64,000 nt of DNA from an uncultured Porphyromonadaceae bacterium. GTDB lineage: Bacteria > Bacteroidota > Bacteroidia > Bacteroidales > Muribaculaceae. Positions 1 to 64,000 of the stretch are shown in pieces. The stretch is taken from assembly GCA_946414395.1 (NCBI GenBank), contig CAMKOE010000001.1:62001-126000 (forward strand), read 5' to 3'. The notes below the pieces were generated by a model. That model was not told the DNA's origin. It saw nothing but the letters and a program-made list of their open reading frames with translations, and did no database searches. Made by a program: the position numbers and the translations under genes. Each line of letters begins with the position of its first letter. The first letter of the stretch is position 1.

Positions 1-302
1 CACCAGCCGACAGTCCCGCCAAGCCCAAGGCCAACGGCGAGAAGGACAGCAGCAACGGTGACGAGAAGCGCCCTCAAGAGAAGCGAGCCGACCGTAAGCC
101 CCGACAGCCCAAGCCCAAACGCCAACAGCAGCAGCCCAATGCAGCCCCTGCTGGCGAGCGACAGCCCAAGGGTGAGAAGAATCCTGCAGGAGAGAAGCCC
201 CGTCGCCCGATGAAGACGTTCAAGCCTCGCCAGCCTCGAGACGGTAATTCACAGCAAAACGCTAATGTTCAAGGCAAGCAAAATAATGCTGCTAAGGAAT
301 AA
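1..302 (+). CDS. 3' end of a gene cut by the window edge; basic low-complexity tail
   Basis: An open frame enters from the left edge (first full codon at base 3) and stops at 300-302. The visible 99 residues are low complexity and rich in Lys, Arg, Pro, Gln and Asn, so they look like a disordered, nucleic-acid-binding tail and not a folded domain. No diagnostic motif is visible. In many Bacteroidetes a PSP1-domain (RicT/YaaT-like) protein with such a basic tail lies directly before gldH, so this is my best guess, purely from the neighbour. The reading frame overlaps the earliest gldH start by 38 bases. Confidence 0.6.
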   Translation, partial: PADSPAKPKANGEKDSSNGDEKRPQEKRADRKPRQPKPKRQQQQPNAAPAGERQPKGEKNPAGEKPRRPMKTFKPRQPRDGNSQQNANVQGKQNNAAKE

Positions 303-798
303 TCTCCCGCTCTTGGGAAGACTGCATAATATCACGGTGGCAATGACAATTCTCATTGCCGCCGTTATGTTCATCATGACATCCTGTGAGCGCAAACCCG
401 TGATGGCCCACGCACGATTTGTGCATCTGCCCCTGGCTGGCTGGCAGCAAGGCATGCCATTGACATTCCTGCCCGAGTATGACGACTCGACACTCACCTA
501 TGACATCACACTGGCCATCAGGCATGAGGAAAGTTACCGCTACAGCAATCTGGCACTTGGCGTGGATGTGATATCGGCCGATTCCACTGTCAACAGCAGG
601 CAGATAGACATGCGGCTTGCCGATGGCTATGGTAATTGGACGGGTGGGGGATTCGGCACGTTGTATCAAGATAAAATACTGATAGCCGGTGATGTCAAGC
701 CCAGCGAGGCACGGTCGGTTGTCGTTTGGCAATCGATGCAGGGGTGTGATACGCTGCGGGGATTGGTGAATCTGGGGATCATTGTGACTCCCAGGTGA
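265..798 (+). CDS. gldH: GldH-like lipoprotein
   Basis: Probable outer-membrane or periplasm-facing lipoprotein of the GldH family, first described in gliding flavobacteria but also kept in non-gliding Bacteroidales, where its role is unclear. A hydrophobic segment ends in a lipobox-like MTSC at about residues 38-41, followed by a beta-rich domain with the aromatic YRYSNL segment typical of the family. The total length is usual for GldH. Three starts are possible: 265 (overlapping the upstream gene), 286 and 343; the last leaves a very short signal peptide without positive charge, so 265 or 286 is preferred. Probably cotranscribed with the upstream gene. Confidence 0.75.
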   Translation: MFKASKIMLLRNNLPLLGRLHNITVAMTILIAAVMFIMTSCERKPVMAHARFVHLPLAGWQQGMPLTFLPEYDDSTLTYDITLAIRHEESYRYSNLALGVDVISADSTVNSRQIDMRLADGYGNWTGGGFGTLYQDKILIAGDVKPSEARSVVVWQSMQGCDTLRGLVNLGIIVTPR

Positions 799-838
799 TA
801 AGTGTCACGGAATTCCGTAGAACTCCACAACAAAAAAT

Positions 839-870
839 TTTGTCAATTCGTTAATAATTTATAATTTTGC
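839..870 (+). promoter_or_regulatory. Bacteroidetes-type promoter of the gtrA-like gene
   Basis: TTTG at 839-842, a 19-base spacer, then TAATTTTGC at 862-870. This matches the TTTG / TAnnTTTG consensus of the Bacteroidetes primary sigma factor. Transcription would begin about 15 bases before the ATG at 891. Confidence 0.7.
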
Positions 871-890
871 CGCATCAATAAACCGTTATC

Positions 891-1367
891 ATGAAGATAG
901 ATAAAGCCCAAGCCAAGCAAACAGGCATCCAACTGCTCAAGTATGGAGTGATAGGCGCGTTGAACACGCTCATCACCCTCGTGGCTTTCTATCTGTTAAA
1001 CACCGTGTTGGGGCTGTCTTACGGTATCTCAAACGTGACGGGTTATGTCCTGGGCGTGATCAACAGTTTTGTTTGGAACCGCAATTGGGTCTTCAAGACC
1101 AAGAATGATGTCAAGCGCGAGTTGCTGCTGTTCGTTTGCGGTTTCCTGATCTGCCTGGCATTGCAGTTGTGCGTAAGTTGGATCCTGCTCGAGGGTCTTG
1201 ACTGGAAGCATCTGCCCGATGACATCATCCCGTTCTTCCCGATGAAGAAGGCCGGCCAGAACATCGTCATGATTGTCGCCATGGTAGCCTACACCCTGGC
1301 CAACTACATCTACAACCGCTTTGTCACCTTCCGTGTCGATCCTAGTGGCACCCCAGGCAAGAAGTGA
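891..1367 (+). CDS. GtrA-like family membrane protein
   Basis: Small polytopic inner-membrane protein of the GtrA family (158 residues), a family linked to flipping or handling of lipid-linked sugars for cell-surface polysaccharides. The N-terminal signature is visible around residues 14-60 (LLKYGVIGALNTLITL, then NSFVWNRNWVFK), with four predicted membrane segments. It is a single-gene unit with its own promoter and no glycosyltransferase next to it, so the substrate cannot be inferred. Its 3' end faces the convergent CCA/MGMT fusion gene. Confidence 0.85.
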   Translation: MKIDKAQAKQTGIQLLKYGVIGALNTLITLVAFYLLNTVLGLSYGISNVTGYVLGVINSFVWNRNWVFKTKNDVKRELLLFVCGFLICLALQLCVSWILLEGLDWKHLPDDIIPFFPMKKAGQNIVMIVAMVAYTLANYIYNRFVTFRVDPSGTPGKK

Positions 1368-1455
1368 TCAGATTGTTTTATCTATCCCCCCATAACATTC
1401 CCATTACTCACCATTGGGCAAGTAACCTGCGGGCTCTACCTTGTCATGATGCTGC

Positions 1456-3381
1456 TTACTCCTTGACGTGGGATTCCAGGTCGAGGAGGGTTTGTTTTTT
1501 GTCGGGGCCGGAGGCGTAGCCGCCTAGGGAGCCGTCGGCGGCGATGACGCGGTGGCAGGGGATGACAATGGCAACGGGGTTGTTGTGGTCGGCCTGTGCG
1601 ACCGCGCGGGACCCCTTGGGGTTGCCCATGCGTGTGGCCTGCTGGCCATAGGAGATGGTCTCGCCATAGGGGATTTTCTGCAATTCGGCCCATGCACTCA
1701 TCTGGAAATCAGTGCCCTCAACATGGAGTGGCAGCGAGAACTCGTGGCGCGTTCCGTCGAAGTACTCGCCGAGTTGCAGGATGCACTGCGAGAGTAGGGG
1801 AGTGACGGCCTCTACAGGATGCAATTTCAGTTTCATGGCGATTTTCTCGACTTCGGCTTCATCCCGGCCAATCAGGGCGATGCCGTGAGGGCTCGCGGCG
1901 ATGTGGAGTGTGCCCACGGGAGTCTCCATCGCAGTGTGGCACAGGTGCCCGGTGTGGACATGGGTGATGCCCAGTTCGGTTGCCTTGTCAAGCATGAGAC
2001 GGTAGGCCGACGCATAGTCATTGCTAATTACACCGTCGAGAATGGCGTCCTTGATGGCATCCTTGATGTAACCGACCGGTCTTGACGGTGCGAGACCGAA
2101 TGTCGTCATGATTTCCTCTCCATCGACGGGTGGCTGGAAGTTGCGCACACGGTCTTTCTCCTCGATGTCCACCAGTTTGCGCTTCACCAGGTCAAAGTTC
2201 TCGCGGAAGCGCTGCACCTTGTTCTGGTTCTTACTGGTGATATCGGCCTTGCATAGGGTCATCAGGTCGTCGATGTCGTCGCCCGCGTCAAACAGCAGCC
2301 GCCTCACGGCGCTGTCGGTCACCTCGTCCTCGACCAGGGCGATGGGGCGCATGTGCAGCCCCACGAGTTTCTTGACATACTTCATGTGGTCGTTGAGCGG
2401 CAGGCGCATCTTGGCAAAGATCTTGGGCACCATCTTTTCGCCGATGAAGTTGTGGTTGTGGAATGTCCAGCCCTGCTGGGGATCCCAGCGCTTGGTGCGT
2501 GCCTTGCCCACATCATGGAGTAGAGCGGCCCATCGCAGCCACACGTCACCGCTGGCCTGCGCCACGTTGTCGAGCACTTGAAGGGTGTGCATGAAGTTAT
2601 CCTTGTGCCCTCGGCCGTTGACCGTCTCGACGCCCTTGAGTGCGGCAAGTTCTGGAAAAATGAGTGGCAACAGTCCGCACTGGTCGAGCAGCAGCCAGCC
2701 TCGTGAAGGCTGGTCGCTGCGCATGATCTTCATCAATTCCTCGGCGATGCGCTCGCGAGTGATGATGCGGATGCGCTCAGCATTGCGCTTGATGGCCTCA
2801 AAGGTATCAGGATAGATATCGAAGTCCAGTTGAGTGGCAAACCTCACGGCGCGCATCATCCTCAGCGGATCGTCACTGAAGGTGATGTCCGGGTCAAGAG
2901 GGGTGCGGATGATGCGGCGCTCCAGGTCACCGATACCGTCAAAGGGATCCAGCAACTCGCCATACCGCTCCTTGTTCAGGCAGATGGCCATGGCGTTGAT
3001 CGTGAAGTCGCGGCGCTTCTGGTCATCATCGAGGGTGCCGTCCTCCACGATGGGGTTGCGGCTCTCACGGTGGTAGGACTCGCGGCGTGCGCCGACGAAT
3101 TCCAGTTCCCACTGGCGGGTCTTGACTTGGGCCGTGCCATAGGTGCGGAAAACGGCAAGGTGCGAGCGCCGTCCCAGGCGGCTTGCCACACCACGTGCGA
3201 CCTCGATACCGCTCCCGACGGTGACAAAGTCCATGTCGTTGCTAGGGCGCTCCAGGAAGATGTCTCTCACGTACCCCCCGACGACGTAGCACTCGCGATG
3301 CAGTTCATCGGCGACACTTCCTACCAGTTTCATGACAGGCAGATTGACATGTTGCTCAATTTTCAGACGGTCAATTTCCAT
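1456..3381 (-). CDS. Fusion: CCA tRNA nucleotidyltransferase (HD type) + O6-methylguanine-DNA methyltransferase
   Basis: One uninterrupted 641-residue frame encodes two complete enzymes. Residues 1-470 are a CCA-adding enzyme: nucleotidyltransferase GG at 35-36, catalytic Asp pair at D49 and D51, the RRDFTINAMA block at 123-132, and an HD domain with H289-D290. Residues 485-641 are a methylated-DNA-protein cysteine methyltransferase (Ogt/AdaB class) with IPCHRV at 607-612 (acceptor Cys609), the preceding FQMSAW helix and the GSRAVAQA segment. The linker is only about 15 residues. An ATG at the MGMT domain start (residue 484) could permit internal initiation. Normally these are separate genes. 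Promoter -7 box TAATTTTGC lies on the minus strand at 3408-3400. Confidence 0.9.
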   Translation of the reverse strand: MEIDRLKIEQHVNLPVMKLVGSVADELHRECYVVGGYVRDIFLERPSNDMDFVTVGSGIEVARGVASRLGRRSHLAVFRTYGTAQVKTRQWELEFVGARRESYHRESRNPIVEDGTLDDDQKRRDFTINAMAICLNKERYGELLDPFDGIGDLERRIIRTPLDPDITFSDDPLRMMRAVRFATQLDFDIYPDTFEAIKRNAERIRIITRERIAEELMKIMRSDQPSRGWLLLDQCGLLPLIFPELAALKGVETVNGRGHKDNFMHTLQVLDNVAQASGDVWLRWAALLHDVGKARTKRWDPQQGWTFHNHNFIGEKMVPKIFAKMRLPLNDHMKYVKKLVGLHMRPIALVEDEVTDSAVRRLLFDAGDDIDDLMTLCKADITSKNQNKVQRFRENFDLVKRKLVDIEEKDRVRNFQPPVDGEEIMTTFGLAPSRPVGYIKDAIKDAILDGVISNDYASAYRLMLDKATELGITHVHTGHLCHTAMETPVGTLHIAASPHGIALIGRDEAEVEKIAMKLKLHPVEAVTPLLSQCILQLGEYFDGTRHEFSLPLHVEGTDFQMSAWAELQKIPYGETISYGQQATRMGNPKGSRAVAQADHNNPVAIVIPCHRVIAADGSLGGYASGPDKKQTLLDLESHVKE

Positions 3382-3399
3382 TTTTTGATTATTTAGGCT

Positions 3400-3408
3400 G
3401 CAAAATTA
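3400..3408 (-). promoter_or_regulatory. -7 box of the CCA/MGMT fusion gene
   Basis: On the minus strand the bases read TAATTTTGC, matching TAnnTTTG, 19 bases before the ATG. No good upstream TTTG box is seen at the standard spacing. Confidence 0.5.
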
Positions 3409-3427
3409 GTGCTTTTTTTGTGCTTTT

Positions 3428-3460
3428 TTTGCGTGAGTGCCCAAAAATCATTACTTTTGC
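3428..3460 (+). promoter_or_regulatory. Promoter of the rho-ruvX-def unit
   Basis: TTTG at 3428-3431, 20-base spacer, TACTTTTGC at 3452-3460. It predicts a leader of about 265 bases before the rho start codon at 3731, long for this genome, where other leaders are 15-80 bases. Confidence 0.65.
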
Positions 3461-3730
3461 AACGCAAAACCCGCCTAGTGACGGCCCTTTGCACTAAAGA
3501 AATCTATTACACCCATATCTTCTGAAATCTCCCGAATTCAATCATCAAGAAATGTTGGCACGCTATCCAGTATGAGCCAATCATTGTGTAAAAGATTTGA
3601 GGTGTTGAAGATTTTGCTTGCTTTAATTTTTGACAATCAATAACAACAAGAATGCGTGCGCGAGAGTGCACACTGATTGGACCACAAAGTGAATCCCGTC
3701 CGGTTATTCTTGTATTTTACAATTTTATAT

Positions 3731-5833
3731 ATGTACAATATTAATCAATTAAATGAGATGAGCGATGAGCAACTTCGTGATCTCGCCAAATCGATGGAAA
3801 TCAAGCATGTTGATTCTACCGATCATGATGCTCTTGTGTTTCAGGTTTTAGATAAGCAAGCCGAGACAGAAGCCGCCAACGCCACAGAACCGACTAAACG
3901 CCGTCGTGAACGCATCCGTCAACCGGCAGCCAAAGCCAATGGCAATGAGGTGACAAAGGATGACGCTGTCGTCGCCAAGAATAAGAATCAAGAAAAAAAG
4001 AACGATAAGACCAAGGCTGAAATCAAGTCCCAACCCAAGGAACAACCCGCTGAACCCGCCGTTCAAGAAGAGGCAGCGGCAGTTGAGCCTCCTAAACGCA
4101 AGCGTGGCCGCCCCTCGGCAGCCGAAAAGGCTGCTCGCGAGGCTGCCTTGAAGGCGCAAGCCGAGCAGGCCGAACAGGTGGAGCAAGAGCCTCAGGCCGA
4201 AACGGTAGCCGCTGACGCAAATGTAGCCGAAACGCCCGCTGTGGAGCCGGCAACGCGCCGCCGCGGTCGCAAATCAAAGCAGGCTAACGAGGCCGTGCCC
4301 GAACTGCCCTTTGACGAGGATGCCACCCAAGTGAAAATGGAAGAACAACCCGCCTCTGGTGAGGAAAATCAGCCTGCCGAGGCCTCCGATATGGAACCTG
4401 CCGACCAGCAAGAGGCCACCCAAGAACCGTCGGCCGACGAACCGCGTGAGCGCGAGGGTATGTCACTGAATTCCTTCTTCAATACAAGTAGCGGATTCAC
4501 TTTCAAACCCCGCACCCAGCAGGAGAAGGAAGAGGCCATGCGTCGTGCCGAGGAGGAGCGCCGCCGCCAGGCCGAGGAGGCTGCTGTGGCACCCATTGTT
4601 ATCCAGGAACCCAAGGTGGTCAAGGAAAGCAAGAAGAGCAAGCGCAAGAACAAACAGCAGCAACAGCAGCAGATCGCCGAGGTGAATCCCTATCTGGACC
4701 AGCCTTACAACTTTGATGGCATTCTGGAGGCACAAGGCGTGCTGGATATCGCCCCCGAGGGCTATGGATTCCTGCGCTCGAGTGATTATAATTACCTCAC
4801 TTCGCCCGATGACATTTATGTCCAGCAATCACAGATCAAGGCCTATGGCCTGAAGACCGGTGACGTCATCGAGGGAACTATCCGTCCGCCCATGGAGGGT
4901 GAGAAGTATTTCCCCATGAGCGAGATACGCTTGATCAATGGTCGCACACCGGCCTACGTGCGCGACCGCGTCCCCTTTGAGCATCTGGTACCCCTGTTCC
5001 CCGACGAGAAGTTCGACCTGGTGAGCAAGACCCATCCCACCGTATCACAGCGCGTGGTTGACATGTTCTCGCCCATCGGCAAGGGCCAGCGTGGCCTGAT
5101 CGTGGCTCAGCCCAAGACCGGTAAGACCATGCTCTTGAAGGAAATCGCTAATGCCATCTCGGAGAATCACCCTGAGACCTACATGATTATCCTGCTCATC
5201 GACGAGCGCCCTGAGGAGGTGACCGACATGGCCCGCAGCGTGAATGCCGAGGTCATCGCATCCACCTTTGACGAGCCGGCCGACCGCCACGTCAAGATTG
5301 CCGACCTGGTGTTGAGCAAGGCCAAGAGGCTTGTCGAGTGCGGTCATGACGTGGTCATCCTGCTCGACTCCATCACGCGTCTGGCGCGCGCCTACAACAC
5401 GATTGCTCCGGCATCGGGCAAGATCCTGACCGGTGGTGTGGATGCCAACGCCCTGCAGCGTCCCAAGCGCTTCTTCGGTGCTGCCCGCAACATCGAGGGT
5501 GGCGGTAGCCTCACAATCATTGCCACCGCATTGACCGAGACCGGTTCCAAGATGGATGAGGTCATCTTTGAGGAATTCAAGGGCACCGGTAACATGGAGT
5601 TGCAGTTGGACCGCAAACTGTCGAACAAGCGCATCTTCCCCGCTGTCGATGTGATGGCTTCAAGCACTCGCCGTGATGACCTGCTCTTGCCGCAGGACAC
5701 CCTGAACAAGATGTGGATCATTCGCCGCTTCTTGAGCGACCGTACCTCGGTCGAGGCCATGGAATTTGTCAAGGAGCGCATGGACCGCACCCGCGACAAC
5801 GAGGAGTTCCTGCTCACCATGCAGCAAGGTTAA
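3731..5833 (+). CDS. rho: Transcription termination factor Rho with long disordered insertion
   Basis: Hexameric RNA-dependent ATPase that ends transcription. The frame is open from 3677, but the ATG at 3731 gives the standard Bacteroidetes Rho start ([20 protein letters not shown]), so I use it (700 residues). An N-terminal Rho_N helix bundle (1-45) is followed by about 270 residues rich in Glu, Ala, Lys, Pro and Gln, including [13 protein letters not shown]-type basic motifs. Then come the RNA-binding cold-shock-like domain (about 325-400) and the RecA-type motor with Walker A QPKTGKT near 459-466. Such insertions are known in Bacteroidetes Rho and, in B. thetaiotaomicron, have been reported to drive phase separation. 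First gene of a rho-ruvX-def run. Confidence 0.95.
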
Positions 5834-5861
5834 CATTATCATATCAGATTTATTGAGGACG

Positions 5862-6287
5862 ATGGGACGCATCATGGGCATCGACTATGGCCGCAAGCGC
5901 ACTGGCGTAGCGGTAACCGATCGGCTGCAGATTATAGCCGGCAATCTGGCTACCGTCCCTACCCACACACTCCTGCAGTTTATCAAGGACTACATGCAGC
6001 GTGAGCCGGTAGAACGCATCGTCATCGGTCAACCGTCACAACTCAACGGGCAGCCCAGCGAGAGCATGAAGTACATCACGCCGTTTGTCAATCGGTTGCG
6101 CAAGGAATTGCCCGATGTGCCGGTCGTGATGTATGACGAGCGATTCACCAGCGCCATTGCCCACCAGACGATGATCGATGGAGGTATGAAAAAGAGCGAC
6201 CGCCGTGACAAGGCGCGTGTAGATGCCATCGCCGCCACCATCATCCTCAATGATTATCTGCAAAGTAGATTGAATCAACAGAAATAA
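5862..6287 (+). CDS. ruvX: RuvX/YqgF, putative pre-16S rRNA nuclease or Holliday junction resolvase
   Basis: RNase H-fold protein of the YqgF family, implicated in 16S rRNA 5' end maturation and annotated as a Holliday junction resolvase. The hallmark N-terminus MGIDYGRKRTGVAVTD is present, as are the middle ERIVIGQP strand and the C-terminal DERFTSAIA and DAIAATIIL blocks. The ATG at 5862 (MGRIMGIDYG) is chosen; the open frame extends further upstream only inside rho. It gives 141 residues, normal for the family. It lies 28 bases after rho and 14 bases before def. Confidence 0.92.
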   Translation: MGRIMGIDYGRKRTGVAVTDRLQIIAGNLATVPTHTLLQFIKDYMQREPVERIVIGQPSQLNGQPSESMKYITPFVNRLRKELPDVPVVMYDERFTSAIAHQTMIDGGMKKSDRRDKARVDAIAATIILNDYLQSRLNQQK

Positions 6288-6301
6288 CATCTAGCATTAA
6301 A

Positions 6302-6874
6302 ATGGTTTTACCGATTTACATTTATGGTCATCCCGTGTTGCGCTCCGAGAACGCGACTGTAACTCCCGACTTTCCCAATCTGCAGGAACTGATTGAGAAC
6401 ATGAAGGAAACTATGTATCATACCCAGGGTATCGGCATTGCAGCGCCCCAGGTGGGTGTCAATGCCCGTATCGTTTATATTGACGTTGATGTGCTTGCCG
6501 AGGATTTTCCCGAACTCAAGGACGTCCGCATGGTGCTCATCAATCCCGAGATCACCGTCGATGAGGATGCACCTTCCATCTCGCGTGAGGAAGGCTGCCT
6601 GAGTGTTCCCGGCATTCATGAGAACGTTCACCGCCACGAGAAAATCCACATCCGCTGGCAGGATGAGAATTTCCAGGAACATGAGCAGGATATTGAGGGT
6701 TATCTGGCCCGTGTCATCCAGCACGAGTGTGACCACCTGGATAAAACGCTCTTTATCGACCGCATCTCGCCGATACGCAAGCAACTTATCCGCACCAAGT
6801 TGAACAATATGGTTAAAGGGAAAATCTCATGCAACTACCGTTGTAAATTTGCCCCTCACAACCGCAAGAAATAA
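6302..6874 (+). CDS. def: Peptide deformylase
   Basis: Fe2+/Zn2+ hydrolase that removes the formyl group from nascent polypeptides. All three family motifs are present: GIGIAAPQVG (43-52), EGCLSVP (97-103, metal ligand Cys99) and HECDHLD (141-147, ligands His141 and His145, catalytic Glu142). The 190-residue length includes a short basic C-terminal tail of about 15 residues (KISCNYRCKFAPHNRKK) that is not part of the catalytic fold. It is the third gene of the rho-ruvX-def run; the usual fmt partner is not adjacent. Confidence 0.95.
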   Translation: MVLPIYIYGHPVLRSENATVTPDFPNLQELIENMKETMYHTQGIGIAAPQVGVNARIVYIDVDVLAEDFPELKDVRMVLINPEITVDEDAPSISREEGCLSVPGIHENVHRHEKIHIRWQDENFQEHEQDIEGYLARVIQHECDHLDKTLFIDRISPIRKQLIRTKLNNMVKGKISCNYRCKFAPHNRKK

Positions 6875-7019
6875 AAAAGTGGAAGATGTCTCACGACAGC
6901 CTCCACAAACCTTAAATCTAATACCATGAAAAACACACGTACAAATGTACTATGCTTTTTTGAAATCTTACAAATATTTTAAGAAATTTTTGTATTTTTA
7001 TATATAAATTTAGGATTTA

Positions 7020-7520
7020 ATGATGGATGACCAACTCAGAATCAGTATCACAGATATCGACAGGCATTTTATGAAAATAGCCTGTGATTTAGCCAGTAAA
7101 AATGTGGATTGTGGCGGTGGCCCTTTCGGTGCCGTAATTGTTAAGGACGGAGAAATCATTTCGAGTGCATGCAATACTGTCACCCTGGACAATGACCCGA
7201 CGGCTCATGCCGAGGTCAATGCCATCCGCAAGGCCTGCTCGTTGACTAGAAACTTCAAGTTGGACGGCTGTGTGGTCTATAGCAGTTGCGAACCTTGCCC
7301 CATGTGCCTGAGTGCGCTCTACTGGGCGGGAGTGAAGCGCATCTACTACGGCAACACCGCTGCCGATGCCGACCGCATCGACTTCGGTGACGACTTTATC
7401 TACAAGGAGATTGAGAAGCCTCATCTCGAGCGTGCGATCCCGTGCATCCACATTGAGGGAACCGACGCCATCGAGGCATTTAACAAGTGGGCCAACAAGG
7501 AGGACAAGATCGCTTATTGA
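7020..7520 (+). CDS. guaD: Guanine deaminase (cytidine deaminase fold)
   Basis: Converts guanine to xanthine and ammonia in purine salvage or catabolism. The 166-residue protein has the deaminase zinc site HAE (63-65, with Glu65 as proton shuttle) and PCPMC (92-96, ligands Cys93 and Cys96). It also has the GGGPFGAVIVKDG start and the DDFIYKEI and IEAFNKWANK C-terminal blocks that match the Bacillus GuaD subgroup better than tRNA adenosine deaminase TadA. Starts at ATGATG 7020; its upstream region is very A+T rich with no clear promoter box. Ends in a strong hairpin shared with the convergent barrel gene. Confidence 0.88.
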   Translation: MMDDQLRISITDIDRHFMKIACDLASKNVDCGGGPFGAVIVKDGEIISSACNTVTLDNDPTAHAEVNAIRKACSLTRNFKLDGCVVYSSCEPCPMCLSALYWAGVKRIYYGNTAADADRIDFGDDFIYKEIEKPHLERAIPCIHIEGTDAIEAFNKWANKEDKIAY

Positions 7521-7545
7521 TTCTTGTTCCCATTTGCCTTATATT

Positions 7546-7580
7546 GAAGTGGCTGCCTTCTCGCCGAGGGCAGCCACTTC
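7546..7580. terminator. Hairpin between convergent guaD and outer-membrane barrel gene
   Basis: A perfect 12-bp stem (GAAGTGGCTGCC, 7546-7557, pairing with 7569-7580) and an 11-base loop lie between two convergent genes. The U-tract on the plus strand is weak. Confidence 0.65.
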
Positions 7581-7606
7581 TTCAATAAAATATGTAAAAT
7601 GGGCTA

Positions 7607-8215
7607 TCAGAACTTCATGCCGAAGGCGATCTGGAGATTGCCATTCTTCACTTGGCTATCCTCAAAGACCTTGGTCAAGCCGAGATTATAGCGGGCCTGT
7701 ACAAACGCGTTGTTTGTCAAGTTATAGGTGGCACCCAATCCCAGTCCAAAGTCAACCGTGTTGGTCATGTCCTTGAAGTCAATGGTCTCTTTTGCCTCGA
7801 TATTGCCGGCTTTGCCCGAAGCTGTCATTTTGCTATACACGTTGAAACCCACTTGCGGACCAAAGTCAATGCTGAATGCGGGCGTAGCATAGAACTTAAG
7901 CATCAAGGGCACGTTGATGTAGTTGGTATGGAATGTGCCTTTGGCCTCAACCATGCCGGGGACTTCTTCAACATCAATTTTGTCGGTTTCCTTACCACCT
8001 TGGGCTGCAAAAACTACCTCGGGGGCGATGGCAAACTTGGGATTGAACTTGTATTCCATCATCAAGCCTACTTGGTAGTTGGGCTGCCAGCCACTAGGCG
8101 CATCTTCGCCCCAAAAATGAGTCATGTCAAAACCTACCTTGGCACCAAATTGAACTTGAGCGCTAGCGCTCATGCAGACGACTGCAGTAGCAATCAAAGC
8201 AAAAACTTTCTTCAT
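7607..8215 (-). CDS. Outer-membrane beta-barrel protein (PorT/OMP_b-brl type)
   Basis: A 202-residue exported protein. It has a Sec signal peptide MKKVFALIATAVVCMSASAQ, then alternating amphipathic strands (VQFGAKVGFDMTHF, PNYQVGLMMEYKFNPKFAIAPEVVFA, YINVPLMLKFYATPAFSIDFGPQVGFNVY) and a C-terminal strand ending in Phe, typical of outer-membrane insertion. This matches the small eight-strand porin-like family common in Bacteroidetes. No substrate can be inferred. It is monocistronic, convergent with guaD. Confidence 0.8.
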   Translation of the reverse strand: MKKVFALIATAVVCMSASAQVQFGAKVGFDMTHFWGEDAPSGWQPNYQVGLMMEYKFNPKFAIAPEVVFAAQGGKETDKIDVEEVPGMVEAKGTFHTNYINVPLMLKFYATPAFSIDFGPQVGFNVYSKMTASGKAGNIEAKETIDFKDMTNTVDFGLGLGATYNLTNNAFVQARYNLGLTKVFEDSQVKNGNLQIAFGMKF

Positions 8216-8290
8216 AATCTTTTTCTGTCTTTTAATAAAACAATTAATGATTCGTCATTTTTGATTTAAACGTCACTTTGACAAAAAGAT

Positions 8291-8319
8291 TTCCGCTAGG
8301 TTTAATGCACCTGGCGGAA
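8291..8319 (-). terminator. Probable terminator of nth
   Basis: TTCCGCTAGG (8291-8300) pairs with CCTGGCGGAA (8310-8319) with one G-T pair and a 9-base loop. On the minus strand it is followed within a few bases by a T-run (ATCTTTTTG). It lies between nth and the barrel gene. Confidence 0.5.
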
Positions 8320-8368
8320 AAAACGGTTTTTGTGTCGTTTCGGACACTATTATGTCAATTCTGGACAG

Positions 8369-8998
8369 TTATTTACTGTACTGTTTGCAGTAGTCCTGGA
8401 TGCCGCAATTCAGGCAGTCGGGGCGCAGGGCCTTGCATACGTACCGTCCGTGCAGCAATATCCAGTGGTGGGCCTTGAAGCGCAGTTCGGCAGGGATGTG
8501 GCGCGTGAGGTCTCGCTCAACGTCGTTGGGGGTTTTGCCCTGTGACAGCCCCAGGCGATGCGATACGCGATAGACATGGGTATCGACAGGTATCGTGGAC
8601 TTGCCGAATGCCGCTCCCATGACCACATTGGCGGTTTTGCGGCCCACGCCGGGCAGTGACGTCAGGTCCTTCATATTATCGGGCACCTGGCCGTCAAACT
8701 CATCGACCAGCATCCGGGCCATCGCCTGCAAGTGGGCTGCCTTGCTGTTGGGATAGGAGACACTCTTGACATACTCCAGAATCTGCTCAACACTGGCATT
8801 GGCCATGGCTTGAGCGTCGGGAAATGCGGCAAATAGCGGCGGTGTCACCATATTCACCCGCTTGTCGGTGCACTGGGCACTCAGCATGACGGCGACCAGC
8901 AACTCAAACGGGTCGTGGTGCTTCAATTCAGCCTCGGGATTAGGTTGCTCTTGTTGGAAATACTCCAGAATGCCTTGATATCTCTCCTTTATCGTCAT
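8369..8998 (-). CDS. nth: Endonuclease III, base excision repair
   Basis: Bifunctional DNA N-glycosylase/AP lyase acting on oxidised pyrimidines. The 209-residue protein shows the helix-hairpin-helix LPGVGRKTANVV (115-126) with catalytic Lys121, the catalytic Asp139 in PVDTHVYRVSHRLGL, and the C-terminal [4Fe-4S] cluster ligands C188, C195, C198 and C204 in the C-x6-C-x2-C-x5-C pattern. Length and layout are standard. It lies downstream of pheS in the same orientation but is separated by a hairpin. Confidence 0.96.
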   Translation of the reverse strand: MTIKERYQGILEYFQQEQPNPEAELKHHDPFELLVAVMLSAQCTDKRVNMVTPPLFAAFPDAQAMANASVEQILEYVKSVSYPNSKAAHLQAMARMLVDEFDGQVPDNMKDLTSLPGVGRKTANVVMGAAFGKSTIPVDTHVYRVSHRLGLSQGKTPNDVERDLTRHIPAELRFKAHHWILLHGRYVCKALRPDCLNCGIQDYCKQYSK

Positions 8999-9022
8999 AT
9001 CGGTCTATCTATATAAATGAAA

Positions 9023-9060
9023 TGAGGAATCAGGACACGCAGTGAAATCCTAATTCCTCA
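9023..9060 (-). terminator. Hairpin between pheS and nth
   Basis: A 13-bp inverted repeat (9023-9035 with 9048-9060, one mismatch, 12-base loop) downstream of pheS on the minus strand, followed by a T-rich stretch. A probable intrinsic terminator. Confidence 0.6.
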
Positions 9061-9079
9061 TTTTTGATTCATTATTAGA

Positions 9080-10117
9080 TTAATGTGCGCTCTTGAACTC
9101 GTCAAGGAAGCGGACATCGTTCTCGCTGAACATGCGCAGGTCTTTCACCATATATTTCAGGTTAGTGATGCGCTCCACACCCAGTCCGAAGGCATAACCG
9201 CTATAGACCTTGCTGTCGATGCCGCTGGCCTCAAGCACGGCGGGATCTACCATGCCGCAGCCCAGGATCTCAACCCAGCCGGTGTGCTTGCAGAAACCGC
9301 AGCCCTTGCCACCACACAGCATGCAGGTGACGTCCATCTCGGCACTGGGCTCGGTGAAGGGGAAGTAACTGGGACGCAGGCGGATCTCGGTCTCGGTGCC
9401 GAACAACTCCTTGGCAAAGTGCAGGAGCACTTGCTTCAAGTCGGCAAAGGTCACATTCTTGTCAATGTACAAGCCTTCAATCTGGTGGAAGAAGCAGTGG
9501 GCGCGGGCTGTGATAGCCTCGTTGCGGTACACGCGGCCGGGGCAGATGATGCGGATGGGCGGCTGCTGGCGTTCCATCGTGCGCACCTGGACCGAACTGG
9601 TGTGGCTCCTGAGCACGATGTTGCGGGTCACATCCTGATCATTCTTCTCGATGAAGAAGGTGTCCTGCATGTCGCGGGCAGGATGGTCGGCAGCAAAGTT
9701 CAGCGCACTGAACACGTGCCAGTCGTCCTCGACCTCGGGACCATCGGCGATGGTGAAGCCCAGGCGGGAGAAGATGTCGATGATCTGCTTGCGCACCACC
9801 GAGATGGGGTGACGGGTGCCCAACTCTGCGGGAAAGGCGGGACGAGTGATGTCAATCTTGTTCTGCTCCTTGGCCTTCTGCTTGGTGGCCTCGCGCAGGG
9901 CATTGATCTTTTCGGTAGCGAGATTCTTGAGTTCGTTAAGCCTCTGACCCAGTTCGCGTTTCTCCTCGGGAGCCACGTTGCGGAACTCGTTGAACAATGC
10001 TGTTACCTCACCTTTCTTGCTCAGGTACTTGATACGCAATGCCTCCAGGGCCTCCTCGTTCTCGGCCTTGAGGTCTGCGATTTGCGCCTTCAGCGCTTCT
10101 ATCTTATCCTTTAACAT
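9080..10117 (-). CDS. pheS: Phenylalanyl-tRNA synthetase alpha subunit
   Basis: Catalytic subunit of the alpha2-beta2 PheRS; class II synthetase. A coiled-coil N-terminus (about 1-95) for tRNA binding is followed by the catalytic core with motif 2 [11 protein letters not shown] and the FxxPS-rich segment [16 protein letters not shown]. The C-terminal motif 3 is [34 protein letters not shown] segment is the usual bacterial PheS element. The frame extends to 10171, but ATG 10117 ([12 protein letters not shown]) gives the normal start, preceded by a promoter box. pheT is not adjacent, as is common in Bacteroidales. Confidence 0.95.
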
Positions 10118-10140
10118 AGTCTTTTCTATTGTATGAACGT

Positions 10141-10149
10141 GCAAAATTA
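10141..10149 (-). promoter_or_regulatory. -7 box of pheS
   Basis: Minus strand reads TAATTTTGC, 24-32 bases before the pheS ATG. Its upstream flank is the T-run of the ackA terminator, so terminator and promoter abut. Confidence 0.55.
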
Positions 10150-10162
10150 GTAAAAAAAAGTA

Positions 10163-10184
10163 GAGACGCAAAATTTTGCGTCTC
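10163..10184 (-). terminator. Perfect palindrome, intrinsic terminator of pta-ackA
   Basis: A 22-bp perfect palindrome with arms GAGACGCAAAA and TTTTGCGTCTC (10163-10184). On the minus strand it is followed directly by TACTTTTTTTTA, the classical terminator layout. It ends the pta-ackA transcript 45 bases after the ackA stop. Confidence 0.75.
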
Positions 10185-10229
10185 CACTCATGATTTTTTT
10201 CAATTGACTAGAATGCCTAGCGGCCAGGA

Positions 10230-11444
10230 TTACGGCTCGCGGCCCTCGACGATGGCCTCGGTGTCGCGGGCGATCATATATTCCTCGTCGGTGAGAACGA
10301 CAACGACCTTGACCTTGCTGTCGGGCAGGCTGATTTCGCCTTCCTTGCCACGCCACAGGGTGTCGTTCAACTCCTCGTCAATCTTGACGCCCAGGTACTC
10401 CAACTGGCGGCACACGCGCTTGCGGGTCTGGTACTGGTTCTCGCCCACGCCGCCGGTAAAGGCGATGATGTCCACGCCACCCAGTTCGGCTGCATAGGCA
10501 CCGATGTACTTGAGGATGCGCAGTTCATACATGTCGAGGGCCAACTTGGCGCGCTCGTTGTTGTCCTTCTCGGCAGCATCCACCACGTCGCGCATGTCGC
10601 TGCTCAGGCCCGTGATGCCCAGCACACCGCTCTTCTTGTTGATGATGTTGAGCATATCCTTGGGGCTCAGGTTGTACTTCTCCATGAGGAAGAGCAATGC
10701 GCCCGGATCGACGTCACCCGAACGGGTTCCCATCATCAGGCCCTCGGTGGGCGTGAGGCCCATCGTGGTGTCGATGCTCTTACCATCCTTGACGGCGCTG
10801 ATGCTGGCACCGTTGCCGATGTGGCAGCAGATGATGCGCTTGCCCTCGGGAGTGGTTCCCAACATCTCACACACGCGCTGGGTCACGAAGCGGTGGCTCG
10901 TGCCGTGGAAGCCGTAGCGGCGCACGTGGTCCTCGGTGTAATACTCCATGGGCAGGGGATACATGAAGGCCGACTTGGGCATCGTCTGGTGGAAGGCGGT
11001 GTCAAACACGCCCACCTGGGGAACGCCGGGCAACACGGCCTCGATGGCCTCGATGCCAGCCATGTTCACGGGATTGTGTAGCGGGGCAATACCGTAGCAC
11101 TCTCGGATCATGTCCTTCACCTCGTCGGTGATGAGGACGCTGCGGCTGAACTTCTCGCCACCATGCACCACGCGGTGACCCACGGCGTCGATTTCCTTCA
11201 GATCCTTGATGCAGCCATATTCGGGATGAACCAGCGCGTCGAGGATAGCCTTGATGGCACCCTTGTGGTCGGTGAGGCCCAGGTCAATGTTCTTCTTGCT
11301 GCCGTCATCAAATTTCAGTTTGATGAAACCGTCGGGCAGACCGATTTTTTCAACACCACCCTCGGCCAGGGTCTTGTTCTCCTTGATCTCGATGAGTTTA
11401 TACTTGGCAGAACTGCTGCCACAATTCAAAACTAAGATATTCAT
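10230..11444 (-). CDS. ackA: Acetate kinase
   Basis: Forms acetate and ATP from acetyl phosphate, the substrate-level phosphorylation step of acetate fermentation. The 404-residue protein starts MNILVLNCGSSSAKYK (phosphate 1 motif) at ATG 11444, although the frame is open to 11507. Other family signatures are HRVVHGGEKF, FDTAFHQTMP, the CCHIGNGASISAVKDGKSIDTTMG block and the C-terminal FTGGVGENQYQTR. It follows pta by 69 bases in the same orientation, so the two form the usual pta-ackA unit. Confidence 0.97.
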   Translation of the reverse strand: MNILVLNCGSSSAKYKLIEIKENKTLAEGGVEKIGLPDGFIKLKFDDGSKKNIDLGLTDHKGAIKAILDALVHPEYGCIKDLKEIDAVGHRVVHGGEKFSRSVLITDEVKDMIRECYGIAPLHNPVNMAGIEAIEAVLPGVPQVGVFDTAFHQTMPKSAFMYPLPMEYYTEDHVRRYGFHGTSHRFVTQRVCEMLGTTPEGKRIICCHIGNGASISAVKDGKSIDTTMGLTPTEGLMMGTRSGDVDPGALLFLMEKYNLSPKDMLNIINKKSGVLGITGLSSDMRDVVDAAEKDNNERAKLALDMYELRILKYIGAYAAELGGVDIIAFTGGVGENQYQTRKRVCRQLEYLGVKIDEELNDTLWRGKEGEISLPDSKVKVVVVLTDEEYMIARDTEAIVEGREP

Positions 11445-11513
11445 TATATTGGTAATTGTTTTTTTGTTATTGTGTTTAGTAGTACGAGCCTCTGGCTCGT
11501 AAAACATCGGGTG

Positions 11514-12524
11514 TTACTTGTTAATCGCCTGGTTACAGGTGAGGATCACGGTGCGGTAGATGTCATCCTCGTTGCAGCCGCGTGACAAGTCGTTCACGGG
11601 GGCGGCAAGACCTTGCAGGACGGGACCCACAGCCTTGGCTCCAGCGATGCGCTGAACGAGTTTGTAAGCGATATTGCCCACGCCCAGGTCGGGGAACACG
11701 AGCACATTGGCATGGCCGGCAATCTCGCTGCCGGGAGCCTTGCTGGCACCCACGCTGGGAACGATAGCGGCATCGGCCTGCAACTCACCGTCAATTTTCA
11801 GGTTGGGATTCATCTCCAGGGCGAGGCGGGTAGCCTCAACCACCTTGTCAACGCGCTCATGCTTGGCGCTGCCCTTGGTCGAGAAACTCAGCATCGCAAT
11901 CTTGGGGTCATCAATCTCGGCCAGCGCGCGGGCGGTACGGTCGGCGCTGACGGCAATCTGAGCCAGTTGCTGGGCATCGGGATCAGGCACTACAGCACAG
12001 TCGGCAAACACCATCACGCCATTGTGGCCATAGGGCGAGCCCTCGGGCAGCAGCATCAGGAAAGCGCCACTCACGGTGCTGATGCCGGGAGCGGTCTTCA
12101 ATACTTGGAAGGCGGCGCGCAGCACATTGCCTGTGGTGTTCATCGCACCGGCCACTTGACCGTCGGCATCGCCGGCCTTGATGAGCAGGCAACCCAGGTA
12201 GAGCGGGTCAAGCACCTTCTTGCGGGCATCCTCGATGGTGACGCCCTTGGCCTTGCGCAGTTCATAGAACAGTTGGGCATATTTCTCCACGCCCTCGGCA
12301 TCATTGGGATTGATCACCTGAGCCTTGTCGATGTTCTTGAGACCAAGTTCAGCGGCTTTGGCAAGAATTTCGGTCTTGTCGCCAATGAGCACGATGTCGG
12401 CAATGCCGTCGGCGATGATGCGCTCGGCAGCCGTCAGCGTGCGGGGTTCAGTACTCTCGGGAAGGACGATGCGTTGCCTCTTGGCAATCGCGTTACTCTT
12501 GAGTTTCTCAAATAAAGGTTCCAT
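11514..12524 (-). CDS. pta: Phosphate acetyltransferase
   Basis: Converts acetyl-CoA and phosphate into acetyl phosphate for AckA. The 336-residue protein is the short, single-domain form without the N-terminal DRTGG/P-loop regulatory region found in enterobacterial Pta. Visible family blocks are RIVLPESTEPRTLTAAERI at the N-terminus, AGDADGQVAGAMNTTGNVLRAAFQ, FSTKGSAKH and the C-terminal GPVLQGLAAPVNDLSRGCNEDDIY. First gene of the pta-ackA unit with a -7 box upstream. Confidence 0.96.
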   Translation of the reverse strand: MEPLFEKLKSNAIAKRQRIVLPESTEPRTLTAAERIIADGIADIVLIGDKTEILAKAAELGLKNIDKAQVINPNDAEGVEKYAQLFYELRKAKGVTIEDARKKVLDPLYLGCLLIKAGDADGQVAGAMNTTGNVLRAAFQVLKTAPGISTVSGAFLMLLPEGSPYGHNGVMVFADCAVVPDPDAQQLAQIAVSADRTARALAEIDDPKIAMLSFSTKGSAKHERVDKVVEATRLALEMNPNLKIDGELQADAAIVPSVGASKAPGSEIAGHANVLVFPDLGVGNIAYKLVQRIAGAKAVGPVLQGLAAPVNDLSRGCNEDDIYRTVILTCNQAINK

Positions 12525-12580
12525 TGTTCTCTTGTTAGATAGTATTTTAGGAAAACTGATTTGTCGTTGGTTTCATTGCC

Positions 12581-12589
12581 CCAAAGGTA
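12581..12589 (-). promoter_or_regulatory. -7 box of pta-ackA
   Basis: Minus strand reads TACCTTTGG, matching TAnnTTTG, about 57 bases before the pta ATG. Confidence 0.5.
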
Positions 12590-12718
12590 CTGCTTTTTTA
12601 CAAACCAACCTGTATCTTTTCTTAAAACTTTCTTCCTTTTTTTGTTAAATAAGGGGAGCGGCGATGTGCCATTCCCCCACGCTGTTAAACATCACTAATT
12701 TAAAAATATACTACAGAA

Positions 12719-14089
12719 TCACTTCTTCAGGGTGACAAAGACCTTGGGATGGTCTTTCTCACTCTTGTCAACGACTATGGAGTCAATACGGTCGTTTGGA
12801 ATGTTAAAGATTGATTCTCTGCGCTCACCGTCCACGTAGAATTCATAACCGTATTTGATGATGCCGTCATCGCTGATTGTAGTTTTGTTGCCCTCATTGT
12901 CGGTAAAGGTTGTCGAAGTCTGGATGTTGGTGACGGTCTTTGCTCCAGGCTGTTTCGTCGTGTACATGTAGATGTTCATCTTGTCACCGTCATGCATGAC
13001 TTTCATCGACTTCACCAGGCTTGGTGATACCGCGCTTGGATTCGAAATGGGCTTGCCGTCCAGATAGTATTGGTAGTCCTCGGTGCTCCCCTGGTGATGG
13101 CTTTCCACCAAGCCGTCAGGCTTGACTGAAAAACTCTTAACTTGTTTGGAGACCTTGTCTTGTGGCATGACCTGTGTCACAGCGGACTGCTTTCGGGCGT
13201 TGCTGCCAACCGCCGCATCGTTTCCGTCTTGTACGGGCGTAATCACTGTTTTGGCATTGGCTACCATCGAGGCGGCGACGATAGCCGCCAGATAGAGTAC
13301 TTTGAGCACTCGCTTGCGGGATGATTTTTTCTTGTGTAACATAATGATTCGTTGTTTAAGTGTTTGCTCGGTAAAGCCATTTGCAAGTAAGCCGGCACTC
13401 ATCGCAGTGACTCGTCCGATTAGTATCTCCTCATATTCCTTGATATTACTACACGATAGCGCTGCGGCATCATCGGCCTCAAACTCATGAACCGCTTGCA
13501 GGTCGGCCCGCAGCATCCATGCGGCAGGATTGAACCATTGCAAGGATAGAACCACTTCGGCCAGAATCAAGTCAAGTGTGTGGCGCTTCTTGAGGTGAGC
13601 CAATTCGTGAGTCATAACGGCATTGACATCGCCCTCTTGCAAGTCGTCAGGCATCACAATATAGTTCATCCAGTTAAATGGTGACTGCACTTGATTGCTC
13701 TTGACCAGGACATATCCCTGCTCGCACTTGATTTTCTCTCCATTACCGATGATTCGTGCCGTGGCAATAATAGCCATGATGCTTTTGATCAACATGACCC
13801 CTACGCCGATGCAATAGATAGCCAATAATGCCGCCATCCACCATGTGGTGGAGTAGGGTGAAGTATCGGCGATTGCGGCTTCGTTAAGGTGCGGTAATTC
13901 TGTTGCAGGCAGCGTTCTGTGTAGGGTCAACCCGCAAAATGGAAGAATCCACGGAAGAACCAGGCACAAGAGCAGCACCGCTCGATTCAGGCCATGAAAT
14001 GTCTCTCGCTTGAGCAGCAAGCGGTAGCCCATAGCCATGACAACCATCGTCAAGGCTACGTTGCCGATATATAACAATGTGTCGCTCAT
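12719..14089 (-). CDS. BlaR1/MecR1-like M56 membrane metallopeptidase
   Basis: A sensor-type membrane protease of family M56 (456 residues). It has N-terminal transmembrane helices (about 5-25, 38-55, 83-105), a cytoplasm-facing zinc site HELAH (161-165) with a downstream HEFEADDAAA glutamate, and a further membrane segment near 265-285. The C-terminal part lacks the penicillin-binding sensor domain of BlaR1. Instead it carries two short beta repeats (YQYYLDGKPI... and YEFYVDGERR...), each ending in a strand with Val. It overlaps the BlaI-like gene by 4 bases, so the pair is translationally coupled. In the family, signal-triggered proteolysis relieves repression by BlaI; the signal here is unknown. 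Confidence 0.85.
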   Translation of the reverse strand: MSDTLLYIGNVALTMVVMAMGYRLLLKRETFHGLNRAVLLLCLVLPWILPFCGLTLHRTLPATELPHLNEAAIADTSPYSTTWWMAALLAIYCIGVGVMLIKSIMAIIATARIIGNGEKIKCEQGYVLVKSNQVQSPFNWMNYIVMPDDLQEGDVNAVMTHELAHLKKRHTLDLILAEVVLSLQWFNPAAWMLRADLQAVHEFEADDAAALSCSNIKEYEEILIGRVTAMSAGLLANGFTEQTLKQRIIMLHKKKSSRKRVLKVLYLAAIVAASMVANAKTVITPVQDGNDAAVGSNARKQSAVTQVMPQDKVSKQVKSFSVKPDGLVESHHQGSTEDYQYYLDGKPISNPSAVSPSLVKSMKVMHDGDKMNIYMYTTKQPGAKTVTNIQTSTTFTDNEGNKTTISDDGIIKYGYEFYVDGERRESIFNIPNDRIDSIVVDKSEKDHPKVFVTLKK

Positions 14090-14463
14090 TGTTTCTTCTC
14101 GTCTTTCTCTTTTTCCAGTTGTTCGACGAGGGCCTTCAACTCATCGATTGACACCTTGTCATCCTTGACAAAAGACGAGACCACATTCAGGTAACTGCCC
14201 GAGAAAAATTGCCTTACCATACCAGCCAATGACTGCTTGCTGTAGTCACTCTCACTGATGGCAGGGTAATACTGATAGGTGTTGCCATAGGCCTTGTGGC
14301 CCAGGTAACCTTTCTCCTCAAGACTGCGTACCATCGTCGATATGGTATTGACATGGGGGCGCGGCTCGGGAAAGAGTGCCAAAAGTTCCTTGACGAACAT
14401 GGCGCCATGTGCCCAGAAGTAATTCATGATTTCGCTCTCGCGTTTGGTTAGTTTGTTAGCCAT
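14086..14463 (-). CDS. BlaI/MecI-family transcriptional repressor
   Basis: A 125-residue winged-helix repressor (Penicillinase_R family). The start is diagnostic: LTKRESEIMNYFWAHGAMFVKELLALF, then the recognition region PHVNTISTMVRSLEEKGYLGHKAYGNTYQYYPAIS, and a C-terminal dimerisation part (FFSGSYLNVVSSFVKDDKVSIDELKALVEQLEKEK). It is cleaved in homologues by the coupled M56 protease. A palindrome abutting the promoter of this gene suggests autoregulation. No beta-lactamase gene is next to it, so the regulon lies elsewhere or includes genes not recognisable here. Confidence 0.92.
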   Translation of the reverse strand: MANKLTKRESEIMNYFWAHGAMFVKELLALFPEPRPHVNTISTMVRSLEEKGYLGHKAYGNTYQYYPAISESDYSKQSLAGMVRQFFSGSYLNVVSSFVKDDKVSIDELKALVEQLEKEKDEKKQ

Positions 14464-14489
14464 AATAATCGTTCAATTGGTTTGACACG

Positions 14490-14520
14490 GCAAAGGTAAA
14501 ACAAAAAATCGTTACACAAA
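14490..14520 (-). promoter_or_regulatory. Promoter of the BlaI/BlaR1-like pair
   Basis: On the minus strand TTTG (14520-14517), an 18-base spacer and TACCTTTGC (14498-14490), 27 bases before the blaI-like ATG. Confidence 0.65.
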
Positions 14521-14534
14521 CTATAAAATATAGT
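14520..14534. promoter_or_regulatory. Candidate BlaI-type operator
   Basis: Palindrome ACTATA-AAA-TATAGT touches the -33 box of the blaI-like promoter. A second half-site ATTATAGT lies at 14549-14556. TCGTTA/TAACGA hexamers also recur around it (14509-14514, 14539-14544, 14560-14565). Position and dyad symmetry suit a dimeric repressor; the assignment to BlaI is inference. Confidence 0.5.
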
Positions 14535-14592
14535 TGAATAACGAAAAATTATAGTTCTTTAACGATTTTATCTAGTTCGTGCCAAATAAATA

Positions 14593-14678
14593 CAGACAAC
14601 TTTGACAACATCTATACAATCACCACAACTTTTTTAAAATGTTGTTTGTGTTGTCAATTGTGTTGCCAAAGATGTCTG
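14593..14678 (-). terminator. Long imperfect hairpin downstream of the BspA-like gene
   Basis: Arms 14593-14610 and 14661-14678 match at 16 of 18 positions; the region between them can extend the stem (ACAAC / GTTGT segments). It lies 49 bases after the stop of the BspA-like gene and is probably its terminator. Confidence 0.5.
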
Positions 14679-14726
14679 AAATCATAAATCTTAGTGCCTA
14701 AGCGTGAGGCACATTGTCAAGCAGTG

Positions 14727-17507
14727 TTACTCGCCGATGATGGCGTCGATGATAGCGTTGATGTCTGTAATATTGATTTCGCCGTCGCCATTCACATCCA
14801 GCAAATCACTGCTATCATTGGCAGTCATGGCGTTGATGACCATGTTCACGTCCGAGATGTTGATCTCGTCATCGCCGTTCACGTCGGCATCAATCACACC
14901 AACGATCTGATACATCCATTTCCAGGCAAGGGTATTTCGATAGAGTTCAAGAGACTTAATCGGAACACTCAGGACAGTCACATGGCTCATCTGATAAGAG
15001 ATATTGTTCATGTGAGGTGGCGTTTTGGCCTTGCAGGTCATCTGCATTAATGCATTATCCTCATAGAAAGCGTTCCCTCCAATGGTTTCCAAAGACTCGC
15101 CCAACGAGACGGTCGTTAGATTCTTACAGTATGAAAAAGCATGTTCCCGAATTATTTTGACTGTGTTAGGCAGCATGACTTCGGTTAATGCATAATCATT
15201 GGTGAAGGCATAGTGGCCAATCTTTTCCAGAGATTTACCAAAAGTGACATTTTCTAATGTCTGGCAGTCGGCAAAGGTATAGTCTCCAATGATCTTTAAG
15301 GAATTTGGAAGAACCAGACCAGTAAGACCCTTGCAGTTGTAGAAAGCGTGGCTCCTGATGTCTTGAACACCTTCTGCAAGTTCAAGTTCACCCAGTTTGA
15401 CGCAATTCTTGAATGCGCCATTGTAGATTTTTTTTACCGTACCAGGTATCTTTATTTTGGTGAGTGCGGAACATTCCATGAATGCGCTGTCACCAATGCT
15501 CTTGAGTCCATGGCCCAAATCCACATTGGCAAGTGATGTGCAATTCATGAAATCGTATTTCCCCACATTCACTACGCTGTCACCAAGAGTGACGTCAGTC
15601 AGATTGGCACAATTGTAAAAAATACCTTGACCCATGGATTTTGTAACACTGGGAATGATGACGCGTGACAGATTGTTGCAATCCTGGAAAGCGCTATTTC
15701 CGATTGTTTCCAAACCGGGATTGGTAATTACTGATGTCAGGTTGGACCGTTTGAAAGCACTTTTTCCAATAGTTTTTAATGGCAAATCAGATAATTCCCC
15801 GGTCAGGTTTCTGCATCCCTCAAAGGCGCTTTCGCCGATATATTCGATATTGGGCGATAGGTCAAGTGATTCTAATATCCCACATTGATAAAAAGCGAAA
15901 TCACCTATTGAGGTTAGAGCCTCGTTATATCTCACATTTGTCAGCCTGCCATCGTAGGCAAAAATAGCGCGTGGCAAAGCAGTCAAAGCGTTTCCCAGCA
16001 TGACATTGTTTAAGGTTTCACATTCAGAAAAGGCGCCGTTGCCAATACTGGTAACCTCATCAGGAATCACCAAATCGACAAGACCCGTACAATGATAGAA
16101 AGCAAAGTACCCAATATTTTTCAGTCCTTTCGGCAAATTGATCGCTTGGAGGGCATGGCAGCATTGAAATGTGAAATTGCCTATAGACTCAACGCCGTCC
16201 CCAAAAGTGACTTCTTGCAGGTTGATACAGTAAGCGAATGCACTTTGATCGATTGTTTTCACAGAATTGGGAATAATGATACTGGTTAAACTTTCAAAGC
16301 CAATGAAGGTGCACTTGTTGATTGCCGTCACACCTTCAGGTATCACCAGTTGGGATGACATCTCCTTACCGCCAACAATGAAATGTTTGGCATAATACAG
16401 CGGATTGGAAACATATAAATCAAAATCCTCAAAAACGATATTGCACCAGGCTTCAAGGCTCGGTGTGCAAACGGTCTCTAACGAATCACACTTATAAAAA
16501 GCACCATTGGCTACATATTCAAGCGAAGTGGGTAATCCAATCTCTTGAAGGCTGTGACAATTATAAAAAGTTAAGCCCAAAATGCTTTTCACAGATTCGG
16601 GAATATTGATGTTTTTAAGGTATTCACAGTACATGAAAGCCTCTTCTTCGATGAAACGAACAGAATTAGGAATGTCAATAGTCGTCAAGGCTGTTTCTGC
16701 GAATGCTCCCCGTGGGATAGTATCAAGATTGCATGAAAGTTTGATTTCGCTTAATGCGTAACAATTCAAAAACGCATATATTCCTAAACGAGTGACTGAA
16801 TTCGGGAGTTCAATACTATTGATGCTTGAACAACAATAAAAAGCCTCGGCGCCAATTGATGTGATTGTTTCTGGCAAATCGACTCCTGTAAGACTGGAAT
16901 AATAGAATGCACTGTCGCCAATCGCTGTTACCGTATAAGTGTCTTCTTGTAGGGTAACGGTTTCGGGAATATTGATATGGCCCTGATAATACCCGCGATT
17001 ATTGATCCCTTTCCCGTGGTATGTAACTGCCACCTCATGATCATTAATGATATTGTAACAGATGCCGTCTTTGATGAAGTCATAATTGCCTGGATAATTA
17101 ACATCAATTCTGAAGCGGCAGTTGATGACGTCAAGGGTGATGAGATATTTGTCTCCACCGCTCCCAATGAATCGATATGCGCTGTTTGTGCTTCCACTTG
17201 CCTTTTGGGTCGGTATCCATGTTCCGCTCTCGACGTATTCCAGCCCGTTCGTTGGGCCGATTATCATCGACTCGCTGAAACTGTCCCGATCATCTGTTTC
17301 GGCAAGGCTGTCAGCGAAAACAAAACGGATATCACCTGAGAAGGCATCACACATGAGGGTGTATGTGCCATCGGGGTGCTCCGTCATGGCTTTGCCCTTA
17401 TCTGGGGAGAATCCGTTACCCATTGGCGAGTTGCCGACAATGTAATAAGTTGCCCATGACGGCATTGCGCACGCCAAAATTAGAAAAATCAATAATATGC
17501 GTTTCAT
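14727..17507 (-). CDS. Secreted BspA-like leucine-rich repeat protein with dockerin-like C-terminus
   Basis: Exported protein of 926 residues. ATG 17507 is chosen because it begins a Sec signal peptide (MKRILLIFLILACAMPSWA); the frame is open 57 bases further upstream. A short beta domain (about 20-130) binds nothing recognisable. From about 150 to 840 there are some 25 tandem BspA/TpLRR repeats (LRR_5 type, pattern SIGxxAFxxCxxLxxVxLPxSVxxI), known from surface adhesins. The last 55 residues hold two Ca2+-binding loops, DVNGDDEINISDVN and DVNGDGEINITDIN, i.e. a dockerin type I-like pair. Monocistronic with its own promoter. Probably cell-surface adhesion or protein binding; the ligand is unknown. 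Confidence 0.88.
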   Translation of the reverse strand: MKRILLIFLILACAMPSWATYYIVGNSPMGNGFSPDKGKAMTEHPDGTYTLMCDAFSGDIRFVFADSLAETDDRDSFSESMIIGPTNGLEYVESGTWIPTQKASGSTNSAYRFIGSGGDKYLITLDVINCRFRIDVNYPGNYDFIKDGICYNIINDHEVAVTYHGKGINNRGYYQGHINIPETVTLQEDTYTVTAIGDSAFYYSSLTGVDLPETITSIGAEAFYCCSSINSIELPNSVTRLGIYAFLNCYALSEIKLSCNLDTIPRGAFAETALTTIDIPNSVRFIEEEAFMYCEYLKNINIPESVKSILGLTFYNCHSLQEIGLPTSLEYVANGAFYKCDSLETVCTPSLEAWCNIVFEDFDLYVSNPLYYAKHFIVGGKEMSSQLVIPEGVTAINKCTFIGFESLTSIIIPNSVKTIDQSAFAYCINLQEVTFGDGVESIGNFTFQCCHALQAINLPKGLKNIGYFAFYHCTGLVDLVIPDEVTSIGNGAFSECETLNNVMLGNALTALPRAIFAYDGRLTNVRYNEALTSIGDFAFYQCGILESLDLSPNIEYIGESAFEGCRNLTGELSDLPLKTIGKSAFKRSNLTSVITNPGLETIGNSAFQDCNNLSRVIIPSVTKSMGQGIFYNCANLTDVTLGDSVVNVGKYDFMNCTSLANVDLGHGLKSIGDSAFMECSALTKIKIPGTVKKIYNGAFKNCVKLGELELAEGVQDIRSHAFYNCKGLTGLVLPNSLKIIGDYTFADCQTLENVTFGKSLEKIGHYAFTNDYALTEVMLPNTVKIIREHAFSYCKNLTTVSLGESLETIGGNAFYEDNALMQMTCKAKTPPHMNNISYQMSHVTVLSVPIKSLELYRNTLAWKWMYQIVGVIDADVNGDDEINISDVNMVINAMTANDSSDLLDVNGDGEINITDINAIIDAIIGE

Positions 17508-17534
17508 AATGATAAAGATGAATGTATTTTCGTC

Positions 17535-17565
17535 GCAAATATACTGATAATTTGTAAAAAACAAA
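17535..17565 (-). promoter_or_regulatory. Promoter of the BspA-like gene
   Basis: Minus strand TTTG (17565-17562), 18-base spacer, TATATTTGC (17543-17535), 28 bases before the ATG. The -33 box overlaps the end of the pgk terminator. Confidence 0.6.
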
Positions 17566-17594
17566 AAAAACCGCTTTTTCGAGCGGTTTTTTTT
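17563..17594 (-). terminator. Terminator of pgk
   Basis: AAAACCGCT / AGCGGTTTT stem with a TTTTCG-type loop, flanked by A- and T-runs on both sides, hence symmetric. It lies 31 bases after the pgk stop. Confidence 0.8.
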
Positions 17595-17624
17595 GTTTAA
17601 AGTAGATAAGAGTCTGTGGCAAGG

Positions 17625-18878
17625 TTACTCGCCGAGGATGGCTGCTACGCCAGGCAGGGTTTTGCCCTCGATGGCTTCGAGCATAGCACCACCACCGGTC
17701 GAGACATAGGATACCTCGTCGGCCAGGCCAAACTTGTTGACAGCGGCAACCGAGTCGCCACCGCCCACGAGCGAGTAAGCGCCATTCTTGGTAGCCTCGG
17801 CCACATACTTGGCGATCTCGCCAGTACCGTGAGCAAAGTTTTCGAACTCGAACACGCCGACGGGACCGTTCCACAGGATGGTCTTGGAGTTAAGGATAAT
17901 CTCTTTCCAGATCTTGAGCGACTCCTCGCCTGCGTCCATGCCTTCCCATCCGTCAGGGATGTTGAAGATATCAACAGGCTTGCGGTTGGCCTCGTTGTCA
18001 AACTTGTCGGCAGCGATCGTCTGTACCGACAGGCTCAGTTTCACGCCTTTCTCCTTGGCTGCGGCCATGACATTCAGTGCCTCGGGGATCAGGTCGTCCT
18101 CATGCAGGGACTCGCCGATGTGGCCACCCTGGGCTTTGATAAAGGTAAAGCCCATGCCACCGCCGATGATCAGGTTATCTACCTTGTCGAGCAGGTTCTT
18201 GATGACCGACAACTTGGATGACACCTTGCTGCCGCCGATGATGGCCGTGAAGGGGTGCTGAGCATTCTTCATCACGTTGTCGATAGCGGTAACTTCCTTC
18301 TCCATGAGGTAACCCAGCATCTTGTGGTCGTCGTCAAAGAAGTCGGCAATCACAGCGGTCGAGGCGTGACGGCGGTGAGCGGTGCCAAAGGCGTCGTTCA
18401 CATACACGTCGGCATAACTTGCCAGCGTCTTGGCAAACTCGGTCTGACGGGCCTTCATCTCCTTCTTGGCGGCATCATAGTTGGGATCATCCTTCTCGAT
18501 GCCCACGGGCTTGCCTTCCTCCTCGGGGTGGAAACGCAGGTTCTCGAGCAACAGGATCTCGCCGGGCTTGAGGGCATCGGCTTGGCTCTTGGCGTCGGCA
18601 CTGTCCTGAGCGAAGTTCACGGGTCGCTCGAGAGCAGCGGCAACAGCGCTCGTGATCTGGCTGAGCGAGAGTTTATGGTTGATTTTGCCCTTGGGCTTGC
18701 CCATGTGGGACATGATGATGAGTGAACCACCATCAGCAAGTATCTTTTTCAGTGTGGGAACCGCACCGCGGATGCGGGTATCGTCGGTAATTTCACCCTT
18801 TTCGTTCAGAGGTACGTTGAAGTCCACGCGCACGATTGCCTTCTTGCCGGCAAAATTGAATTCATTAATCTTAGCCAT
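17625..18878 (-). CDS. pgk: Phosphoglycerate kinase
   Basis: Glycolytic enzyme making ATP from 1,3-bisphosphoglycerate. 417 residues, normal for Bacteroidales. Family features include the N-terminal [22 protein letters not shown], the SHMGKPKGK phosphate-binding loop, [14 protein letters not shown], the [14 protein letters not shown] block, the hinge [11 protein letters not shown] and the C-terminal nucleotide-binding [15 protein letters not shown] and [13 protein letters not shown]. Monocistronic, bounded by its own promoter and a strong terminator. Confidence 0.97.
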
Positions 18879-18946
18879 TTCTTGATGATAAATTAAAGTA
18901 TTTTCTTGATGTTATTGATTTTGATTATTCTAATTATTGCAGGCCA

Positions 18947-18954
18947 CAAAAGTA
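18947..18954 (-). promoter_or_regulatory. -7 box of pgk
   Basis: Minus strand reads TACTTTTG, about 69 bases before the pgk ATG. No clear -33 partner. Confidence 0.45.
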
Positions 18955-19039
18955 CGAAATATTTTGTTTAAAACACCTTGCATTTATCTCTTTTTGGGTT
19001 TTTTAAGATGATGATGATGCCGACATTCCACTTTTTTAG

Positions 19040-19047
19040 TAATTTTG
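19040..19047 (+). promoter_or_regulatory. -7 box of the DUF4252-like lipoprotein gene
   Basis: TAATTTTG, 31 bases before the ATG at 19078, divergent from the pgk promoter. Confidence 0.5.
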
Positions 19048-19077
19048 TGCAATTCTAATTATTTAAGTTTTTCAAAA

Positions 19078-19590
19078 ATGGACAAACGAGTAACCAAAAT
19101 GATGAGAGTGGTGACGATGTTGTTGCTGTCGATGATGGTCGTCTCGTGCGGCTTGTGGCGCCACACTGCCGACGATGTTATCAACGACATGCGTGATGCA
19201 CGTCATGCACAATATGTTAATGTGGGAAATGGCCTGTTTGGACTGGGACGATTGATATCGCCAACCCTGTACGAGGCCGGCCTCGGAATCAATTCGATAC
19301 AGGTGCTAGACCTGAGCAAGTGCAGCGGCAATGACCGTGACAAGTTCCGCAAGCGCATTATGGACTTGAGCCGTAATGGCGCTTATGAGGAGATTGTCAC
19401 CCGCCAGGAGGGCTACGACACCAGAACAGCGCTCGTGCGCCGTGATGGCCAGTACATCAGCGAGGTTGTCCTGGTCAATGCCAGCGACAGGAATGATGTG
19501 ATGGTCTTGATCCTCGGCCACATCAATGTCGAGAACCTCGAACGCATCTTGAATGACAAGTCTATCGCTTCGGCTAGTCATTTAAACTAA
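19078..19590 (+). CDS. DUF4252-like lipoprotein
   Basis: A 170-residue lipoprotein. The start at ATG 19078 gives a signal peptide (MDKRVTKMMRVVTMLLLSMMVVSC) with a VVSC lipobox. The mature part resembles the small DUF4252 family of Bacteroidetes: an N-terminal helix-rich part, then IQVLDLSKCSGNDRDKFRKRI and a closing VMVLILGHINVENLERIL. Function of the family is unknown. The stop codon lies inside one copy of the 8-bp direct repeat flanking a MITE-like insertion, so the element inserted exactly at the 3' end of this gene. Confidence 0.65.
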   Translation: MDKRVTKMMRVVTMLLLSMMVVSCGLWRHTADDVINDMRDARHAQYVNVGNGLFGLGRLISPTLYEAGLGINSIQVLDLSKCSGNDRDKFRKRIMDLSRNGAYEEIVTRQEGYDTRTALVRRDGQYISEVVLVNASDRNDVMVLILGHINVENLERILNDKSIASASHLN

Positions 19591-19731
19591 GGCAATGATA
19601 TAGATGTTGGCCTGAACCCTGCGGGGCTAATGCGAAATACACGGATTAGTTTTAAATATTTTTCGTCAAATACGTTTTCTTAGCGAAATTAGCATTAAAA
19701 ACTTTTCAGGGCCAACTGCTATATCGCTCCC
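19591..19731 (+). mobile_element. MITE-like element, copy A
   Basis: A 141-bp non-coding element. Its first and last 22 bases are inverted repeats of each other at 17 of 22 positions (inner part GATATAGATGTTGGCC versus GATATAGCAGTTGGCC after reversal), with GG...CC termini. It is flanked by perfect 8-bp direct repeats TAAACTAA (19583-19590 and 19732-19739), as expected of a target-site duplication. The interior is closely similar to copy B at 29015-29177 in reverse orientation, including 20 identical bases at 19614-19633 and 29133-29152. It separates the lipoprotein gene from galK. Confidence 0.8.
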
Positions 19732-19778
19732 TAAACTAATGTTGAAATAATAAACGAATATATATTAATTACATCACA

Positions 19779-20912
19779 ATGAAAGAGAAGATTAAAGAAC
19801 AGTTTAAGCAGCGTTTTGGCACCGATTGTGTGACCTATGCTTCGGCAGGCCGTATCAACCTGATTGGTGAGCACACCGACTATAACGGTGGCTTTGTGTT
19901 CCCCGGTGCAATCGACAAGTACATCATGGCTGCCATCAACATCAATGGCACCGACAAGGTGCGTGTCTATAGTATGGATATGGACGCATACTGTGAGTTT
20001 GGCCTTAACGAGGAGAATGCTCCTCAGCAGCAGTGGGCACGCTACATCTTCGGCGTGTGCCGCGAGACCATCAAGCGCGGTGGCATTGTGAAGGGTTTCG
20101 ACACCGTGTTTGCGGGCAATGTGCCTCTGGGTGCAGGCCTGTCGTCATCGGCCGCATTGGAGTCCTGCTTTGCCTTTGCCCTCAACGATATGTTCAACGA
20201 TAACAAGATTGACAAGTTTGAGTTGGCCAAGATCGGCCAGAGCACCGAGCATAATTATTGCGGCGTGAACTGCGGCATCATGGACCAGTTTGCCAGTGTA
20301 TTTGGCAAGAAGGACTGCCTGATGCGTCTGGATTGCCGTTCGCTGGAACACGAGTACTTCCCCTTCCATCCCGAGGGCTACAAACTCGTGCTGCTCAACA
20401 GCAAGGTGAAACACGAACTGGTGGACTCGCCCTACAACAAGCGTCGCGAGTCCTGCGAGCGCGTGGCTGCCACCCTGGGCGTTGAGACCCTGCGAGACGC
20501 TACCTATACCATGCTGGCCGACGTCCGTGACAAGATCAGCGACGAGGATTACCGCCGTGCCCGCTATGTCATCGGCGAGAAGCAGCGTGTGCTTGACGTG
20601 TGCGACGCTCTGGAGCGTGGTGACTACGAGACCGTGGGCCGTTGCATGTTTGAGACCCACGATGGCCTGTCACGCGACTACGAGGTGAGTTGCGAGGAAC
20701 TCGACTATCTCAATGATGTTGCCCGCGAGTGCGGCGTGACCGGTTCTCGCATCATGGGCGGCGGCTTTGGCGGCTGCACCATCAACCTGGTCAAGGAAGA
20801 CCGCTATGACAACTTCATTGCCACAGCCAAGGAGAAATTCAACGCTAAATATGGACACGAGCCCGAGGTGATCAACGTGATTATAAGCGACGGCGCTCAC
20901 AAGGAGGATTGA
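19779..20912 (+). CDS. galK: Galactokinase
   Basis: GHMP-family kinase forming galactose 1-phosphate. The 377-residue protein has the substrate motif GRINLIGEHTDYNGGFVFP near the N-terminus, the ATP loop PLGAGLSSSAALE and the third motif GSRIMGGGFGGCTINLV. No promoter box is obvious in the 47 bases after the MITE-like element, so transcription may start in or before that element. It is followed after one base by galM, whose ribosome-binding sequence AAGGAGG lies within the last galK codons. Confidence 0.96.
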   Translation: MKEKIKEQFKQRFGTDCVTYASAGRINLIGEHTDYNGGFVFPGAIDKYIMAAININGTDKVRVYSMDMDAYCEFGLNEENAPQQQWARYIFGVCRETIKRGGIVKGFDTVFAGNVPLGAGLSSSAALESCFAFALNDMFNDNKIDKFELAKIGQSTEHNYCGVNCGIMDQFASVFGKKDCLMRLDCRSLEHEYFPFHPEGYKLVLLNSKVKHELVDSPYNKRRESCERVAATLGVETLRDATYTMLADVRDKISDEDYRRARYVIGEKQRVLDVCDALERGDYETVGRCMFETHDGLSRDYEVSCEELDYLNDVARECGVTGSRIMGGGFGGCTINLVKEDRYDNFIATAKEKFNAKYGHEPEVINVIISDGAHKED

Positions 20913-20913
20913 G

Positions 20914-21963
20914 ATGAAAAGCATACGCATCGACACTCATGATACCGAGCGTGGCGAAATCACCACCTTTGAACTCATCAACGCCAGCGGCGCGAGCGTG
21001 AAACTCTCGTCGCTGGGCGCTGGTATCCTGGAAATCAAGGTGCCCGACAGCGGCGGCAAACTGGCTGACGTCGTGCTGGGCTACAAGGATGTGGCCGACT
21101 ACTTCTATGACGGTCCCTGTGCCGGCAAGGTGCCTGGCCGTTATGCCAACCGCATCTGCAAGGGCCACCTTGACATCGACGGCAAGGTTTACCAACTCAA
21201 CATCAACAACGGGCCTAACCACCTGCACGGAGGTCCCGAGAACTTCTCCAACAGGATCTGGGACTGCGAGATGGACGGAGACACCGTGGTTTTCTCGCTC
21301 GAGAGCCCCGATGGTGACGAGAATTATCCCGGCAACCTCACTGCCCGTGTGGCCTACACTTGGAGCGACGATAATGTGCTCAAGATCGAGTTGGGTGCTG
21401 TGACCGATGCTCCCACTGTTGTCAACCTGACCAACCACACCTATTTTAATTTGGCTGGCGAGGACAAGGAAGGTACCGCTCTCGACCAGGTGCTGCAACT
21501 CAACTGCTCACGCTACCTGCCCACCGACGACACACTCATCCCCACTGGCGAGATGGCCCCCGTCGAGGGTACACCCATGGACTTCACCCGTCCAAATCTC
21601 GTTGGCCGTGACATCAAGCAGGATTTCCCCGCGCTGAATTACGGCAAGGGCTATGACAACTGCTGGGTTATTGACGGCCACGAGGACGGCGACCTGCATC
21701 TGGCAGCGGTGTTGTGTGACAATCCGTCGGGTAGGGTGGTCGAGGTAAGTACCGACCAGCCTGCTGTGCAGGTATATACGGGCAACTGGCTGGAGGGCTG
21801 CCCCCTGAGCAAGAGTGGCAAGCGCTATCATGACTATGATGGTGTGGCCATTGAGTGCCAGGGCATGCCCGATGCGCCCAATCATGACAACTTCCCGTCA
21901 CAGGTGCTGCGCCCCGATGAGGAATACCGCCGTGTCATCATCTTTGATTTCAAGGTAAAATAA
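20914..21963 (+). CDS. galM: Aldose 1-epimerase (galactose mutarotase)
   Basis: Interconverts alpha and beta anomers of galactose and glucose. 349 residues, with family blocks ANRICKGHLDIDGKVYQLNINNGPNHLHGG (catalytic His region), NLTNHTYFNLAG (second catalytic His) and the catalytic Glu segment GVAIECQGMPDAPN near the C-terminus. Translationally coupled to galK: one-base spacing and a strong AAGGAGG sequence, unusual in this order where Shine-Dalgarno sites are rare. No signal peptide, so cytoplasmic. Confidence 0.95.
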   Translation: MKSIRIDTHDTERGEITTFELINASGASVKLSSLGAGILEIKVPDSGGKLADVVLGYKDVADYFYDGPCAGKVPGRYANRICKGHLDIDGKVYQLNINNGPNHLHGGPENFSNRIWDCEMDGDTVVFSLESPDGDENYPGNLTARVAYTWSDDNVLKIELGAVTDAPTVVNLTNHTYFNLAGEDKEGTALDQVLQLNCSRYLPTDDTLIPTGEMAPVEGTPMDFTRPNLVGRDIKQDFPALNYGKGYDNCWVIDGHEDGDLHLAAVLCDNPSGRVVEVSTDQPAVQVYTGNWLEGCPLSKSGKRYHDYDGVAIECQGMPDAPNHDNFPSQVLRPDEEYRRVIIFDFKVK

Positions 21964-22002
21964 AAACTTAAAACTTAAAACTAAAAACTAAAAACTAAAA
22001 TA
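21962..22002 (+). repeat. Short A-rich tandem repeat between galM and the nucleotidyltransferase
   Basis: Five to six head-to-tail copies of a 7-8 base unit of the AAAACTT / AAAACTA type fill the whole gap between two genes, directly before the ATG at 22003. Confidence 0.7.
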
Positions 22003-22908
22003 ATGAAACCGACACTATTTGTGCTTGCTGCTGGCATGGGCAGCCGTTATGGCGGCCTCAAGCAGTTGGATGGTCTGGGACCTCACGGCGAGACCATCAT
22101 GGATTACTCGATATATGACGCTATTCACAGTGGATTTGGCAAGGTGGTCTTTGTGATCCGCAAGGACTTTGAAGCCGACTTCCGCGAGAAGATTCTTTCA
22201 AAATATGAGGGACACATTCCCGTGGAACTGGTTTTCCAGGGCTTGAACGACCTGCCCGAGGGCTTCACTTGCCCCGCCGAGCGTGTGAAACCCTGGGGTA
22301 CCAACCACGCTTTGCTCATGGGTAAGAGCGTGATCAATGAGCCCTTTGCCATCATCAATGCCGATGACTATTATGGCCGCAACAGTTTTGAGGTTATGGC
22401 CGCCGAGTTGTCTTCACTGCCCGAGGGCAGCAAGGGACACTACAGCATGGTAGGCTTCAAGGTGGGCAACACCATGAGCGAGAGCGGTACCGTGGCCCGT
22501 GGCGTGTGTGAGACCCGTGACGGCCTCTTGACAGGCGTTGTGGAGCGCACGAGCATTGGCTATGATGCCGACCACAACATCGCCTTCACCGACGAGAACG
22601 ACCAGGTGCAGCATTTGCCCTTTGAAACGCCTGTATCAATGAATTTCTGGGGCTTCACGCCCGACTACTTTGAGTACAGCGAGAAGCGTTTTGTGGAGTT
22701 CCTCAAGGAGAATATCGACAAGCCCAAGGCCGAGTTCTTCATTCCCACGCTGGTCAACGATCTCGTCAATAGCGGCACGGCCCAGGTCAAGGTGCTCACC
22801 ACCGAGAGCAAGTGGTTTGGCGTGACCTATGCCGCCGACCGCCAGGGCGTTGTCGATAAGTTCGCCGAGTTGCACGCCACCGGTGTCTATCCCGACAAGA
22901 TGTTCTGA
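22003..22908 (+). CDS. Sugar-phosphate nucleotidyltransferase family protein
   Basis: A 301-residue cytoplasmic protein of the NTP_transferase fold. The N-terminal nucleotide-binding loop LAAGMGSRYGGLKQLDGLGPHGETIMDYS and the metal-binding Asp pair in IINADDYYG are intact. It continues the galK-galM unit. The substrate cannot be read directly; a hexose 1-phosphate such as galactose or glucose 1-phosphate is a reasonable guess from context, because no galT is present here. It ends at a strong intrinsic terminator. Confidence 0.8.
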   Translation: MKPTLFVLAAGMGSRYGGLKQLDGLGPHGETIMDYSIYDAIHSGFGKVVFVIRKDFEADFREKILSKYEGHIPVELVFQGLNDLPEGFTCPAERVKPWGTNHALLMGKSVINEPFAIINADDYYGRNSFEVMAAELSSLPEGSKGHYSMVGFKVGNTMSESGTVARGVCETRDGLLTGVVERTSIGYDADHNIAFTDENDQVQHLPFETPVSMNFWGFTPDYFEYSEKRFVEFLKENIDKPKAEFFIPTLVNDLVNSGTAQVKVLTTESKWFGVTYAADRQGVVDKFAELHATGVYPDKMF

Positions 22909-22929
22909 TTCCAGGCAACGATTTCATCA

Positions 22930-22963
22930 AAATCCCGCAGGGCTGATGCCTGTTGCGGGATTT
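22930..22963 (+). terminator. Terminator of the galK-galM-nucleotidyltransferase unit
   Basis: Ten-bp stem AAATCCCGCA / TGCGGGATTT followed by a T-run through 22967. It lies 21 bases after the stop codon. Confidence 0.85.
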
Positions 22964-22968
22964 TTTTG

Positions 22969-22977
22969 TAATTTTGC
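22969..22977 (+). promoter_or_regulatory. -7 box of the MFS-esterase-tannase unit
   Basis: TAATTTTGC begins two bases after the preceding terminator T-run, about 80 bases before the MFS ATG at 23056. No -33 box at standard spacing. Confidence 0.5.
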
Positions 22978-23055
22978 AGTCGCTTTTATAAACCAATAGA
23001 AACTGCTTGGTAGAGCAGCATGGGGAGTCACCCAGGAACAACTCCAATTATTTTT

Positions 23056-24228
23056 ATGACAACAAAAGTTGAAGTTACTCGTCAAGTGACCGCTACCATC
23101 CTCTCCATGTCGCTGCTCACGGTGATGGCAGGGGCGGCCATCGCACCCGCATTGGGAATTATCAAGCAGCATTTCGCATCGGCTCCCGACCTGCTCGTGC
23201 AACTCATCGTGAGCATGCCGGCCCTGCTGATCATCATCACGAGCCTTTTCTTCCGCACCATCAGCAACGTGTTGCGCACCCGTTCTATTGCCATCATCGG
23301 CCTTTTGCTATATGTGCTGGCGGGGGCGGGTTGCTTTTTTGTCCGCGACATCCATGTGCTGCTTGCCATGCGGGCCTTGCTGGGTGTGAGTGTGGGGCTG
23401 ATCATGCCGCTGTCGACGGGACTATTGGCCTACTATTTCCCACCAAGCGAATTGGCGCGACTCATGGGGCTGTCGGCAGCCATGAACCAGATGGGCGGTG
23501 TAGTGGCAACCCTGCTGGCAGGCCTGCTCGCCACCATTGAGTGGAACTATGCCTTTCTGGTCTATATTTTGGGACTGATTGCGCTGGTGATGGTACTCGT
23601 GTGGCTCCCCGATGAGCAACTGTCTTCCCACGACAAGCAGGGTAACGCCTTTGAACCGCGCCATCTGCTCAAGTTCCACCCCTCGGTCATCGGCATGTTC
23701 CTGCTGATGCTGATTTTCTTCATCTTCCCGACCAATTTTGCGATTATTGCCGGTCAACAGACGTCATTATCTCCCCATGCCATCACCATCATCATGGTTG
23801 CGCTCGATGTCGTGGCCTTCTTTGTGGGACTCGCCTTTGGTCGCTTGATGAAGGCCTTTCGCCGTCCCATCAAGTACTTCGCGCCCGTCAGTTTCCTCTT
23901 GGGTTACGGGCTTTATCTGCCAGGCAACATCACATGCCTCCTCTTGGGATCGGCATTGATTGGCGTCGCTGCCGGTGTGGGCGTGCCTTACTTGAACACC
24001 ATCGCGAGCATCAAGGGGGGCAAGAACTCGGCCACTACAGTCATGCCCCTGCTCTCGGCTGCCCTGTATTTGGGGCAGTTCATCTCGCCCATCGTGGTGA
24101 TGCCGCTCTCCAGCATGTTTGGCCATGATGATGTGACCGCACCCTACAAGGCTGGCGTGATAATGAGCGTGATTTTCCTTTTCCAAGTGTGGGCAACCCG
24201 ACATTTCCAGAGCCTGCCCCCAGAATAA
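23056..24228 (+). CDS. MFS transporter
   Basis: Inner-membrane major facilitator with about 12 hydrophobic helices (390 residues). The ATG at 23056 (MTTKVEVTRQVTATILSMSLL) starts just before the first helix; the frame is open to 23020. The first-half cytoplasmic loop FRTISNVLRTRSIAIIGLLLY and the RALLGVSVGLIMPLSTGLLAYYFP helix are typical of the drug:H+ antiporter/sugar exporter branches. It is followed after 29 bases by an esterase lipoprotein and then a tannase-like hydrolase. It may move a product or substrate of those hydrolases; this is inference. Confidence 0.85.
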   Translation: MTTKVEVTRQVTATILSMSLLTVMAGAAIAPALGIIKQHFASAPDLLVQLIVSMPALLIIITSLFFRTISNVLRTRSIAIIGLLLYVLAGAGCFFVRDIHVLLAMRALLGVSVGLIMPLSTGLLAYYFPPSELARLMGLSAAMNQMGGVVATLLAGLLATIEWNYAFLVYILGLIALVMVLVWLPDEQLSSHDKQGNAFEPRHLLKFHPSVIGMFLLMLIFFIFPTNFAIIAGQQTSLSPHAITIIMVALDVVAFFVGLAFGRLMKAFRRPIKYFAPVSFLLGYGLYLPGNITCLLLGSALIGVAAGVGVPYLNTIASIKGGKNSATTVMPLLSAALYLGQFISPIVVMPLSSMFGHDDVTAPYKAGVIMSVIFLFQVWATRHFQSLPPE

Positions 24229-24257
24229 ATTGACAATTTTGAAAAAAAGATAGAAAT

Positions 24258-25202
24258 ATGAAAAAGACATTATTACTTACTATGGTTTTGCTTTTGTGCA
24301 TGAGTTGTGGCAACAAGCAGAACGACAATCAAGAGAAAGGCCCTCGCCATGGCATGCCGATGGGGCAGAGCAAGGATGCCGATACCGCATTTGTGGCGCT
24401 CAGGGAGACGGTCGTGCCCACTTTCAAGCAGTTTACCTATAAGGACAAGGCAACGGGCAAATCGATGCAATACAACCTCTTTATCCCCGATGGTTGGGAA
24501 AAGAAGAATTACCCTCTCGTGCTGTTTATCGCCGATGCCAGCACTGCGGGCAAAGAAGTGACCGCTCCGCTCACCCAGGGCTACGGTGCCCTGCTGTTCG
24601 CATCGCCACAGGACCAAGACAAGCACCCGTCGTTTGTACTCGTCCCACAGTATTCCGAGACTGCTGTTGATGACCAATGGAACCATTCCGAAGAGGTGGA
24701 CATAACCATGCGCTTGCTCAATGAGATTACTGACAAGTATAATGTGGACAAGAACCGCCTCTACACCACTGGTCAGTCAATGGGCGGCATGATATCATTC
24801 TATTTCAACATCGCTTATCCTGACGTGTTTGCCGCGTCATTGTTTGTGGGCAGCCAGTGGGATGCGAGCAAGATGAGCGACTTTGGCAACAAGCGTTTCT
24901 TCTATATCGTTGCTGGTGGTGACAACAAGGCGTCTGATGGTATGAGAAATCTTGCCACTGTACTCAATGAGCATCAGGCTAAAATCGATTCGGCCTCGTG
25001 GAGTGCCAAGTTGCCCCAGGATGAGCAGGACAAGTTGGCCATCGAACTTATCAACAAGGGCGGCCATGTGAACTTCATCAAGTTTGAAAAAGGTTCAGTC
25101 TTGCCCGAAGATGGCAAGGGAATGGAGCACATGGCATCGTTTGACTTCGCTTACAAGTTGACGCCAGTTAGAGACTGGTTATTTGAGCAAACCAAAAAAT
25201 AG
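24258..25202 (+). CDS. Alpha/beta hydrolase lipoprotein (esterase/PHB-depolymerase-like)
   Basis: A 314-residue exported lipoprotein with signal peptide MKKTLLLTMVLLLCMSC and lipidated Cys17. The mature part is an alpha/beta hydrolase: the YPLVLFIADAS strand, the nucleophile elbow GQSMGG with Ser174, and a C-terminal GGHVNF segment supplying a likely catalytic His. The arrangement matches prolyl-oligopeptidase-like and feruloyl/acetyl esterases acting on plant material. It sits between an MFS transporter and a tannase-like enzyme, 10 bases upstream of the latter. Confidence 0.8.
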   Translation: MKKTLLLTMVLLLCMSCGNKQNDNQEKGPRHGMPMGQSKDADTAFVALRETVVPTFKQFTYKDKATGKSMQYNLFIPDGWEKKNYPLVLFIADASTAGKEVTAPLTQGYGALLFASPQDQDKHPSFVLVPQYSETAVDDQWNHSEEVDITMRLLNEITDKYNVDKNRLYTTGQSMGGMISFYFNIAYPDVFAASLFVGSQWDASKMSDFGNKRFFYIVAGGDNKASDGMRNLATVLNEHQAKIDSASWSAKLPQDEQDKLAIELINKGGHVNFIKFEKGSVLPEDGKGMEHMASFDFAYKLTPVRDWLFEQTKK

Positions 25203-25212
25203 ATGAGAGCAT

Positions 25213-26748
25213 ATGAAAAATACATTATTATTGATGCTGGCCATCACCCTAGCAGTGGGCGCATCGGCCAAGGTTAAAACACCACAACCCGCATTGCAGT
25301 TTGACCCTATCGCCGGCGAGTCGCGCGTGATGACCATGCACGATGGCACCAGCGTGCGGTACACTGCCTATGAGCGACTCTATTTTGTGACCAACATCGA
25401 GGACTCGGCCTATCAGTTCCTGAATGTCTATGTGCCCGAAGGCGCCACACAGCAGACCCCCATTTTCCTGCGCACTTACGTCGGTGGTTATATGGCTTCG
25501 GCCGCTGGTCAGCCCCAGGCTGGTGATGCAAGCGGGCGAGCCCTCAAGGAAGGGTATGTACTGGTAATCCCTGGCTCCCGTGGCCGCAATTCCACTGTCG
25601 TCGCTGCCAGGAACGACAAGAAAAACGGTATTAAGAAGGGCCAAACTATCTACACGGGCCGCGCACCCGCTGCCATTCTCGACCTCAAGGCAGCCATCCG
25701 TTATCTGCGTCATTTCGACGGTGTGATGCTTGGCGATGCCGAGCGCATCATCACCGACGGGACCAGCGCTGGCGGTGCTATGTCATCGCTGATGGGTGCT
25801 ACAGGTAATAACCCCGCCTATGAGCCGATGCTCAAGGCCATGGGGGCTGCCGACGAGCGCGACGATGTGTTTGCAAGTGTGTGCTTTTGCCCGATTATCG
25901 ACCTGGAGCATGCCGATATGGCCTACGAGTGGCTCTACAATGGCACCGATAGCCGTCAGCAGGGCGATGCCGATGTGCTGGCCGTGAGCAATGAACTCAA
26001 GGCTATGTTCCCGGCCTATCTGGCTAGCCTGAACCTGCGCACTGCCGATGGAACCCTGCTCACTACCGACAACTATCTGGATTACATCAAGAGCGAACTC
26101 ATCCGCTCGGCCCAGTTGGCCAAGAACGCGGGTGCCGACATCCCCGACAGCATCGGTTTTGTGTTCAGCGAAGAAACAGACTTTGGCGCTCCTCCTATCA
26201 ATGGCGGAATGACGCAGATGGGTGGCGGCAAGAAGCCTCAAGGCGATCGACCGCCCATGATGATGCGTCGCGGTGGCGCCAAGCGGGTAGGGGAGTACAT
26301 CATCGACCTCGACATGGACCAGTATCTGAACTATGTGGTTTCTACCCAGCCATTGAAGACGGCTCCCGCATTTGATACTCAAGGCGTTGCCGGCCAGCGT
26401 GCATCGGGCGAAAACGAGGAATTTGGCGACAGCAAGGGCAGCAGCGTTAATTTCACCGACTACAGCTCAGCAAAGACGGGTTCGGTTGTTACTCCTGCGG
26501 TTGCTGCCAATGTGGCCCTGCTCAACCCCATGAACTTCATCGGTGACGGTGTGACCGATGTGGCTCCTCACTGGTACATCCGCCATGGCGCGCGCGACCG
26601 TGACACCGCCTTCCCTGTCCCTGTCAATCTGGCACTGAAACTCCAGAATGCGGGCAAGGATGTCAACTTCCTGTTGGCGTGGAACCGCCCTCACAGTGGC
26701 GACTACGCCCTGGACGAACTCTTCCAGTGGATCAAATCACTTTTCTGA
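25213..26748 (+). CDS. Subtype-B tannase-like secreted esterase
   Basis: Exported 511-residue alpha/beta hydrolase with Sec signal MKNTLLLMLAITLAVGASA. It shares the diagnostic features of the subtype-B tannases described in lactobacilli: nucleophile elbow GTSAGGAMSS (Ser185), the GATGNNPAYEPMLKAMGAA segment, and the C-terminal block IRHGARDRDT...RPHSGDYALDELF, supplying Asp (462 or 464) and His494 of the triad. Such enzymes split gallate esters of tannins. A loop of about 60 residues rich in Met, Gly and Pro (340-400) is probably a lid insertion. Export to periplasm or surface differs from the cytosolic lactobacillar enzymes. Substrate remains inference. Confidence 0.78.
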   Translation: MKNTLLLMLAITLAVGASAKVKTPQPALQFDPIAGESRVMTMHDGTSVRYTAYERLYFVTNIEDSAYQFLNVYVPEGATQQTPIFLRTYVGGYMASAAGQPQAGDASGRALKEGYVLVIPGSRGRNSTVVAARNDKKNGIKKGQTIYTGRAPAAILDLKAAIRYLRHFDGVMLGDAERIITDGTSAGGAMSSLMGATGNNPAYEPMLKAMGAADERDDVFASVCFCPIIDLEHADMAYEWLYNGTDSRQQGDADVLAVSNELKAMFPAYLASLNLRTADGTLLTTDNYLDYIKSELIRSAQLAKNAGADIPDSIGFVFSEETDFGAPPINGGMTQMGGGKKPQGDRPPMMMRRGGAKRVGEYIIDLDMDQYLNYVVSTQPLKTAPAFDTQGVAGQRASGENEEFGDSKGSSVNFTDYSSAKTGSVVTPAVAANVALLNPMNFIGDGVTDVAPHWYIRHGARDRDTAFPVPVNLALKLQNAGKDVNFLLAWNRPHSGDYALDELFQWIKSLF

Positions 26749-26770
26749 AATAAGACGAACTAATCGTCTG

Positions 26771-26829
26771 GAATCAGGAATTGGCACTTTTCTGTAAATT
26801 AAGGCAGGTTTGGCGCAAATTCCTGATTC
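26771..26829 (+). terminator. Long-loop inverted repeat after the tannase-like gene
   Basis: Twelve-bp arms GAATCAGGAATT (26771-26782) and AATTCCTGATTC (26818-26829), separated by 35 bases. Possibly a terminator or a small palindromic repeat; no U-tract follows. Confidence 0.4.
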
Positions 26830-26857
26830 TTCATTTCAGTTTCCTGATATAAATCAT

Positions 26858-26866
26858 TACCTTTGC
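26858..26866 (+). promoter_or_regulatory. -7 box of the DUF3667 gene
   Basis: TACCTTTGC ends only 4 bases before ATG 26870. The predicted transcript start therefore falls on or just after that ATG, meaning leaderless translation or use of the next ATG at 26918. Confidence 0.55.
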
Positions 26867-26869
26867 GGC

Positions 26870-28351
26870 ATGAAGTGGCTCAAGAGAAATAAGGTTAAAG
26901 TCATCAAGCCAGTGATAATGGGCACGTTGCGCCGCCGGATCAAGAACGTGGACAAGCGTTTAGACCGCAGGCAGCAGTCACGCGCGAGTATCATCCCTGA
27001 TATTGACGACACGCAGCGCACTTGCACCAATTGCGGCACGGAATACGTGGGGCGCGTGTGCCCCCAGTGTGGCCAGGCTGGCACGTGGACACGTTATACT
27101 TGGCAGCAGGCGATGCTCAATTTCCTTGACATCTGGGGTTTGGGTAACCGGCCTATCTTCCGCACGATGAAGGAATTGTCCTGGCGTCCCGGATACATGG
27201 TGCGCGACTACTTGAATGGTCACCGCAACTTTTATTTCCCGCCGTTCAAGTTGCTGGCCATCATGGTTGTGTTCTTGTTCCTGACCAGCCAACTGACCCA
27301 TGAGGAACAGTTCTCTCTTTTTGAAACCATGAGCCGGTTGGAAAAGGTGGATTCGGTTTATCATGTCGGCGAGACCTTTGGGAAGAAAGTCAACAAGGCC
27401 GACCAGGCACCACCCGGCGTGAGTGTATCTCAAGAAAAAGTAGTTGAAAAAAAGGCTGATAAGAAGGCTGATAAGGATGATGGGCTTGACCTGTCTTATA
27501 CCAGTTACCGTAAGACTATGCTCGTTACCCTGGTCCGTTTTTCCAAGTTCATGGCCGGCAATATGCTTTATGAATGGCTGTTTATTGCCGCCTTTGTGGG
27601 CATCTGCATCTGGATCACCTTCCGTCACGTGAGCAGATACACGCTAGTAGAGACTTACATCTTCTATGTGTTTTTCCTGTCGATGTGCCTGATGTGGTGC
27701 ATCCCGCAGTTGCTGTGCAACGGGCTCAATAATTTGTTTGACGGGCCAGCGGAGCCGGTGTTGTCCGGGACTGGCATCAGTTTTGTCGGGCTCTGTGCCG
27801 CCGTGCTGGTGATTATCTTCACCGTGGTTAAGTATGTTATTGTTACTTATTCGTGGTATTTGGAATTTTTGAGTTTCCGCCAGTTTTATCAATTAAGTTG
27901 GAAAGATGTGTTCATACAAGCGGTGCGGCTGCCGTTGGTGGGGTCCATGCTGGGGTTATGGATCATCACATTGCTGACTGCAGTGTTCCTTGTCGAGGAA
28001 TCGGTCTACGTGGGGCTGTTCATCTACATCATGTTGCTGTTGCCGGTGTCGATGGTGGTTGCCGAGGTGCTCTATAACCGCAATCAGGCCCATATCACGC
28101 GTGCCGTCATCAGGCTCAGCAAGATTGCTATATTGATGAGCCTGATAATCAGTTTGACAATAGCCTTTATGATGTATGAGAACAATTACAATATTGTCTG
28201 GTCCTATGTTGTGCTGACGCTGATTTACATTGCATCGATAGCCATCAGCCTGTTGCCGATAGTACTTTACAAGAGGTATCGCAGCGCATGGATTGCCTGT
28301 CTGCCCACTGTGGCACTGGTTCTCGTGGCAGGCATTATTTTAGGTACATAA
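26870..28351 (+). CDS. DUF3667 family integral membrane protein
   Basis: A 493-residue protein with an N-terminal zinc ribbon (CTNCGTEYVGRVCPQCGQ) followed by the DUF3667 signature (YTWQQAMLNFLDI, FRTMKELSWRPGYMVRDYLNGHRNFYFPPFKLLAIMV). The C-terminal half has about seven further membrane helices. A charged loop (about 170-210) includes KADKKADKDD. Function of the family is unknown. The ATG at 26870 is used, but the promoter position suggests 26918 (MGTLRRRIKNVDKRL) as an alternative start. Convergent with the ECF gene. Confidence 0.75.
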   Translation: MKWLKRNKVKVIKPVIMGTLRRRIKNVDKRLDRRQQSRASIIPDIDDTQRTCTNCGTEYVGRVCPQCGQAGTWTRYTWQQAMLNFLDIWGLGNRPIFRTMKELSWRPGYMVRDYLNGHRNFYFPPFKLLAIMVVFLFLTSQLTHEEQFSLFETMSRLEKVDSVYHVGETFGKKVNKADQAPPGVSVSQEKVVEKKADKKADKDDGLDLSYTSYRKTMLVTLVRFSKFMAGNMLYEWLFIAAFVGICIWITFRHVSRYTLVETYIFYVFFLSMCLMWCIPQLLCNGLNNLFDGPAEPVLSGTGISFVGLCAAVLVIIFTVVKYVIVTYSWYLEFLSFRQFYQLSWKDVFIQAVRLPLVGSMLGLWIITLLTAVFLVEESVYVGLFIYIMLLLPVSMVVAEVLYNRNQAHITRAVIRLSKIAILMSLIISLTIAFMMYENNYNIVWSYVVLTLIYIASIAISLLPIVLYKRYRSAWIACLPTVALVLVAGIILGT

Positions 28352-28359
28352 AGTTCTGG

Positions 28360-28878
28360 TCACTTGCGCAGCAGGTGGTTGAGCACCAGCCAGCCACCGA
28401 TGGCTTGTAATGCCATACCCGGCCACCCCAGTTTCCAGTCCTGCAATGCGCTGGCGATGCTCCCCGTCATGGCCCACTCGATGAGGCCGCCCACGAGTTG
28501 ATAGCCGAGCACCACGGCGATGAGTGCCAGCAGCGAGGCGCCCTTGCTGCGGCTAGCCATCCATGCGGCAGCACCAGCCAGCAGCATGCCCTTGATGGTG
28601 ATGATGGGCAGAACGGCGGCGGGGGGCATACCGAACAGTACCGAGTTGACCAGCGGCGACAATACCGCGGTCAACAGGCCCACGCGCAGGCCGTACTTGT
28701 AGGCAGCGATGAGCGTGAAGAAATAGATGGGTAGCAGCATCAGGCCGCCCTGCGGAATCAGGTGGCACAACTGCGGCAGCACGATGTTGCCTGCGATGAA
28801 CAATGTGGCAAACAGCCAGGTGCGCATCTCGCGCCATCCCAGCGAATACAATCTGATAGCAGTAGCGTTACTTTCCAT
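28360..28878 (-). CDS. ECF-type transporter S component
   Basis: A 172-residue inner-membrane protein with five to six hydrophobic segments and the S-component-like start AIRLYSLGWREMRTWLFATLFIAGNIVLPQLCHLIPQGG. In Bacteroidales this group is annotated as an energy-coupling-factor substrate-binding S subunit, with vitamin or precursor uptake as the usual role. The ATG at 28878 is used; the frame is open to 28953 but the extra residues are hydrophilic. A minus-strand TAATTTTG box lies about 30 bases upstream. No ATPase or T subunit is adjacent. Confidence 0.75.
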   Translation of the reverse strand: MESNATAIRLYSLGWREMRTWLFATLFIAGNIVLPQLCHLIPQGGLMLLPIYFFTLIAAYKYGLRVGLLTAVLSPLVNSVLFGMPPAAVLPIITIKGMLLAGAAAWMASRSKGASLLALIAVVLGYQLVGGLIEWAMTGSIASALQDWKLGWPGMALQAIGGWLVLNHLLRK

Positions 28879-28970
28879 TTTGAAATGACAATGATAGTTT
28901 TTGAATGAGTACAAAATTACAGCAAAATCCCTGTATGTGCAATCGGAAGCCACAAAAAATATTTTTTTTC

Positions 28971-29001
28971 TTGATTTCAGTAAAAAAAACTCTTACTTTT
29001 G
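28971..29001 (+). promoter_or_regulatory. Promoter upstream of the MITE-like copy B
   Basis: TTG (28971-28973), 20-base spacer, TACTTTTG (28994-29001). The predicted transcript start coincides with the left flanking repeat of the element, so the element forms most of the 5' leader of the gene at 29239. Confidence 0.6.
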
Positions 29002-29014
29002 TCTCATTAAATTA

Positions 29015-29177
29015 GGAAACGATATAGCAGTTGATCCTGAAAAGTTTTTTAATGCCAATTTCGCTAAGAAAACGTATTTTTGCGAAAAATATTTAAACTA
29101 TTCGTGATAAATATAACTAATTCGTGAAATTAGCATTAGCCCCGCAGGGTTCGGGCCGACTTCTATATATTATCGCC
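29015..29177 (-). mobile_element. MITE-like element, copy B
   Basis: A 163-bp relative of copy A (19591-19731) in opposite orientation. It has the same GG...CC termini, a related terminal inverted repeat (GATATAGCAGTT at the left end), the 20-base block at 29133-29152 identical to copy A, and a long shared A+T-rich interior. It is about 22 bases longer than copy A through an extra CACGAAT-type internal duplication. Flanking 8-mers are TTAAATTA (29007-29014) and TGAAATTA (29178-29185), 7 of 8 identical. It encodes no protein. An internal plus-strand TATTTTTGC (29075-29083) resembles a -7 box. Confidence 0.8.
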
Positions 29178-29238
29178 TGAAATTAAAATGCCATTATGGT
29201 ATCATGATATAAACAATTTTCTTAAATCGATAAATGTG

Positions 29239-30318
29239 ATGAAAACAAGACTATTGGTTCTGCTGGTGTTGTGCTTTGCGGCTTTTGCCACAGGTGCTCA
29301 GACTTTCAACCTCGATGATAATTATAATGAGGAGGATACTACGATCCATATCGTCTCCTATTTTAGTAAGGGTGACACAATGACCTATCAGTACACCTAT
29401 TTCAAGCAGAAAATCGAAGGCACCGACACGACCACCACAATGCAGCATTCCCAGGAATTCATGCTGGCTGTTACCGATTCCACAAGTAGCGGCTACCGTA
29501 TTGAACTCACGCCACTCGATTTTGAATATGACTATGATGAGGACTCGACCGACAACGGGTTGGCTATTCTCGCATGGGAACTCTTCAAGGACATGAAGTG
29601 CGTTTTCACCACCAATGAGGTGGGGCAGGTAACCCACATCGAGAATTGGCGCGAAATCAGCAAGCAACTCAAAACGGCTATTAAGTCGGCCTTAGACAAG
29701 ACTTACGGTGCCGATGCAAGCATGGACAGCATCATGCCCCGCAAGCAGTTGGAGCGCATGCTCACCATGCACTATTCCACCGAGGATGGCATTAAAGAAG
29801 CCTATGAGGAACTGGAAATGCTGTTTGGCATCCACGGCTATGTGTATGACATCGGTGAAAAGGAAATCGATGACAGCGAAAACGGCTGGCCTCAGCACAT
29901 CACGGCAAGTATCGGTTACACCGAGCCCTATGATGAAGGTGATTATGACGGGGACTATGCGGTCAGGACAACCTCGGTAACGACCATTCCTGCCGAGGAA
30001 GCGATGACCTATGCCATGGATGTGGCGGGCGTCCTCTTGAATCCTGAACTAGCCGATACCCTCGATATGGTGAAGGATTCATTACTGGATTCCATCAAGT
30101 CGAGGTTTGACGACGAAGGGTATTCTGTGCTTACTGTTACTGTGAATGAATTCTACGGCTATTTTGTCAATGGCTGGCCCAAGATGTGCTACAAGCAGAG
30201 GGACACCGCCGTGGGCGATAATCTCCATAATATCGAGACAAATGCCATCATCTGGACTTCGCGCAACTGGGATTGGGTCACTATCAAGGAGGATGACCCC
30301 GTCCATCACGGCATCTGA
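29239..30318 (+). CDS. Secreted protein of unknown function
   Basis: A 359-residue exported protein. ATG 29239 gives a signal peptide (MKTRLLVLLVLCFAAFATGAQ); the frame is open to 29188. The mature protein is acidic, rich in Asp, Glu, Thr and Tyr (for example YDYDEDSTDN), and appears mostly beta with a helical middle (about 130-215). I do not recognise a family. It is followed after 26 bases by the Imm40-like gene, probably on one transcript. Its leader contains the MITE-like copy B. Confidence 0.6.
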   Translation: MKTRLLVLLVLCFAAFATGAQTFNLDDNYNEEDTTIHIVSYFSKGDTMTYQYTYFKQKIEGTDTTTTMQHSQEFMLAVTDSTSSGYRIELTPLDFEYDYDEDSTDNGLAILAWELFKDMKCVFTTNEVGQVTHIENWREISKQLKTAIKSALDKTYGADASMDSIMPRKQLERMLTMHYSTEDGIKEAYEELEMLFGIHGYVYDIGEKEIDDSENGWPQHITASIGYTEPYDEGDYDGDYAVRTTSVTTIPAEEAMTYAMDVAGVLLNPELADTLDMVKDSLLDSIKSRFDDEGYSVLTVTVNEFYGYFVNGWPKMCYKQRDTAVGDNLHNIETNAIIWTSRNWDWVTIKEDDPVHHGI

Positions 30319-30344
30319 CCCGCTTCCCATCCTGTAATCTTGAC

Positions 30345-30707
30345 ATGATGACAGAGCATGACATCATCACAATGGCAAACGATGCTCAGATCTCAGGGTA
30401 TTATTCCTTGCAGGCTTTGGGCATTGATGATGTTGCTTTCCCTTTCAAGCAGGCCCTTGCAATGATTGCATTGATGAAGAGGCATTATGTCCCTATCCTG
30501 GGAGGGGATGTTTACTTGAAAATTGGCTCGGACATCTCTATCATCTGTGATAATTGGTATTGCGATCAATTGGCAGGTGAATCAGATGGTGACTATGCGA
30601 GGCGTAGTTGTGATGAGGCGGAATCCTTTATCAATAATTACAAGAACAATTCAACCGACGTGCCTCTTTTTGCTCTGGTGATTCCCGATAAAAAAGAAGC
30701 GAAATAA
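30345..30707 (+). CDS. Imm40-like putative immunity protein
   Basis: A 120-residue cytoplasmic protein without signal peptide. The pattern SLQALGIDDVAF...ALAMIALMKRHYVPILGGDVYLKIGSDISIICDNWYCDQLAGES...SCDEAESFINNYK resembles the Imm40 group of polymorphic-toxin immunity proteins: the ILGGDVY strand, the DNWYC motif and the closing NYK helix. No toxin gene is adjacent, so if the assignment holds this is an orphan immunity protein or one acquired against rivals. It starts at ATGATG 30345. Confidence 0.6.
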   Translation: MMTEHDIITMANDAQISGYYSLQALGIDDVAFPFKQALAMIALMKRHYVPILGGDVYLKIGSDISIICDNWYCDQLAGESDGDYARRSCDEAESFINNYKNNSTDVPLFALVIPDKKEAK

Positions 30708-30826
30708 AGGTCATGTTTTGATGCTTTTCCTTTCTTTGATACCATGAAAGGCTGCCGCAGGTATTGTTTTTTTCTTTTTTAATAATGATTAATAGGGAAA
30801 ATTGATATTTATTCGGCAATTATTCT

Positions 30827-30835
30827 TACCTTTGC
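30827..30835 (+). promoter_or_regulatory. -7 box of mutA-mutB
   Basis: TACCTTTGC with a possible TTG -33 box at 30802-30804 (22-base spacing). The leader to the ATG at 30919 is about 78 bases, too short for a cobalamin riboswitch. Confidence 0.6.
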
Positions 30836-30918
30836 CGCTTGAATGCTGGGCATGCCTGGTGTTCCGTTAATCAACAGTGACTATAATTTTAAGGTTACTA
30901 TATAATTTTCAATTTTTT

Positions 30919-32772
30919 ATGGCAGAAACAAAAAAGAAATTGTTCGACCAATTCGCGCCTGTCACTCCCGAGGAGTGGCGTGCCAAGGCCGAAGTTGACC
31001 TCAAGGGGGCCGACTTTGAGAAGAAAATGGTTTGGCGGACAAATGAGGGTTTCAATGCCCAGCCGCTGTATCGCAGCGTGGACATTGCCGACCTCAAGCA
31101 GACCAAATCCCTCCCTGGCGAGTTCCCCTACGTCCGCGGTACCCGCTACAACAACGACTGGAAGGTGCGCCAGAACATCGACGTCAACAGCGAGGATGTG
31201 AAGGCTGCCAACGCCAAGGCTCTCGAGGTGCTCGACAAGGGCATCAACTCGATTGGCTTCCGTTTCCACGGTGGCGACGTTGATCTCAAGTCCCTGCTGG
31301 CAGGCATCGTCCTTCCCGCTTGTGAAATCAACATCCAGTGCTGCCCCAAGTGCGCCCTGGGTTATGCCGAGCAGTTGGTGGCCCTGTGCAAGGAGGCCGG
31401 CTGCGAGGACACCTTTGTTGGCTCAATCGCCTTCAACCCGTTCAAGCGCATGTTCAAGCACGGCGAGCCCTTCCCTGGCGACATCGTCAAGATGGCTACC
31501 GAGCTGATGAACACCGTTAAGCCCGTCGCTCACCTGCGCGTGCTCGGCGTTGACTCGCTGGCACTGAACAACGCCGGTGCCTACATCTACCAGGAACTGG
31601 GTTATGCCCTGGCATGGGGTGCCGAGTGGATGGCCATGATGACCGAGGCCGGCTTCACCGCCGACGAGGTGGCTAACCGCATCAAGTTCAACATGGGTGT
31701 ATCGACCGTTTACTTCATGGAGATTGCCAAGTTCCGCGCTGCTCGCGAACTGTGGGCCATGATCGTTAAGGAGTTCAAGCCTGAGAACGACTACTCGTGC
31801 ATGATGAACGTCAATGCCGAGACCACCCGTTTCAACCAGACTATCTATGACAGCTATGTGAACCTGCTGCGCAGCCAGACCGAGGCCATGAGTGCCGCTC
31901 TGGCAGGCGTTGATTCGCTGGTTGTTACCCCGTTTGACGCTCCTTATAAGAAGAGCGACGACTTCAGCGAGCGCATCGCCCGCAACCAGCAGATCCTGCT
32001 CAAGGAAGAGAGCCACCTCGACAAGGTCGTTGACCCCGCCGGTGGTTCCTACTATGTGGAGATGCTGACCAAGAACCTGGCCGAGCAGGCCTGGAAACTC
32101 TTCCTCGAGGTCGAGGACAAGGGCGGCTTCAAGGCTGCTCTCGAGAGTGGTGAGATTATCAAGGCCGTCAACGCCAGTGCCGACGCACGCTTTGACAAGG
32201 TGGCCAAGCGCCGCGAGCAGTTGCTGGGTACCAATCAGTTCCCCAACTTCACCGAGAAGGCTGCCGACAAGGCTGACGCCCGTGAGGCTTGCTGCTGCCA
32301 CTGCGGCTGCAACCACGAGGAGGCCGAGGGTGCCGTGAAGTTGAACACCAAGCGCCTGGCCGAGCAGTTCGAGGAGATCCGTCTCCAGACCGAGCACGCC
32401 GCCAACACGCCCAAGGTCTTCATGCTCACCATCGGCAATCTGGCCATGCGCCTTGCCCGTGCCCAGTTCAGCGACAACTTCTTTGCCTGCGCTGGTTACG
32501 AACTCATCGACAACAACGGTTTCAAGACCGTCAAGGAGGGTATGGACGCCGCTATGGAGAAGCAGGCCGACGTTGTCGTGCTCTGCTCCAGTGACGACGA
32601 GTATGCCGCTCTGATCCCCGAGGCAGTCAAGGAACTCAACGGCCGTGCCGAACTCGTTCTGGCAGGTCCCGAGACCGACGAATTCAAGGCCCTGGGCATC
32701 GAGCACTTCATCAACGTGCGCACCAACGTGCTTGCTACATTAAAAGCCTTCAACGCTAAACTGTTAAAATGA
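30919..32772 (+). CDS. mutA: Methylmalonyl-CoA mutase small subunit
   Basis: Non-B12-binding partner of MutB in the heterodimeric mutase that converts succinyl-CoA to methylmalonyl-CoA on the propionate route. ATG 30919 ([21 protein letters not shown]) is the normal start; 617 residues. A TIM barrel (about 30-440) and a degenerate cobalamin-type domain (about 490-617) are visible. The second lacks the DxHxxG cobalt-ligand motif, as expected. Odd feature: between the domains, near residues 457-464, sits a cysteine cluster CCCHCGCNH, not part of the standard linker. Coupled to mutB, 10 bases downstream. Confidence 0.93.
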
Positions 32773-32782
32773 CGAGACGACT

Positions 32783-34921
32783 ATGAGACCGAATTTTAAG
32801 AATATAGATATTGCAAACGATGCTTTTAATGTAAAGCACAATCCCCTTCCCAAGGGCGAGGTGTGGAAGAATGCCGAGTTGATCGACATTAAGCCCATTT
32901 ATACTCACGAGGACATCGAGGGTCTGGAGCACCTGGAGTTTGTTGCCGGTATTCCTCCCTTCCTGGGTGGCCCCTATTCGCTGATGTACCCGTTCCGTCC
33001 GTGGACCGTCCGTCAGTATGCTGGTTTCTCGACCGCTGCCGAGTCCAATGCCTTCTATCGCCGCAATCTGGCCTCTGGTCAGAAAGGTCTGTCCGTGGCA
33101 TTTGACCTTCCCACCCACCGTGGCTACAACGCCGACAACCCCCGCGTGGTCGGTGACGTCGGCAAGGCAGGTGTGTCAATCTGCTCGGTCGAGGACATGA
33201 AGGTGCTGTTCGACGGTATCCCCTTGAACAAGATGTCCGTGTCGATGACCATGAACGGTGCCGTGCTGCCCATCATGGCGTTCTACATCGTGTCAGGTCT
33301 TGAGCAGGGTGCCAAGCTCGAGGAGATGCAGGGTACCATCCAGAACGATATCTTGAAGGAGTTCATGGTGCGCAACACCTATATCTATCCTCCCAAGTTC
33401 TCGATGCAGATTATCGCCAGCATCTTTGAGTACACCTCTAAGTATATGCCCAAGTTCAACTCGATCTCGATTTCGGGTTACCACATGCAGGAAGCAGGCG
33501 CTACCGCCGACATCGAGTTGGCATACACGCTGGCCGATGGTATGGACTACATCCGCACGGGTGTGAACGCCGGCCTGTCGGTTGACGCCTTTGCTCCCCG
33601 TCTGTCGTTCTTCTGGGGTATCTCGATGAACTTCTTCACCGAGATTGCCAAGATGCGTGCAGGTCGTCTGTTGTGGGCCAAGATCGTCAAGAGTTTCGGC
33701 GCTGAGAATCCCAAGTCGATGTCGCTGCGTACCCACAGCCAGACCTCTGGTTGGTCGCTGACCGCCCAGGATCCCTTCAACAACGTGGGCCGCACCTGTA
33801 TTGAGGCTATGGCTGCCGCACTGGGTCACACCCAGTCGCTGCACACCAACGCCCTCGATGAGGCCATCGCACTGCCCACCGACTTCTCGGCCCGTATCGC
33901 CCGCAATACCCAGATCTACATCCAGCAGGAGACCTACATCACCAAGGTTATCGATCCTTGGGCAGGTTCCTACTATGTGGAGGCACTGACCAACGAACTC
34001 GTGCAGAAGGCATGGGCCCACATCGAGGAGATCGAGAAGTTGGGCGGTATGGCCAAGGCTATCGAGACCGGCGTGCCCAAGATGCGTATCGAGGAGGCTG
34101 CTGCCCGCACTCAGGCCCGCATCGACAGTGGCCGCCAGACCATCGTCGGCATCAACAAGTATGCCCTCGAGAAGGAAGATCCCATCGACATTCTGGAGAT
34201 TGACAATACCGAGGTTCGCAAAGAGCAGGTAGAGGGTCTCAAGAAGTTGCGCGCTAACCGCGACGAGGCTAAGGTTAAAGCCGACCTCGCTGCCATCACC
34301 GAGTGTGTCAAGACCGGTAAGGGCAATCTGCTCGAACTCGCTGTCGAGGCCGCTAAGGACCGCGCATCGCTGGGTGAGATCTCAGACGCTTGCGAGGAAA
34401 TCGTTGGACGTTACAAAGCAGTTGTTAAAACCATTTCAGGCGTGTATTCAGCAGAAACCAAATCAGATCCCGACCTGGAGGAGGCTCGTCGCTTGACCGC
34501 CCTCTTCGCCAAGAAGGAAGGCCGTCAGCCCCGCATCATGATTGCCAAGATGGGCCAGGACGGTCACGACCGTGGCGCCAAGGTTGTTGCCACCGGTTAT
34601 GCCGACTGTGGCTTTGACGTGGACATGGGTCCCTTGTTCCAGACTCCCGAGGAGAGTGCCCGCGAGGCCGTCGAGAACGACGTTAACGTCCTGGGCGTAT
34701 CGTCACTCGCCGCTGGTCACAAGACCCTGATTCCCGCCGTTATCGAGGAACTCAAGAAGTTGGGTCGTGAGGACATCATCGTCACCGCTGGTGGTGTGAT
34801 CCCCATGCAGGACTACGACTACCTGTACAAGGCAGGCGTAGCCGCCATCTTCGGCCCTGGCACCAACGTCATGAAGAGTGCCATCGAGGTGATGCACATC
34901 CTTCTCGACGACCAGGAGTAA
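32783..34921 (+). CDS. mutB: Methylmalonyl-CoA mutase large subunit (B12-binding)
   Basis: Catalytic subunit of the adenosylcobalamin-dependent mutase, 712 residues. The TIM barrel contains the substrate region [27 protein letters not shown], the [19 protein letters not shown] block and [33 protein letters not shown]. The C-terminal B12 domain (about 575-712) carries the base-off ligand motif DGHDRG and the [12 protein letters not shown] and GGVIPMQDY segments. Forms an operon with mutA. The epimerase and decarboxylase genes of the propionate route are not in the window. Confidence 0.97.
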
Positions 34922-34964
34922 TCCCTGCTGCTGACAACAGAGACACATTATTCTATTAAATACT

Positions 34965-34996
34965 AGAGCGCCGCGACATCTACGTCACGGCGCTCT
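34965..34996 (+). terminator. Hairpin after mutB
   Basis: AGAGCGCCG (34965-34973) pairs with CGGCGCTCT (34988-34996), and the stem can extend inward (GAC / GTC). It lies between convergent mutB and the GH3 gene. Confidence 0.7.
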
Positions 34997-35076
34997 TGCT
35001 ATAATCCCCTTTCCTGGGTAAAATAGGGACGGTTCTTTTGATGTAATTTTGGCCTATAGGTGTTGTGCACCCTTGT

Positions 35077-37401
35077 TTAGTCGGGGATGGTGATCTGTTC
35101 CATCAGGCGGATGTCTTTGCTCGATGAGCCGATGAGGAGGTGGTAAGTGCCAGGCTCGACTGTCCACTGCATGTCGGCATCGACTATGGCAAGGTCGCCA
35201 TAGTCAAGATGTAGCGTCACCTCACGGGTTTCGCCCGGATCGAGGGTGATGCGCTCGAAGGCTTTTAATTGCCTCTCAGGCTGCACGACTGTCGATAAGT
35301 CTTGATGCAGATAGAGTTGCACGACTTCGTCGCCCTTGCGGTTGCCGATGTTTGTCACCTTGAATGTCGCGTCAAGCCCTGTCACGGTGAGGTCGCTGTA
35401 CTCAAACGTGGTGTAACTCAAGCCGTAACCGAAGGGGTAGAGTGGCTTGGCCGACATTTCCACATAGTCATGGGCTGCTGGTGCGGGCTTGTTGTAATAG
35501 ACGGGCAGTTGTCCCACATGGCGAGGCACGCTCACGGGTAATCGCCCAGCAGGGTTATAGTTGCCGAAAATCACATCGGCGATGGCGTTGCCCCCTTGCT
35601 CGCCGGGATAGTAGGCCGTGAGAAGGGCGTTGGCATTCTCGGCAGCCCAGTTCTTGTTGAGAGGCCGCCCCTCGATATAGACGACAACGAGCGGTTTACC
35701 GGTTTTCTTCAATGCTTCAAGTAACTCCATCTGACGGCCCAGCAGGTCGAGCGTGGCGCGGTCGAATCCCTCGCCGCACTCCATGTCGCTGACGGCTTGC
35801 TGCTCGGCACTGGCGGCACCCGTGTCCTCGTAGGAGGTCTTGAAGTCCCTGGCCGATGATCCGCCCACTACGGCGATGACCACATCGGCCTGCATGGCCG
35901 CTTCGACAGCCGCAGGAATGTCGCAGTCCATCGTGTCACGAATGGCGCACCCCTTGACATAGGTGCAACGGGTATCTCCCAGCATCGCTCTGATGCCTTG
36001 ATAGACGGTCACTACCTTGCCATCGGGCTGCGGAGCGGTGTAATCGCCCAGCATGTTATAGACGTTGTCGGCATTGGACCCAATGACCGCCACTTTCTTA
36101 TCCTTGCTCAGTGGCAGTGTGCCATCGTTCTTGAGCAGCGTGATGGACTCTAGGGCTGCTTGACGGGCCACGGTTACAGCAGCCGTGGCATGTACTTCTC
36201 GTTGAGCGGTTCTGGCATTGACATAGGGATTCTCGAACAGTCCCATCTCGAATTTCAACCGCAGCACGCGCTCAACGGCCTGGTCGAGCGCTGCTTCCTT
36301 TACTTTTCCGTTTTTAACGGCCTCGATGAGTTCGTAGTAGTAGCAGTTTCCGCCCAAATCCACGTCAACACCGGCCAGTAATGCCTGTATAGCGGCATCC
36401 TGGTAGTTGGCTGCCGTGTGATGGGTACCCTTGAGGCCATCGATGCTGAAGAGGTCGCTCACGACGATACCGCGGTCAAACAACCACTCACCGCGCAGCA
36501 CGTCGGTGAGCAACTGGCGGTTGGATGTGCAGGGTACACCGTCCAGCGAGTTATAGGAGGTCATCACCGACAAGGCTCCAGCGCTGATCACACGTCTGAA
36601 TGGTTGCAGGAACACTTGGAGCAGTTCCCTGGGCCCCACGATGCTGCGCGCGCCGTTTTGGCCACCTTCGGTGGTACCGTATGCGATAAAGTGCTTCAAC
36701 GTCGCGATGGTCGAGTAGGGCAGTGATAAGTCACCACCTCCCAGGCCGTCAACCATTGCGGCGCCCATTTCCTCGGTCAGGTAGGGATCTTCGCCCATTG
36801 TCTCCTCGACGCGTGACCAGCGCGGATCCCGCGCCAAGTCCAGCACGGGCCCGTAACTGATGTGCCCGCCTTGCAGCCTGATTTCCTTGCCGATTACTTT
36901 TCCCACCTGCTGCACCAAGCCGGGATTCCATGTCGCTGCCATGCCCAGTCCAGTGGGGAAAACCGTCGATCCAATCGCCATGTGACCGTGTGGCGCTTCT
37001 TCGGCCAGGAAGAGGGGAATGCCCAGCCGTGAGTGCTCGATGGCATAGCGTTGCATGGCATTGGCAGCCTCGGCGGCCAGAGCGGGATTCAGGCCATTGT
37101 CAAGGGTCTTCTGCGTCCACGGGTCGGCACGGAATACCGCCCAGTACATGCCCACGTGCATGCTATCTGTTTCGAAACGGAATTTCTCACTCACGGCCAC
37201 CTTGTTGCCGTTTCTCACGTAGGAGTCCCAGCCCATGAGGCACACGAGTTGTCCTACCTTTTCCTCAAGCGTCATGCGAGAGAGCAGGTCTTGGGCGCGC
37301 ACCTTGGGATGCTGACTGGCATCCTGATAGGGATATTTTGTCGCAGTAGCCACTGCCAGTGACAACAGTAATAGACCCGATGCAAGGATTCTTTTCATCA
37401 T
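35077..37401 (-). CDS. Glycoside hydrolase family 3, beta-glucosidase-like
   Basis: Exported 774-residue enzyme with signal peptide (about 1-20, MMKRILASGLLLLSLAVATA). GH3 N-domain with EEAPHGH and KHFIAYG substrate motifs and the nucleophile in GIVVSDLFSI (Asp316). The C-domain includes YIEGRPLNKNWAAENANALLTAYYPGEQGGNAIADVIFGNYNPAGRLPVSVP. A fibronectin-III-like terminal domain (about 680-765) is typical of BglX-type enzymes. Nucleophile context SDL instead of SDW/SDY suggests a non-standard substrate. The start overlaps the stop of the upstream GH2 gene by 4 bases, so both are translated together. Confidence 0.92.
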   Translation of the reverse strand: MMKRILASGLLLLSLAVATATKYPYQDASQHPKVRAQDLLSRMTLEEKVGQLVCLMGWDSYVRNGNKVAVSEKFRFETDSMHVGMYWAVFRADPWTQKTLDNGLNPALAAEAANAMQRYAIEHSRLGIPLFLAEEAPHGHMAIGSTVFPTGLGMAATWNPGLVQQVGKVIGKEIRLQGGHISYGPVLDLARDPRWSRVEETMGEDPYLTEEMGAAMVDGLGGGDLSLPYSTIATLKHFIAYGTTEGGQNGARSIVGPRELLQVFLQPFRRVISAGALSVMTSYNSLDGVPCTSNRQLLTDVLRGEWLFDRGIVVSDLFSIDGLKGTHHTAANYQDAAIQALLAGVDVDLGGNCYYYELIEAVKNGKVKEAALDQAVERVLRLKFEMGLFENPYVNARTAQREVHATAAVTVARQAALESITLLKNDGTLPLSKDKKVAVIGSNADNVYNMLGDYTAPQPDGKVVTVYQGIRAMLGDTRCTYVKGCAIRDTMDCDIPAAVEAAMQADVVIAVVGGSSARDFKTSYEDTGAASAEQQAVSDMECGEGFDRATLDLLGRQMELLEALKKTGKPLVVVYIEGRPLNKNWAAENANALLTAYYPGEQGGNAIADVIFGNYNPAGRLPVSVPRHVGQLPVYYNKPAPAAHDYVEMSAKPLYPFGYGLSYTTFEYSDLTVTGLDATFKVTNIGNRKGDEVVQLYLHQDLSTVVQPERQLKAFERITLDPGETREVTLHLDYGDLAIVDADMQWTVEPGTYHLLIGSSSKDIRLMEQITIPD

Positions 37402-40400
37402 AATTCAATGTTTGTCTCTGGCATGTTCATGCCTGTGATTTCAACAACAGGCCTGCAACCACGTGCATCCTCGGTTTTCCACTCGATGTCGATAGTGCGG
37501 ACTTCGCCAGGCATCAAGTGGAAGTAGTTGTCACTATAGATGACGGGCAGAATCTGCTCGCCGTCGTCGCCCTTGAGGTTCAGACGAATCATCACGGCTG
37601 GCGAGTTACCATTATTTGATAATGTGATCCTCTTGCCATCGACAGAAGCACTCACTTGGGCGCGCCGCAGGTCATGAAGCGCGGTGCGGTCGTCCCCATC
37701 GGTGGCGTTCACATAATCATTCATCGAGCACACTTGTCCCTTGTCATCGGTCAAGGTCAGCCGCAGGAAATAGGCCCCTGCAATCTCTTGAGGCACTTCC
37801 ACCTGCATCATGTCAAGTGTCATGTCCTCGTCACAGACGTAGCCTTGCACCTGTTCCCACATGATTTTCCCGTTCAGGTCAATAATGCTGGCCTTGACGG
37901 TACCTTGCTGGTGTCCAGCCGAGCGGTTGACGATTTCCACATGGTTGCTCACGGGGTTCCATTGCACGTGCAGCGGTTCGCAGGCATGTTTCACGCCGTA
38001 GTAGGCCGCTGTGGGCTCCAGGTAGTAGTCGTAGGTCTGCCACACCATCGAGGGCCAGCAAGGGTGACTCATCCAGATGAGCAGTCCCATGCGGTCCTTA
38101 CTGCCGCTCTCGTACATCGCCCGGTAGCCCTCGTAGTTGATCCACTGTGCCCACTCACTGAATTCCTGGGCCGATGTCGGTTCGCCGAAGTTGTCAGCAA
38201 TCATTTTGTTGAACGTTGCACCGCGCTGGGCGCCCTCCATCGTGTAGTCATGACGTCCCCAATACAGGTTCTGCGGCCACAGGTGCTCGGCATCGAGCGT
38301 GCGGCTCAGTCCCTCGATGGTCATCACGTTGGGCATGCCGCGCTCGGTGTGCAGTTTGCCCGTCTGCTTCTCGAAATACTCCTTGGCACTGATGGCCCAG
38401 TAGGGTCCATGACCGCTCACGCCATCATCAGCCGAACTGGAGATATAGTCCAGTCCAGGATGCAGCGTTGCCACCGTCTGCCGCAGCCCCTTGTCGAGCG
38501 TCTCGGGCGGATAGCCCTCGTTGCGGCCGCAGTAGATGCCGATGCACGGATGGTTACGTATCTTCAGCACCAGGTCACGGGCATTGTCCATAAACATGGT
38601 TTCATTATCGGGGTCGGGACCGTCGGCTGGGTTGGCCAGCCAGAAGTCCTGCCACACCATGATGCCATAGCGGTCGCAAGCCTCATAGAACTCCTTGTCG
38701 CCGGTCATGCCCACCCAGTTGCGTATCATGTTGTAGTTCATCTCCTTGTGGTGGCGCACGGCAGCGTCAAACTCGCGGCCGCGGTAGTTCAGGTTGTTCT
38801 CGCTGAAGGCCCAGTTGCCACCCAGCGGTATCAATCGACGGTTGTTGATATAAATCCTCAGTTTGGTGTCTTTGTCAACGGTCTTCACCTCGCGGATGCC
38901 GGCCTTGAACTCAAGTGCATCGCTCTGTTGCCCATTGATAATGAACTCAAACCCTGCATCGTACAGGTAAGGATCACCGTAACCGTTTGGCCACCACAGG
39001 CGCATGCGTTGCTCCTTGAGTTGAAGGAATGCCTCGGGACTGAACAACTCCTCACGGGTCTCGCCAGCGGCCAGTGTGACCTGCTTGTCAAAGCAAATGT
39101 CGCCGATGTGGCCATGCAGCATGCCAGTCACGGGGTGTTGGGCATGGTTGGTCAGCATTACCGCTGGCGTCATTGTGGCCAAGGTGTCGCCCTCGGCTAG
39201 TGTGGTCGTCACGACAGGGTCGCTCACAGTCACGTCGCTCGATGTCGAGAGGTAAACGTCGTCCCAGATGCCGATGTCACGTCCGCGTATGGTCGAAATC
39301 CAGTCCCAACCGATGGTGGCATGGAAGGTGGGGTTGTCGGCACCGAGGATGCCGCCGTTGAAGTCGGTGTTCTTCTCGGTCTTGACCTTCACGCCCCCTG
39401 GATTGGCATTGGCGATGATGAGTACTTGCAATTCATTGTCTTTGTCCTTGAGGTAGGGCGTGATATCAAATTTCCCTCGCTTGAAGGCCCCCTCAATGCG
39501 TCCCAGGTCAGTGCCGTTAAGCGTCACCACGGCTTTCCAGTTGATGCCGTCGAAGTTGAGGAAGACACGCTCGCCCTGCATCTCCACGGGCAGGTCAAAT
39601 TGTCTCGTGTAGATGAAATCCCCGTTAAAGAACGATTCCGAAGCCAGCATCAGGTTGTCGTCATGGTTCATGTCGGGCAGTGCCCCGGCATTGACATAAC
39701 TCGATAGCACTGTTGCAGGCACGGTTGCAGGCAATCCTTCCTCATAAAAACCATTGTGGGTAATATATTGAGGACCATTCATCGGGCCAGCATGTGATGC
39801 GCGTTGCAAGCGCCAGTCACCGCCATTGAGCAACCACTTGCTGCCGTCCCAGCCTCCAGCCTCATGTGGAACAGCCATTGTGCCACCCTTGCCCGTGATG
39901 ATAACCTCCTTGAGGCAGAACGGTTGTCTGTTGTGATTGGGCTCAATCATGTTGATGCGCACATACCGTCCAGTCACATCATCCAACTTGATAAGTTCAT
40001 CTTTGTTCTGGGAGAGAGTTGCGATTATTATCCAGTTGATGTTGTCATCGCTGACCTGGATGTTGCCGCTCGATGGTTTGTTGATCCACGGCAGACCAAT
40101 ACCATTGATGGTGGCTTGAGCGCCAAGGTCAACAGTGACCCATTCATTCTCTATCCCCAGGCTGCGCCAGGCGCTCACAAAGTGTTCCGAGGGCAGGATT
40201 TCCTTGGCCCGCTTGCCGTCCTTGCGCATTTTGAGTTCGGTGATGGTCCAGTGGGCAGCGGCAGGTGTAACCATTTCCAGTTTCATGTGGGAAAAGGCTT
40301 TTCCTTTGATATGGAACGTGTGGTCGATTTTGCGGGTGGGCAACAAGTCATCGCCACTGTTTTTATTAGGATCGCTGTGCGCGCGCTGCCATGATGGCTC

Positions 40401-40943
40401 ACCTGGCAATGAGTCACCTTTCCACTCGTCGGCGACCTTCCATTTTTTTCCGTCTTTTGAAGTGAGCAACCTGATTTTGAATCCCGTTGGCGCATCCTCG
40501 CGATAAGCCATGCTGCACACCATCTGCAACTCATCGATGTCGATGCTCATGTTCTCCCAGTCATATTGCAGCCAGGTGTTGCCGCCCATCAGGATGTTGC
40601 TTGTCCACTCGTTGCCGTCGATGCAGGCCTCGCGCTTGTGTGGTGGCAGCGGCCCTTCAGGTGTGGTGACATTGAGCCAAGCAGGCTCCTGATCGTCAAT
40701 GATGCCGTCGGTCAACAGTTGTGATGTCAAGTTAAAGTCCCAAGACGACGACTGGTACACGGTGTGGAATTTGGACAAGTATTCAAATTTGCAACGGCCC
40801 TGACCGTTCATAATAACAGGCCCGTAATACTCGCTGGGATTGCCCGGGTATTGCCCGATGGGGCGATTCATCTGTTGAGCCTGGGCCGGGCAGGCGCAGG
40901 CGAAGAGGGCTGTGAATAGGAGAATAAATCGGTTATGTCTCAT
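37398..40943 (-). CDS. Glycoside hydrolase family 2 with two discoidin-like domains
   Basis: Exported enzyme of 1181 residues with signal peptide MRHNRFILLFTALFACACPAQAQ. Two F5/8-type-C (discoidin-like) carbohydrate-binding regions occupy about 80-240 and 250-355. The GH2 part follows: sugar-binding jelly-roll (about 370-570), Ig-like domain (570-690) and TIM barrel (690-1000). Acid/base Glu809 sits in CGRNEG, and Glu867 in HTERGMPN is the likely nucleophile. The barrel resembles exo-beta-glucosaminidase/mannosidase-type GH2 (GGNWAFSENNLNYR, YGIMVWQDFWLAN, CWPSMVWQTYDYY). First gene of a two-gene unit with GH3. Confidence 0.9.
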   Translation of the reverse strand: MRHNRFILLFTALFACACPAQAQQMNRPIGQYPGNPSEYYGPVIMNGQGRCKFEYLSKFHTVYQSSSWDFNLTSQLLTDGIIDDQEPAWLNVTTPEGPLPPHKREACIDGNEWTSNILMGGNTWLQYDWENMSIDIDELQMVCSMAYREDAPTGFKIRLLTSKDGKKWKVADEWKGDSLPGEPSWQRAHSDPNKNSGDDLLPTRKIDHTFHIKGKAFSHMKLEMVTPAAAHWTITELKMRKDGKRAKEILPSEHFVSAWRSLGIENEWVTVDLGAQATINGIGLPWINKPSSGNIQVSDDNINWIIIATLSQNKDELIKLDDVTGRYVRINMIEPNHNRQPFCLKEVIITGKGGTMAVPHEAGGWDGSKWLLNGGDWRLQRASHAGPMNGPQYITHNGFYEEGLPATVPATVLSSYVNAGALPDMNHDDNLMLASESFFNGDFIYTRQFDLPVEMQGERVFLNFDGINWKAVVTLNGTDLGRIEGAFKRGKFDITPYLKDKDNELQVLIIANANPGGVKVKTEKNTDFNGGILGADNPTFHATIGWDWISTIRGRDIGIWDDVYLSTSSDVTVSDPVVTTTLAEGDTLATMTPAVMLTNHAQHPVTGMLHGHIGDICFDKQVTLAAGETREELFSPEAFLQLKEQRMRLWWPNGYGDPYLYDAGFEFIINGQQSDALEFKAGIREVKTVDKDTKLRIYINNRRLIPLGGNWAFSENNLNYRGREFDAAVRHHKEMNYNMIRNWVGMTGDKEFYEACDRYGIMVWQDFWLANPADGPDPDNETMFMDNARDLVLKIRNHPCIGIYCGRNEGYPPETLDKGLRQTVATLHPGLDYISSSADDGVSGHGPYWAISAKEYFEKQTGKLHTERGMPNVMTIEGLSRTLDAEHLWPQNLYWGRHDYTMEGAQRGATFNKMIADNFGEPTSAQEFSEWAQWINYEGYRAMYESGSKDRMGLLIWMSHPCWPSMVWQTYDYYLEPTAAYYGVKHACEPLHVQWNPVSNHVEIVNRSAGHQQGTVKASIIDLNGKIMWEQVQGYVCDEDMTLDMMQVEVPQEIAGAYFLRLTLTDDKGQVCSMNDYVNATDGDDRTALHDLRRAQVSASVDGKRITLSNNGNSPAVMIRLNLKGDDGEQILPVIYSDNYFHLMPGEVRTIDIEWKTEDARGCRPVVEITGMNMPETNIEL

Positions 40944-40973
40944 CTCTTGTTAGGGTTATGATGGTTTTAATGG

Positions 40974-40982
40974 GCAAATATA
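40974..40982 (-). promoter_or_regulatory. -7 box of the GH2-GH3 unit
   Basis: Minus strand reads TATATTTGC, about 31 bases before the GH2 ATG, divergent from the symporter promoter. Confidence 0.55.
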
Positions 40983-41015
40983 CAAAAATATTGCCGTAAT
41001 GTCGGGATAATTGTT

Positions 41016-41024
41016 TAATTTTGC
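41016..41024 (+). promoter_or_regulatory. -7 box of the alanine/glycine symporter gene
   Basis: TAATTTTGC, 28 bases before the ATG at 41052. A TTG at 40991-40993 is a weak -33 candidate. Confidence 0.55.
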
Positions 41025-41051
41025 AACAATCAATCTTAAAAAGAGCTATTG

Positions 41052-42470
41052 ATGACACTCAACCTCGATGCGCTACAAGCGGCCATCACGGCTATTAACG
41101 ACGCTCTGTGGGCCTATCTGCTGATAGGTGCCTTGATCTTGTGCGGTCTGTATTTCACAGTCCGTACCCGCTTTGTGCAGTTCACCATGATTGGCGACAT
41201 GTTCCGCCAGTTGGTGGATTCATCATCGACCCATAGTGGCAAGAATCGGCACATCTCGTCTTTTCAGGCGTTTGCCGTCTCGATGGCAACGCGCGTGGGA
41301 ACGGGTAATCTGGCAGGTGTAGCGACGGCTATTGCCGTGGGAGGGCCTGGCGCTGTGTTCTGGATGTGGCTCATTGCGCTCATCGGCTCGGCAACGGCGT
41401 TTGTCGAGGCTACGCTGGCTCAGTTGTACAAGCGCCCGTCAAGCGAGTCATTTATCGGTGGCCCAGCCTATTATATCAGCCGTGGCCTGCACAACAAGTG
41501 GATGGCTGGCCTGTTTGCGGTGCTCATCACGTTGACCTTCGGCTTGTCTTACAACTCCATCCAGAGCAATGCCATCTGCGGAGCATTGAACAAGGCCTTC
41601 GGCTTCGACCCGTTGCTGGTCGGGACCATTATCACTGTAATCGCGCTGTTTATCGCCTTTGGCGGCATTAGGCGCATTGCCCGTGTGAGCAGCGTGCTGG
41701 TTCCCTTCATGGCATTTGGCTATTTCATCCTGGCCCTGGTGGTCGTGATCATGAATATTGACATGTTGCCTCATGTGTTCAAACTCATTGTCACTAGCGC
41801 ATTCGGCTTTGAGCAAGTGGCTGGCGGCGGTTTGGGGGCTACCATCATGGTGGGCGTCAAGCGAGGCCTATTCAGCAATGAGGCAGGCGAGGGCAGTGCG
41901 CCCAATGTGGCCGCGACAGCCGACGTGTCCCATCCCGTCAAGCAAGGTCTCATTCAAGCGCTGGGTGTGTTTACCGACACGCTGCTTGTCTGTTCATGCA
42001 CTGCTTTTCTGGTCCTCATCAGCGGCCTGTACACGACCGATGGCCTTGAGGGAATCCAACTCACACAGGCCTCGTTGCAGGCCCAAGTGGGCAGTTGGGG
42101 CACTATATTTGTGGCATTAGCAATCATCCTGTTTGCCTTCACCAGCATCATTGGCAATTATTACTATGGTGAGGCCAATATCCGCTATCTGACCGACAAG
42201 AAGTGGGTGCTGACTGTCTTCCGCATCCTCTCGGGTGGCGCCTTTGTGTTCCTGGGGGCTGTGGCCAGTTTTGAGTTTGTGTGGAGCCTCGGTGACCTGT
42301 TCATGGCGCTGGTGACACTGTGCAATCTCATCGCCCTGGCCTTCCTCAGCAAGTATACCTTCAAGTTACTTGACAACTACCGTGACCAGAAGCGCCGCGG
42401 TATCAAGAATCCCGAGTTCCACCGCAATGATCTCCCCGAGGTGGCCGACGACCTCGACTGCTGGCAGTGA
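41052..42470 (+). CDS. Alanine/glycine:cation symporter (AGCS family)
   Basis: Inner-membrane Na+- or H+-coupled amino-acid importer of 472 residues with about 11 helices. Signatures are FAVSMATRVGTGNLAGVATAIAVGGPGAVFWMW, SFIGGPAYYI and NEAGEGSAPNVAATADVSHPVKQG, characteristic of AlsT/AgcS proteins. The frame is open from a TTG one codon earlier (41049), but ATG 41052 is the natural start. Single-gene unit; the next gene rsgA starts 58 bases downstream and could be cotranscribed. Confidence 0.93.
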   Translation: MTLNLDALQAAITAINDALWAYLLIGALILCGLYFTVRTRFVQFTMIGDMFRQLVDSSSTHSGKNRHISSFQAFAVSMATRVGTGNLAGVATAIAVGGPGAVFWMWLIALIGSATAFVEATLAQLYKRPSSESFIGGPAYYISRGLHNKWMAGLFAVLITLTFGLSYNSIQSNAICGALNKAFGFDPLLVGTIITVIALFIAFGGIRRIARVSSVLVPFMAFGYFILALVVVIMNIDMLPHVFKLIVTSAFGFEQVAGGGLGATIMVGVKRGLFSNEAGEGSAPNVAATADVSHPVKQGLIQALGVFTDTLLVCSCTAFLVLISGLYTTDGLEGIQLTQASLQAQVGSWGTIFVALAIILFAFTSIIGNYYYGEANIRYLTDKKWVLTVFRILSGGAFVFLGAVASFEFVWSLGDLFMALVTLCNLIALAFLSKYTFKLLDNYRDQKRRGIKNPEFHRNDLPEVADDLDCWQ

Positions 42471-42528
42471 TGATTGTACCGTAAACCGTGGCTGAGCCGC
42501 GGTACACTTGACATTGAAATTAATTATA

Positions 42529-43467
42529 ATGAAAGGACTAGTCATAAAAAACACCGGCAGTTGGGTCACAGTCCGTCTGGAAGACGGCAGTGGCGTTGTC
42601 AACTGCAAGATGCGAGGCGTGTTGCGCTTGAAGGGCATGCGCTGCACCAACCCTGTAGCAGTGGGCGATATCGTCCAGGTCGAGGACAAGGGCGGTGACG
42701 CGCTCGTCGTGGGCGCGATCGAGCCGCGACGCAATTATATCATCCGCCGTGCCAGCAATCTCTCCAAGGAATTTCAGATTATCGCCGCCAATCTTGACCA
42801 GGCGGTGCTCGTCGTCACGCTCACCAATCCTGTGACCAGCAGCACGTTTATCGACCGTTTCCTAGCGACAGCCGAGGCCTATCAGGTGCCCGCTGTGCTG
42901 GCATTCAATAAGGTTGACCTGCTCGTGACCGACGACTTGCGCCAGCAACTCGACGAGTTGAAAGCGCTCTATGAATCCATCGGCTATCCGGTCATCACCA
43001 TGTCGGCCACGACAGGCGATGGTGCTGACACGCTGCGTGAGGTGCTGTCGGGCAAAATGTCATTGTTGTCGGGTAACAGCGGTGTTGGCAAGTCGTCAAT
43101 TATTAATCTGATGGTGCCTGACGCTCACGTCCGTGTCGGGGATGTGAGCCACACCCACCACAAGGGCATGCACACGACCACCTTCAGCGAACTGCTGGAC
43201 TTGCCTGGCGGAGGTGCCATCATCGACACGCCGGGGGTGAAGGCATTCGGAACAATTGACTTTGAGCGCGCCCAGGTGGCCCATTATTTTCCCGAAATCT
43301 TTAAAGTCTCCAGCGACTGCCGTTTCAATAACTGCACCCACACGCATGAGCCGGGTTGTGCCGTCCGCGAGGCGGTCGAGAATGGTGATATTTCCCTATC
43401 ACGATACACGAGTTACCTGAGCATCCTCGATGAGGACCCCAATGATAAGTACCGAAAACCGTTTTAA
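42529..43467 (+). CDS. rsgA: Ribosome small subunit-dependent GTPase A
   Basis: Circularly permuted GTPase that assists late 30S maturation. The 312-residue protein has an OB-fold N-terminus ([20 protein letters not shown]), then G4 AFNKVDL, G1 [13 protein letters not shown]2 [10 protein letters not shown] and G3 DTPGVKAFG in permuted order. The C-terminal zinc site is [20 protein letters not shown] 42529 is used; the frame is open from a TTG at 42508. Confidence 0.96.
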
Positions 43468-43499
43468 AGCGTTAAGAGATAATTATCTCAACTGTTAAC

Positions 43500-46298
43500 T
43501 TAGTTCATGACTATACGCAGTCGCGTGTGTGGCCACAGGGCTGCAATGTAGTTGTTGAGCAGGTCTTGGGTCAGGGTGGGGAAGATGTGGTCAAATCCTG
43601 CGATAATATCCACTCCCAAGGCTCGTAACTGCAGGGCACGCAGCCAGTAATTGTTGGTCTGCATGGCATCTTCATGCTGGATGCCCACCCGCTCTTTCAT
43701 CTTGTTGAACAGGTCTTCGCTCACTCCGCTATTGAAGATGGCATTAACCGCATAATCGGCATAGGTCAACATGCTGTCCCTGTCGGCGATATTGGTCTCA
43801 AACTCATAGTTGATCATCCACCGGTCATGATAGATGGATAATGTGCCGTCACAGGCCACGTCATAGGTGCCGTGCTTCTCGTGCCGCAAGAAGGTCAACA
43901 GTGCGGTGCCAACCGATTCGCCCACCAGATCCATCATGAACTCGTCGTCATAACTGTACCTCTTGTCGCCCATGATGCTGACATAGACCGAGGTCTTGGG
44001 GTTGCGCATGGGCACATTGAAGAAGTTGTCGATTTCTCCAGTCGCCATCGCGGGACGATAGGAGGCATGGCTCTCCCTCACGCCGTCGTCGGGCAAGGAC
44101 GCGAGGTAACGCCTGATCCAGGGCCTCACCTCATCGATGTCAAAAGCGCCAACGATCGAGAACGAAAAGTCACCCGCACTAGCCACCCGCTGGCGGTATA
44201 ATTGCAACACGCGGTTGCCGTCGAGCAGGTCCACCTCCTCGGGCCTGATGTTGCGGTACATGGGATTTCCATGATAAATCGTGCTGCCGATGGAGTCACT
44301 GTAAACCATCTTGGGGTTGTAAAGCGATTGGGACAATTGAGAGCGGATGCGGGTCTTCACGCCTTGATAGGCTTCCTCGTCCAGACTGACGTCGGTGAAA
44401 TAAAGGTAGCACAGTTGCAGCAACGTCTCCAGGTCGGCACTCTGGCACCCGCCGCTCAGTTGCTCATTGGCATCGTTGAGGATAAACGACAATCCCAGTT
44501 GGCGCCCGCTCATCATGCGGTTGAGTTGGTTGATGGTGTGGCCGCCCAGGGCACAATTCTCAATGACTTGATCCATGAGCCGCACATTCACGTCGGCCGT
44601 GTCGCCATAGGCCCATTCTCCGCCCAGGCTGAAGGCGTTGAACAGCACCTCGTTGTTCTTGAACTTGGTGGGTTTCAATCTGACGGTTGCCCCGTTGCGC
44701 AGGGTCATTGTCGTGATGCCCGTTGATTCCTCATAGGTCTCATTGATAATGGCGCCCATCGTGGGCTCATTGTCAATCAGGCTCTGGTCGGCCGCCATGT
44801 CGATATAGGCGGTTTGAGGCGTATTCATAATGCGGTTGAAGTGGGCGATCACGTCGCGAGAGGTGGGATAGCGGCTTGTGGTCCCAATCGATTGCGGCCC
44901 TGAAATGAGGACGCTCACGTTGTCCTTGCCGATGATCTGTCTCACATATGCGTTGATATCGTCCAGAGAGATGAGTTTGGATTCATCAAGCAACATCTGG
45001 GATTCGGCAACAACCCCAGGGATGTATCCCCCGTTCTCATAGTGGTCGATGTACTCATCCACATATTCCCTGCTGGTGCGCTTGTTGGCTTCGAGTCGCA
45101 GATTATCATAGACTGATTGGACATTGCGGCGGGCCCTCTCAAGTTCGCTGGCAGTGAAGCCATGTTGCAGTACCCGTGCCGCATGAGTGATGAGCGAGTC
45201 AAGGGCTTCGAGTGTGCGGCCTTCCTTGGTGATAACGGCAAGGGTCAGCGCGTCGGTCGTGCGTGTGACCAGATACTTGCGGTCATATACCATACCATAG
45301 TCAATGGGAGAAGACTGCGTGCGCGCCATCTCGTCAAGGCGGTCGTTGAACATGTACTGCACGAGCGTTGAGATGATATTGTGCCGCAGGTGAGTTCGGG
45401 TATTGCGCAATTCCATCGGCATCTGCCGATGCTTGAACATCAGATAGGTCATCGAGTTTGACGCCTCGGGGTCGGTGTGCAGCGCGTAGTTGATGCCCTC
45501 ATGGTCGGGAATCTTGCCCAAGTCGTCACTTGGCGCTGGACTGTCTCGCCTGGGAACACTGCCCATGATCTGCTTGACCATCACTTCCATGCGAGCAGCA
45601 TCAATATCGCCAACGATAACCACCGCCTGGCGGTCGGGGCAGTACCAGCGATGATAGAATGACAGCAAACCACCGTGGGTGGCGTTGCGCACAACCGTCA
45701 TGTCGCCGATGGGGATGCGATAGGCATATCGGCTGCCGGACAGCAGGATAGGCAGTGTGTTCTCATACATGCGCATCGTCTGGTCGGCATGCATGCGCCA
45801 TTCCTCTTGAATGACGCCCTGCTCCTCCTCGATGGCGCGGTCATCAAAGTTGAGTTCGAAGGACAAGTCCTTGAGCATCAGCAGGACCGAATCGAGCAAT
45901 TCTATACGTCCCGTGGGTACATTGGAAATCTGGAAGCGGGTGTCGTCAAATCCCGTCGAGGCATTGATGTCGCGACCATAGGACACCCCGTTGTTTTGGA
46001 GCATATCGACCATGGCGATGCCCGGAAAGTTGCGGGTGCCTTGAAAGGCGATATGCTCGATGAAGTGTGCCAGGCCTCGTTCATCATCCTCCTCGACAAG
46101 AGATCCTGTGTTCTGCACAAGCCAGAACTCGGCTCGCCCCTTGGGCTGCTCGTTGTGGCGGATGTAATAGGTCATGCCGTTCTCCAGCCGCCCTGTCCTC
46201 AACTCGGGATCAACAGGCAACTCCTTCTCCCTGCCCCATGCCGCTGGCACAGCCAGCAAGGCGATAATAGCAAATAATACCCCTCGTCTCAATACCAT
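43500..46298 (-). CDS. M16 family zinc metallopeptidase
   Basis: Exported pitrilysin-like protease of 932 residues with signal peptide (about 1-22, MVLRRGVLFAIIALLAVPAAWG). The inverted zinc motif HFIEH (78-82) and the downstream EEEQGVIQEEWRMH glutamate (about 157-170) mark an active N-terminal M16 domain. Further M16 modules follow, lacking a second HxxEH, as is normal for this family. In Bacteroidetes such proteins are periplasmic peptidases of unknown substrate. It follows the cyclo-ligase gene by 60 bases in the same orientation, so the two may be cotranscribed. Confidence 0.92.
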   Translation of the reverse strand: MVLRRGVLFAIIALLAVPAAWGREKELPVDPELRTGRLENGMTYYIRHNEQPKGRAEFWLVQNTGSLVEEDDERGLAHFIEHIAFQGTRNFPGIAMVDMLQNNGVSYGRDINASTGFDDTRFQISNVPTGRIELLDSVLLMLKDLSFELNFDDRAIEEEQGVIQEEWRMHADQTMRMYENTLPILLSGSRYAYRIPIGDMTVVRNATHGGLLSFYHRWYCPDRQAVVIVGDIDAARMEVMVKQIMGSVPRRDSPAPSDDLGKIPDHEGINYALHTDPEASNSMTYLMFKHRQMPMELRNTRTHLRHNIISTLVQYMFNDRLDEMARTQSSPIDYGMVYDRKYLVTRTTDALTLAVITKEGRTLEALDSLITHAARVLQHGFTASELERARRNVQSVYDNLRLEANKRTSREYVDEYIDHYENGGYIPGVVAESQMLLDESKLISLDDINAYVRQIIGKDNVSVLISGPQSIGTTSRYPTSRDVIAHFNRIMNTPQTAYIDMAADQSLIDNEPTMGAIINETYEESTGITTMTLRNGATVRLKPTKFKNNEVLFNAFSLGGEWAYGDTADVNVRLMDQVIENCALGGHTINQLNRMMSGRQLGLSFILNDANEQLSGGCQSADLETLLQLCYLYFTDVSLDEEAYQGVKTRIRSQLSQSLYNPKMVYSDSIGSTIYHGNPMYRNIRPEEVDLLDGNRVLQLYRQRVASAGDFSFSIVGAFDIDEVRPWIRRYLASLPDDGVRESHASYRPAMATGEIDNFFNVPMRNPKTSVYVSIMGDKRYSYDDEFMMDLVGESVGTALLTFLRHEKHGTYDVACDGTLSIYHDRWMINYEFETNIADRDSMLTYADYAVNAIFNSGVSEDLFNKMKERVGIQHEDAMQTNNYWLRALQLRALGVDIIAGFDHIFPTLTQDLLNNYIAALWPHTRLRIVMN

Positions 46299-46358
46299 CC
46301 TGAAGTAATCAATGAGATAAAGTGTTGTTTAAGTATGGCGAGATTGCATCTCGCCCAA

Positions 46359-46931
46359 TTATTGGAATAGTTCAACTCGATCTTCACTGGCGATGACGCC
46401 ATCGCTGGTAACCACGCAGTCCAGCGGGCGGTCGTGGGGCTCAACGGGGACCTCGTCAACCAGTTGGAAATCACACACCACGCCGATGGTCGGGCAACTG
46501 GTGTTGCTCAACAGCCGGTCATAGAAGCCCTTGCCGCGTCCCAAGCGGTTACGCTTGCCGTCCAGTGCCACGGCAGGCACGATGATGAGTTCCAGGCATG
46601 AGGCATCAACGGGATCGCCCACAGGCTCACCGATGTGGAACTTGTTGTTGTCGTCCAGGCTTTGAGAGCCATGATAGGGGACGATTTCCAGATCATCGCC
46701 CTTGACGCGAGGCAGATAGATGTTCTTGCCGTCGGCAAGCCACTGGTTCACGCTCTCGTGGGTGGGCAATTCGTCGGGCAGTGACCAGTAGCACAAGATG
46801 TGCTGCGCCTGTTGCCACACGGGCATCGCCTTGATTGTGTTGAATACCATGTCGGCCTCCACTTCACGCAGGGCTACGGGTGTGATGGCCTTTAATTGCT
46901 TGATTTGCTGTCTGAGTTCCTTCTTTGTCAT
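46359..46931 (-). CDS. 5-formyltetrahydrofolate cyclo-ligase
   Basis: Converts 5-formyl-THF to 5,10-methenyl-THF with ATP. 190 residues, with the N-terminal basic helix (KKELRQQIKQLKAITP), the substrate region YWSLPDELPT, and the C-terminal nucleotide-binding loop GKRNRLGRGKGFYDRLL. Its promoter -7 box lies on the minus strand at 46963-46955. Confidence 0.92.
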   Translation of the reverse strand: MTKKELRQQIKQLKAITPVALREVEADMVFNTIKAMPVWQQAQHILCYWSLPDELPTHESVNQWLADGKNIYLPRVKGDDLEIVPYHGSQSLDDNNKFHIGEPVGDPVDASCLELIIVPAVALDGKRNRLGRGKGFYDRLLSNTSCPTIGVVCDFQLVDEVPVEPHDRPLDCVVTSDGVIASEDRVELFQ

Positions 46932-46954
46932 TCCTTATACGTTATTTTATCACT

Positions 46955-46963
46955 GCAAAGGTA
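46955..46963 (-). promoter_or_regulatory. -7 box of the cyclo-ligase gene
   Basis: Minus strand reads TACCTTTGC, 24 bases before the ATG. Confidence 0.6.
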
Positions 46964-47137
46964 ACGTTTTTTCATTATTGTTGATGATGGGATCGGGTTA
47001 ATAGTTCAAAAGTCATCTTAATTTATGGTGAAGCAGTGTGGGACAGATTCAATCTGAATTAATTAGAGACTGATGGTGATTGGCGCTGAAATGATAGATA
47101 AAATCTTTTTTTTCAAAGAAAAAAGTGGCGTTTGGGC

Positions 47138-47167
47138 TTGTGAATCAGGATTTTTTTGTACCTTTGC
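47138..47167 (+). promoter_or_regulatory. Promoter of rpsA
   Basis: TTG (47138-47140), 18-base spacer, TACCTTTGC (47159-47167). The leader to ATG 47231 is about 57 bases. The preceding stretch back to 46964 is intergenic and shows nothing else recognisable. Confidence 0.65.
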
Positions 47168-47174
47168 AGTCGCG

Positions 47175-47198
47175 CTTTTCGGGAACGTGTCCGAAAAG
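47175..47198 (+). promoter_or_regulatory. 5' hairpin in the rpsA leader
   Basis: CTTTTCGG (47175-47182) and CCGAAAAG (47191-47198) form a perfect 8-bp stem with loop GAACGTGT, right at the predicted 5' end of the mRNA. It is a candidate for S1 autoregulation or 5' protection; no U-tract follows, so it is not a terminator. Confidence 0.5.
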
Positions 47199-47230
47199 GC
47201 TGTTTAACTAACTTATTATTAACTTTTTAA

Positions 47231-49048
47231 ATGAGCGAAGAATTAAAAAATTCTCCAATCGCCGATTTTGATTGGGACGCCTATGAGAAAGGCGAGACCA
47301 AAAGAGACAAATCTTTTGAGGAACTGGAAAAAACCTACGACAACTCCTTGAACAAGTTCCAGGAGAACGAAGTGACCGAAGGTACTGTTATCTCGATTAA
47401 CAAGCGCGAGGTAGTGGTTAACATCGGTGCTAAGTCGGACGGCATCATTCCCGTTAGCGAATTCCGTTACAACCCTGACCTCAAGGTGGGTGACACTGTT
47501 GAAGTGTATGTAGAGAACCGTGAGGACAAGAAGGGTCAACTCGTGCTGTCGCACAGTCGTGCGCGTCAGGCCAAGAGTTGGGATCGCGTTAACGAAGCGC
47601 TTGAGAACAACGAGATCATCAAGGGTTACATCAAGTGCCGCACCAAGGGTGGTATGATCGTCGATGTATTTGGCATCGAGGCCTTCTTGCCCGGTTCGCA
47701 GATCGACGTACGCCCCATCCGCAACTATGATGACTACGTTGACAAGACTATGGAGTTCAAGATCGTGAAGATCAACCAGGACTTCCGCAATGTTGTTGTG
47801 AGCCACAAGGCTCTTATCGAGGCCGAACTCGAGCAACAGAAGAAAGAGATCATGTCCAAACTCGAGAAGGGTCAGGTACTCGAGGGTACCGTTAAGAACA
47901 TCACCAACTACGGTGTGTTCATCGACCTGGGTGGCGTGGACGGTCTGATTCACATCACCGATCTGTCGTGGGGTCGCGTTAACAATCCCGCCGACATCGT
48001 TCAACCCGAGCAGAAACTCAACGTCGTTATCCTCGACTTCAATGAGGAGAAGAACCGCATCGCCCTGGGTCTGAAGCAACTGCAGCCGCATCCCTGGGAT
48101 GCCCTGGATCCCAACCTCAAGGTGGGTGACCACATCAAGGGTAAGGTTGTCGTTATGTACGACTATGGTGCATTCGTTGAGGTGGCTCCCGGTGTTGAGG
48201 GCCTGATTCACGTGAGTGAGATGAGTTGGTCGCAGCGTCTGCGTCCCGCTCAGGACTTCATGAAGGTGGGCGACGAGGTCGAGGCCGTTATCCTGGCTCT
48301 GGACCGCGAGGACCGCAAGATGTCGCTTGGCATCAAGCAACTCACCAACGATCCTTGGGACACCATCGAGGAGAAGTACCCCGTTGGCAGCAAGCACACC
48401 GCCAAGGTGCGCAACTTCACCAACTTCGGTATCTTTGTTGAGATGGAAGAGGGCGTTGAGGGCCTGATCCACATCAGCGACCTGTCGTGGACCAAGAAGA
48501 TCAAGCACCCGAGCGAGTTTACCAAGGTTGACGCTCCCATCGACGTTGTCGTTCTCGACATCGACAAGGAGAACCGTCGCCTGAGCCTCGGCCACAAGCA
48601 ACTCGAGGAGAACCCCTGGGAGACCTACGAGACCATCTTCACCCGTGGCAGCGTGCACGAGGGTACCATCAGCGAACTCACCGAGCGTGGTGGCCAGATC
48701 CGTCTGGATCCCTACGGCGTTGAGGGCTTCGCTACTCCCAAGCACCTCACCAAGGAGGATGGCACCACCGCCAAGCAGGGCGAGACCTTGATGTTCAAGG
48801 TGATCGACTTCAACAAGGACAGCAAGCACATCATTCTGTCTCACAGCCGCATCTTTGAGGATGAGCAGCGCAATGAGGCCCGCAAGGCACGCCGTCAGGC
48901 TGCTGCCAGCAAGCCCGCTGCCGAGGCCGCTCCCGTGGCACCCCAGGTAGAGAAGACCACCCTGGGTGATGTTACCGACCTGGCTGCCCTCAAGGCTCAA
49001 CTCGAGAAGGACGAGAGCAAGAATGACGCTCCCAAGACCGAGGAGTAA
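47231..49048 (+). CDS. rpsA: 30S ribosomal protein S1
   Basis: mRNA-binding ribosomal protein needed for translation initiation, 605 residues. Six S1 (OB-fold) repeats are visible, with starts near residues 50 (EGTVISINKREVVVNIGAKSDGIIPVSEF), 135, 220 (EGTVKNITNYGVFIDLGGVDGLIHITDLSWGRV), 305, 392 and 480. An Ala/Glu/Lys-rich tail (about 550-605) is probably flexible. Monocistronic with its own promoter, structured leader and strong terminator. Confidence 0.97.
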   Translation: MSEELKNSPIADFDWDAYEKGETKRDKSFEELEKTYDNSLNKFQENEVTEGTVISINKREVVVNIGAKSDGIIPVSEFRYNPDLKVGDTVEVYVENREDKKGQLVLSHSRARQAKSWDRVNEALENNEIIKGYIKCRTKGGMIVDVFGIEAFLPGSQIDVRPIRNYDDYVDKTMEFKIVKINQDFRNVVVSHKALIEAELEQQKKEIMSKLEKGQVLEGTVKNITNYGVFIDLGGVDGLIHITDLSWGRVNNPADIVQPEQKLNVVILDFNEEKNRIALGLKQLQPHPWDALDPNLKVGDHIKGKVVVMYDYGAFVEVAPGVEGLIHVSEMSWSQRLRPAQDFMKVGDEVEAVILALDREDRKMSLGIKQLTNDPWDTIEEKYPVGSKHTAKVRNFTNFGIFVEMEEGVEGLIHISDLSWTKKIKHPSEFTKVDAPIDVVVLDIDKENRRLSLGHKQLEENPWETYETIFTRGSVHEGTISELTERGGQIRLDPYGVEGFATPKHLTKEDGTTAKQGETLMFKVIDFNKDSKHIILSHSRIFEDEQRNEARKARRQAAASKPAAEAAPVAPQVEKTTLGDVTDLAALKAQLEKDESKNDAPKTEE

Positions 49049-49070
49049 TCCCATTCAAAATCATCTTTTA

Positions 49071-49103
49071 AAAACCGGTGTCCAATTGATGGATGCCGGT
49101 TTT
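49071..49103 (+). terminator. Terminator of rpsA
   Basis: Fourteen-bp stem with two G-T pairs (AAAACCGG...CCGGTTTT outer part, ATTGA loop) followed by a T-run, 22 bases after the stop. Confidence 0.85.
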
Positions 49104-49286
49104 TTTAGTATTCCAGAGGGCCCAACAGGCCCGTTGGATGGATATTTGGACAGTTTTGAATAAATATTTGTGTAAAAATTTCCGTAATTAAAAAAAACAC
49201 ACTAATTTTACACCGTCAAATACCGGACATAATCCTATTCAATACGAGACAAATAACAACTATAACTAATTCATTTCAAAAACAAA

Positions 49287-51194
49287 GTGAAAATACTTTC
49301 AATTAACGACCTAAACAGTCTGAGGAAGCGTGCCCAACAGGCGTTGGCGCTGCGCGAGGAAAGTTCCGACAGCGAGTCGGAGCAGTGTTGTGGTCTTGCC
49401 TCGGGAGCCGATCACCTGCAAGTGCTGTGCTGCGGTGGTACCGGTTGCAAGGCATCCAACAGCCACAAAATTGTTGATAACCTCAAGGCTGCCATCGAAG
49501 AGAATGGTATCGCCGACAAAGTTGAGGTCATCACTACCGGTTGCTTCGGCTTCTGCGAGAAAGGACCGATCGTGAAGATTATCCCCGACAACACCTTCTA
49601 CACCCAGGTCAAGCCTGAGGATGCTGTGGAGATTGTCAAAGAGCACATCATCGGCGGTCGCCGTGTTGAGCGTCTGCTCTATGTTGACCCCAAGACCCAA
49701 AAGTCCGTTAGCGACAGTAAGCACATGGACTTCTACCGCAAGCAGATGCGCATCGCATTGCGCAACTGCGGCTTTATCGATCCCGAGAACATCGAGGAGT
49801 ACATCGCCCGTGACGGCTATCAGGCTATTGCCAATGCGCTCCTCAACCAGACGCCCGAGGAGGTGATTGACATCATCAAGGCATCGGGCCTGCGTGGTCG
49901 TGGCGGCGCTGGCTTCCCCACCGGCATGAAGTGGGGCTTTGCCCGCGGTTATGAAGCCGACGAGAAGTATGTGGTCTGCAATGCTGACGAGGGCGACCCC
50001 GGCGCATTCATGGACCGCTCCATCATGGAGGGTGACCCCAACTCGGTGATTGAGGCAATGACCATCTGCGGTTACTGCATCAATTCACACAAGGGTCTGA
50101 TCTACATCCGTGCCGAGTATCCTCTGGCAGTGCACCGCCTGAAGATTGCCATCCAGCAGGCTCGTGAATATGGTCTGCTCGGCAAGAAGATCCTGGGCAC
50201 CGACTTTGATTTTGACATCGAGATCCGCTATGGCGCTGGTGCGTTTGTCTGCGGTGAGGAGACCGCCCTTATCCACTCGATGGAGGGTAAGCGTGGTGAG
50301 CCCACCCTCAAGCCTCCCTTCCCCGCCGAGGCCGGTTACAACATGAAGCCGACCAACGTTAACAACGTCGAGACGCTGGCCAATGTGCCCATCATCCTGA
50401 CCAAGGGCGCTGACTGGTTTGCCTCGATCGGCACCGAGAAGAGCAAGGGTACCAAGGTGTTCGCCCTGGCTGGTAAGATTAATAATGTGGGACTTATTGA
50501 GGTCCCCATGGGCACCACCCTGCGCGAGATTATCTACGACATCGGTGGTGGCGTGAAGAATGACAAGCAGTTCAAGGCTGTTCAGACTGGTGGCCCCTCA
50601 GGCGGTTGCTTGACTCAAAAGCACCTTGACACCCCCATCGACTATGAGCACTTGACCGCTGCAGGCTCAATGATGGGTTCTGGCGGTATGATTGTCATGG
50701 ACGAGGATGACTGCATGGTCAGCGTGGCCAAGTTCTACCTCGAGTTCACCGTCGACGAGAGTTGCGGTAAGTGCACTCCCTGCCGCATCGGCAACAAGCG
50801 TATGCTTGAGATCCTTACCCGCATCACCGAGGGCAAGGGCACCATGGAAGACCTTGATCGCCTCAAGGAACTTGGCGAGATCATCAAGGACACCGCCCTG
50901 TGCGGCCTGGGTCAGACCTCGCCCAATCCTGTGTTATCGACTATCAACAACTTCTGGGATGAGTATGTCGAGCATGTGAAACAGCACACTTGCCGTGCTA
51001 AGCAGTGCAAGGCCCTCGTGACCTACAGCATTGAAGCCTCCAAGTGTAAGGGCTGCGGCGCTTGTGCCCGCAAGTGCCCTGCCAACGCCATCATCGGCGA
51101 CATGCGCAAACCTCACATTATTAACCCCTTCGAGTGCATCCGCTGCGGTATGTGTAAGTCCAATTGCCGCTTCGACGCCATCTCGGTTTATTAA
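49287..51194 (+). CDS. hydB: NADH-binding subunit of trimeric [FeFe] hydrogenase (NuoF/HndC-like)
   Basis: Electron-input subunit linking NAD(H) to the hydrogenase, 635 residues, GTG start. N-terminal thioredoxin-like [2Fe-2S] domain (45-130; Cys49, 54, 86, 90). NuoF core with FMN loop GLRGRGGAGFPTGMKW (201-216), NADH-site GAGAFVCGEETAL (316-328) and [4Fe-4S] motif SCGKCTPCR (492-500). A C-terminal 2[4Fe-4S] ferredoxin domain (about 585-632, CKGCGACARKC and CIRCGMCKSNC) is diagnostic of HydB/HndC as opposed to complex I NuoF. First of three genes hydB-hydA-hydC. No consensus promoter is seen in its 180-base upstream gap. Confidence 0.94.
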   Translation: MKILSINDLNSLRKRAQQALALREESSDSESEQCCGLASGADHLQVLCCGGTGCKASNSHKIVDNLKAAIEENGIADKVEVITTGCFGFCEKGPIVKIIPDNTFYTQVKPEDAVEIVKEHIIGGRRVERLLYVDPKTQKSVSDSKHMDFYRKQMRIALRNCGFIDPENIEEYIARDGYQAIANALLNQTPEEVIDIIKASGLRGRGGAGFPTGMKWGFARGYEADEKYVVCNADEGDPGAFMDRSIMEGDPNSVIEAMTICGYCINSHKGLIYIRAEYPLAVHRLKIAIQQAREYGLLGKKILGTDFDFDIEIRYGAGAFVCGEETALIHSMEGKRGEPTLKPPFPAEAGYNMKPTNVNNVETLANVPIILTKGADWFASIGTEKSKGTKVFALAGKINNVGLIEVPMGTTLREIIYDIGGGVKNDKQFKAVQTGGPSGGCLTQKHLDTPIDYEHLTAAGSMMGSGGMIVMDEDDCMVSVAKFYLEFTVDESCGKCTPCRIGNKRMLEILTRITEGKGTMEDLDRLKELGEIIKDTALCGLGQTSPNPVLSTINNFWDEYVEHVKQHTCRAKQCKALVTYSIEASKCKGCGACARKCPANAIIGDMRKPHIINPFECIRCGMCKSNCRFDAISVY

Positions 51195-51209
51195 AATTTC
51201 GATAGCATC

Positions 51210-52979
51210 ATGGAAGAAAAGAATATGATCACTCTCACGATAGATAAACATGAGGTTAATGTGCCCGCAGGGACAATGCTGCTCGAAGCCGCCAAGACTG
51301 TCGGCATCAGCATCCCCACGTTGTGCCACATCGACCTGAAGGGTACCTGTGTTCAGAACATGCCCGCCTCGTGCCGCATCTGTGTGGTCGAGGTTGAAGG
51401 CCGCCGTAACCTGGCTCCCGCCTGTGCCACCCGCGTCACTCCGGGCATGGTTGTTCACACCAACAGCGCACGCGTTATCCGCGCCCGCAAGACTGTTGCC
51501 GAACTCATGCTCAGCGACCACCCCAATGACTGCTTGACCTGCCCCAAGTGCAGCGATTGCGAGTTGCAGCGTCTGGTAATGCGTTTCAACATCCGCCAGA
51601 TGCCCTTCAACGGTGGTGAGCAGAGCGAGCGCAAGCAGGAACTCACTCCCGCCATTACCCGCAACATGGAGAAGTGCGTTTATTGCCGCCGTTGCGAGAG
51701 CGTTTGTAACAACGTGCAGTCGGTCGGCGTCCTGAGCGCCATCCGCCGTGGCTTCAACACCACGATTGCTCCCACGTTTGACCAGATGTTCACCGACACC
51801 AACTGCACCTATTGCGGCCAGTGTGTCGCCGTCTGCCCGACGGGAGCCCTCACCGAGCACGATTACACCAATCAACTCATGGACGACCTCACCAACCCCG
51901 ACAAGGTGGTTGTGGCTCAGCCCGCACCCGCCGTGCGTGTCGCACTGGGCGAAGAGTTCGGCATGAAGCCCGGCACTATCGTTACCGGCAAGATGGCCAC
52001 CGCGCTGCGTGATCTGGGATTTGACTATGTGTTCGACACCGACTTTGCCGCCGACCTCACTATCATGGAAGAGGGTCACGAGATCCTGCAACGCCTCAAC
52101 AAGTTCCTTGCAGGCGACAAGGACGTGAAGTTGCCCATCATGACCTCGTGCTGCCCGGCATGGGTGAATTTCTACGAGCATGAGTTCCCCGATCTGCTGG
52201 AATATCCCTCAACCGCCAAGTCTCCCGCTCAGATGTTCGGCGCTATTGCCAAGACCTACTGGGCCGAGAAGATGGGTATCCCCCGCGAGAAACTCGTGGT
52301 TGTATCGGTAATGCCGTGCTTGGCCAAGAAGTATGAGTGCGGACGTGACGAGTTCAAGGTTGACGGTAATCCCGATGTTGATTACAGCATCTCGACCCGC
52401 GAGTTGGGACGCCTGATCAAGCGTGCCAACATCGACTTCACCAACCTGCCCGACAGCGACTTTGATTCACCTCTGGGCGAATCGACGGGTGCTGGTGCCA
52501 TCTTTGCCAACACGGGTGGTGTGATGGAGGCAGCATTGCGAACCGTCTATGAGGTGCACACGGGTAAGACCCTGCCTCACATCGAGTTTAATGACGTTCG
52601 TGGTTTGGACGGCATCCGTGAGGCCGAAATCGACCTGAATGGCTTCACGCTGCGCGTGTGCATCGCTCACACCCTGAGCAATGCCCGCAAGGTGATGGAA
52701 CTGCTGCGTGCCGGCAAACTCAACTACCACGTGGTTGAGGTGATGGCATGCCCCGGTGGTTGCATCGGTGGTGCAGGCCAGCCCTATCACCACGGCAACA
52801 TCGAGATTCTCAAGGCCCGTGCCGCTGCCGTCTATCGCGAGGATGAGGGCAAGGCATTGCGCAAGAGCCACGAGAACCCCGACATCCAGAAACTCTACAA
52901 GGAATTCCTGGGTGAGCCTTGTGGCGAGAAAGCACATCACCTGCTTCACACGCACTATTTTGATAAATCCATTCATTAA
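51210..52979 (+). CDS. hydA: [FeFe] hydrogenase catalytic subunit (HydA, group A3-like)
   Basis: Produces or consumes H2 at the H-cluster; 589 residues, cytoplasmic. N-terminal [2Fe-2S] ferredoxin fold (1-80), His-ligated [4Fe-4S] site HPNDCLTCPKCSDC (104-117), 2[4Fe-4S] domain (about 156-215, CVYCRRCESVC and CTYCGQCVAVC). H-cluster motifs are TSCCPAW (312-318), MPCLAKKYE (368-376) and EVMACPGGCIGGAGQP (510-525). The partner set HydB + NuoE-like protein identifies the trimeric, probably electron-bifurcating type known from Thermotoga and Moorella. It lies 15 bases after hydB. Confidence 0.96.
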   Translation: MEEKNMITLTIDKHEVNVPAGTMLLEAAKTVGISIPTLCHIDLKGTCVQNMPASCRICVVEVEGRRNLAPACATRVTPGMVVHTNSARVIRARKTVAELMLSDHPNDCLTCPKCSDCELQRLVMRFNIRQMPFNGGEQSERKQELTPAITRNMEKCVYCRRCESVCNNVQSVGVLSAIRRGFNTTIAPTFDQMFTDTNCTYCGQCVAVCPTGALTEHDYTNQLMDDLTNPDKVVVAQPAPAVRVALGEEFGMKPGTIVTGKMATALRDLGFDYVFDTDFAADLTIMEEGHEILQRLNKFLAGDKDVKLPIMTSCCPAWVNFYEHEFPDLLEYPSTAKSPAQMFGAIAKTYWAEKMGIPREKLVVVSVMPCLAKKYECGRDEFKVDGNPDVDYSISTRELGRLIKRANIDFTNLPDSDFDSPLGESTGAGAIFANTGGVMEAALRTVYEVHTGKTLPHIEFNDVRGLDGIREAEIDLNGFTLRVCIAHTLSNARKVMELLRAGKLNYHVVEVMACPGGCIGGAGQPYHHGNIEILKARAAAVYREDEGKALRKSHENPDIQKLYKEFLGEPCGEKAHHLLHTHYFDKSIH

Positions 52980-53008
52980 TTGACTCGAAATTAAGCATAA
53001 ATCACGAT

Positions 53009-53500
53009 ATGAAGAATAAAGAAATCAAACTGGCGTGTACCGTCGTTCAACAGGTTGAGGAAATCTGTGACAAGCATGGTAATAAACCTGGTGAATTGAT
53101 TAACGTGCTGCACGAGTGCCAGGCACTGAATGGCTACCTGCCCATGGAGATGCAGCGCATCATCGCCCGCAAGTTGGGCGTGCCCGCATCCAAGGTCTAT
53201 GGCGTGGTGACGTTCTACTCCTTCTTCACCATGACCCCCAAGGGCAAGCACCCGATTTCGGTCTGCCTGGGTACCGCATGCTATGTGCGCGGTTCCGAGC
53301 GCCTGCTTGAGGAAATCAAGCGCATCCTCAACATCGAGGTGGGCGAGACCACACCTGACGGCAAGTTCTCGCTCGACTGCCTGCGCTGTGTGGGCGCCTG
53401 CGGTCTTGCTCCCGTAGTCATGATCGGCGAGCATGTGTATGGCCGTCTTGAGGTGAAAGACGTTCGCAAGATCCTTGATGATGTTGCCGCCAATGACTGA
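53009..53500 (+). CDS. hydC: NuoE-like [2Fe-2S] subunit of the hydrogenase (HydC)
   Basis: A 163-residue thioredoxin-like ferredoxin subunit, third component of the trimeric hydrogenase. Helical N-terminus with the LHECQALNGYLP motif, then the cluster-binding segment CLGTACYVRG and C-LRCVGACGLAPV, giving the C-x4-C ... C-x3-C ligand set. It lies 29 bases downstream of hydA; in many other genomes this gene comes first, so the order is inverted here. Confidence 0.94.
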   Translation: MKNKEIKLACTVVQQVEEICDKHGNKPGELINVLHECQALNGYLPMEMQRIIARKLGVPASKVYGVVTFYSFFTMTPKGKHPISVCLGTACYVRGSERLLEEIKRILNIEVGETTPDGKFSLDCLRCVGACGLAPVVMIGEHVYGRLEVKDVRKILDDVAAND

Positions 53501-53619
53501 TTGACAAAACACTAAACATCACTAATTTATTAATTGAGCAGGGCGCTCGGATTCATCCGGGTACCCTGCTCTTGTCTGTGGTTGTTGACGATGTTGTGAA
53601 GAAAAAAATGACAACCTCG

Positions 53620-53650
53620 TTGGTATATCGTCAAAAAAAATGTAACTTTG
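53620..53650 (+). promoter_or_regulatory. Promoter of the second hydrogenase gene
   Basis: TTG (53620-53622), 20-base spacer, TAACTTTG (53643-53650). It shows that the second hydrogenase is transcribed separately from hydB-hydA-hydC. Confidence 0.65.
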
Positions 53651-53715
53651 TAACCAAATTCAATAGGGTTGTTATCGCTGATAGCATATAATCCTCAATA
53701 ACCTTCTATAAGTCA

Positions 53716-55542
53716 ATGGATATACTACACAACGACGCGCCAATGAAAAAGAATGACACTGTGCAGAACGGACCTGCACATGACATTCATGATGATAACG
53801 ACACGGCCTATGGCTTGATTGGAAATACCCATATCCAAGTTTTGTGTTGCAGTGGCTCGGCGTGCTACAGTTCGGGTAGCCTGAAAATCATTGACAATTT
53901 TATCCGGGTCATTGCAGATTATGGATTGGGTAGCCGTGTTGACGTTGTCGCAACCGGCTGCTTTGGCTTTTGTGCCAAGGGTCCTATTGTGAGGATCATG
54001 CCTGACAATACAACCTATGTGCAAGTTCACCCCGAGGATGTTGAGGACATTGTCAAGACCCACATCATTGACGGAAGGCTTCTTGAGCGCCTGCAGTATG
54101 TGGATTTCACGGCCCACCAGTTGATGGATGACTCCAAGCACTGGAGTTCCTATCCCAAGCAATTGTCGATGGACGCGATGCTCCATGATTACATCTACGA
54201 GATTGGCGGCAAGAAGTTTCTATCGGTTCTCTCCTACAAGATAGACCCCGACAAGTGCAAGGGTTGCAGTGCCTGCAAGCGCAACTGTTCCAGCAGTGCC
54301 ATTGTGGGAGACTTGAGGCATCCCCACTTGATTAATCCCTACAAGTGCACCTGCTGCGGTAATTGCATGACCAAGTGCAAGTTTGGTGCTATCCACGGTC
54401 CCGTGGGTGCGCTGAGCGAGCGCAACTATGTCGAGGACTTGCTTGTTGATGTGGCCGACCCCGAGAAGATCGTCGTTGCCCAGACGGCTCCAGCCGTGCG
54501 ATATGCCTTGGGCGAGGAGTTCGGCATGCCTCCAGGCACAATTGTCACTGGGAAAATGATTTCCGCCTTGCGCAAGGTGGGTGTGGACTATGTGTTTGAC
54601 ACCGACTTTGGCGCCGACATCACCATTATGGAAGAGGCTGCCGAGATTGTTAACCGCTTGAGGAAGTTCCTCGCCGGAGACAAGACCGTGAGAATTCCCA
54701 TTACCACCTCGTGCTGCCCCGCATGGGTCAATTTCTTCGAGAATGAGTTTCCCGACCTGCGCGAGTATCCGTCCACTTGTAAATCGCCAGCCCAGATGCT
54801 GGGTGCGGTCCTCAAGACCTATTGGGCCGAGAGGATGGGCATCCCGCGTGATAAACTGGTTGTGGTTTCGGTAATGCCCTGCTTGTCAAAGAAATATGAA
54901 TGTGCGCGCGACGAGTTTATCACCAATGGTAACCCAGATGTGGATTACTCGATCACGACCATTGAACTGGCCGAACTCATCAAGCGCATGAACATCGACT
55001 TTGACCGCTTGCATGATGGCCAATTTGACTTCCCGCTGGGTGATTCGTCGGGCGCCGGCGCGATCTTTGGCACGACTGGAGGTGTGATGGAGGCGGCTCT
55101 CAGGACGGTATATGAGGAATTTACTGGCGGCACGTTGCCTCGACTGGAGTTTGACGAGGTGCGCGGCTTGGATGGTATCCGCGAGGCTGTGATTGACCTT
55201 AACGGCTTTGACTTGAAGGTGTGCGTCGTCAACACATTGAGCAATGCGCGACTGGTCATGGAGAAGTTGCGCAATGGTGAACTGGACTATCATGTCATCG
55301 AGGTCATGGCATGTCCTGGCGGTTGCATCGGCGGTACCGGACAACCTTATCACCATGGCGACATTGAAGTGATCAAGGCACGTCAACGGGCCATCTACAG
55401 TGAGGATGTGGGCAAGAAATTGCGCAAGAGCCATGAAAATCCGGTCATCCTGCGCCTGTATCGTGAATTCCTGGGTGAACCAGGCAAGGGCAAGGCCCAC
55501 GAGATACTCCACACCAAGTACCGCGATAAGTCTATCCTCTGA
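53716..55542 (+). CDS. Second [FeFe] hydrogenase with N-terminal thioredoxin-like [2Fe-2S] domain
   Basis: A 608-residue cytoplasmic iron-sulfur protein. Residues 38-130 form a thioredoxin-like [2Fe-2S] domain (Cys45, 50, 82, 86) closely resembling the N-terminus of neighbouring HydB. Residues 174-230 are a 2[4Fe-4S] domain (CKGCSACKRNC, CTCCGNCMTKC) resembling HydB's C-terminus. Residues 250-608 are an H-cluster domain resembling HydA from its residue 230 on, with TSCCPAW (331-337), MPCLSKKYE (387-395) and VMACPGGCIGGTGQP intact. The NADH/FMN domain and the HydA His-ligated cluster are missing. It is therefore probably an active hydrogenase with a different electron partner, or a sensory type. 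It has its own promoter and converges on hydF with 4 bases between stops. Confidence 0.9.
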   Translation: MDILHNDAPMKKNDTVQNGPAHDIHDDNDTAYGLIGNTHIQVLCCSGSACYSSGSLKIIDNFIRVIADYGLGSRVDVVATGCFGFCAKGPIVRIMPDNTTYVQVHPEDVEDIVKTHIIDGRLLERLQYVDFTAHQLMDDSKHWSSYPKQLSMDAMLHDYIYEIGGKKFLSVLSYKIDPDKCKGCSACKRNCSSSAIVGDLRHPHLINPYKCTCCGNCMTKCKFGAIHGPVGALSERNYVEDLLVDVADPEKIVVAQTAPAVRYALGEEFGMPPGTIVTGKMISALRKVGVDYVFDTDFGADITIMEEAAEIVNRLRKFLAGDKTVRIPITTSCCPAWVNFFENEFPDLREYPSTCKSPAQMLGAVLKTYWAERMGIPRDKLVVVSVMPCLSKKYECARDEFITNGNPDVDYSITTIELAELIKRMNIDFDRLHDGQFDFPLGDSSGAGAIFGTTGGVMEAALRTVYEEFTGGTLPRLEFDEVRGLDGIREAVIDLNGFDLKVCVVNTLSNARLVMEKLRNGELDYHVIEVMACPGGCIGGTGQPYHHGDIEVIKARQRAIYSEDVGKKLRKSHENPVILRLYREFLGEPGKGKAHEILHTKYRDKSIL

Positions 55543-55546
55543 ACCA

Positions 55547-56755
55547 TCAAGGTAGCGACACCTTGTCAAGTATTCCCTTGATGTGGGCAATAACGATGCC
55601 GTAATTGGTCATGGGGACACCCTGCTGGCGGCATTGCTCGACACGCTGGAACATGAATCGGCCATTGAACATGCAGCCGCCACAATGAATGATCAGGTCA
55701 TAGGGTGACAAGTCAGCGGGAAAATCCTTCCCTGCCACAATATCTATAGTCAGACCTTGACCCACACGCTGTCGCAGCATGCGGGGAATTTTCTCGCGGC
55801 CGATATCCTCGGCTAGCGGGGCATGAGTGCATGCTTCGGCAATGAGGATGCGGGATTTCTCGGTCAGGTGGTCGATGGCAGCGGCACTGTGGACAAAGTA
55901 GTTGATGTCTCCCTTGTGGGCGGCCATCAGGACCGAGAATGACGTGAGAAGGCTCTTGGCGGGCTTTTTCTTTTCCACAATGTCAAACACCTGGGAGTCG
56001 GTGATGATCAGGTGAGGTGGGGCCTGTAATGAAGCCAGCGTGCTGTCAATGTCCTCGGTCGTGCAGCAGATGGCGATGCAGCGCTTGTCCATCAAGTCAC
56101 GCAAGGTCTGGACCTGTGGCAGGATAAGGCGTCCCTTGGGGGCTTGCGGGTCTTGTGGCATGACCAGAAGCACGGTGTCGCCAGCCTTGGCCAAATTCCC
56201 TGTCAGTGATGACTTGCCATCCTCGGGACTCAGTTTGACCAAGGTGTTGCGCAGTTGGTCCAGTCCGGTGCCCTTCAGCGCGCTGACGTTTACCACCTCG
56301 CTGCCCAACTGTTTGGCAATCTGGTTGAGCAGGGCAGGGGGAAACGGGCCGTTCAAGTCCATCTTATTGACAACGGTGACAAACGGCACATTGGCCCGCT
56401 TGAGCAAAGTGGCCCACTCCACATCTAGGTCCGATGGCATGCCGTCGATGACCAGGATGGCCATGTCGGCTTGGTTGATGACCTGATGGGTGCGCCTGGT
56501 GCGCAGGTCACCCACCTTGCCACTGTCGTCAAATCCCGCTGTATCGATGAGAACACAGGGGCCTAGGGGCAGGATTTCCATTGACTTGATAACAGGGTCG
56601 GTCGTTGTGCCCGGCACGTCACTCACCAGGGCAATCTGCTGTCCTGTCAACGCATTGATGAGTGAAGACTTGCCTGCATTGCGGCGCCCGAACAGCGCAA
56701 TGTGCAACCGCTCGCTCTGAGGCGCCCTGTTAAAATATTGACCTTCCATAAGCAT
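55547..56755 (-). CDS. hydF: [FeFe] hydrogenase maturation GTPase HydF
   Basis: Scaffold that assembles and delivers the 2Fe subcluster to HydA, 402 residues. N-terminal GTPase domain with Walker A GRRNAGKSSL, G2 PGTTTDPV, G3 DTAGFDD and G4 NKMD. The C-terminal iron-sulfur domain carries CTH (near 302) and HCGGC (near 355), the CxH...HCxxC cluster ligands. Two in-frame ATGs (56755 and 56749) are possible. It lies 100 bases downstream of hydG; a 21-bp inverted repeat fills that gap. Confidence 0.95.
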   Translation of the reverse strand: MLMEGQYFNRAPQSERLHIALFGRRNAGKSSLINALTGQQIALVSDVPGTTTDPVIKSMEILPLGPCVLIDTAGFDDSGKVGDLRTRRTHQVINQADMAILVIDGMPSDLDVEWATLLKRANVPFVTVVNKMDLNGPFPPALLNQIAKQLGSEVVNVSALKGTGLDQLRNTLVKLSPEDGKSSLTGNLAKAGDTVLLVMPQDPQAPKGRLILPQVQTLRDLMDKRCIAICCTTEDIDSTLASLQAPPHLIITDSQVFDIVEKKKPAKSLLTSFSVLMAAHKGDINYFVHSAAAIDHLTEKSRILIAEACTHAPLAEDIGREKIPRMLRQRVGQGLTIDIVAGKDFPADLSPYDLIIHCGGCMFNGRFMFQRVEQCRQQGVPMTNYGIVIAHIKGILDKVSLP

Positions 56756-56769
56756 GGCCTTTTAAAAAC

Positions 56770-56844
56770 GGAAAACAACAAATACAATAATTACAATCAC
56801 TTGCGGATATCGGCAATCTGTTCTTATTGTATTTGTTGTTTCCC
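56770..56844 (-). repeat. 21-bp inverted repeat between hydG and hydF
   Basis: Arms 56770-56790 and 56824-56844 are complementary at 20 of 21 positions (core ACAACAAATACAATAA), separated by 33 bases that contain a smaller GATATC-centred palindrome. On the minus strand the structure is followed by CGTTTTTAAAA. It could terminate or attenuate hydG transcription before hydF. Confidence 0.75.
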
Positions 56845-56855
56845 TTTTGGATCGT

Positions 56856-58271
56856 TTAGAAATAGAAGTCTCTCTTCCCGTTCTCAATATCCGCGATGTG
56901 CTGGGTTGCTATCTCGCGCACGCGCTGGTTGGAAATCTTGGCAAGTTCCTTTTGAATAAGGTCATTGCCGCGGGCAACGGTGTCGGGACTGGCAAAGTCC
57001 ATCAGATACTCCTTGAGGGTCATGATGGCATTGGGCGTGCAGATGTCGCCGATCTTGCCGGCCTTGCACAGTGACATGAAGCGGTCTCCCGTGCGGCCCG
57101 ATCGGTAGCAAGCGGTGCAGAAACTGGGCAGGTAACCGATGGACAACAGCCAGTTGATGACCTCGTCAAGGGTGCGGGTGTCGCTCACGTCGAACTGGGC
57201 CGTCTCGTCATGGCGCTCAACGGTTGTGTAACCGCCCACACTCGTACGGCTGCCACCACTGATCTGTGAGACACCGAGTTCAAGCACCTTGGAGCGCACA
57301 CTCTGGCTCTCGCGGGTTGAAATGATCATGCCCGTGTAGGGGACTGCAAGGCGGATGACGGCGATAATGCGGCAGAAGATATCGTCGGGCAGCACATCAG
57401 GGAATTCATCAAGAGAGATGTCCTCGGCCGGGCAAATCCTGGGCACACTGATGGTGTGCGGGCCCACGCCGAAACGTGCCTCGAGGTGCTCTGCATGCAT
57501 CAGCAGTCCCACAAAGTCATAGCGATAGGTCGTCAAACCATAGAGCACGCCGATGCCCACGTCATCGCAGCCACCGAGTTGGGCACGGTCCATGGCCTCG
57601 GTGTGATAACAGTAGTTGCTCTTTGGGCCCGTGGGATGAAGGGCCTCATAGTTCTTGCGGTTATATGTTTCCTGGAACAGGATATAGGTGCCGATGCCTG
57701 CAGCCTTCAATTTCTCGTAGGCTTCGACCTCAGTCGCGGCGATATTAACATTCAAGCGCCGGATTTCACCATTACCGACCTTGGTATCATAAATCGTGTG
57801 GATGGATTCCAGAATATATTCCAGAGGATTCATCACGGGGTGTTCGCCAGCCTCCAGGGCAATGCGTTTGTGACCCATCTTGACCAGTGCCTCGACCTCG
57901 GCACGGATTTCATCTTGTGACAATTTCTTGCGGGGAATGACCTTGTTCTTGGCATGGTAAGGGCAATAGACGCAACCGTTGATGCAATAGTTGGAAAGGT
58001 ACAACGGAGCGAACATGACGATGCGGTTACCATAGAAACGTTGTTTTACCTCTCGGGCCAATTGTTCGTAGCGCTCAATCAAGTCAGGCTGGTCGCAGTC
58101 GAGCAGCACAGCGGCTTCACGGTGGGTCAATCCCTTGCACAGGGCGGCTTTATTGATAATATCCTCGATGAGAGCGCGATTACTCTTGTTTTTCTCGGCA
58201 TAGGCTAATGTGTCGAGAATCTCACTATCGTCGATAAACTCATCGGCGTGATTGGATTTTACGTTATACAT
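56856..58271 (-). CDS. hydG: [FeFe] hydrogenase maturase HydG (radical SAM)
   Basis: Radical SAM tyrosine lyase that makes CO and CN- ligands for the H-cluster, 471 residues. Radical SAM motif C-x3-C-x2-C at C96, C100, C103 (NYCINGCVYC). The HydG-specific C-terminal auxiliary cluster motif C-x2-C-x22-C is at C385, C388, C411, separating it from ThiH. Other blocks: FQETYNRKNYEALHPTGPKSNY and SRTSVGGY. It has a strong promoter (minus TTG 58333-58331, 19-base spacer, TAACTTTGC 58311-58303). HydE is not in the window. Confidence 0.95.
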   Translation of the reverse strand: MYNVKSNHADEFIDDSEILDTLAYAEKNKSNRALIEDIINKAALCKGLTHREAAVLLDCDQPDLIERYEQLAREVKQRFYGNRIVMFAPLYLSNYCINGCVYCPYHAKNKVIPRKKLSQDEIRAEVEALVKMGHKRIALEAGEHPVMNPLEYILESIHTIYDTKVGNGEIRRLNVNIAATEVEAYEKLKAAGIGTYILFQETYNRKNYEALHPTGPKSNYCYHTEAMDRAQLGGCDDVGIGVLYGLTTYRYDFVGLLMHAEHLEARFGVGPHTISVPRICPAEDISLDEFPDVLPDDIFCRIIAVIRLAVPYTGMIISTRESQSVRSKVLELGVSQISGGSRTSVGGYTTVERHDETAQFDVSDTRTLDEVINWLLSIGYLPSFCTACYRSGRTGDRFMSLCKAGKIGDICTPNAIMTLKEYLMDFASPDTVARGNDLIQKELAKISNQRVREIATQHIADIENGKRDFYF

Positions 58272-58302
58272 GATATTGTTTAGTTATTAGTTGATTCAAC
58301 CT

Positions 58303-58333
58303 GCAAAGTTAAGAAAAAGTTTCCACTTTCCAA
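58303..58333 (-). promoter_or_regulatory. Promoter of hydG(-hydF)
   Basis: Minus strand TTG, 19-base spacer, TAACTTTGC, 32 bases before the hydG ATG. Confidence 0.65.
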
Positions 58334-58941
58334 TTTTGCACATCAGTTTTTTTGACAGTATCTCACAAAGAATTCCGAGCGGCAAGCGATTGCGGTGACT
58401 ATTCACCCGAAACGCATAATCACAATCTCACGCGATGCCGCGAAGTATTTTTAAAAAAATGTATTTCTTGTCATTCTTGTCTTCTAATCCCAAAAAGGAA
58501 AACAATAAGTACTATAAATACTATGGCATCCGCGCTCGTCGTACCAAATAACACGCTGAGTGGCCAAACTCTTAAGTATTTAATATTAAGGCTTTATCAT
58601 TTGTTGTCAAATAGGAATCGGAGAGTTGCCTGTCAGTATCAAGAAATAAATGAATATCAGGAAACCGCAATGTAAATACTTTATTAATAATGTTTTAGCG
58701 GCTTCGCGACTTTGCTTGACTTGAAATCGCTGAATAGATACCGATCGCGAGTGAAGTGTTGTGAAATGTTAAATCTTTGTCTTTCCACCGCCGATGGGTA
58801 AAAAACGGGCTGACTTGCTTCTCTTGTCAATGAACATCCTGATTGCAGCGATTTCGCGCAAGGGACTATCCTTGTTCAAAATTTAGAAAGAGCCTATTGC
58901 GTATTTATCATTATTTATAAACTATTTAAAACAGAATTGCG
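58334..58941. other. Long intergenic region with a repeat element
   Basis: About 670 bases separate the hydG and barrel-gene starts. A 107-codon TTG-initiated frame (58352-58675) has no protein-like composition. Most of the region is taken by a repeat element (about 58399-58738) related in inverted orientation to 59531-59655. The last 200 bases are the upstream region of the barrel gene. Confidence 0.6.
58399..58738 (-). repeat. Dispersed inverted repeat element, long copy
   Basis: Bases 58399-58433 match the reverse complement of 59619-59653 at 32 of 35 positions. A second block (TTAATATTAA with flanks, near 58578-58600) also matches. The outer ends carry related inverted termini (CTATTCAC at the left, TGAATAG at the right). 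This copy holds about 200 extra internal bases. Confidence 0.6.
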
Positions 58942-59439
58942 ATGAAAAAAATCTTATTGATCATGTTGATGGCCATCACATCGATGATGGCGAGTGCAGG
59001 AGTTGACGAGTGGTCCCTAGGCGGACAGTTTGTTTTTGGTACCGAGGGGAGTATGCCTGGTGTGGGCTTGAAGTTCCAGGGGAAATATGCCGACCACTGG
59101 CGCACAGCGGTATCGGGCGACTATTATTTCAAGAAAAACGGGGTGACCTGTTTTGACTTGAATGCCGAGCAGCATTACCTGATTAACTTGGGAGAGAAGG
59201 TCCGTGTATATCCTCTGGCCGGCATTCGTGCCGCCTTTTGGCATGCCGATGACATCAACGTCGGTGGTTTTCACGTTGATATGAAAGATGATACCGAAGT
59301 TAAGATGGGCTTTAATGTTGGTGGCGGCATCGATTACCTGATAGGCGATCACCTGATGCTGAATGGCGAGGTGAAATATGAGTACCTCAAGCACGGTGAC
59401 TGGGTTCTCTTCTGCGTCGGCGTGGGTTACCGTTTCTAG
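58942..59439 (+). CDS. Small outer-membrane beta-barrel protein
   Basis: A 165-residue exported protein with signal peptide MKKILLIMLMAITSMMASA. The mature part alternates hydrophobic and polar residues in about eight strands (EWSLGGQFVFGT, GVGLKFQGKYADHWRTAVSGDYYF, EVKMGFNVGGGIDYLIGDHLMLNGEVKYEYL) and ends VLFCVGVGYRF, the aromatic terminal strand signal of outer-membrane proteins. It resembles small OmpW/OmpA-barrel-like porins. It stands alone between two inverted copies of a repeat element and has a strong terminator. Confidence 0.75.
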   Translation: MKKILLIMLMAITSMMASAGVDEWSLGGQFVFGTEGSMPGVGLKFQGKYADHWRTAVSGDYYFKKNGVTCFDLNAEQHYLINLGEKVRVYPLAGIRAAFWHADDINVGGFHVDMKDDTEVKMGFNVGGGIDYLIGDHLMLNGEVKYEYLKHGDWVLFCVGVGYRF

Positions 59440-59473
59440 ACAATATCTGAATTCTTGTATCATAGTATTTTGT

Positions 59474-59508
59474 GTCGCATGAGGGTGAAACCGTTGCCCT
59501 CATGCGAC
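59474..59508 (+). terminator. Terminator of the barrel gene
   Basis: Perfect 12-bp stem GTCGCATGAGGG / CCCTCATGCGAC with an 11-base loop, followed by a short T-rich stretch; 34 bases after the stop. Confidence 0.75.
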
Positions 59509-59530
59509 TTCTTTACTTGTTCTCCTGGCG

Positions 59531-59655
59531 GTCTATTCAGCGGCTACAACTCATGCAAAAGCCGCGATGGTAAATTATAAAATGCTTAATATTAACTACT
59601 TGTGTGCTTGTCGACTTGGCGTGAATTTGTGATTATGCGTTTTGGGTGAATAGAC
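59531..59655 (+). repeat. Dispersed inverted repeat element, short copy
   Basis: About 125 bp bounded by GTCTATTCA and TGAATAGAC inverted termini. Its right part (59619-59653) matches 58433-58399 reversed at 32 of 35 positions, and the middle (TATAAAATGCTTAATATTAA) matches an internal block of the long copy. No coding capacity. Confidence 0.6.
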
Positions 59656-59705
59656 TACTTGTCCCACCGTTGATGCTAAAAAAAGATAATAAAACAAAAT
59701 CTTGC

Positions 59706-59736
59706 TTGCCGTGCTATTGATTTGCACTATCTTTGC
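59706..59736 (+). promoter_or_regulatory. Promoter of the lptD unit
   Basis: TTG (59706-59708), 19-base spacer, TATCTTTGC (59728-59736). Confidence 0.6.
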
Positions 59737-59791
59737 ACGTTAAAATATAATCAACACGCTCCCGGGCTTACCGAGTGACCTAGATAAAGCG

Positions 59792-62524
59792 TTGACGACT
59801 CGAAGTCTTCATATTATACTGGCAATGGTTGCGGCAATGACGCTGCTACCCCTTTTGTCGTGGGGACAAATCACGGCCAATTCACTCGATTTGACCCAGG
59901 CTGTCGATTCCATAGTCAAGGCCGAGAGTGACTCGATGCCTGATTCCTCACGGTTCGACACCAGCCACGACACCAGCCGATTCATCCGCCGGCAGGTGGA
60001 TCTGGACCACGTTGTGGAGTTTAATGCCAAGGATAGTATTATCCTGTACGGCCGCAATCATGCCACCATGTATGGCAATACCAAGATCATCTACGGTGAC
60101 ATCGACATGACAGCGGCCCAGATCAGCATGGACATGGACAGCAGCCAGGTGCATGCCATCGGTGTCCCCGACAGCGTGGGCGAATTGACTGGAACTCCCG
60201 TTTTCAAGGATAATAGTGGCGAGTATGAGTCACGGGTCATGAAGTACAACTTCAAGAGCAAGCGAGGATATATCACCGACATCGTCACCGAGCAGGGCGA
60301 AGGTTTCTTGACCGGTGGCATCACCAAGAAGACCGAGGATGACTACTATTACATCAAGGACGGACGATACACCACCTGTGATGACCATGATCACCCCCAC
60401 TTCTATTTCCAGTTGACCAAGGCCAAGGTCAAACCCAAGAAAAACGTCGTGACCGGTCCGGCCTATATGGTGCTGGAAGACCTGCCACTGCCCATCGCGG
60501 TCCCGTTTGGCTATTTCCCGTTCAGCGAGAAATACCAGAGTGGTATTCTGGTGCCAACTTTCGGTGAGGACTATAACCGCGGTTTCTACTTGCGCAATGG
60601 CGGTTATTATCTGGCGCTGGGGCAATATGCTGATCTCGCGTTGACCGGTGAAATCTATACACGCGGCTCGTGGGGGTTGTCGGCCCAGTCGTCCTATGCC
60701 AAGCGCTACAGGTATTCAGGCTCCTTCAGCGTGAATTACCTCACCACTGTCACTGGTGAAAAAGGTGATCGCGATTACAACAAGATGCACAACCTGCAAG
60801 TGCTGTGGAATCACACACAGAACCAGAAGGCCAACCCCTATCTGACCTTCTCGGCCAGTGTGAACTTTGCCACCACAGGATATGCCCGCAATAGCCTTAA
60901 TACCTATTACACCAATGCCTTCACCGAGAACACCAAGAGCAGTACCGTCAACCTGACTTACAAGATACCCAACAGCAAGTGGTCCATCTCGACTAACGCC
61001 AATATCTCCCAGCGCACCGCCGACTCGACACTCACCGTCTCGTTCCCCAACGTGACGATTAACATGAGCCAGACGGCGCCTTTCAAGCGCAAGAGGGTTG
61101 TCGGCGATGAGCGATGGTATGAAAAAATCAAGGTCAGTTACACTGGACGTTTCCAGAACTCACTGACGGCCAAGCAGGATGACTTCCTGCACAAGAGCCT
61201 TGTCAAGGACTGGCGCAATGGTATGAGCCATGTGATTCCTGTTCAGGCGACATTCAACGTGCTGAAGTATTTCAACGTCACGCCGTCGATCACCATGAAT
61301 GACCGCATGTACACCAGCAAGATCAGGCAGCAATGGGATCCCAATGCCAGCGCTATCGTGCGTGACACGACCTATAGTTTCTATAATATCTTTGATTTCA
61401 ACTTTGGCGTCTCACTCAGCACCAAGGTGTATGGCTTCTTCAAGCCACTGAAGTTTCTGGGTAAAATCAGTGAAAAACTCCAGATGGTGCGCCATGTGAT
61501 GACGCCGTCAATCTCTTTCTCGGCATCTCCCGATTTCAGTGACCCCTTCTGGGGCTACTATGGTACGCTGGACTATGTGGACAAAGCCGGTGTGCACCGC
61601 AATTCCCGATACAGTTATTTCCAGCACGGCATTTACGGCAACGCGCCTAGCGGCAAGTCGGGGACCCTCTCCTTCAATATAGCCAACAACCTGGAAGCCA
61701 AAGTCAAGAGCGAGAGTGACAGCACAGGATTCAAGAAGATTTCCCTCATCGAGAATTTCACCTTGAGCCAGTCTTGCAACCTGGCCGCCGACTCCCTGAA
61801 GTGGAGTAACTTGAACACCAGCATCATGCTGCGCATCACCAAGGGCTTCAACCTCAACTTGAGCGCGACATGGGATGTTTACAAGTATGAACTCAACGCG
61901 TCGGGCGCTCCCGTGAGGGTCAACAAGTTGCGCTTGTTCAATGGCGGTGGCTGGGGCCGCTTGTCCAGTACTGGCACCTCTTTCTCCTATACATTCAACA
62001 ACGACACATTCAAGCGTAAAAAAGATAAGGACAGGAAGAACGATGAGAAGAATCCGCCTCGCCAGAACATCAATAATGAATCACGTGACGGCAAGGATGA
62101 GGAGGACAACAATAGCGGTGGCCCCACTACCGATCTGGAACTGATCGACGGCTACGCCAAGTGGGATTGCCCGTGGAACTTGACTGTGAATTATTCACTG
62201 TCCTATGGCTACGGCGATTTCAACTATAAAAAGATGGAATATAATGGCCGGTGGACCCAGAACCTGAGTCTCAACGCCAGCATCAGACCCACTAAAAACT
62301 GGTCGTTCTCGGCCTCGGCCAGTTACAATTTTGACACCCATAAAATCGCATACATGAATTGCAGCATCTCGCGGCAGATGCACTGCTTTGAGATGAGTGC
62401 TAGTTTTGTTCCCGTGGGGCCCTACAAGAGTTACAACTTCCACATTGCTGTCAAGTCGTCCATCCTGCAGGATGTGAAGTATGACAAGCATTCCAGCATC
62501 AACAATGGCGTCACCTGGTATTAA
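59792..62524 (+). CDS. lptD: LptD-like LPS-assembly outer-membrane protein
   Basis: Putative outer-membrane translocon that inserts LPS; 910 residues. No ATG lies in frame upstream, so the start is TTG 59792 (MTTRSLHIILAMVAAMTLLPLLSWGQ, a good signal peptide) or ATG 59825, which would remove its only positive charge. An LptA-like N-terminal beta-jellyroll (about 60-210; HVVEFNAKDSIILYGRNHATMYGNTKIIYGDIDMTA) precedes a long barrel with the conserved PFGYFPFSEKYQSGILVPTFGED segment. A Lys/Asp/Asn-rich loop (about 740-790) is surface-exposed in the barrel model. The 3' end overlaps the next gene. Confidence 0.85.
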   Translation: MTTRSLHIILAMVAAMTLLPLLSWGQITANSLDLTQAVDSIVKAESDSMPDSSRFDTSHDTSRFIRRQVDLDHVVEFNAKDSIILYGRNHATMYGNTKIIYGDIDMTAAQISMDMDSSQVHAIGVPDSVGELTGTPVFKDNSGEYESRVMKYNFKSKRGYITDIVTEQGEGFLTGGITKKTEDDYYYIKDGRYTTCDDHDHPHFYFQLTKAKVKPKKNVVTGPAYMVLEDLPLPIAVPFGYFPFSEKYQSGILVPTFGEDYNRGFYLRNGGYYLALGQYADLALTGEIYTRGSWGLSAQSSYAKRYRYSGSFSVNYLTTVTGEKGDRDYNKMHNLQVLWNHTQNQKANPYLTFSASVNFATTGYARNSLNTYYTNAFTENTKSSTVNLTYKIPNSKWSISTNANISQRTADSTLTVSFPNVTINMSQTAPFKRKRVVGDERWYEKIKVSYTGRFQNSLTAKQDDFLHKSLVKDWRNGMSHVIPVQATFNVLKYFNVTPSITMNDRMYTSKIRQQWDPNASAIVRDTTYSFYNIFDFNFGVSLSTKVYGFFKPLKFLGKISEKLQMVRHVMTPSISFSASPDFSDPFWGYYGTLDYVDKAGVHRNSRYSYFQHGIYGNAPSGKSGTLSFNIANNLEAKVKSESDSTGFKKISLIENFTLSQSCNLAADSLKWSNLNTSIMLRITKGFNLNLSATWDVYKYELNASGAPVRVNKLRLFNGGGWGRLSSTGTSFSYTFNNDTFKRKKDKDRKNDEKNPPRQNINNESRDGKDEEDNNSGGPTTDLELIDGYAKWDCPWNLTVNYSLSYGYGDFNYKKMEYNGRWTQNLSLNASIRPTKNWSFSASASYNFDTHKIAYMNCSISRQMHCFEMSASFVPVGPYKSYNFHIAVKSSILQDVKYDKHSSINNGVTWY

Positions 62525-63170
62525 AAAGCGTCTTGTCCTGCTCTTGATGACACATTGCCTGTCCTTAGTGCTATTTGCCCGGGGCGATGCGCTTCAAGAG
62601 GGTGATTTGCTCTTCTGCTGCAGCGAGGAGCCCAATGCCATCACGGCCGTGACGAGTGGGGTAGAACAGTTGCCCATCGACCATGTGGCCATCTTCCACC
62701 GCATCGGTGGTGAGCACGGGCTGCCCTACGTTATCGAGGCGGTCAAGCCTTGCGTCCGGTTGACGCCCTTCATGACATTTGCCTCTTCCAACCCCTCGGT
62801 GATTATTGGCCGGACGAACACTGATGTTGACATCCGTGCTTCTATCAGGCGATGCCTTGATATGGTGGGCAAGCCCTATGATGACTTGTACTTGCCGGGC
62901 GATAGCGCTGTCTATTGCAGTGAATTGGTCCAGATGAACTATGTCACATCGAGGGGCGAACTGGTGTTTAATGCTATTCCCATGTCATTCCATGATGATT
63001 CAGGCCAGGTGACGGATTACTGGAATGCCTTCTACAAGCAGCGGGGAATGAAAGTGCCCGAGGGTGAGCCCGGGACCAATCCTGGGGAACTTTCACGCCG
63101 CCATCAAGTCACAATTATAGGCCGAATAAACTACTCCGACGATGATTTTTTGTTTCACTGGTACAGGTAA
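62505..63170 (+). CDS. YiiX/YebB-like permuted papain-fold cysteine hydrolase
   Basis: Exported or membrane-anchored enzyme of 221 residues in the permuted NlpC/P60 (C92, YiiX) group. Motifs: GDLLFCCSEE, DHVAIFHRIGG (His of the site) and VYCSELVQMNY (nucleophile Cys in the YCSELV signature). ATG 62505 gives MASPGIKKRLVLLLMTHCLSLVLFARG, a plausible signal peptide; ATG 62481 is also open. Either start lies within the end of lptD, so the two genes overlap by 20-44 bases. Its own 3' end overlaps the EFR1-type gene by 29 bases. Likely substrate is an amide or ester in lipid or peptidoglycan; this is inference. Confidence 0.8.
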   Translation: MASPGIKKRLVLLLMTHCLSLVLFARGDALQEGDLLFCCSEEPNAITAVTSGVEQLPIDHVAIFHRIGGEHGLPYVIEAVKPCVRLTPFMTFASSNPSVIIGRTNTDVDIRASIRRCLDMVGKPYDDLYLPGDSAVYCSELVQMNYVTSRGELVFNAIPMSFHDDSGQVTDYWNAFYKQRGMKVPEGEPGTNPGELSRRHQVTIIGRINYSDDDFLFHWYR

Positions 63171-63936
63171 CACGGGTTTTATAGCCCAGCGATTGGCCCA
63201 GGCGACGGGCGAACGCCTTGTTTGGATTGCCAAGGCCATAGTCAACGGCGTTTTTCAATATCGGCTCGACAAGGAAGAGCGCATAGCCTTCTGTTTCCCC
63301 ATTCATGGCTGGAGACCGCCGTTTGTTGTGCGTGACTTTGTCGAAAGCCTCAAGTTGGACGGATACGTTGGGCAGTACTGTTATGCCTTTGCAACCTGTG
63401 GAGATGATGTGGGCCTGGCTTTTGATTACCTGGAAGAAGATCTTAACGGGATATGCGTCAGGCTCGATAGCGCATTCTCGGTCATCATGCCCGAAACCTA
63501 TAATTTCCCGTTCATCGATCAAATCGACACGCCCGAGTCTGCCCGCAGCAAGGTTGCAGCGGCATGTGCCCGCCTGGACAGCATTTTGCCCGATATCATC
63601 GAGCGGCGCAGGGGCGTGAGGAAGTTCAATAAGAGCCGCTGGCCACGCATCAACAGCCGCCTGCTGGGCAGTTTCTTTCTCAAGCACTGGGTTACCGACT
63701 CCAAATTCACTGTTGCCCCCGATGCATGCATCCACTGCGGGAAGTGTGCCAGTGTTTGCCCCGTTGGCAATATCAAGTGTGACCCGCTGGGTTCCCCAGT
63801 GTGGCAGAATAATGGATTATGCACCACATGCTTTTCTTGTTATCACCATTGTCCGGCCCACGCGATTGACTTTGGTGGCCGCACCCGGGGCAAACGCCAG
63901 TATTTCTTCAATAACGACCTCCTAAACGACTTGTAG
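63142..63936 (+). CDS. EFR1-type flavodoxin/ferredoxin fusion protein
   Basis: A 264-residue cytoplasmic redox protein. The N-terminal flavodoxin-like domain shows the FMN phosphate loop FTGTGNTGFIAQRLA (5-19) and a FPIHGWRPP segment. The C-terminal 2[4Fe-4S] domain carries CIHCGKCASVCPVGNI and CTTCFSCYHHCPAHAI. This is the EFR1 family architecture (flavodoxin + bacterial ferredoxin), frequent in gut anaerobes with unknown partner. It overlaps the YiiX-like gene by 29 bases. Confidence 0.9.
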   Translation: MIFCFTGTGNTGFIAQRLAQATGERLVWIAKAIVNGVFQYRLDKEERIAFCFPIHGWRPPFVVRDFVESLKLDGYVGQYCYAFATCGDDVGLAFDYLEEDLNGICVRLDSAFSVIMPETYNFPFIDQIDTPESARSKVAAACARLDSILPDIIERRRGVRKFNKSRWPRINSRLLGSFFLKHWVTDSKFTVAPDACIHCGKCASVCPVGNIKCDPLGSPVWQNNGLCTTCFSCYHHCPAHAIDFGGRTRGKRQYFFNNDLLNDL

Positions 63937-63981
63937 TCAAAAAAATTGTCATCAATCCACCGGCGGCTGGAAACTTTTTTG

Positions 63982-63989
63982 TAATTTTG
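63982..63989 (+). promoter_or_regulatory. -7 box of a gene beyond the right edge
   Basis: TAATTTTG close to the window end, plus strand; the gene it serves is outside the window. Confidence 0.4.
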
Positions 63990-64000
63990 TACGTTTAACT

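Follow-up and report, generated by a model that had tools for sequence, protein, structure and literature searches.

A multi-copy MITE between a lipoprotein gene and galK in a Muribaculaceae bacterium, with very probable dependence on IS1595-family transposons

What separates a lipoprotein gene from galK in this uncultured Muribaculaceae bacterium, and how did it come to lie there? The locus is part of a 64-kb stretch of DNA that was analysed as a whole and is here called the window. An earlier note had described a MITE-like element of 141 bp with 22-bp terminal inverted repeats (TIRs; 17/22 identical), GG...CC ends and perfect 8-bp flanking repeats. Direct reading of the sequence together with a repeat finder confirmed all of these features, as the element occupies positions 19591-19731 and is flanked on both sides by the perfect 8-mer TAAACTAA.

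19045-19590 (likely start 19078), plus strand: upstream DUF4252 lipoprotein gene (listed ORF; PF14060, E 1.3e-11)
19583-19590, plus strand: left target-site duplication TAAACTAA, the last three bases of which are the lipoprotein stop (direct reading, repeat finder)
19591-19731, plus strand: MITE copy A, 141 bp, non-coding (genome search, repeat finder, shuffle scan)
19591-19612, plus strand: left terminal inverted repeat GGCAATGATATAGATGTTGGCC, identical at 21/22 positions to the TIR of L180, L185, L200 and L210 (IS1595 transposons)
19710-19731, minus strand: right terminal inverted repeat, inward reading GGGAGCGATATAGCAGTTGGCC, 17/22 to the left TIR
19732-19739, plus strand: right target-site duplication TAAACTAA (direct reading, repeat finder)
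19779-20912, plus strand: downstream galK, galactokinase (PF10509, PF00288, PF08544)

The count of 17/22 applies when the TIRs of copy A are read from the GG/CC ends; the repeat finder delimited the inverted arms as 19590-19612 and 19710-19732, with 78% identity over 23 positions. With 141 bp, copy A can hold at most 47 codons, and Rfam at gathering scores gave no match in the 64-kb window. The stop codon TAA of the lipoprotein gene (19588-19590, the ORF ending at 19590) lies inside the left repeat, as had been claimed, and because the duplicated 8-mer contains this stop codon, the reading frame is kept despite the insertion.

The corresponding locus of relatives provided a direct comparison. 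Searching the lipoprotein in 61 same-genus genomes gave matches in 34, from which 30 loci were taken; after 6 distant loci without galK had been dropped, 24 loci were left, the window and 23 others. galK follows the lipoprotein gene in 24/24 loci where both were found, separated from it by 45-152 bp in all genomes but that of the window, and none of the 23 other loci carries the MITE. The closest sampled relative by lipoprotein identity, genome G034 (lipoprotein 96%, galK 98% identical), has an empty site with a single TAAACTAA, reading ...CATTTAAACTAATGGAG..., and galK begins 45 bp past the lipoprotein stop. The exact empty-site comparison refers to this one close relative, the spacers of the other 22 being too diverged. 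The outcome that the earlier note had named as speaking against a mobile element, namely presence of the sequence at this locus in all relatives, thus did not occur. The predicted gap of about 40 bases to galK after removal of the element is also borne out, as deleting 149 bp leaves 39 bp. As to the suggested splitting of an operon, the adjacency of the two genes stands, since they adjoin in all 24 loci and lie 45 bp apart in the sister species, and the operon itself is putative. Judged from these sequences, the insertion of copy A most likely postdates the separation from the sister species G034; we infer insertion here, as opposed to precise loss in G034.

The same spacer harbors a different structure in other relatives. 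A conserved hairpin, GGAATTGCC...GGTAnATTCC, was picked out by eye in this spacer in 16/23 relatives (L150:1993-2124, L156:1996-2089 and 14 other same-genus loci). Both-side changes occur in 4/9 of its predicted pairs, one of these four covarying pairs (columns 11-37) being broken in 5/16 sequences. Among the best 150 candidates per genome, a covariance model of the hairpin found 10 places at E <= 1e-4 in 37 genomes, all of which adjoin lipoprotein matches and are among the model-building sequences; the next match had an E of 0.003. The hairpin is missing from the spacers of the window species and G034, and the model found nothing at E <= 1 among the best 150 candidates of each of these two genomes. 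It is apparently locus-specific and a candidate for a cis-acting RNA of galK or for the 3' end of the lipoprotein mRNA.

The genome to which the window belongs (78 contigs, 2.63 Mb, 81% complete) was searched with the 141-bp element, a check proposed in the earlier note. At E <= 10 there were at least 51 matches, and at least 40 of them, copy A included, had E <= 1.1e-27 and represent whole or partial copies. The other 11 are short and TIR-only, most of them belonging to one arm of a copy that is already among the matches. Since scoring covered 40 of 90 first-look candidates, the copy number given here is a minimum. With as many as 3 mismatches allowed, the TIR core was found at 61 + 60 places in this genome versus 8 + 7 for a reversed control pattern.

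From loci of this genome, we collected 42 two-ended copies of 122-208 bp, a set that leaves out one-ended or truncated copies and includes a few poor-ended ones, in which the TIR mismatches total as many as 11. The 8-mers flanking the exact ends were identical in 8/42 copies and differed by one mismatch in 10 more, which gives 18/42 with at most one mismatch. In a control of 1,722 mispaired left and right flanks, 0.29% were perfect and 1.45% had one mismatch, so that about 0.1 perfect pairs and about 0.7 pairs with at most one mismatch would be predicted among 42. Perfect flank matches of other lengths were found once at 5 bases and never at 6, 7 or 9-12. The 8 perfect duplications have an A+T content of 86%, compared to 47% in the window. 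In 14/42 copies, the two flanking 8-mers differed at 4 or more positions, which could reflect the age or rearrangement of a copy or a misplacement of its ends; when the ends were shifted by 1-2 bases, perfect repeats of 6-10 bases appeared in some of these poorly flanked copies. The nearest pair of copies is 95% identical, and the copy closest to that of the window 92%. Copies with 8-bp duplications thus do exist elsewhere, and together with the multi-copy family and the empty site in G034, the duplications at many sites support the earlier view of a non-autonomous mobile element.

The window itself contains a second, degenerate member of the family:

29015-29177, minus strand: copy B, about 163 bp (blastn 78.5% over 149 columns)

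Its flanks, TTAAATTA and TGAAATTA, agree at 7/8 positions. When copy B was compared to G034, the flanks were unmatched, and the element alone was matched, at best with 92%, at another locus. Elsewhere in the genome, contig C13 carries five copies within 32 kb (at 12686, 14247, 17690, 42795 and 44248). Further copies begin less than 200 bp from the ends of contigs C1, C18, C52 and C55, and the repeat therefore probably breaks the assembly.

MITE matches were present in 19/61 sampled genomes, all of the same genus (19/37) and some by short matches only, while 0/24 genomes from other families of the order matched the MITE at E <= 0.001. An exact TIR scan of named assemblies, from which records near the window genome may be left out, yielded 42 stretches, every one from a record titled Prevotellaceae, Muribaculaceae, Porphyromonadaceae or Bacteroidales; the exact TIR pattern was found in no viral contig. 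Among the small elements in the relatives' loci, 30 have an interior that is at least partly of type 1, and 17 have other interiors; the type-1 label is a loose one (blastn E <= 0.01, some matches spanning only 16-26 nt). Duplications with at most one mismatch flank 15/30 of the type-1 elements and 8/17 of the others; one 'long' pairing, at L069, is spurious. Other MITE types between the same TIRs were seen at L169:4864-5090, L173:1844-2004, L178:4666-4827 and other places, with interiors (e.g., ACCGCCC..GGGCGGGAAATTA) that look like short hairpins followed by a constant tail and, by eye, are REP-like. Also by eye, another repeat, one end of which resembles GGCTGTGTCATAATTC, was noticed within or beside elements at L040 (about 710-1103), L060, L093 and L097.

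A non-autonomous element depends on a partner, and an IS1595-type transposase had been guessed from the GG termini and the duplications. The transposase domain PF12762 was detected in 11/61 same-genus genomes, 10 of them above the cut-off, and MITE-type TIRs were found near several of these transposases of relatives. Complete IS1595-family transposons, 2.5-3.0 kb in size, were then read in assemblies from the exact TIR scan; they have the TIR GGCAATGATATAGCTGTTGGCCCA, which matches the left end of the MITE at 21/22 positions; the right MITE TIR is less similar to the transposon TIR than the left one. Five of these transposons were delimited:

L180:2944-5447: 2504 bp, perfect 8-bp duplication TCAAGAAA
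L185:5021-7593: 2573 bp, perfect 8-bp duplication ATTATTTT
L208:2525-5496: 2972 bp, perfect 8-bp duplication TTTTTTTA, nearly homopolymer
L210:1581-4036: 2456 bp, perfect 8-bp duplication TTAACAAG
L200:1855-4463: 2609 bp, no duplication, flanks ACAAGATA / TAAAAATA

The transposons L180 and L200 (genome G017), L185 (G036) and L208 (G023) come from the same genus as the window genome. The five transposases have 324-326 aa and are 94.7-96.9% identical to one another. A Pfam and NCBIfam domain scan, which covered those of L180 and L200, assigned PF12762 (E 9.6e-46), PF12760 (E 2.5e-8) and NF033547 (E 3.4e-57) to the L180 transposase and likewise to that of L200. More distant IS1595 transposases carry more distant ends: L113, with about 61% transposase identity, has the ends GGCAATGATATACTTGTTGGCT and the target-site duplication (TSD) TTAATAAA, and L137, with about 75%, has the ends GGTAATTATATAGGGTTTGACC and a TSD of 7/8. 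Transposases of at least 95% identity were found in 3/61 sampled genomes (G017, G023 and G036), and all three are among the 19 with MITE matches. In relatives, complete IS1595 transposons thus combine 8-bp duplications with a TIR almost identical to that of the MITE, which turns the former guess into a supported assignment.

The sought IS with matching ends was found in related genomes and not in the 81%-complete assembly of the window species, in which PF12762 had no match at E <= 0.001. A search of this assembly with the transposase returned only a 276-aa, IS1595-like ORF (L211:1501-2331, contig C10:8805), which we rejected as a partner because of its 24% identity; its 3.3-kb locus has no TIR with fewer than 5 mismatches. 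Since the assembly is 81% complete, this absence is weak counter-evidence, and an element can be a MITE while its helper is not resident in the genome. The helper is rarer than the MITE, and in the window species it would either have been lost or lie in the missing part of the assembly. We also inspected TIR orphans in this genome and in relatives for an autonomous copy and found MITEs, fragments and other interiors only. The MITE interior had no significant similarity to seven IS1595 transposons (best E 0.05), and the MITE therefore did not arise from one of them by simple internal deletion.

The element could instead be a palindromic repeat that is domesticated or functional, i.e., a terminator, an mRNA 3'-end stabiliser or a regulatory RNA, that spread through a host function and not mainly as a transposon. 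Copy A with its flanking repeats indeed forms a strong predicted hairpin (z -3.0), as does the 142-bp consensus from the alignment of the 42 copies (-48.9 kcal/mol). Across these copies, the interior is conserved (about 0.84) to about the same degree as the right TIR (0.84), with 0.91 for the left TIR, and no copy (0/42) is fully contained in an ORF of at least 100 aa, although, among mechanically called ORFs, one of 194 aa starts within the copy at L013 and another extends 13 bp into that at L092. However, the intergenic bias is also expected from the choice of A+T-rich targets and selection against gene disruption, and the exact 8-bp duplications and the empty site indicate transposition. 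In addition, the TIRs are common to an autonomous transposon and enclose differing interiors, and the copies occur in every orientation of neighboring genes (23 tandem, 12 convergent, 5 divergent, 2 at locus edges). Spread through a host function is therefore improbable; the element may have a function as an RNA hairpin, but the explanation does not need one.

The MITE might also be moved by a partner from another family. ISL3, IS6 and IS256 elements likewise generate 8-bp duplications, and GG ends are common among them. For ISL3, however, PF01610 occurs in only 2/61 same-genus genomes, and the one candidate with ends, L129, begins differently (GGCTCAGTCG...); we rejected ISL3 as the partner, as neither ISL3 locus has matching ends. 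Because the IS1595 transposons do have matching ends, bearing nearly the MITE's own TIR, a partner from any of these other families is largely refuted and has very little probability left. Finally, the chance coincidence of an inverted and a direct repeat, which the imperfect TIR (17/22) might suggest, is practically excluded, as copy A belongs to a multi-copy family and was the sole match in the 64-kb window of a structure scan (GG, TIR of at least 17/22, CC and a perfect flanking 8-mer, 60-250 bp) that gave 0 matches in 100 dinucleotide shuffles and, when relaxed to at least 12/22, 1 match in 100 shuffles.

Copy A is thus very probably an IS1595-dependent MITE. The IS1595 transposase, supplied by the 2.5-3.0-kb transposons with nearly the same ends, would recognise the TIR of about 22 bp that starts with GGCAATGATATAG and would cut at the GG/CC termini. 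The element would then have been inserted at an A+T-rich target with an 8-bp stagger, which would give rise to the 8-bp duplications, and a transposase that binds the TIRs could move any interior between them. At the galK site, such an insertion would have added 149 bp upstream of galK and left the lipoprotein frame intact. The movement of copy A by the IS1595 transposase and the cleavage chemistry are proposed steps.

The transposons themselves differ in their cargo. In comparison to L180, the other four share the transposase block of about 1.1 kb (89-94% DNA identity) and 58-70 bp at the opposite end (87-95% identity), but their cargo genes differ. In all five, one or more cargo proteins bear a KKTIRLTESDLHRVIKESV-like tag of about 25 aa. 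At the DNA level, the tag region of L185, L200 and L208 is a 71-110-bp block with 83-93% identity to L180; L210 has no such block when compared to L180, so that the block is found in four of five transposons. A 28-aa composite of the tag, a very short query, had no match at E <= 0.01 in phage and plasmid records, and no literature match was found for the motif LTESDLH. Cargo proteins were scanned with those of L208 left out, and the scans gave nothing convincing: three proteins against Pfam, with one sub-threshold ATHILA match (E 8e-4), two against NCBIfam, and nine, one of them from L113, against PHROGs and PADLOC, with best E values of 0.037 and 0.0047 (Csx28), respectively. It is conceivable, though rather doubtful, that one IS1595 transposase lineage serves a modular population of cargo-exchanging autonomous transposons and several MITE types that share TIRs. 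The constant parts of such modular transposons are the transposase block and the end of about 58 bp. If this were true, interiors would be swapped between fixed ends by recombination and not made by deletion, and the 71-110-bp tag block KKTIRLTESDLHRVIKESV would be the crossover point.

In the same order as the window bacterium, Porphyromonas gingivalis is host to a MITE named BrickBuilt. The nearest transposase in a plasmid collection, on a Bacteroides faecis plasmid, is 45% identical to that of the partner transposons. By its published description, on which the comparison is based, the P. gingivalis MITE contains a minisatellite (PMC4596501). An IS1595-family MITE is listed for the archaeon Haloquadratum walsbyi (printed as H walsbyi) in Table 4 of PMC3852290, with ISHwa6 as the partner, 165 bp, 7 copies, 25-bp IRs and 8-bp DRs. 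By this description, it resembles the present element in small size, inverted ends, 8-bp duplications and an IS1595-family partner, whereas here the host is bacterial, the element measures 141 bp, its copies, whole or partial, number at least 40, and the cognate transposase was not found in the same assembly. IS1595 groups other than IS1016 are described as having 8-bp TSDs and zinc-finger and DDE_Tnp_IS1595 domains, as do the partner transposons here, and a single transposase gene (PMC8101967); in contrast, the MITE encodes nothing, and the transposons carry cargo genes in their 2.5-3.0 kb. ISApl4, of the IS1016 group of IS1595, is reported to favour A+T-rich 8-bp direct repeats, its mapped insertions being mostly intergenic, and, unlike copy A, it is not a MITE but an autonomous IS of 712 bp with 14-bp IRs (PMC12561309). 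None of the titles listed describes the present family, which, given the published IS1595 MITE, the 8-bp TSDs and the A+T-rich repeats, adds to a kind of element that is already known.

For the window species, the finding means that most of the spacer between the lipoprotein gene and galK would be an insertion and not an ancestral leader. The family accounts for a repeat that recurs in the assembly and at which some contigs probably terminate. For the Bacteroidales, it provides a clean and checkable IS1595-type MITE family with dozens of copies, duplications and an empty site, for which candidate helper transposons are available in related genomes.
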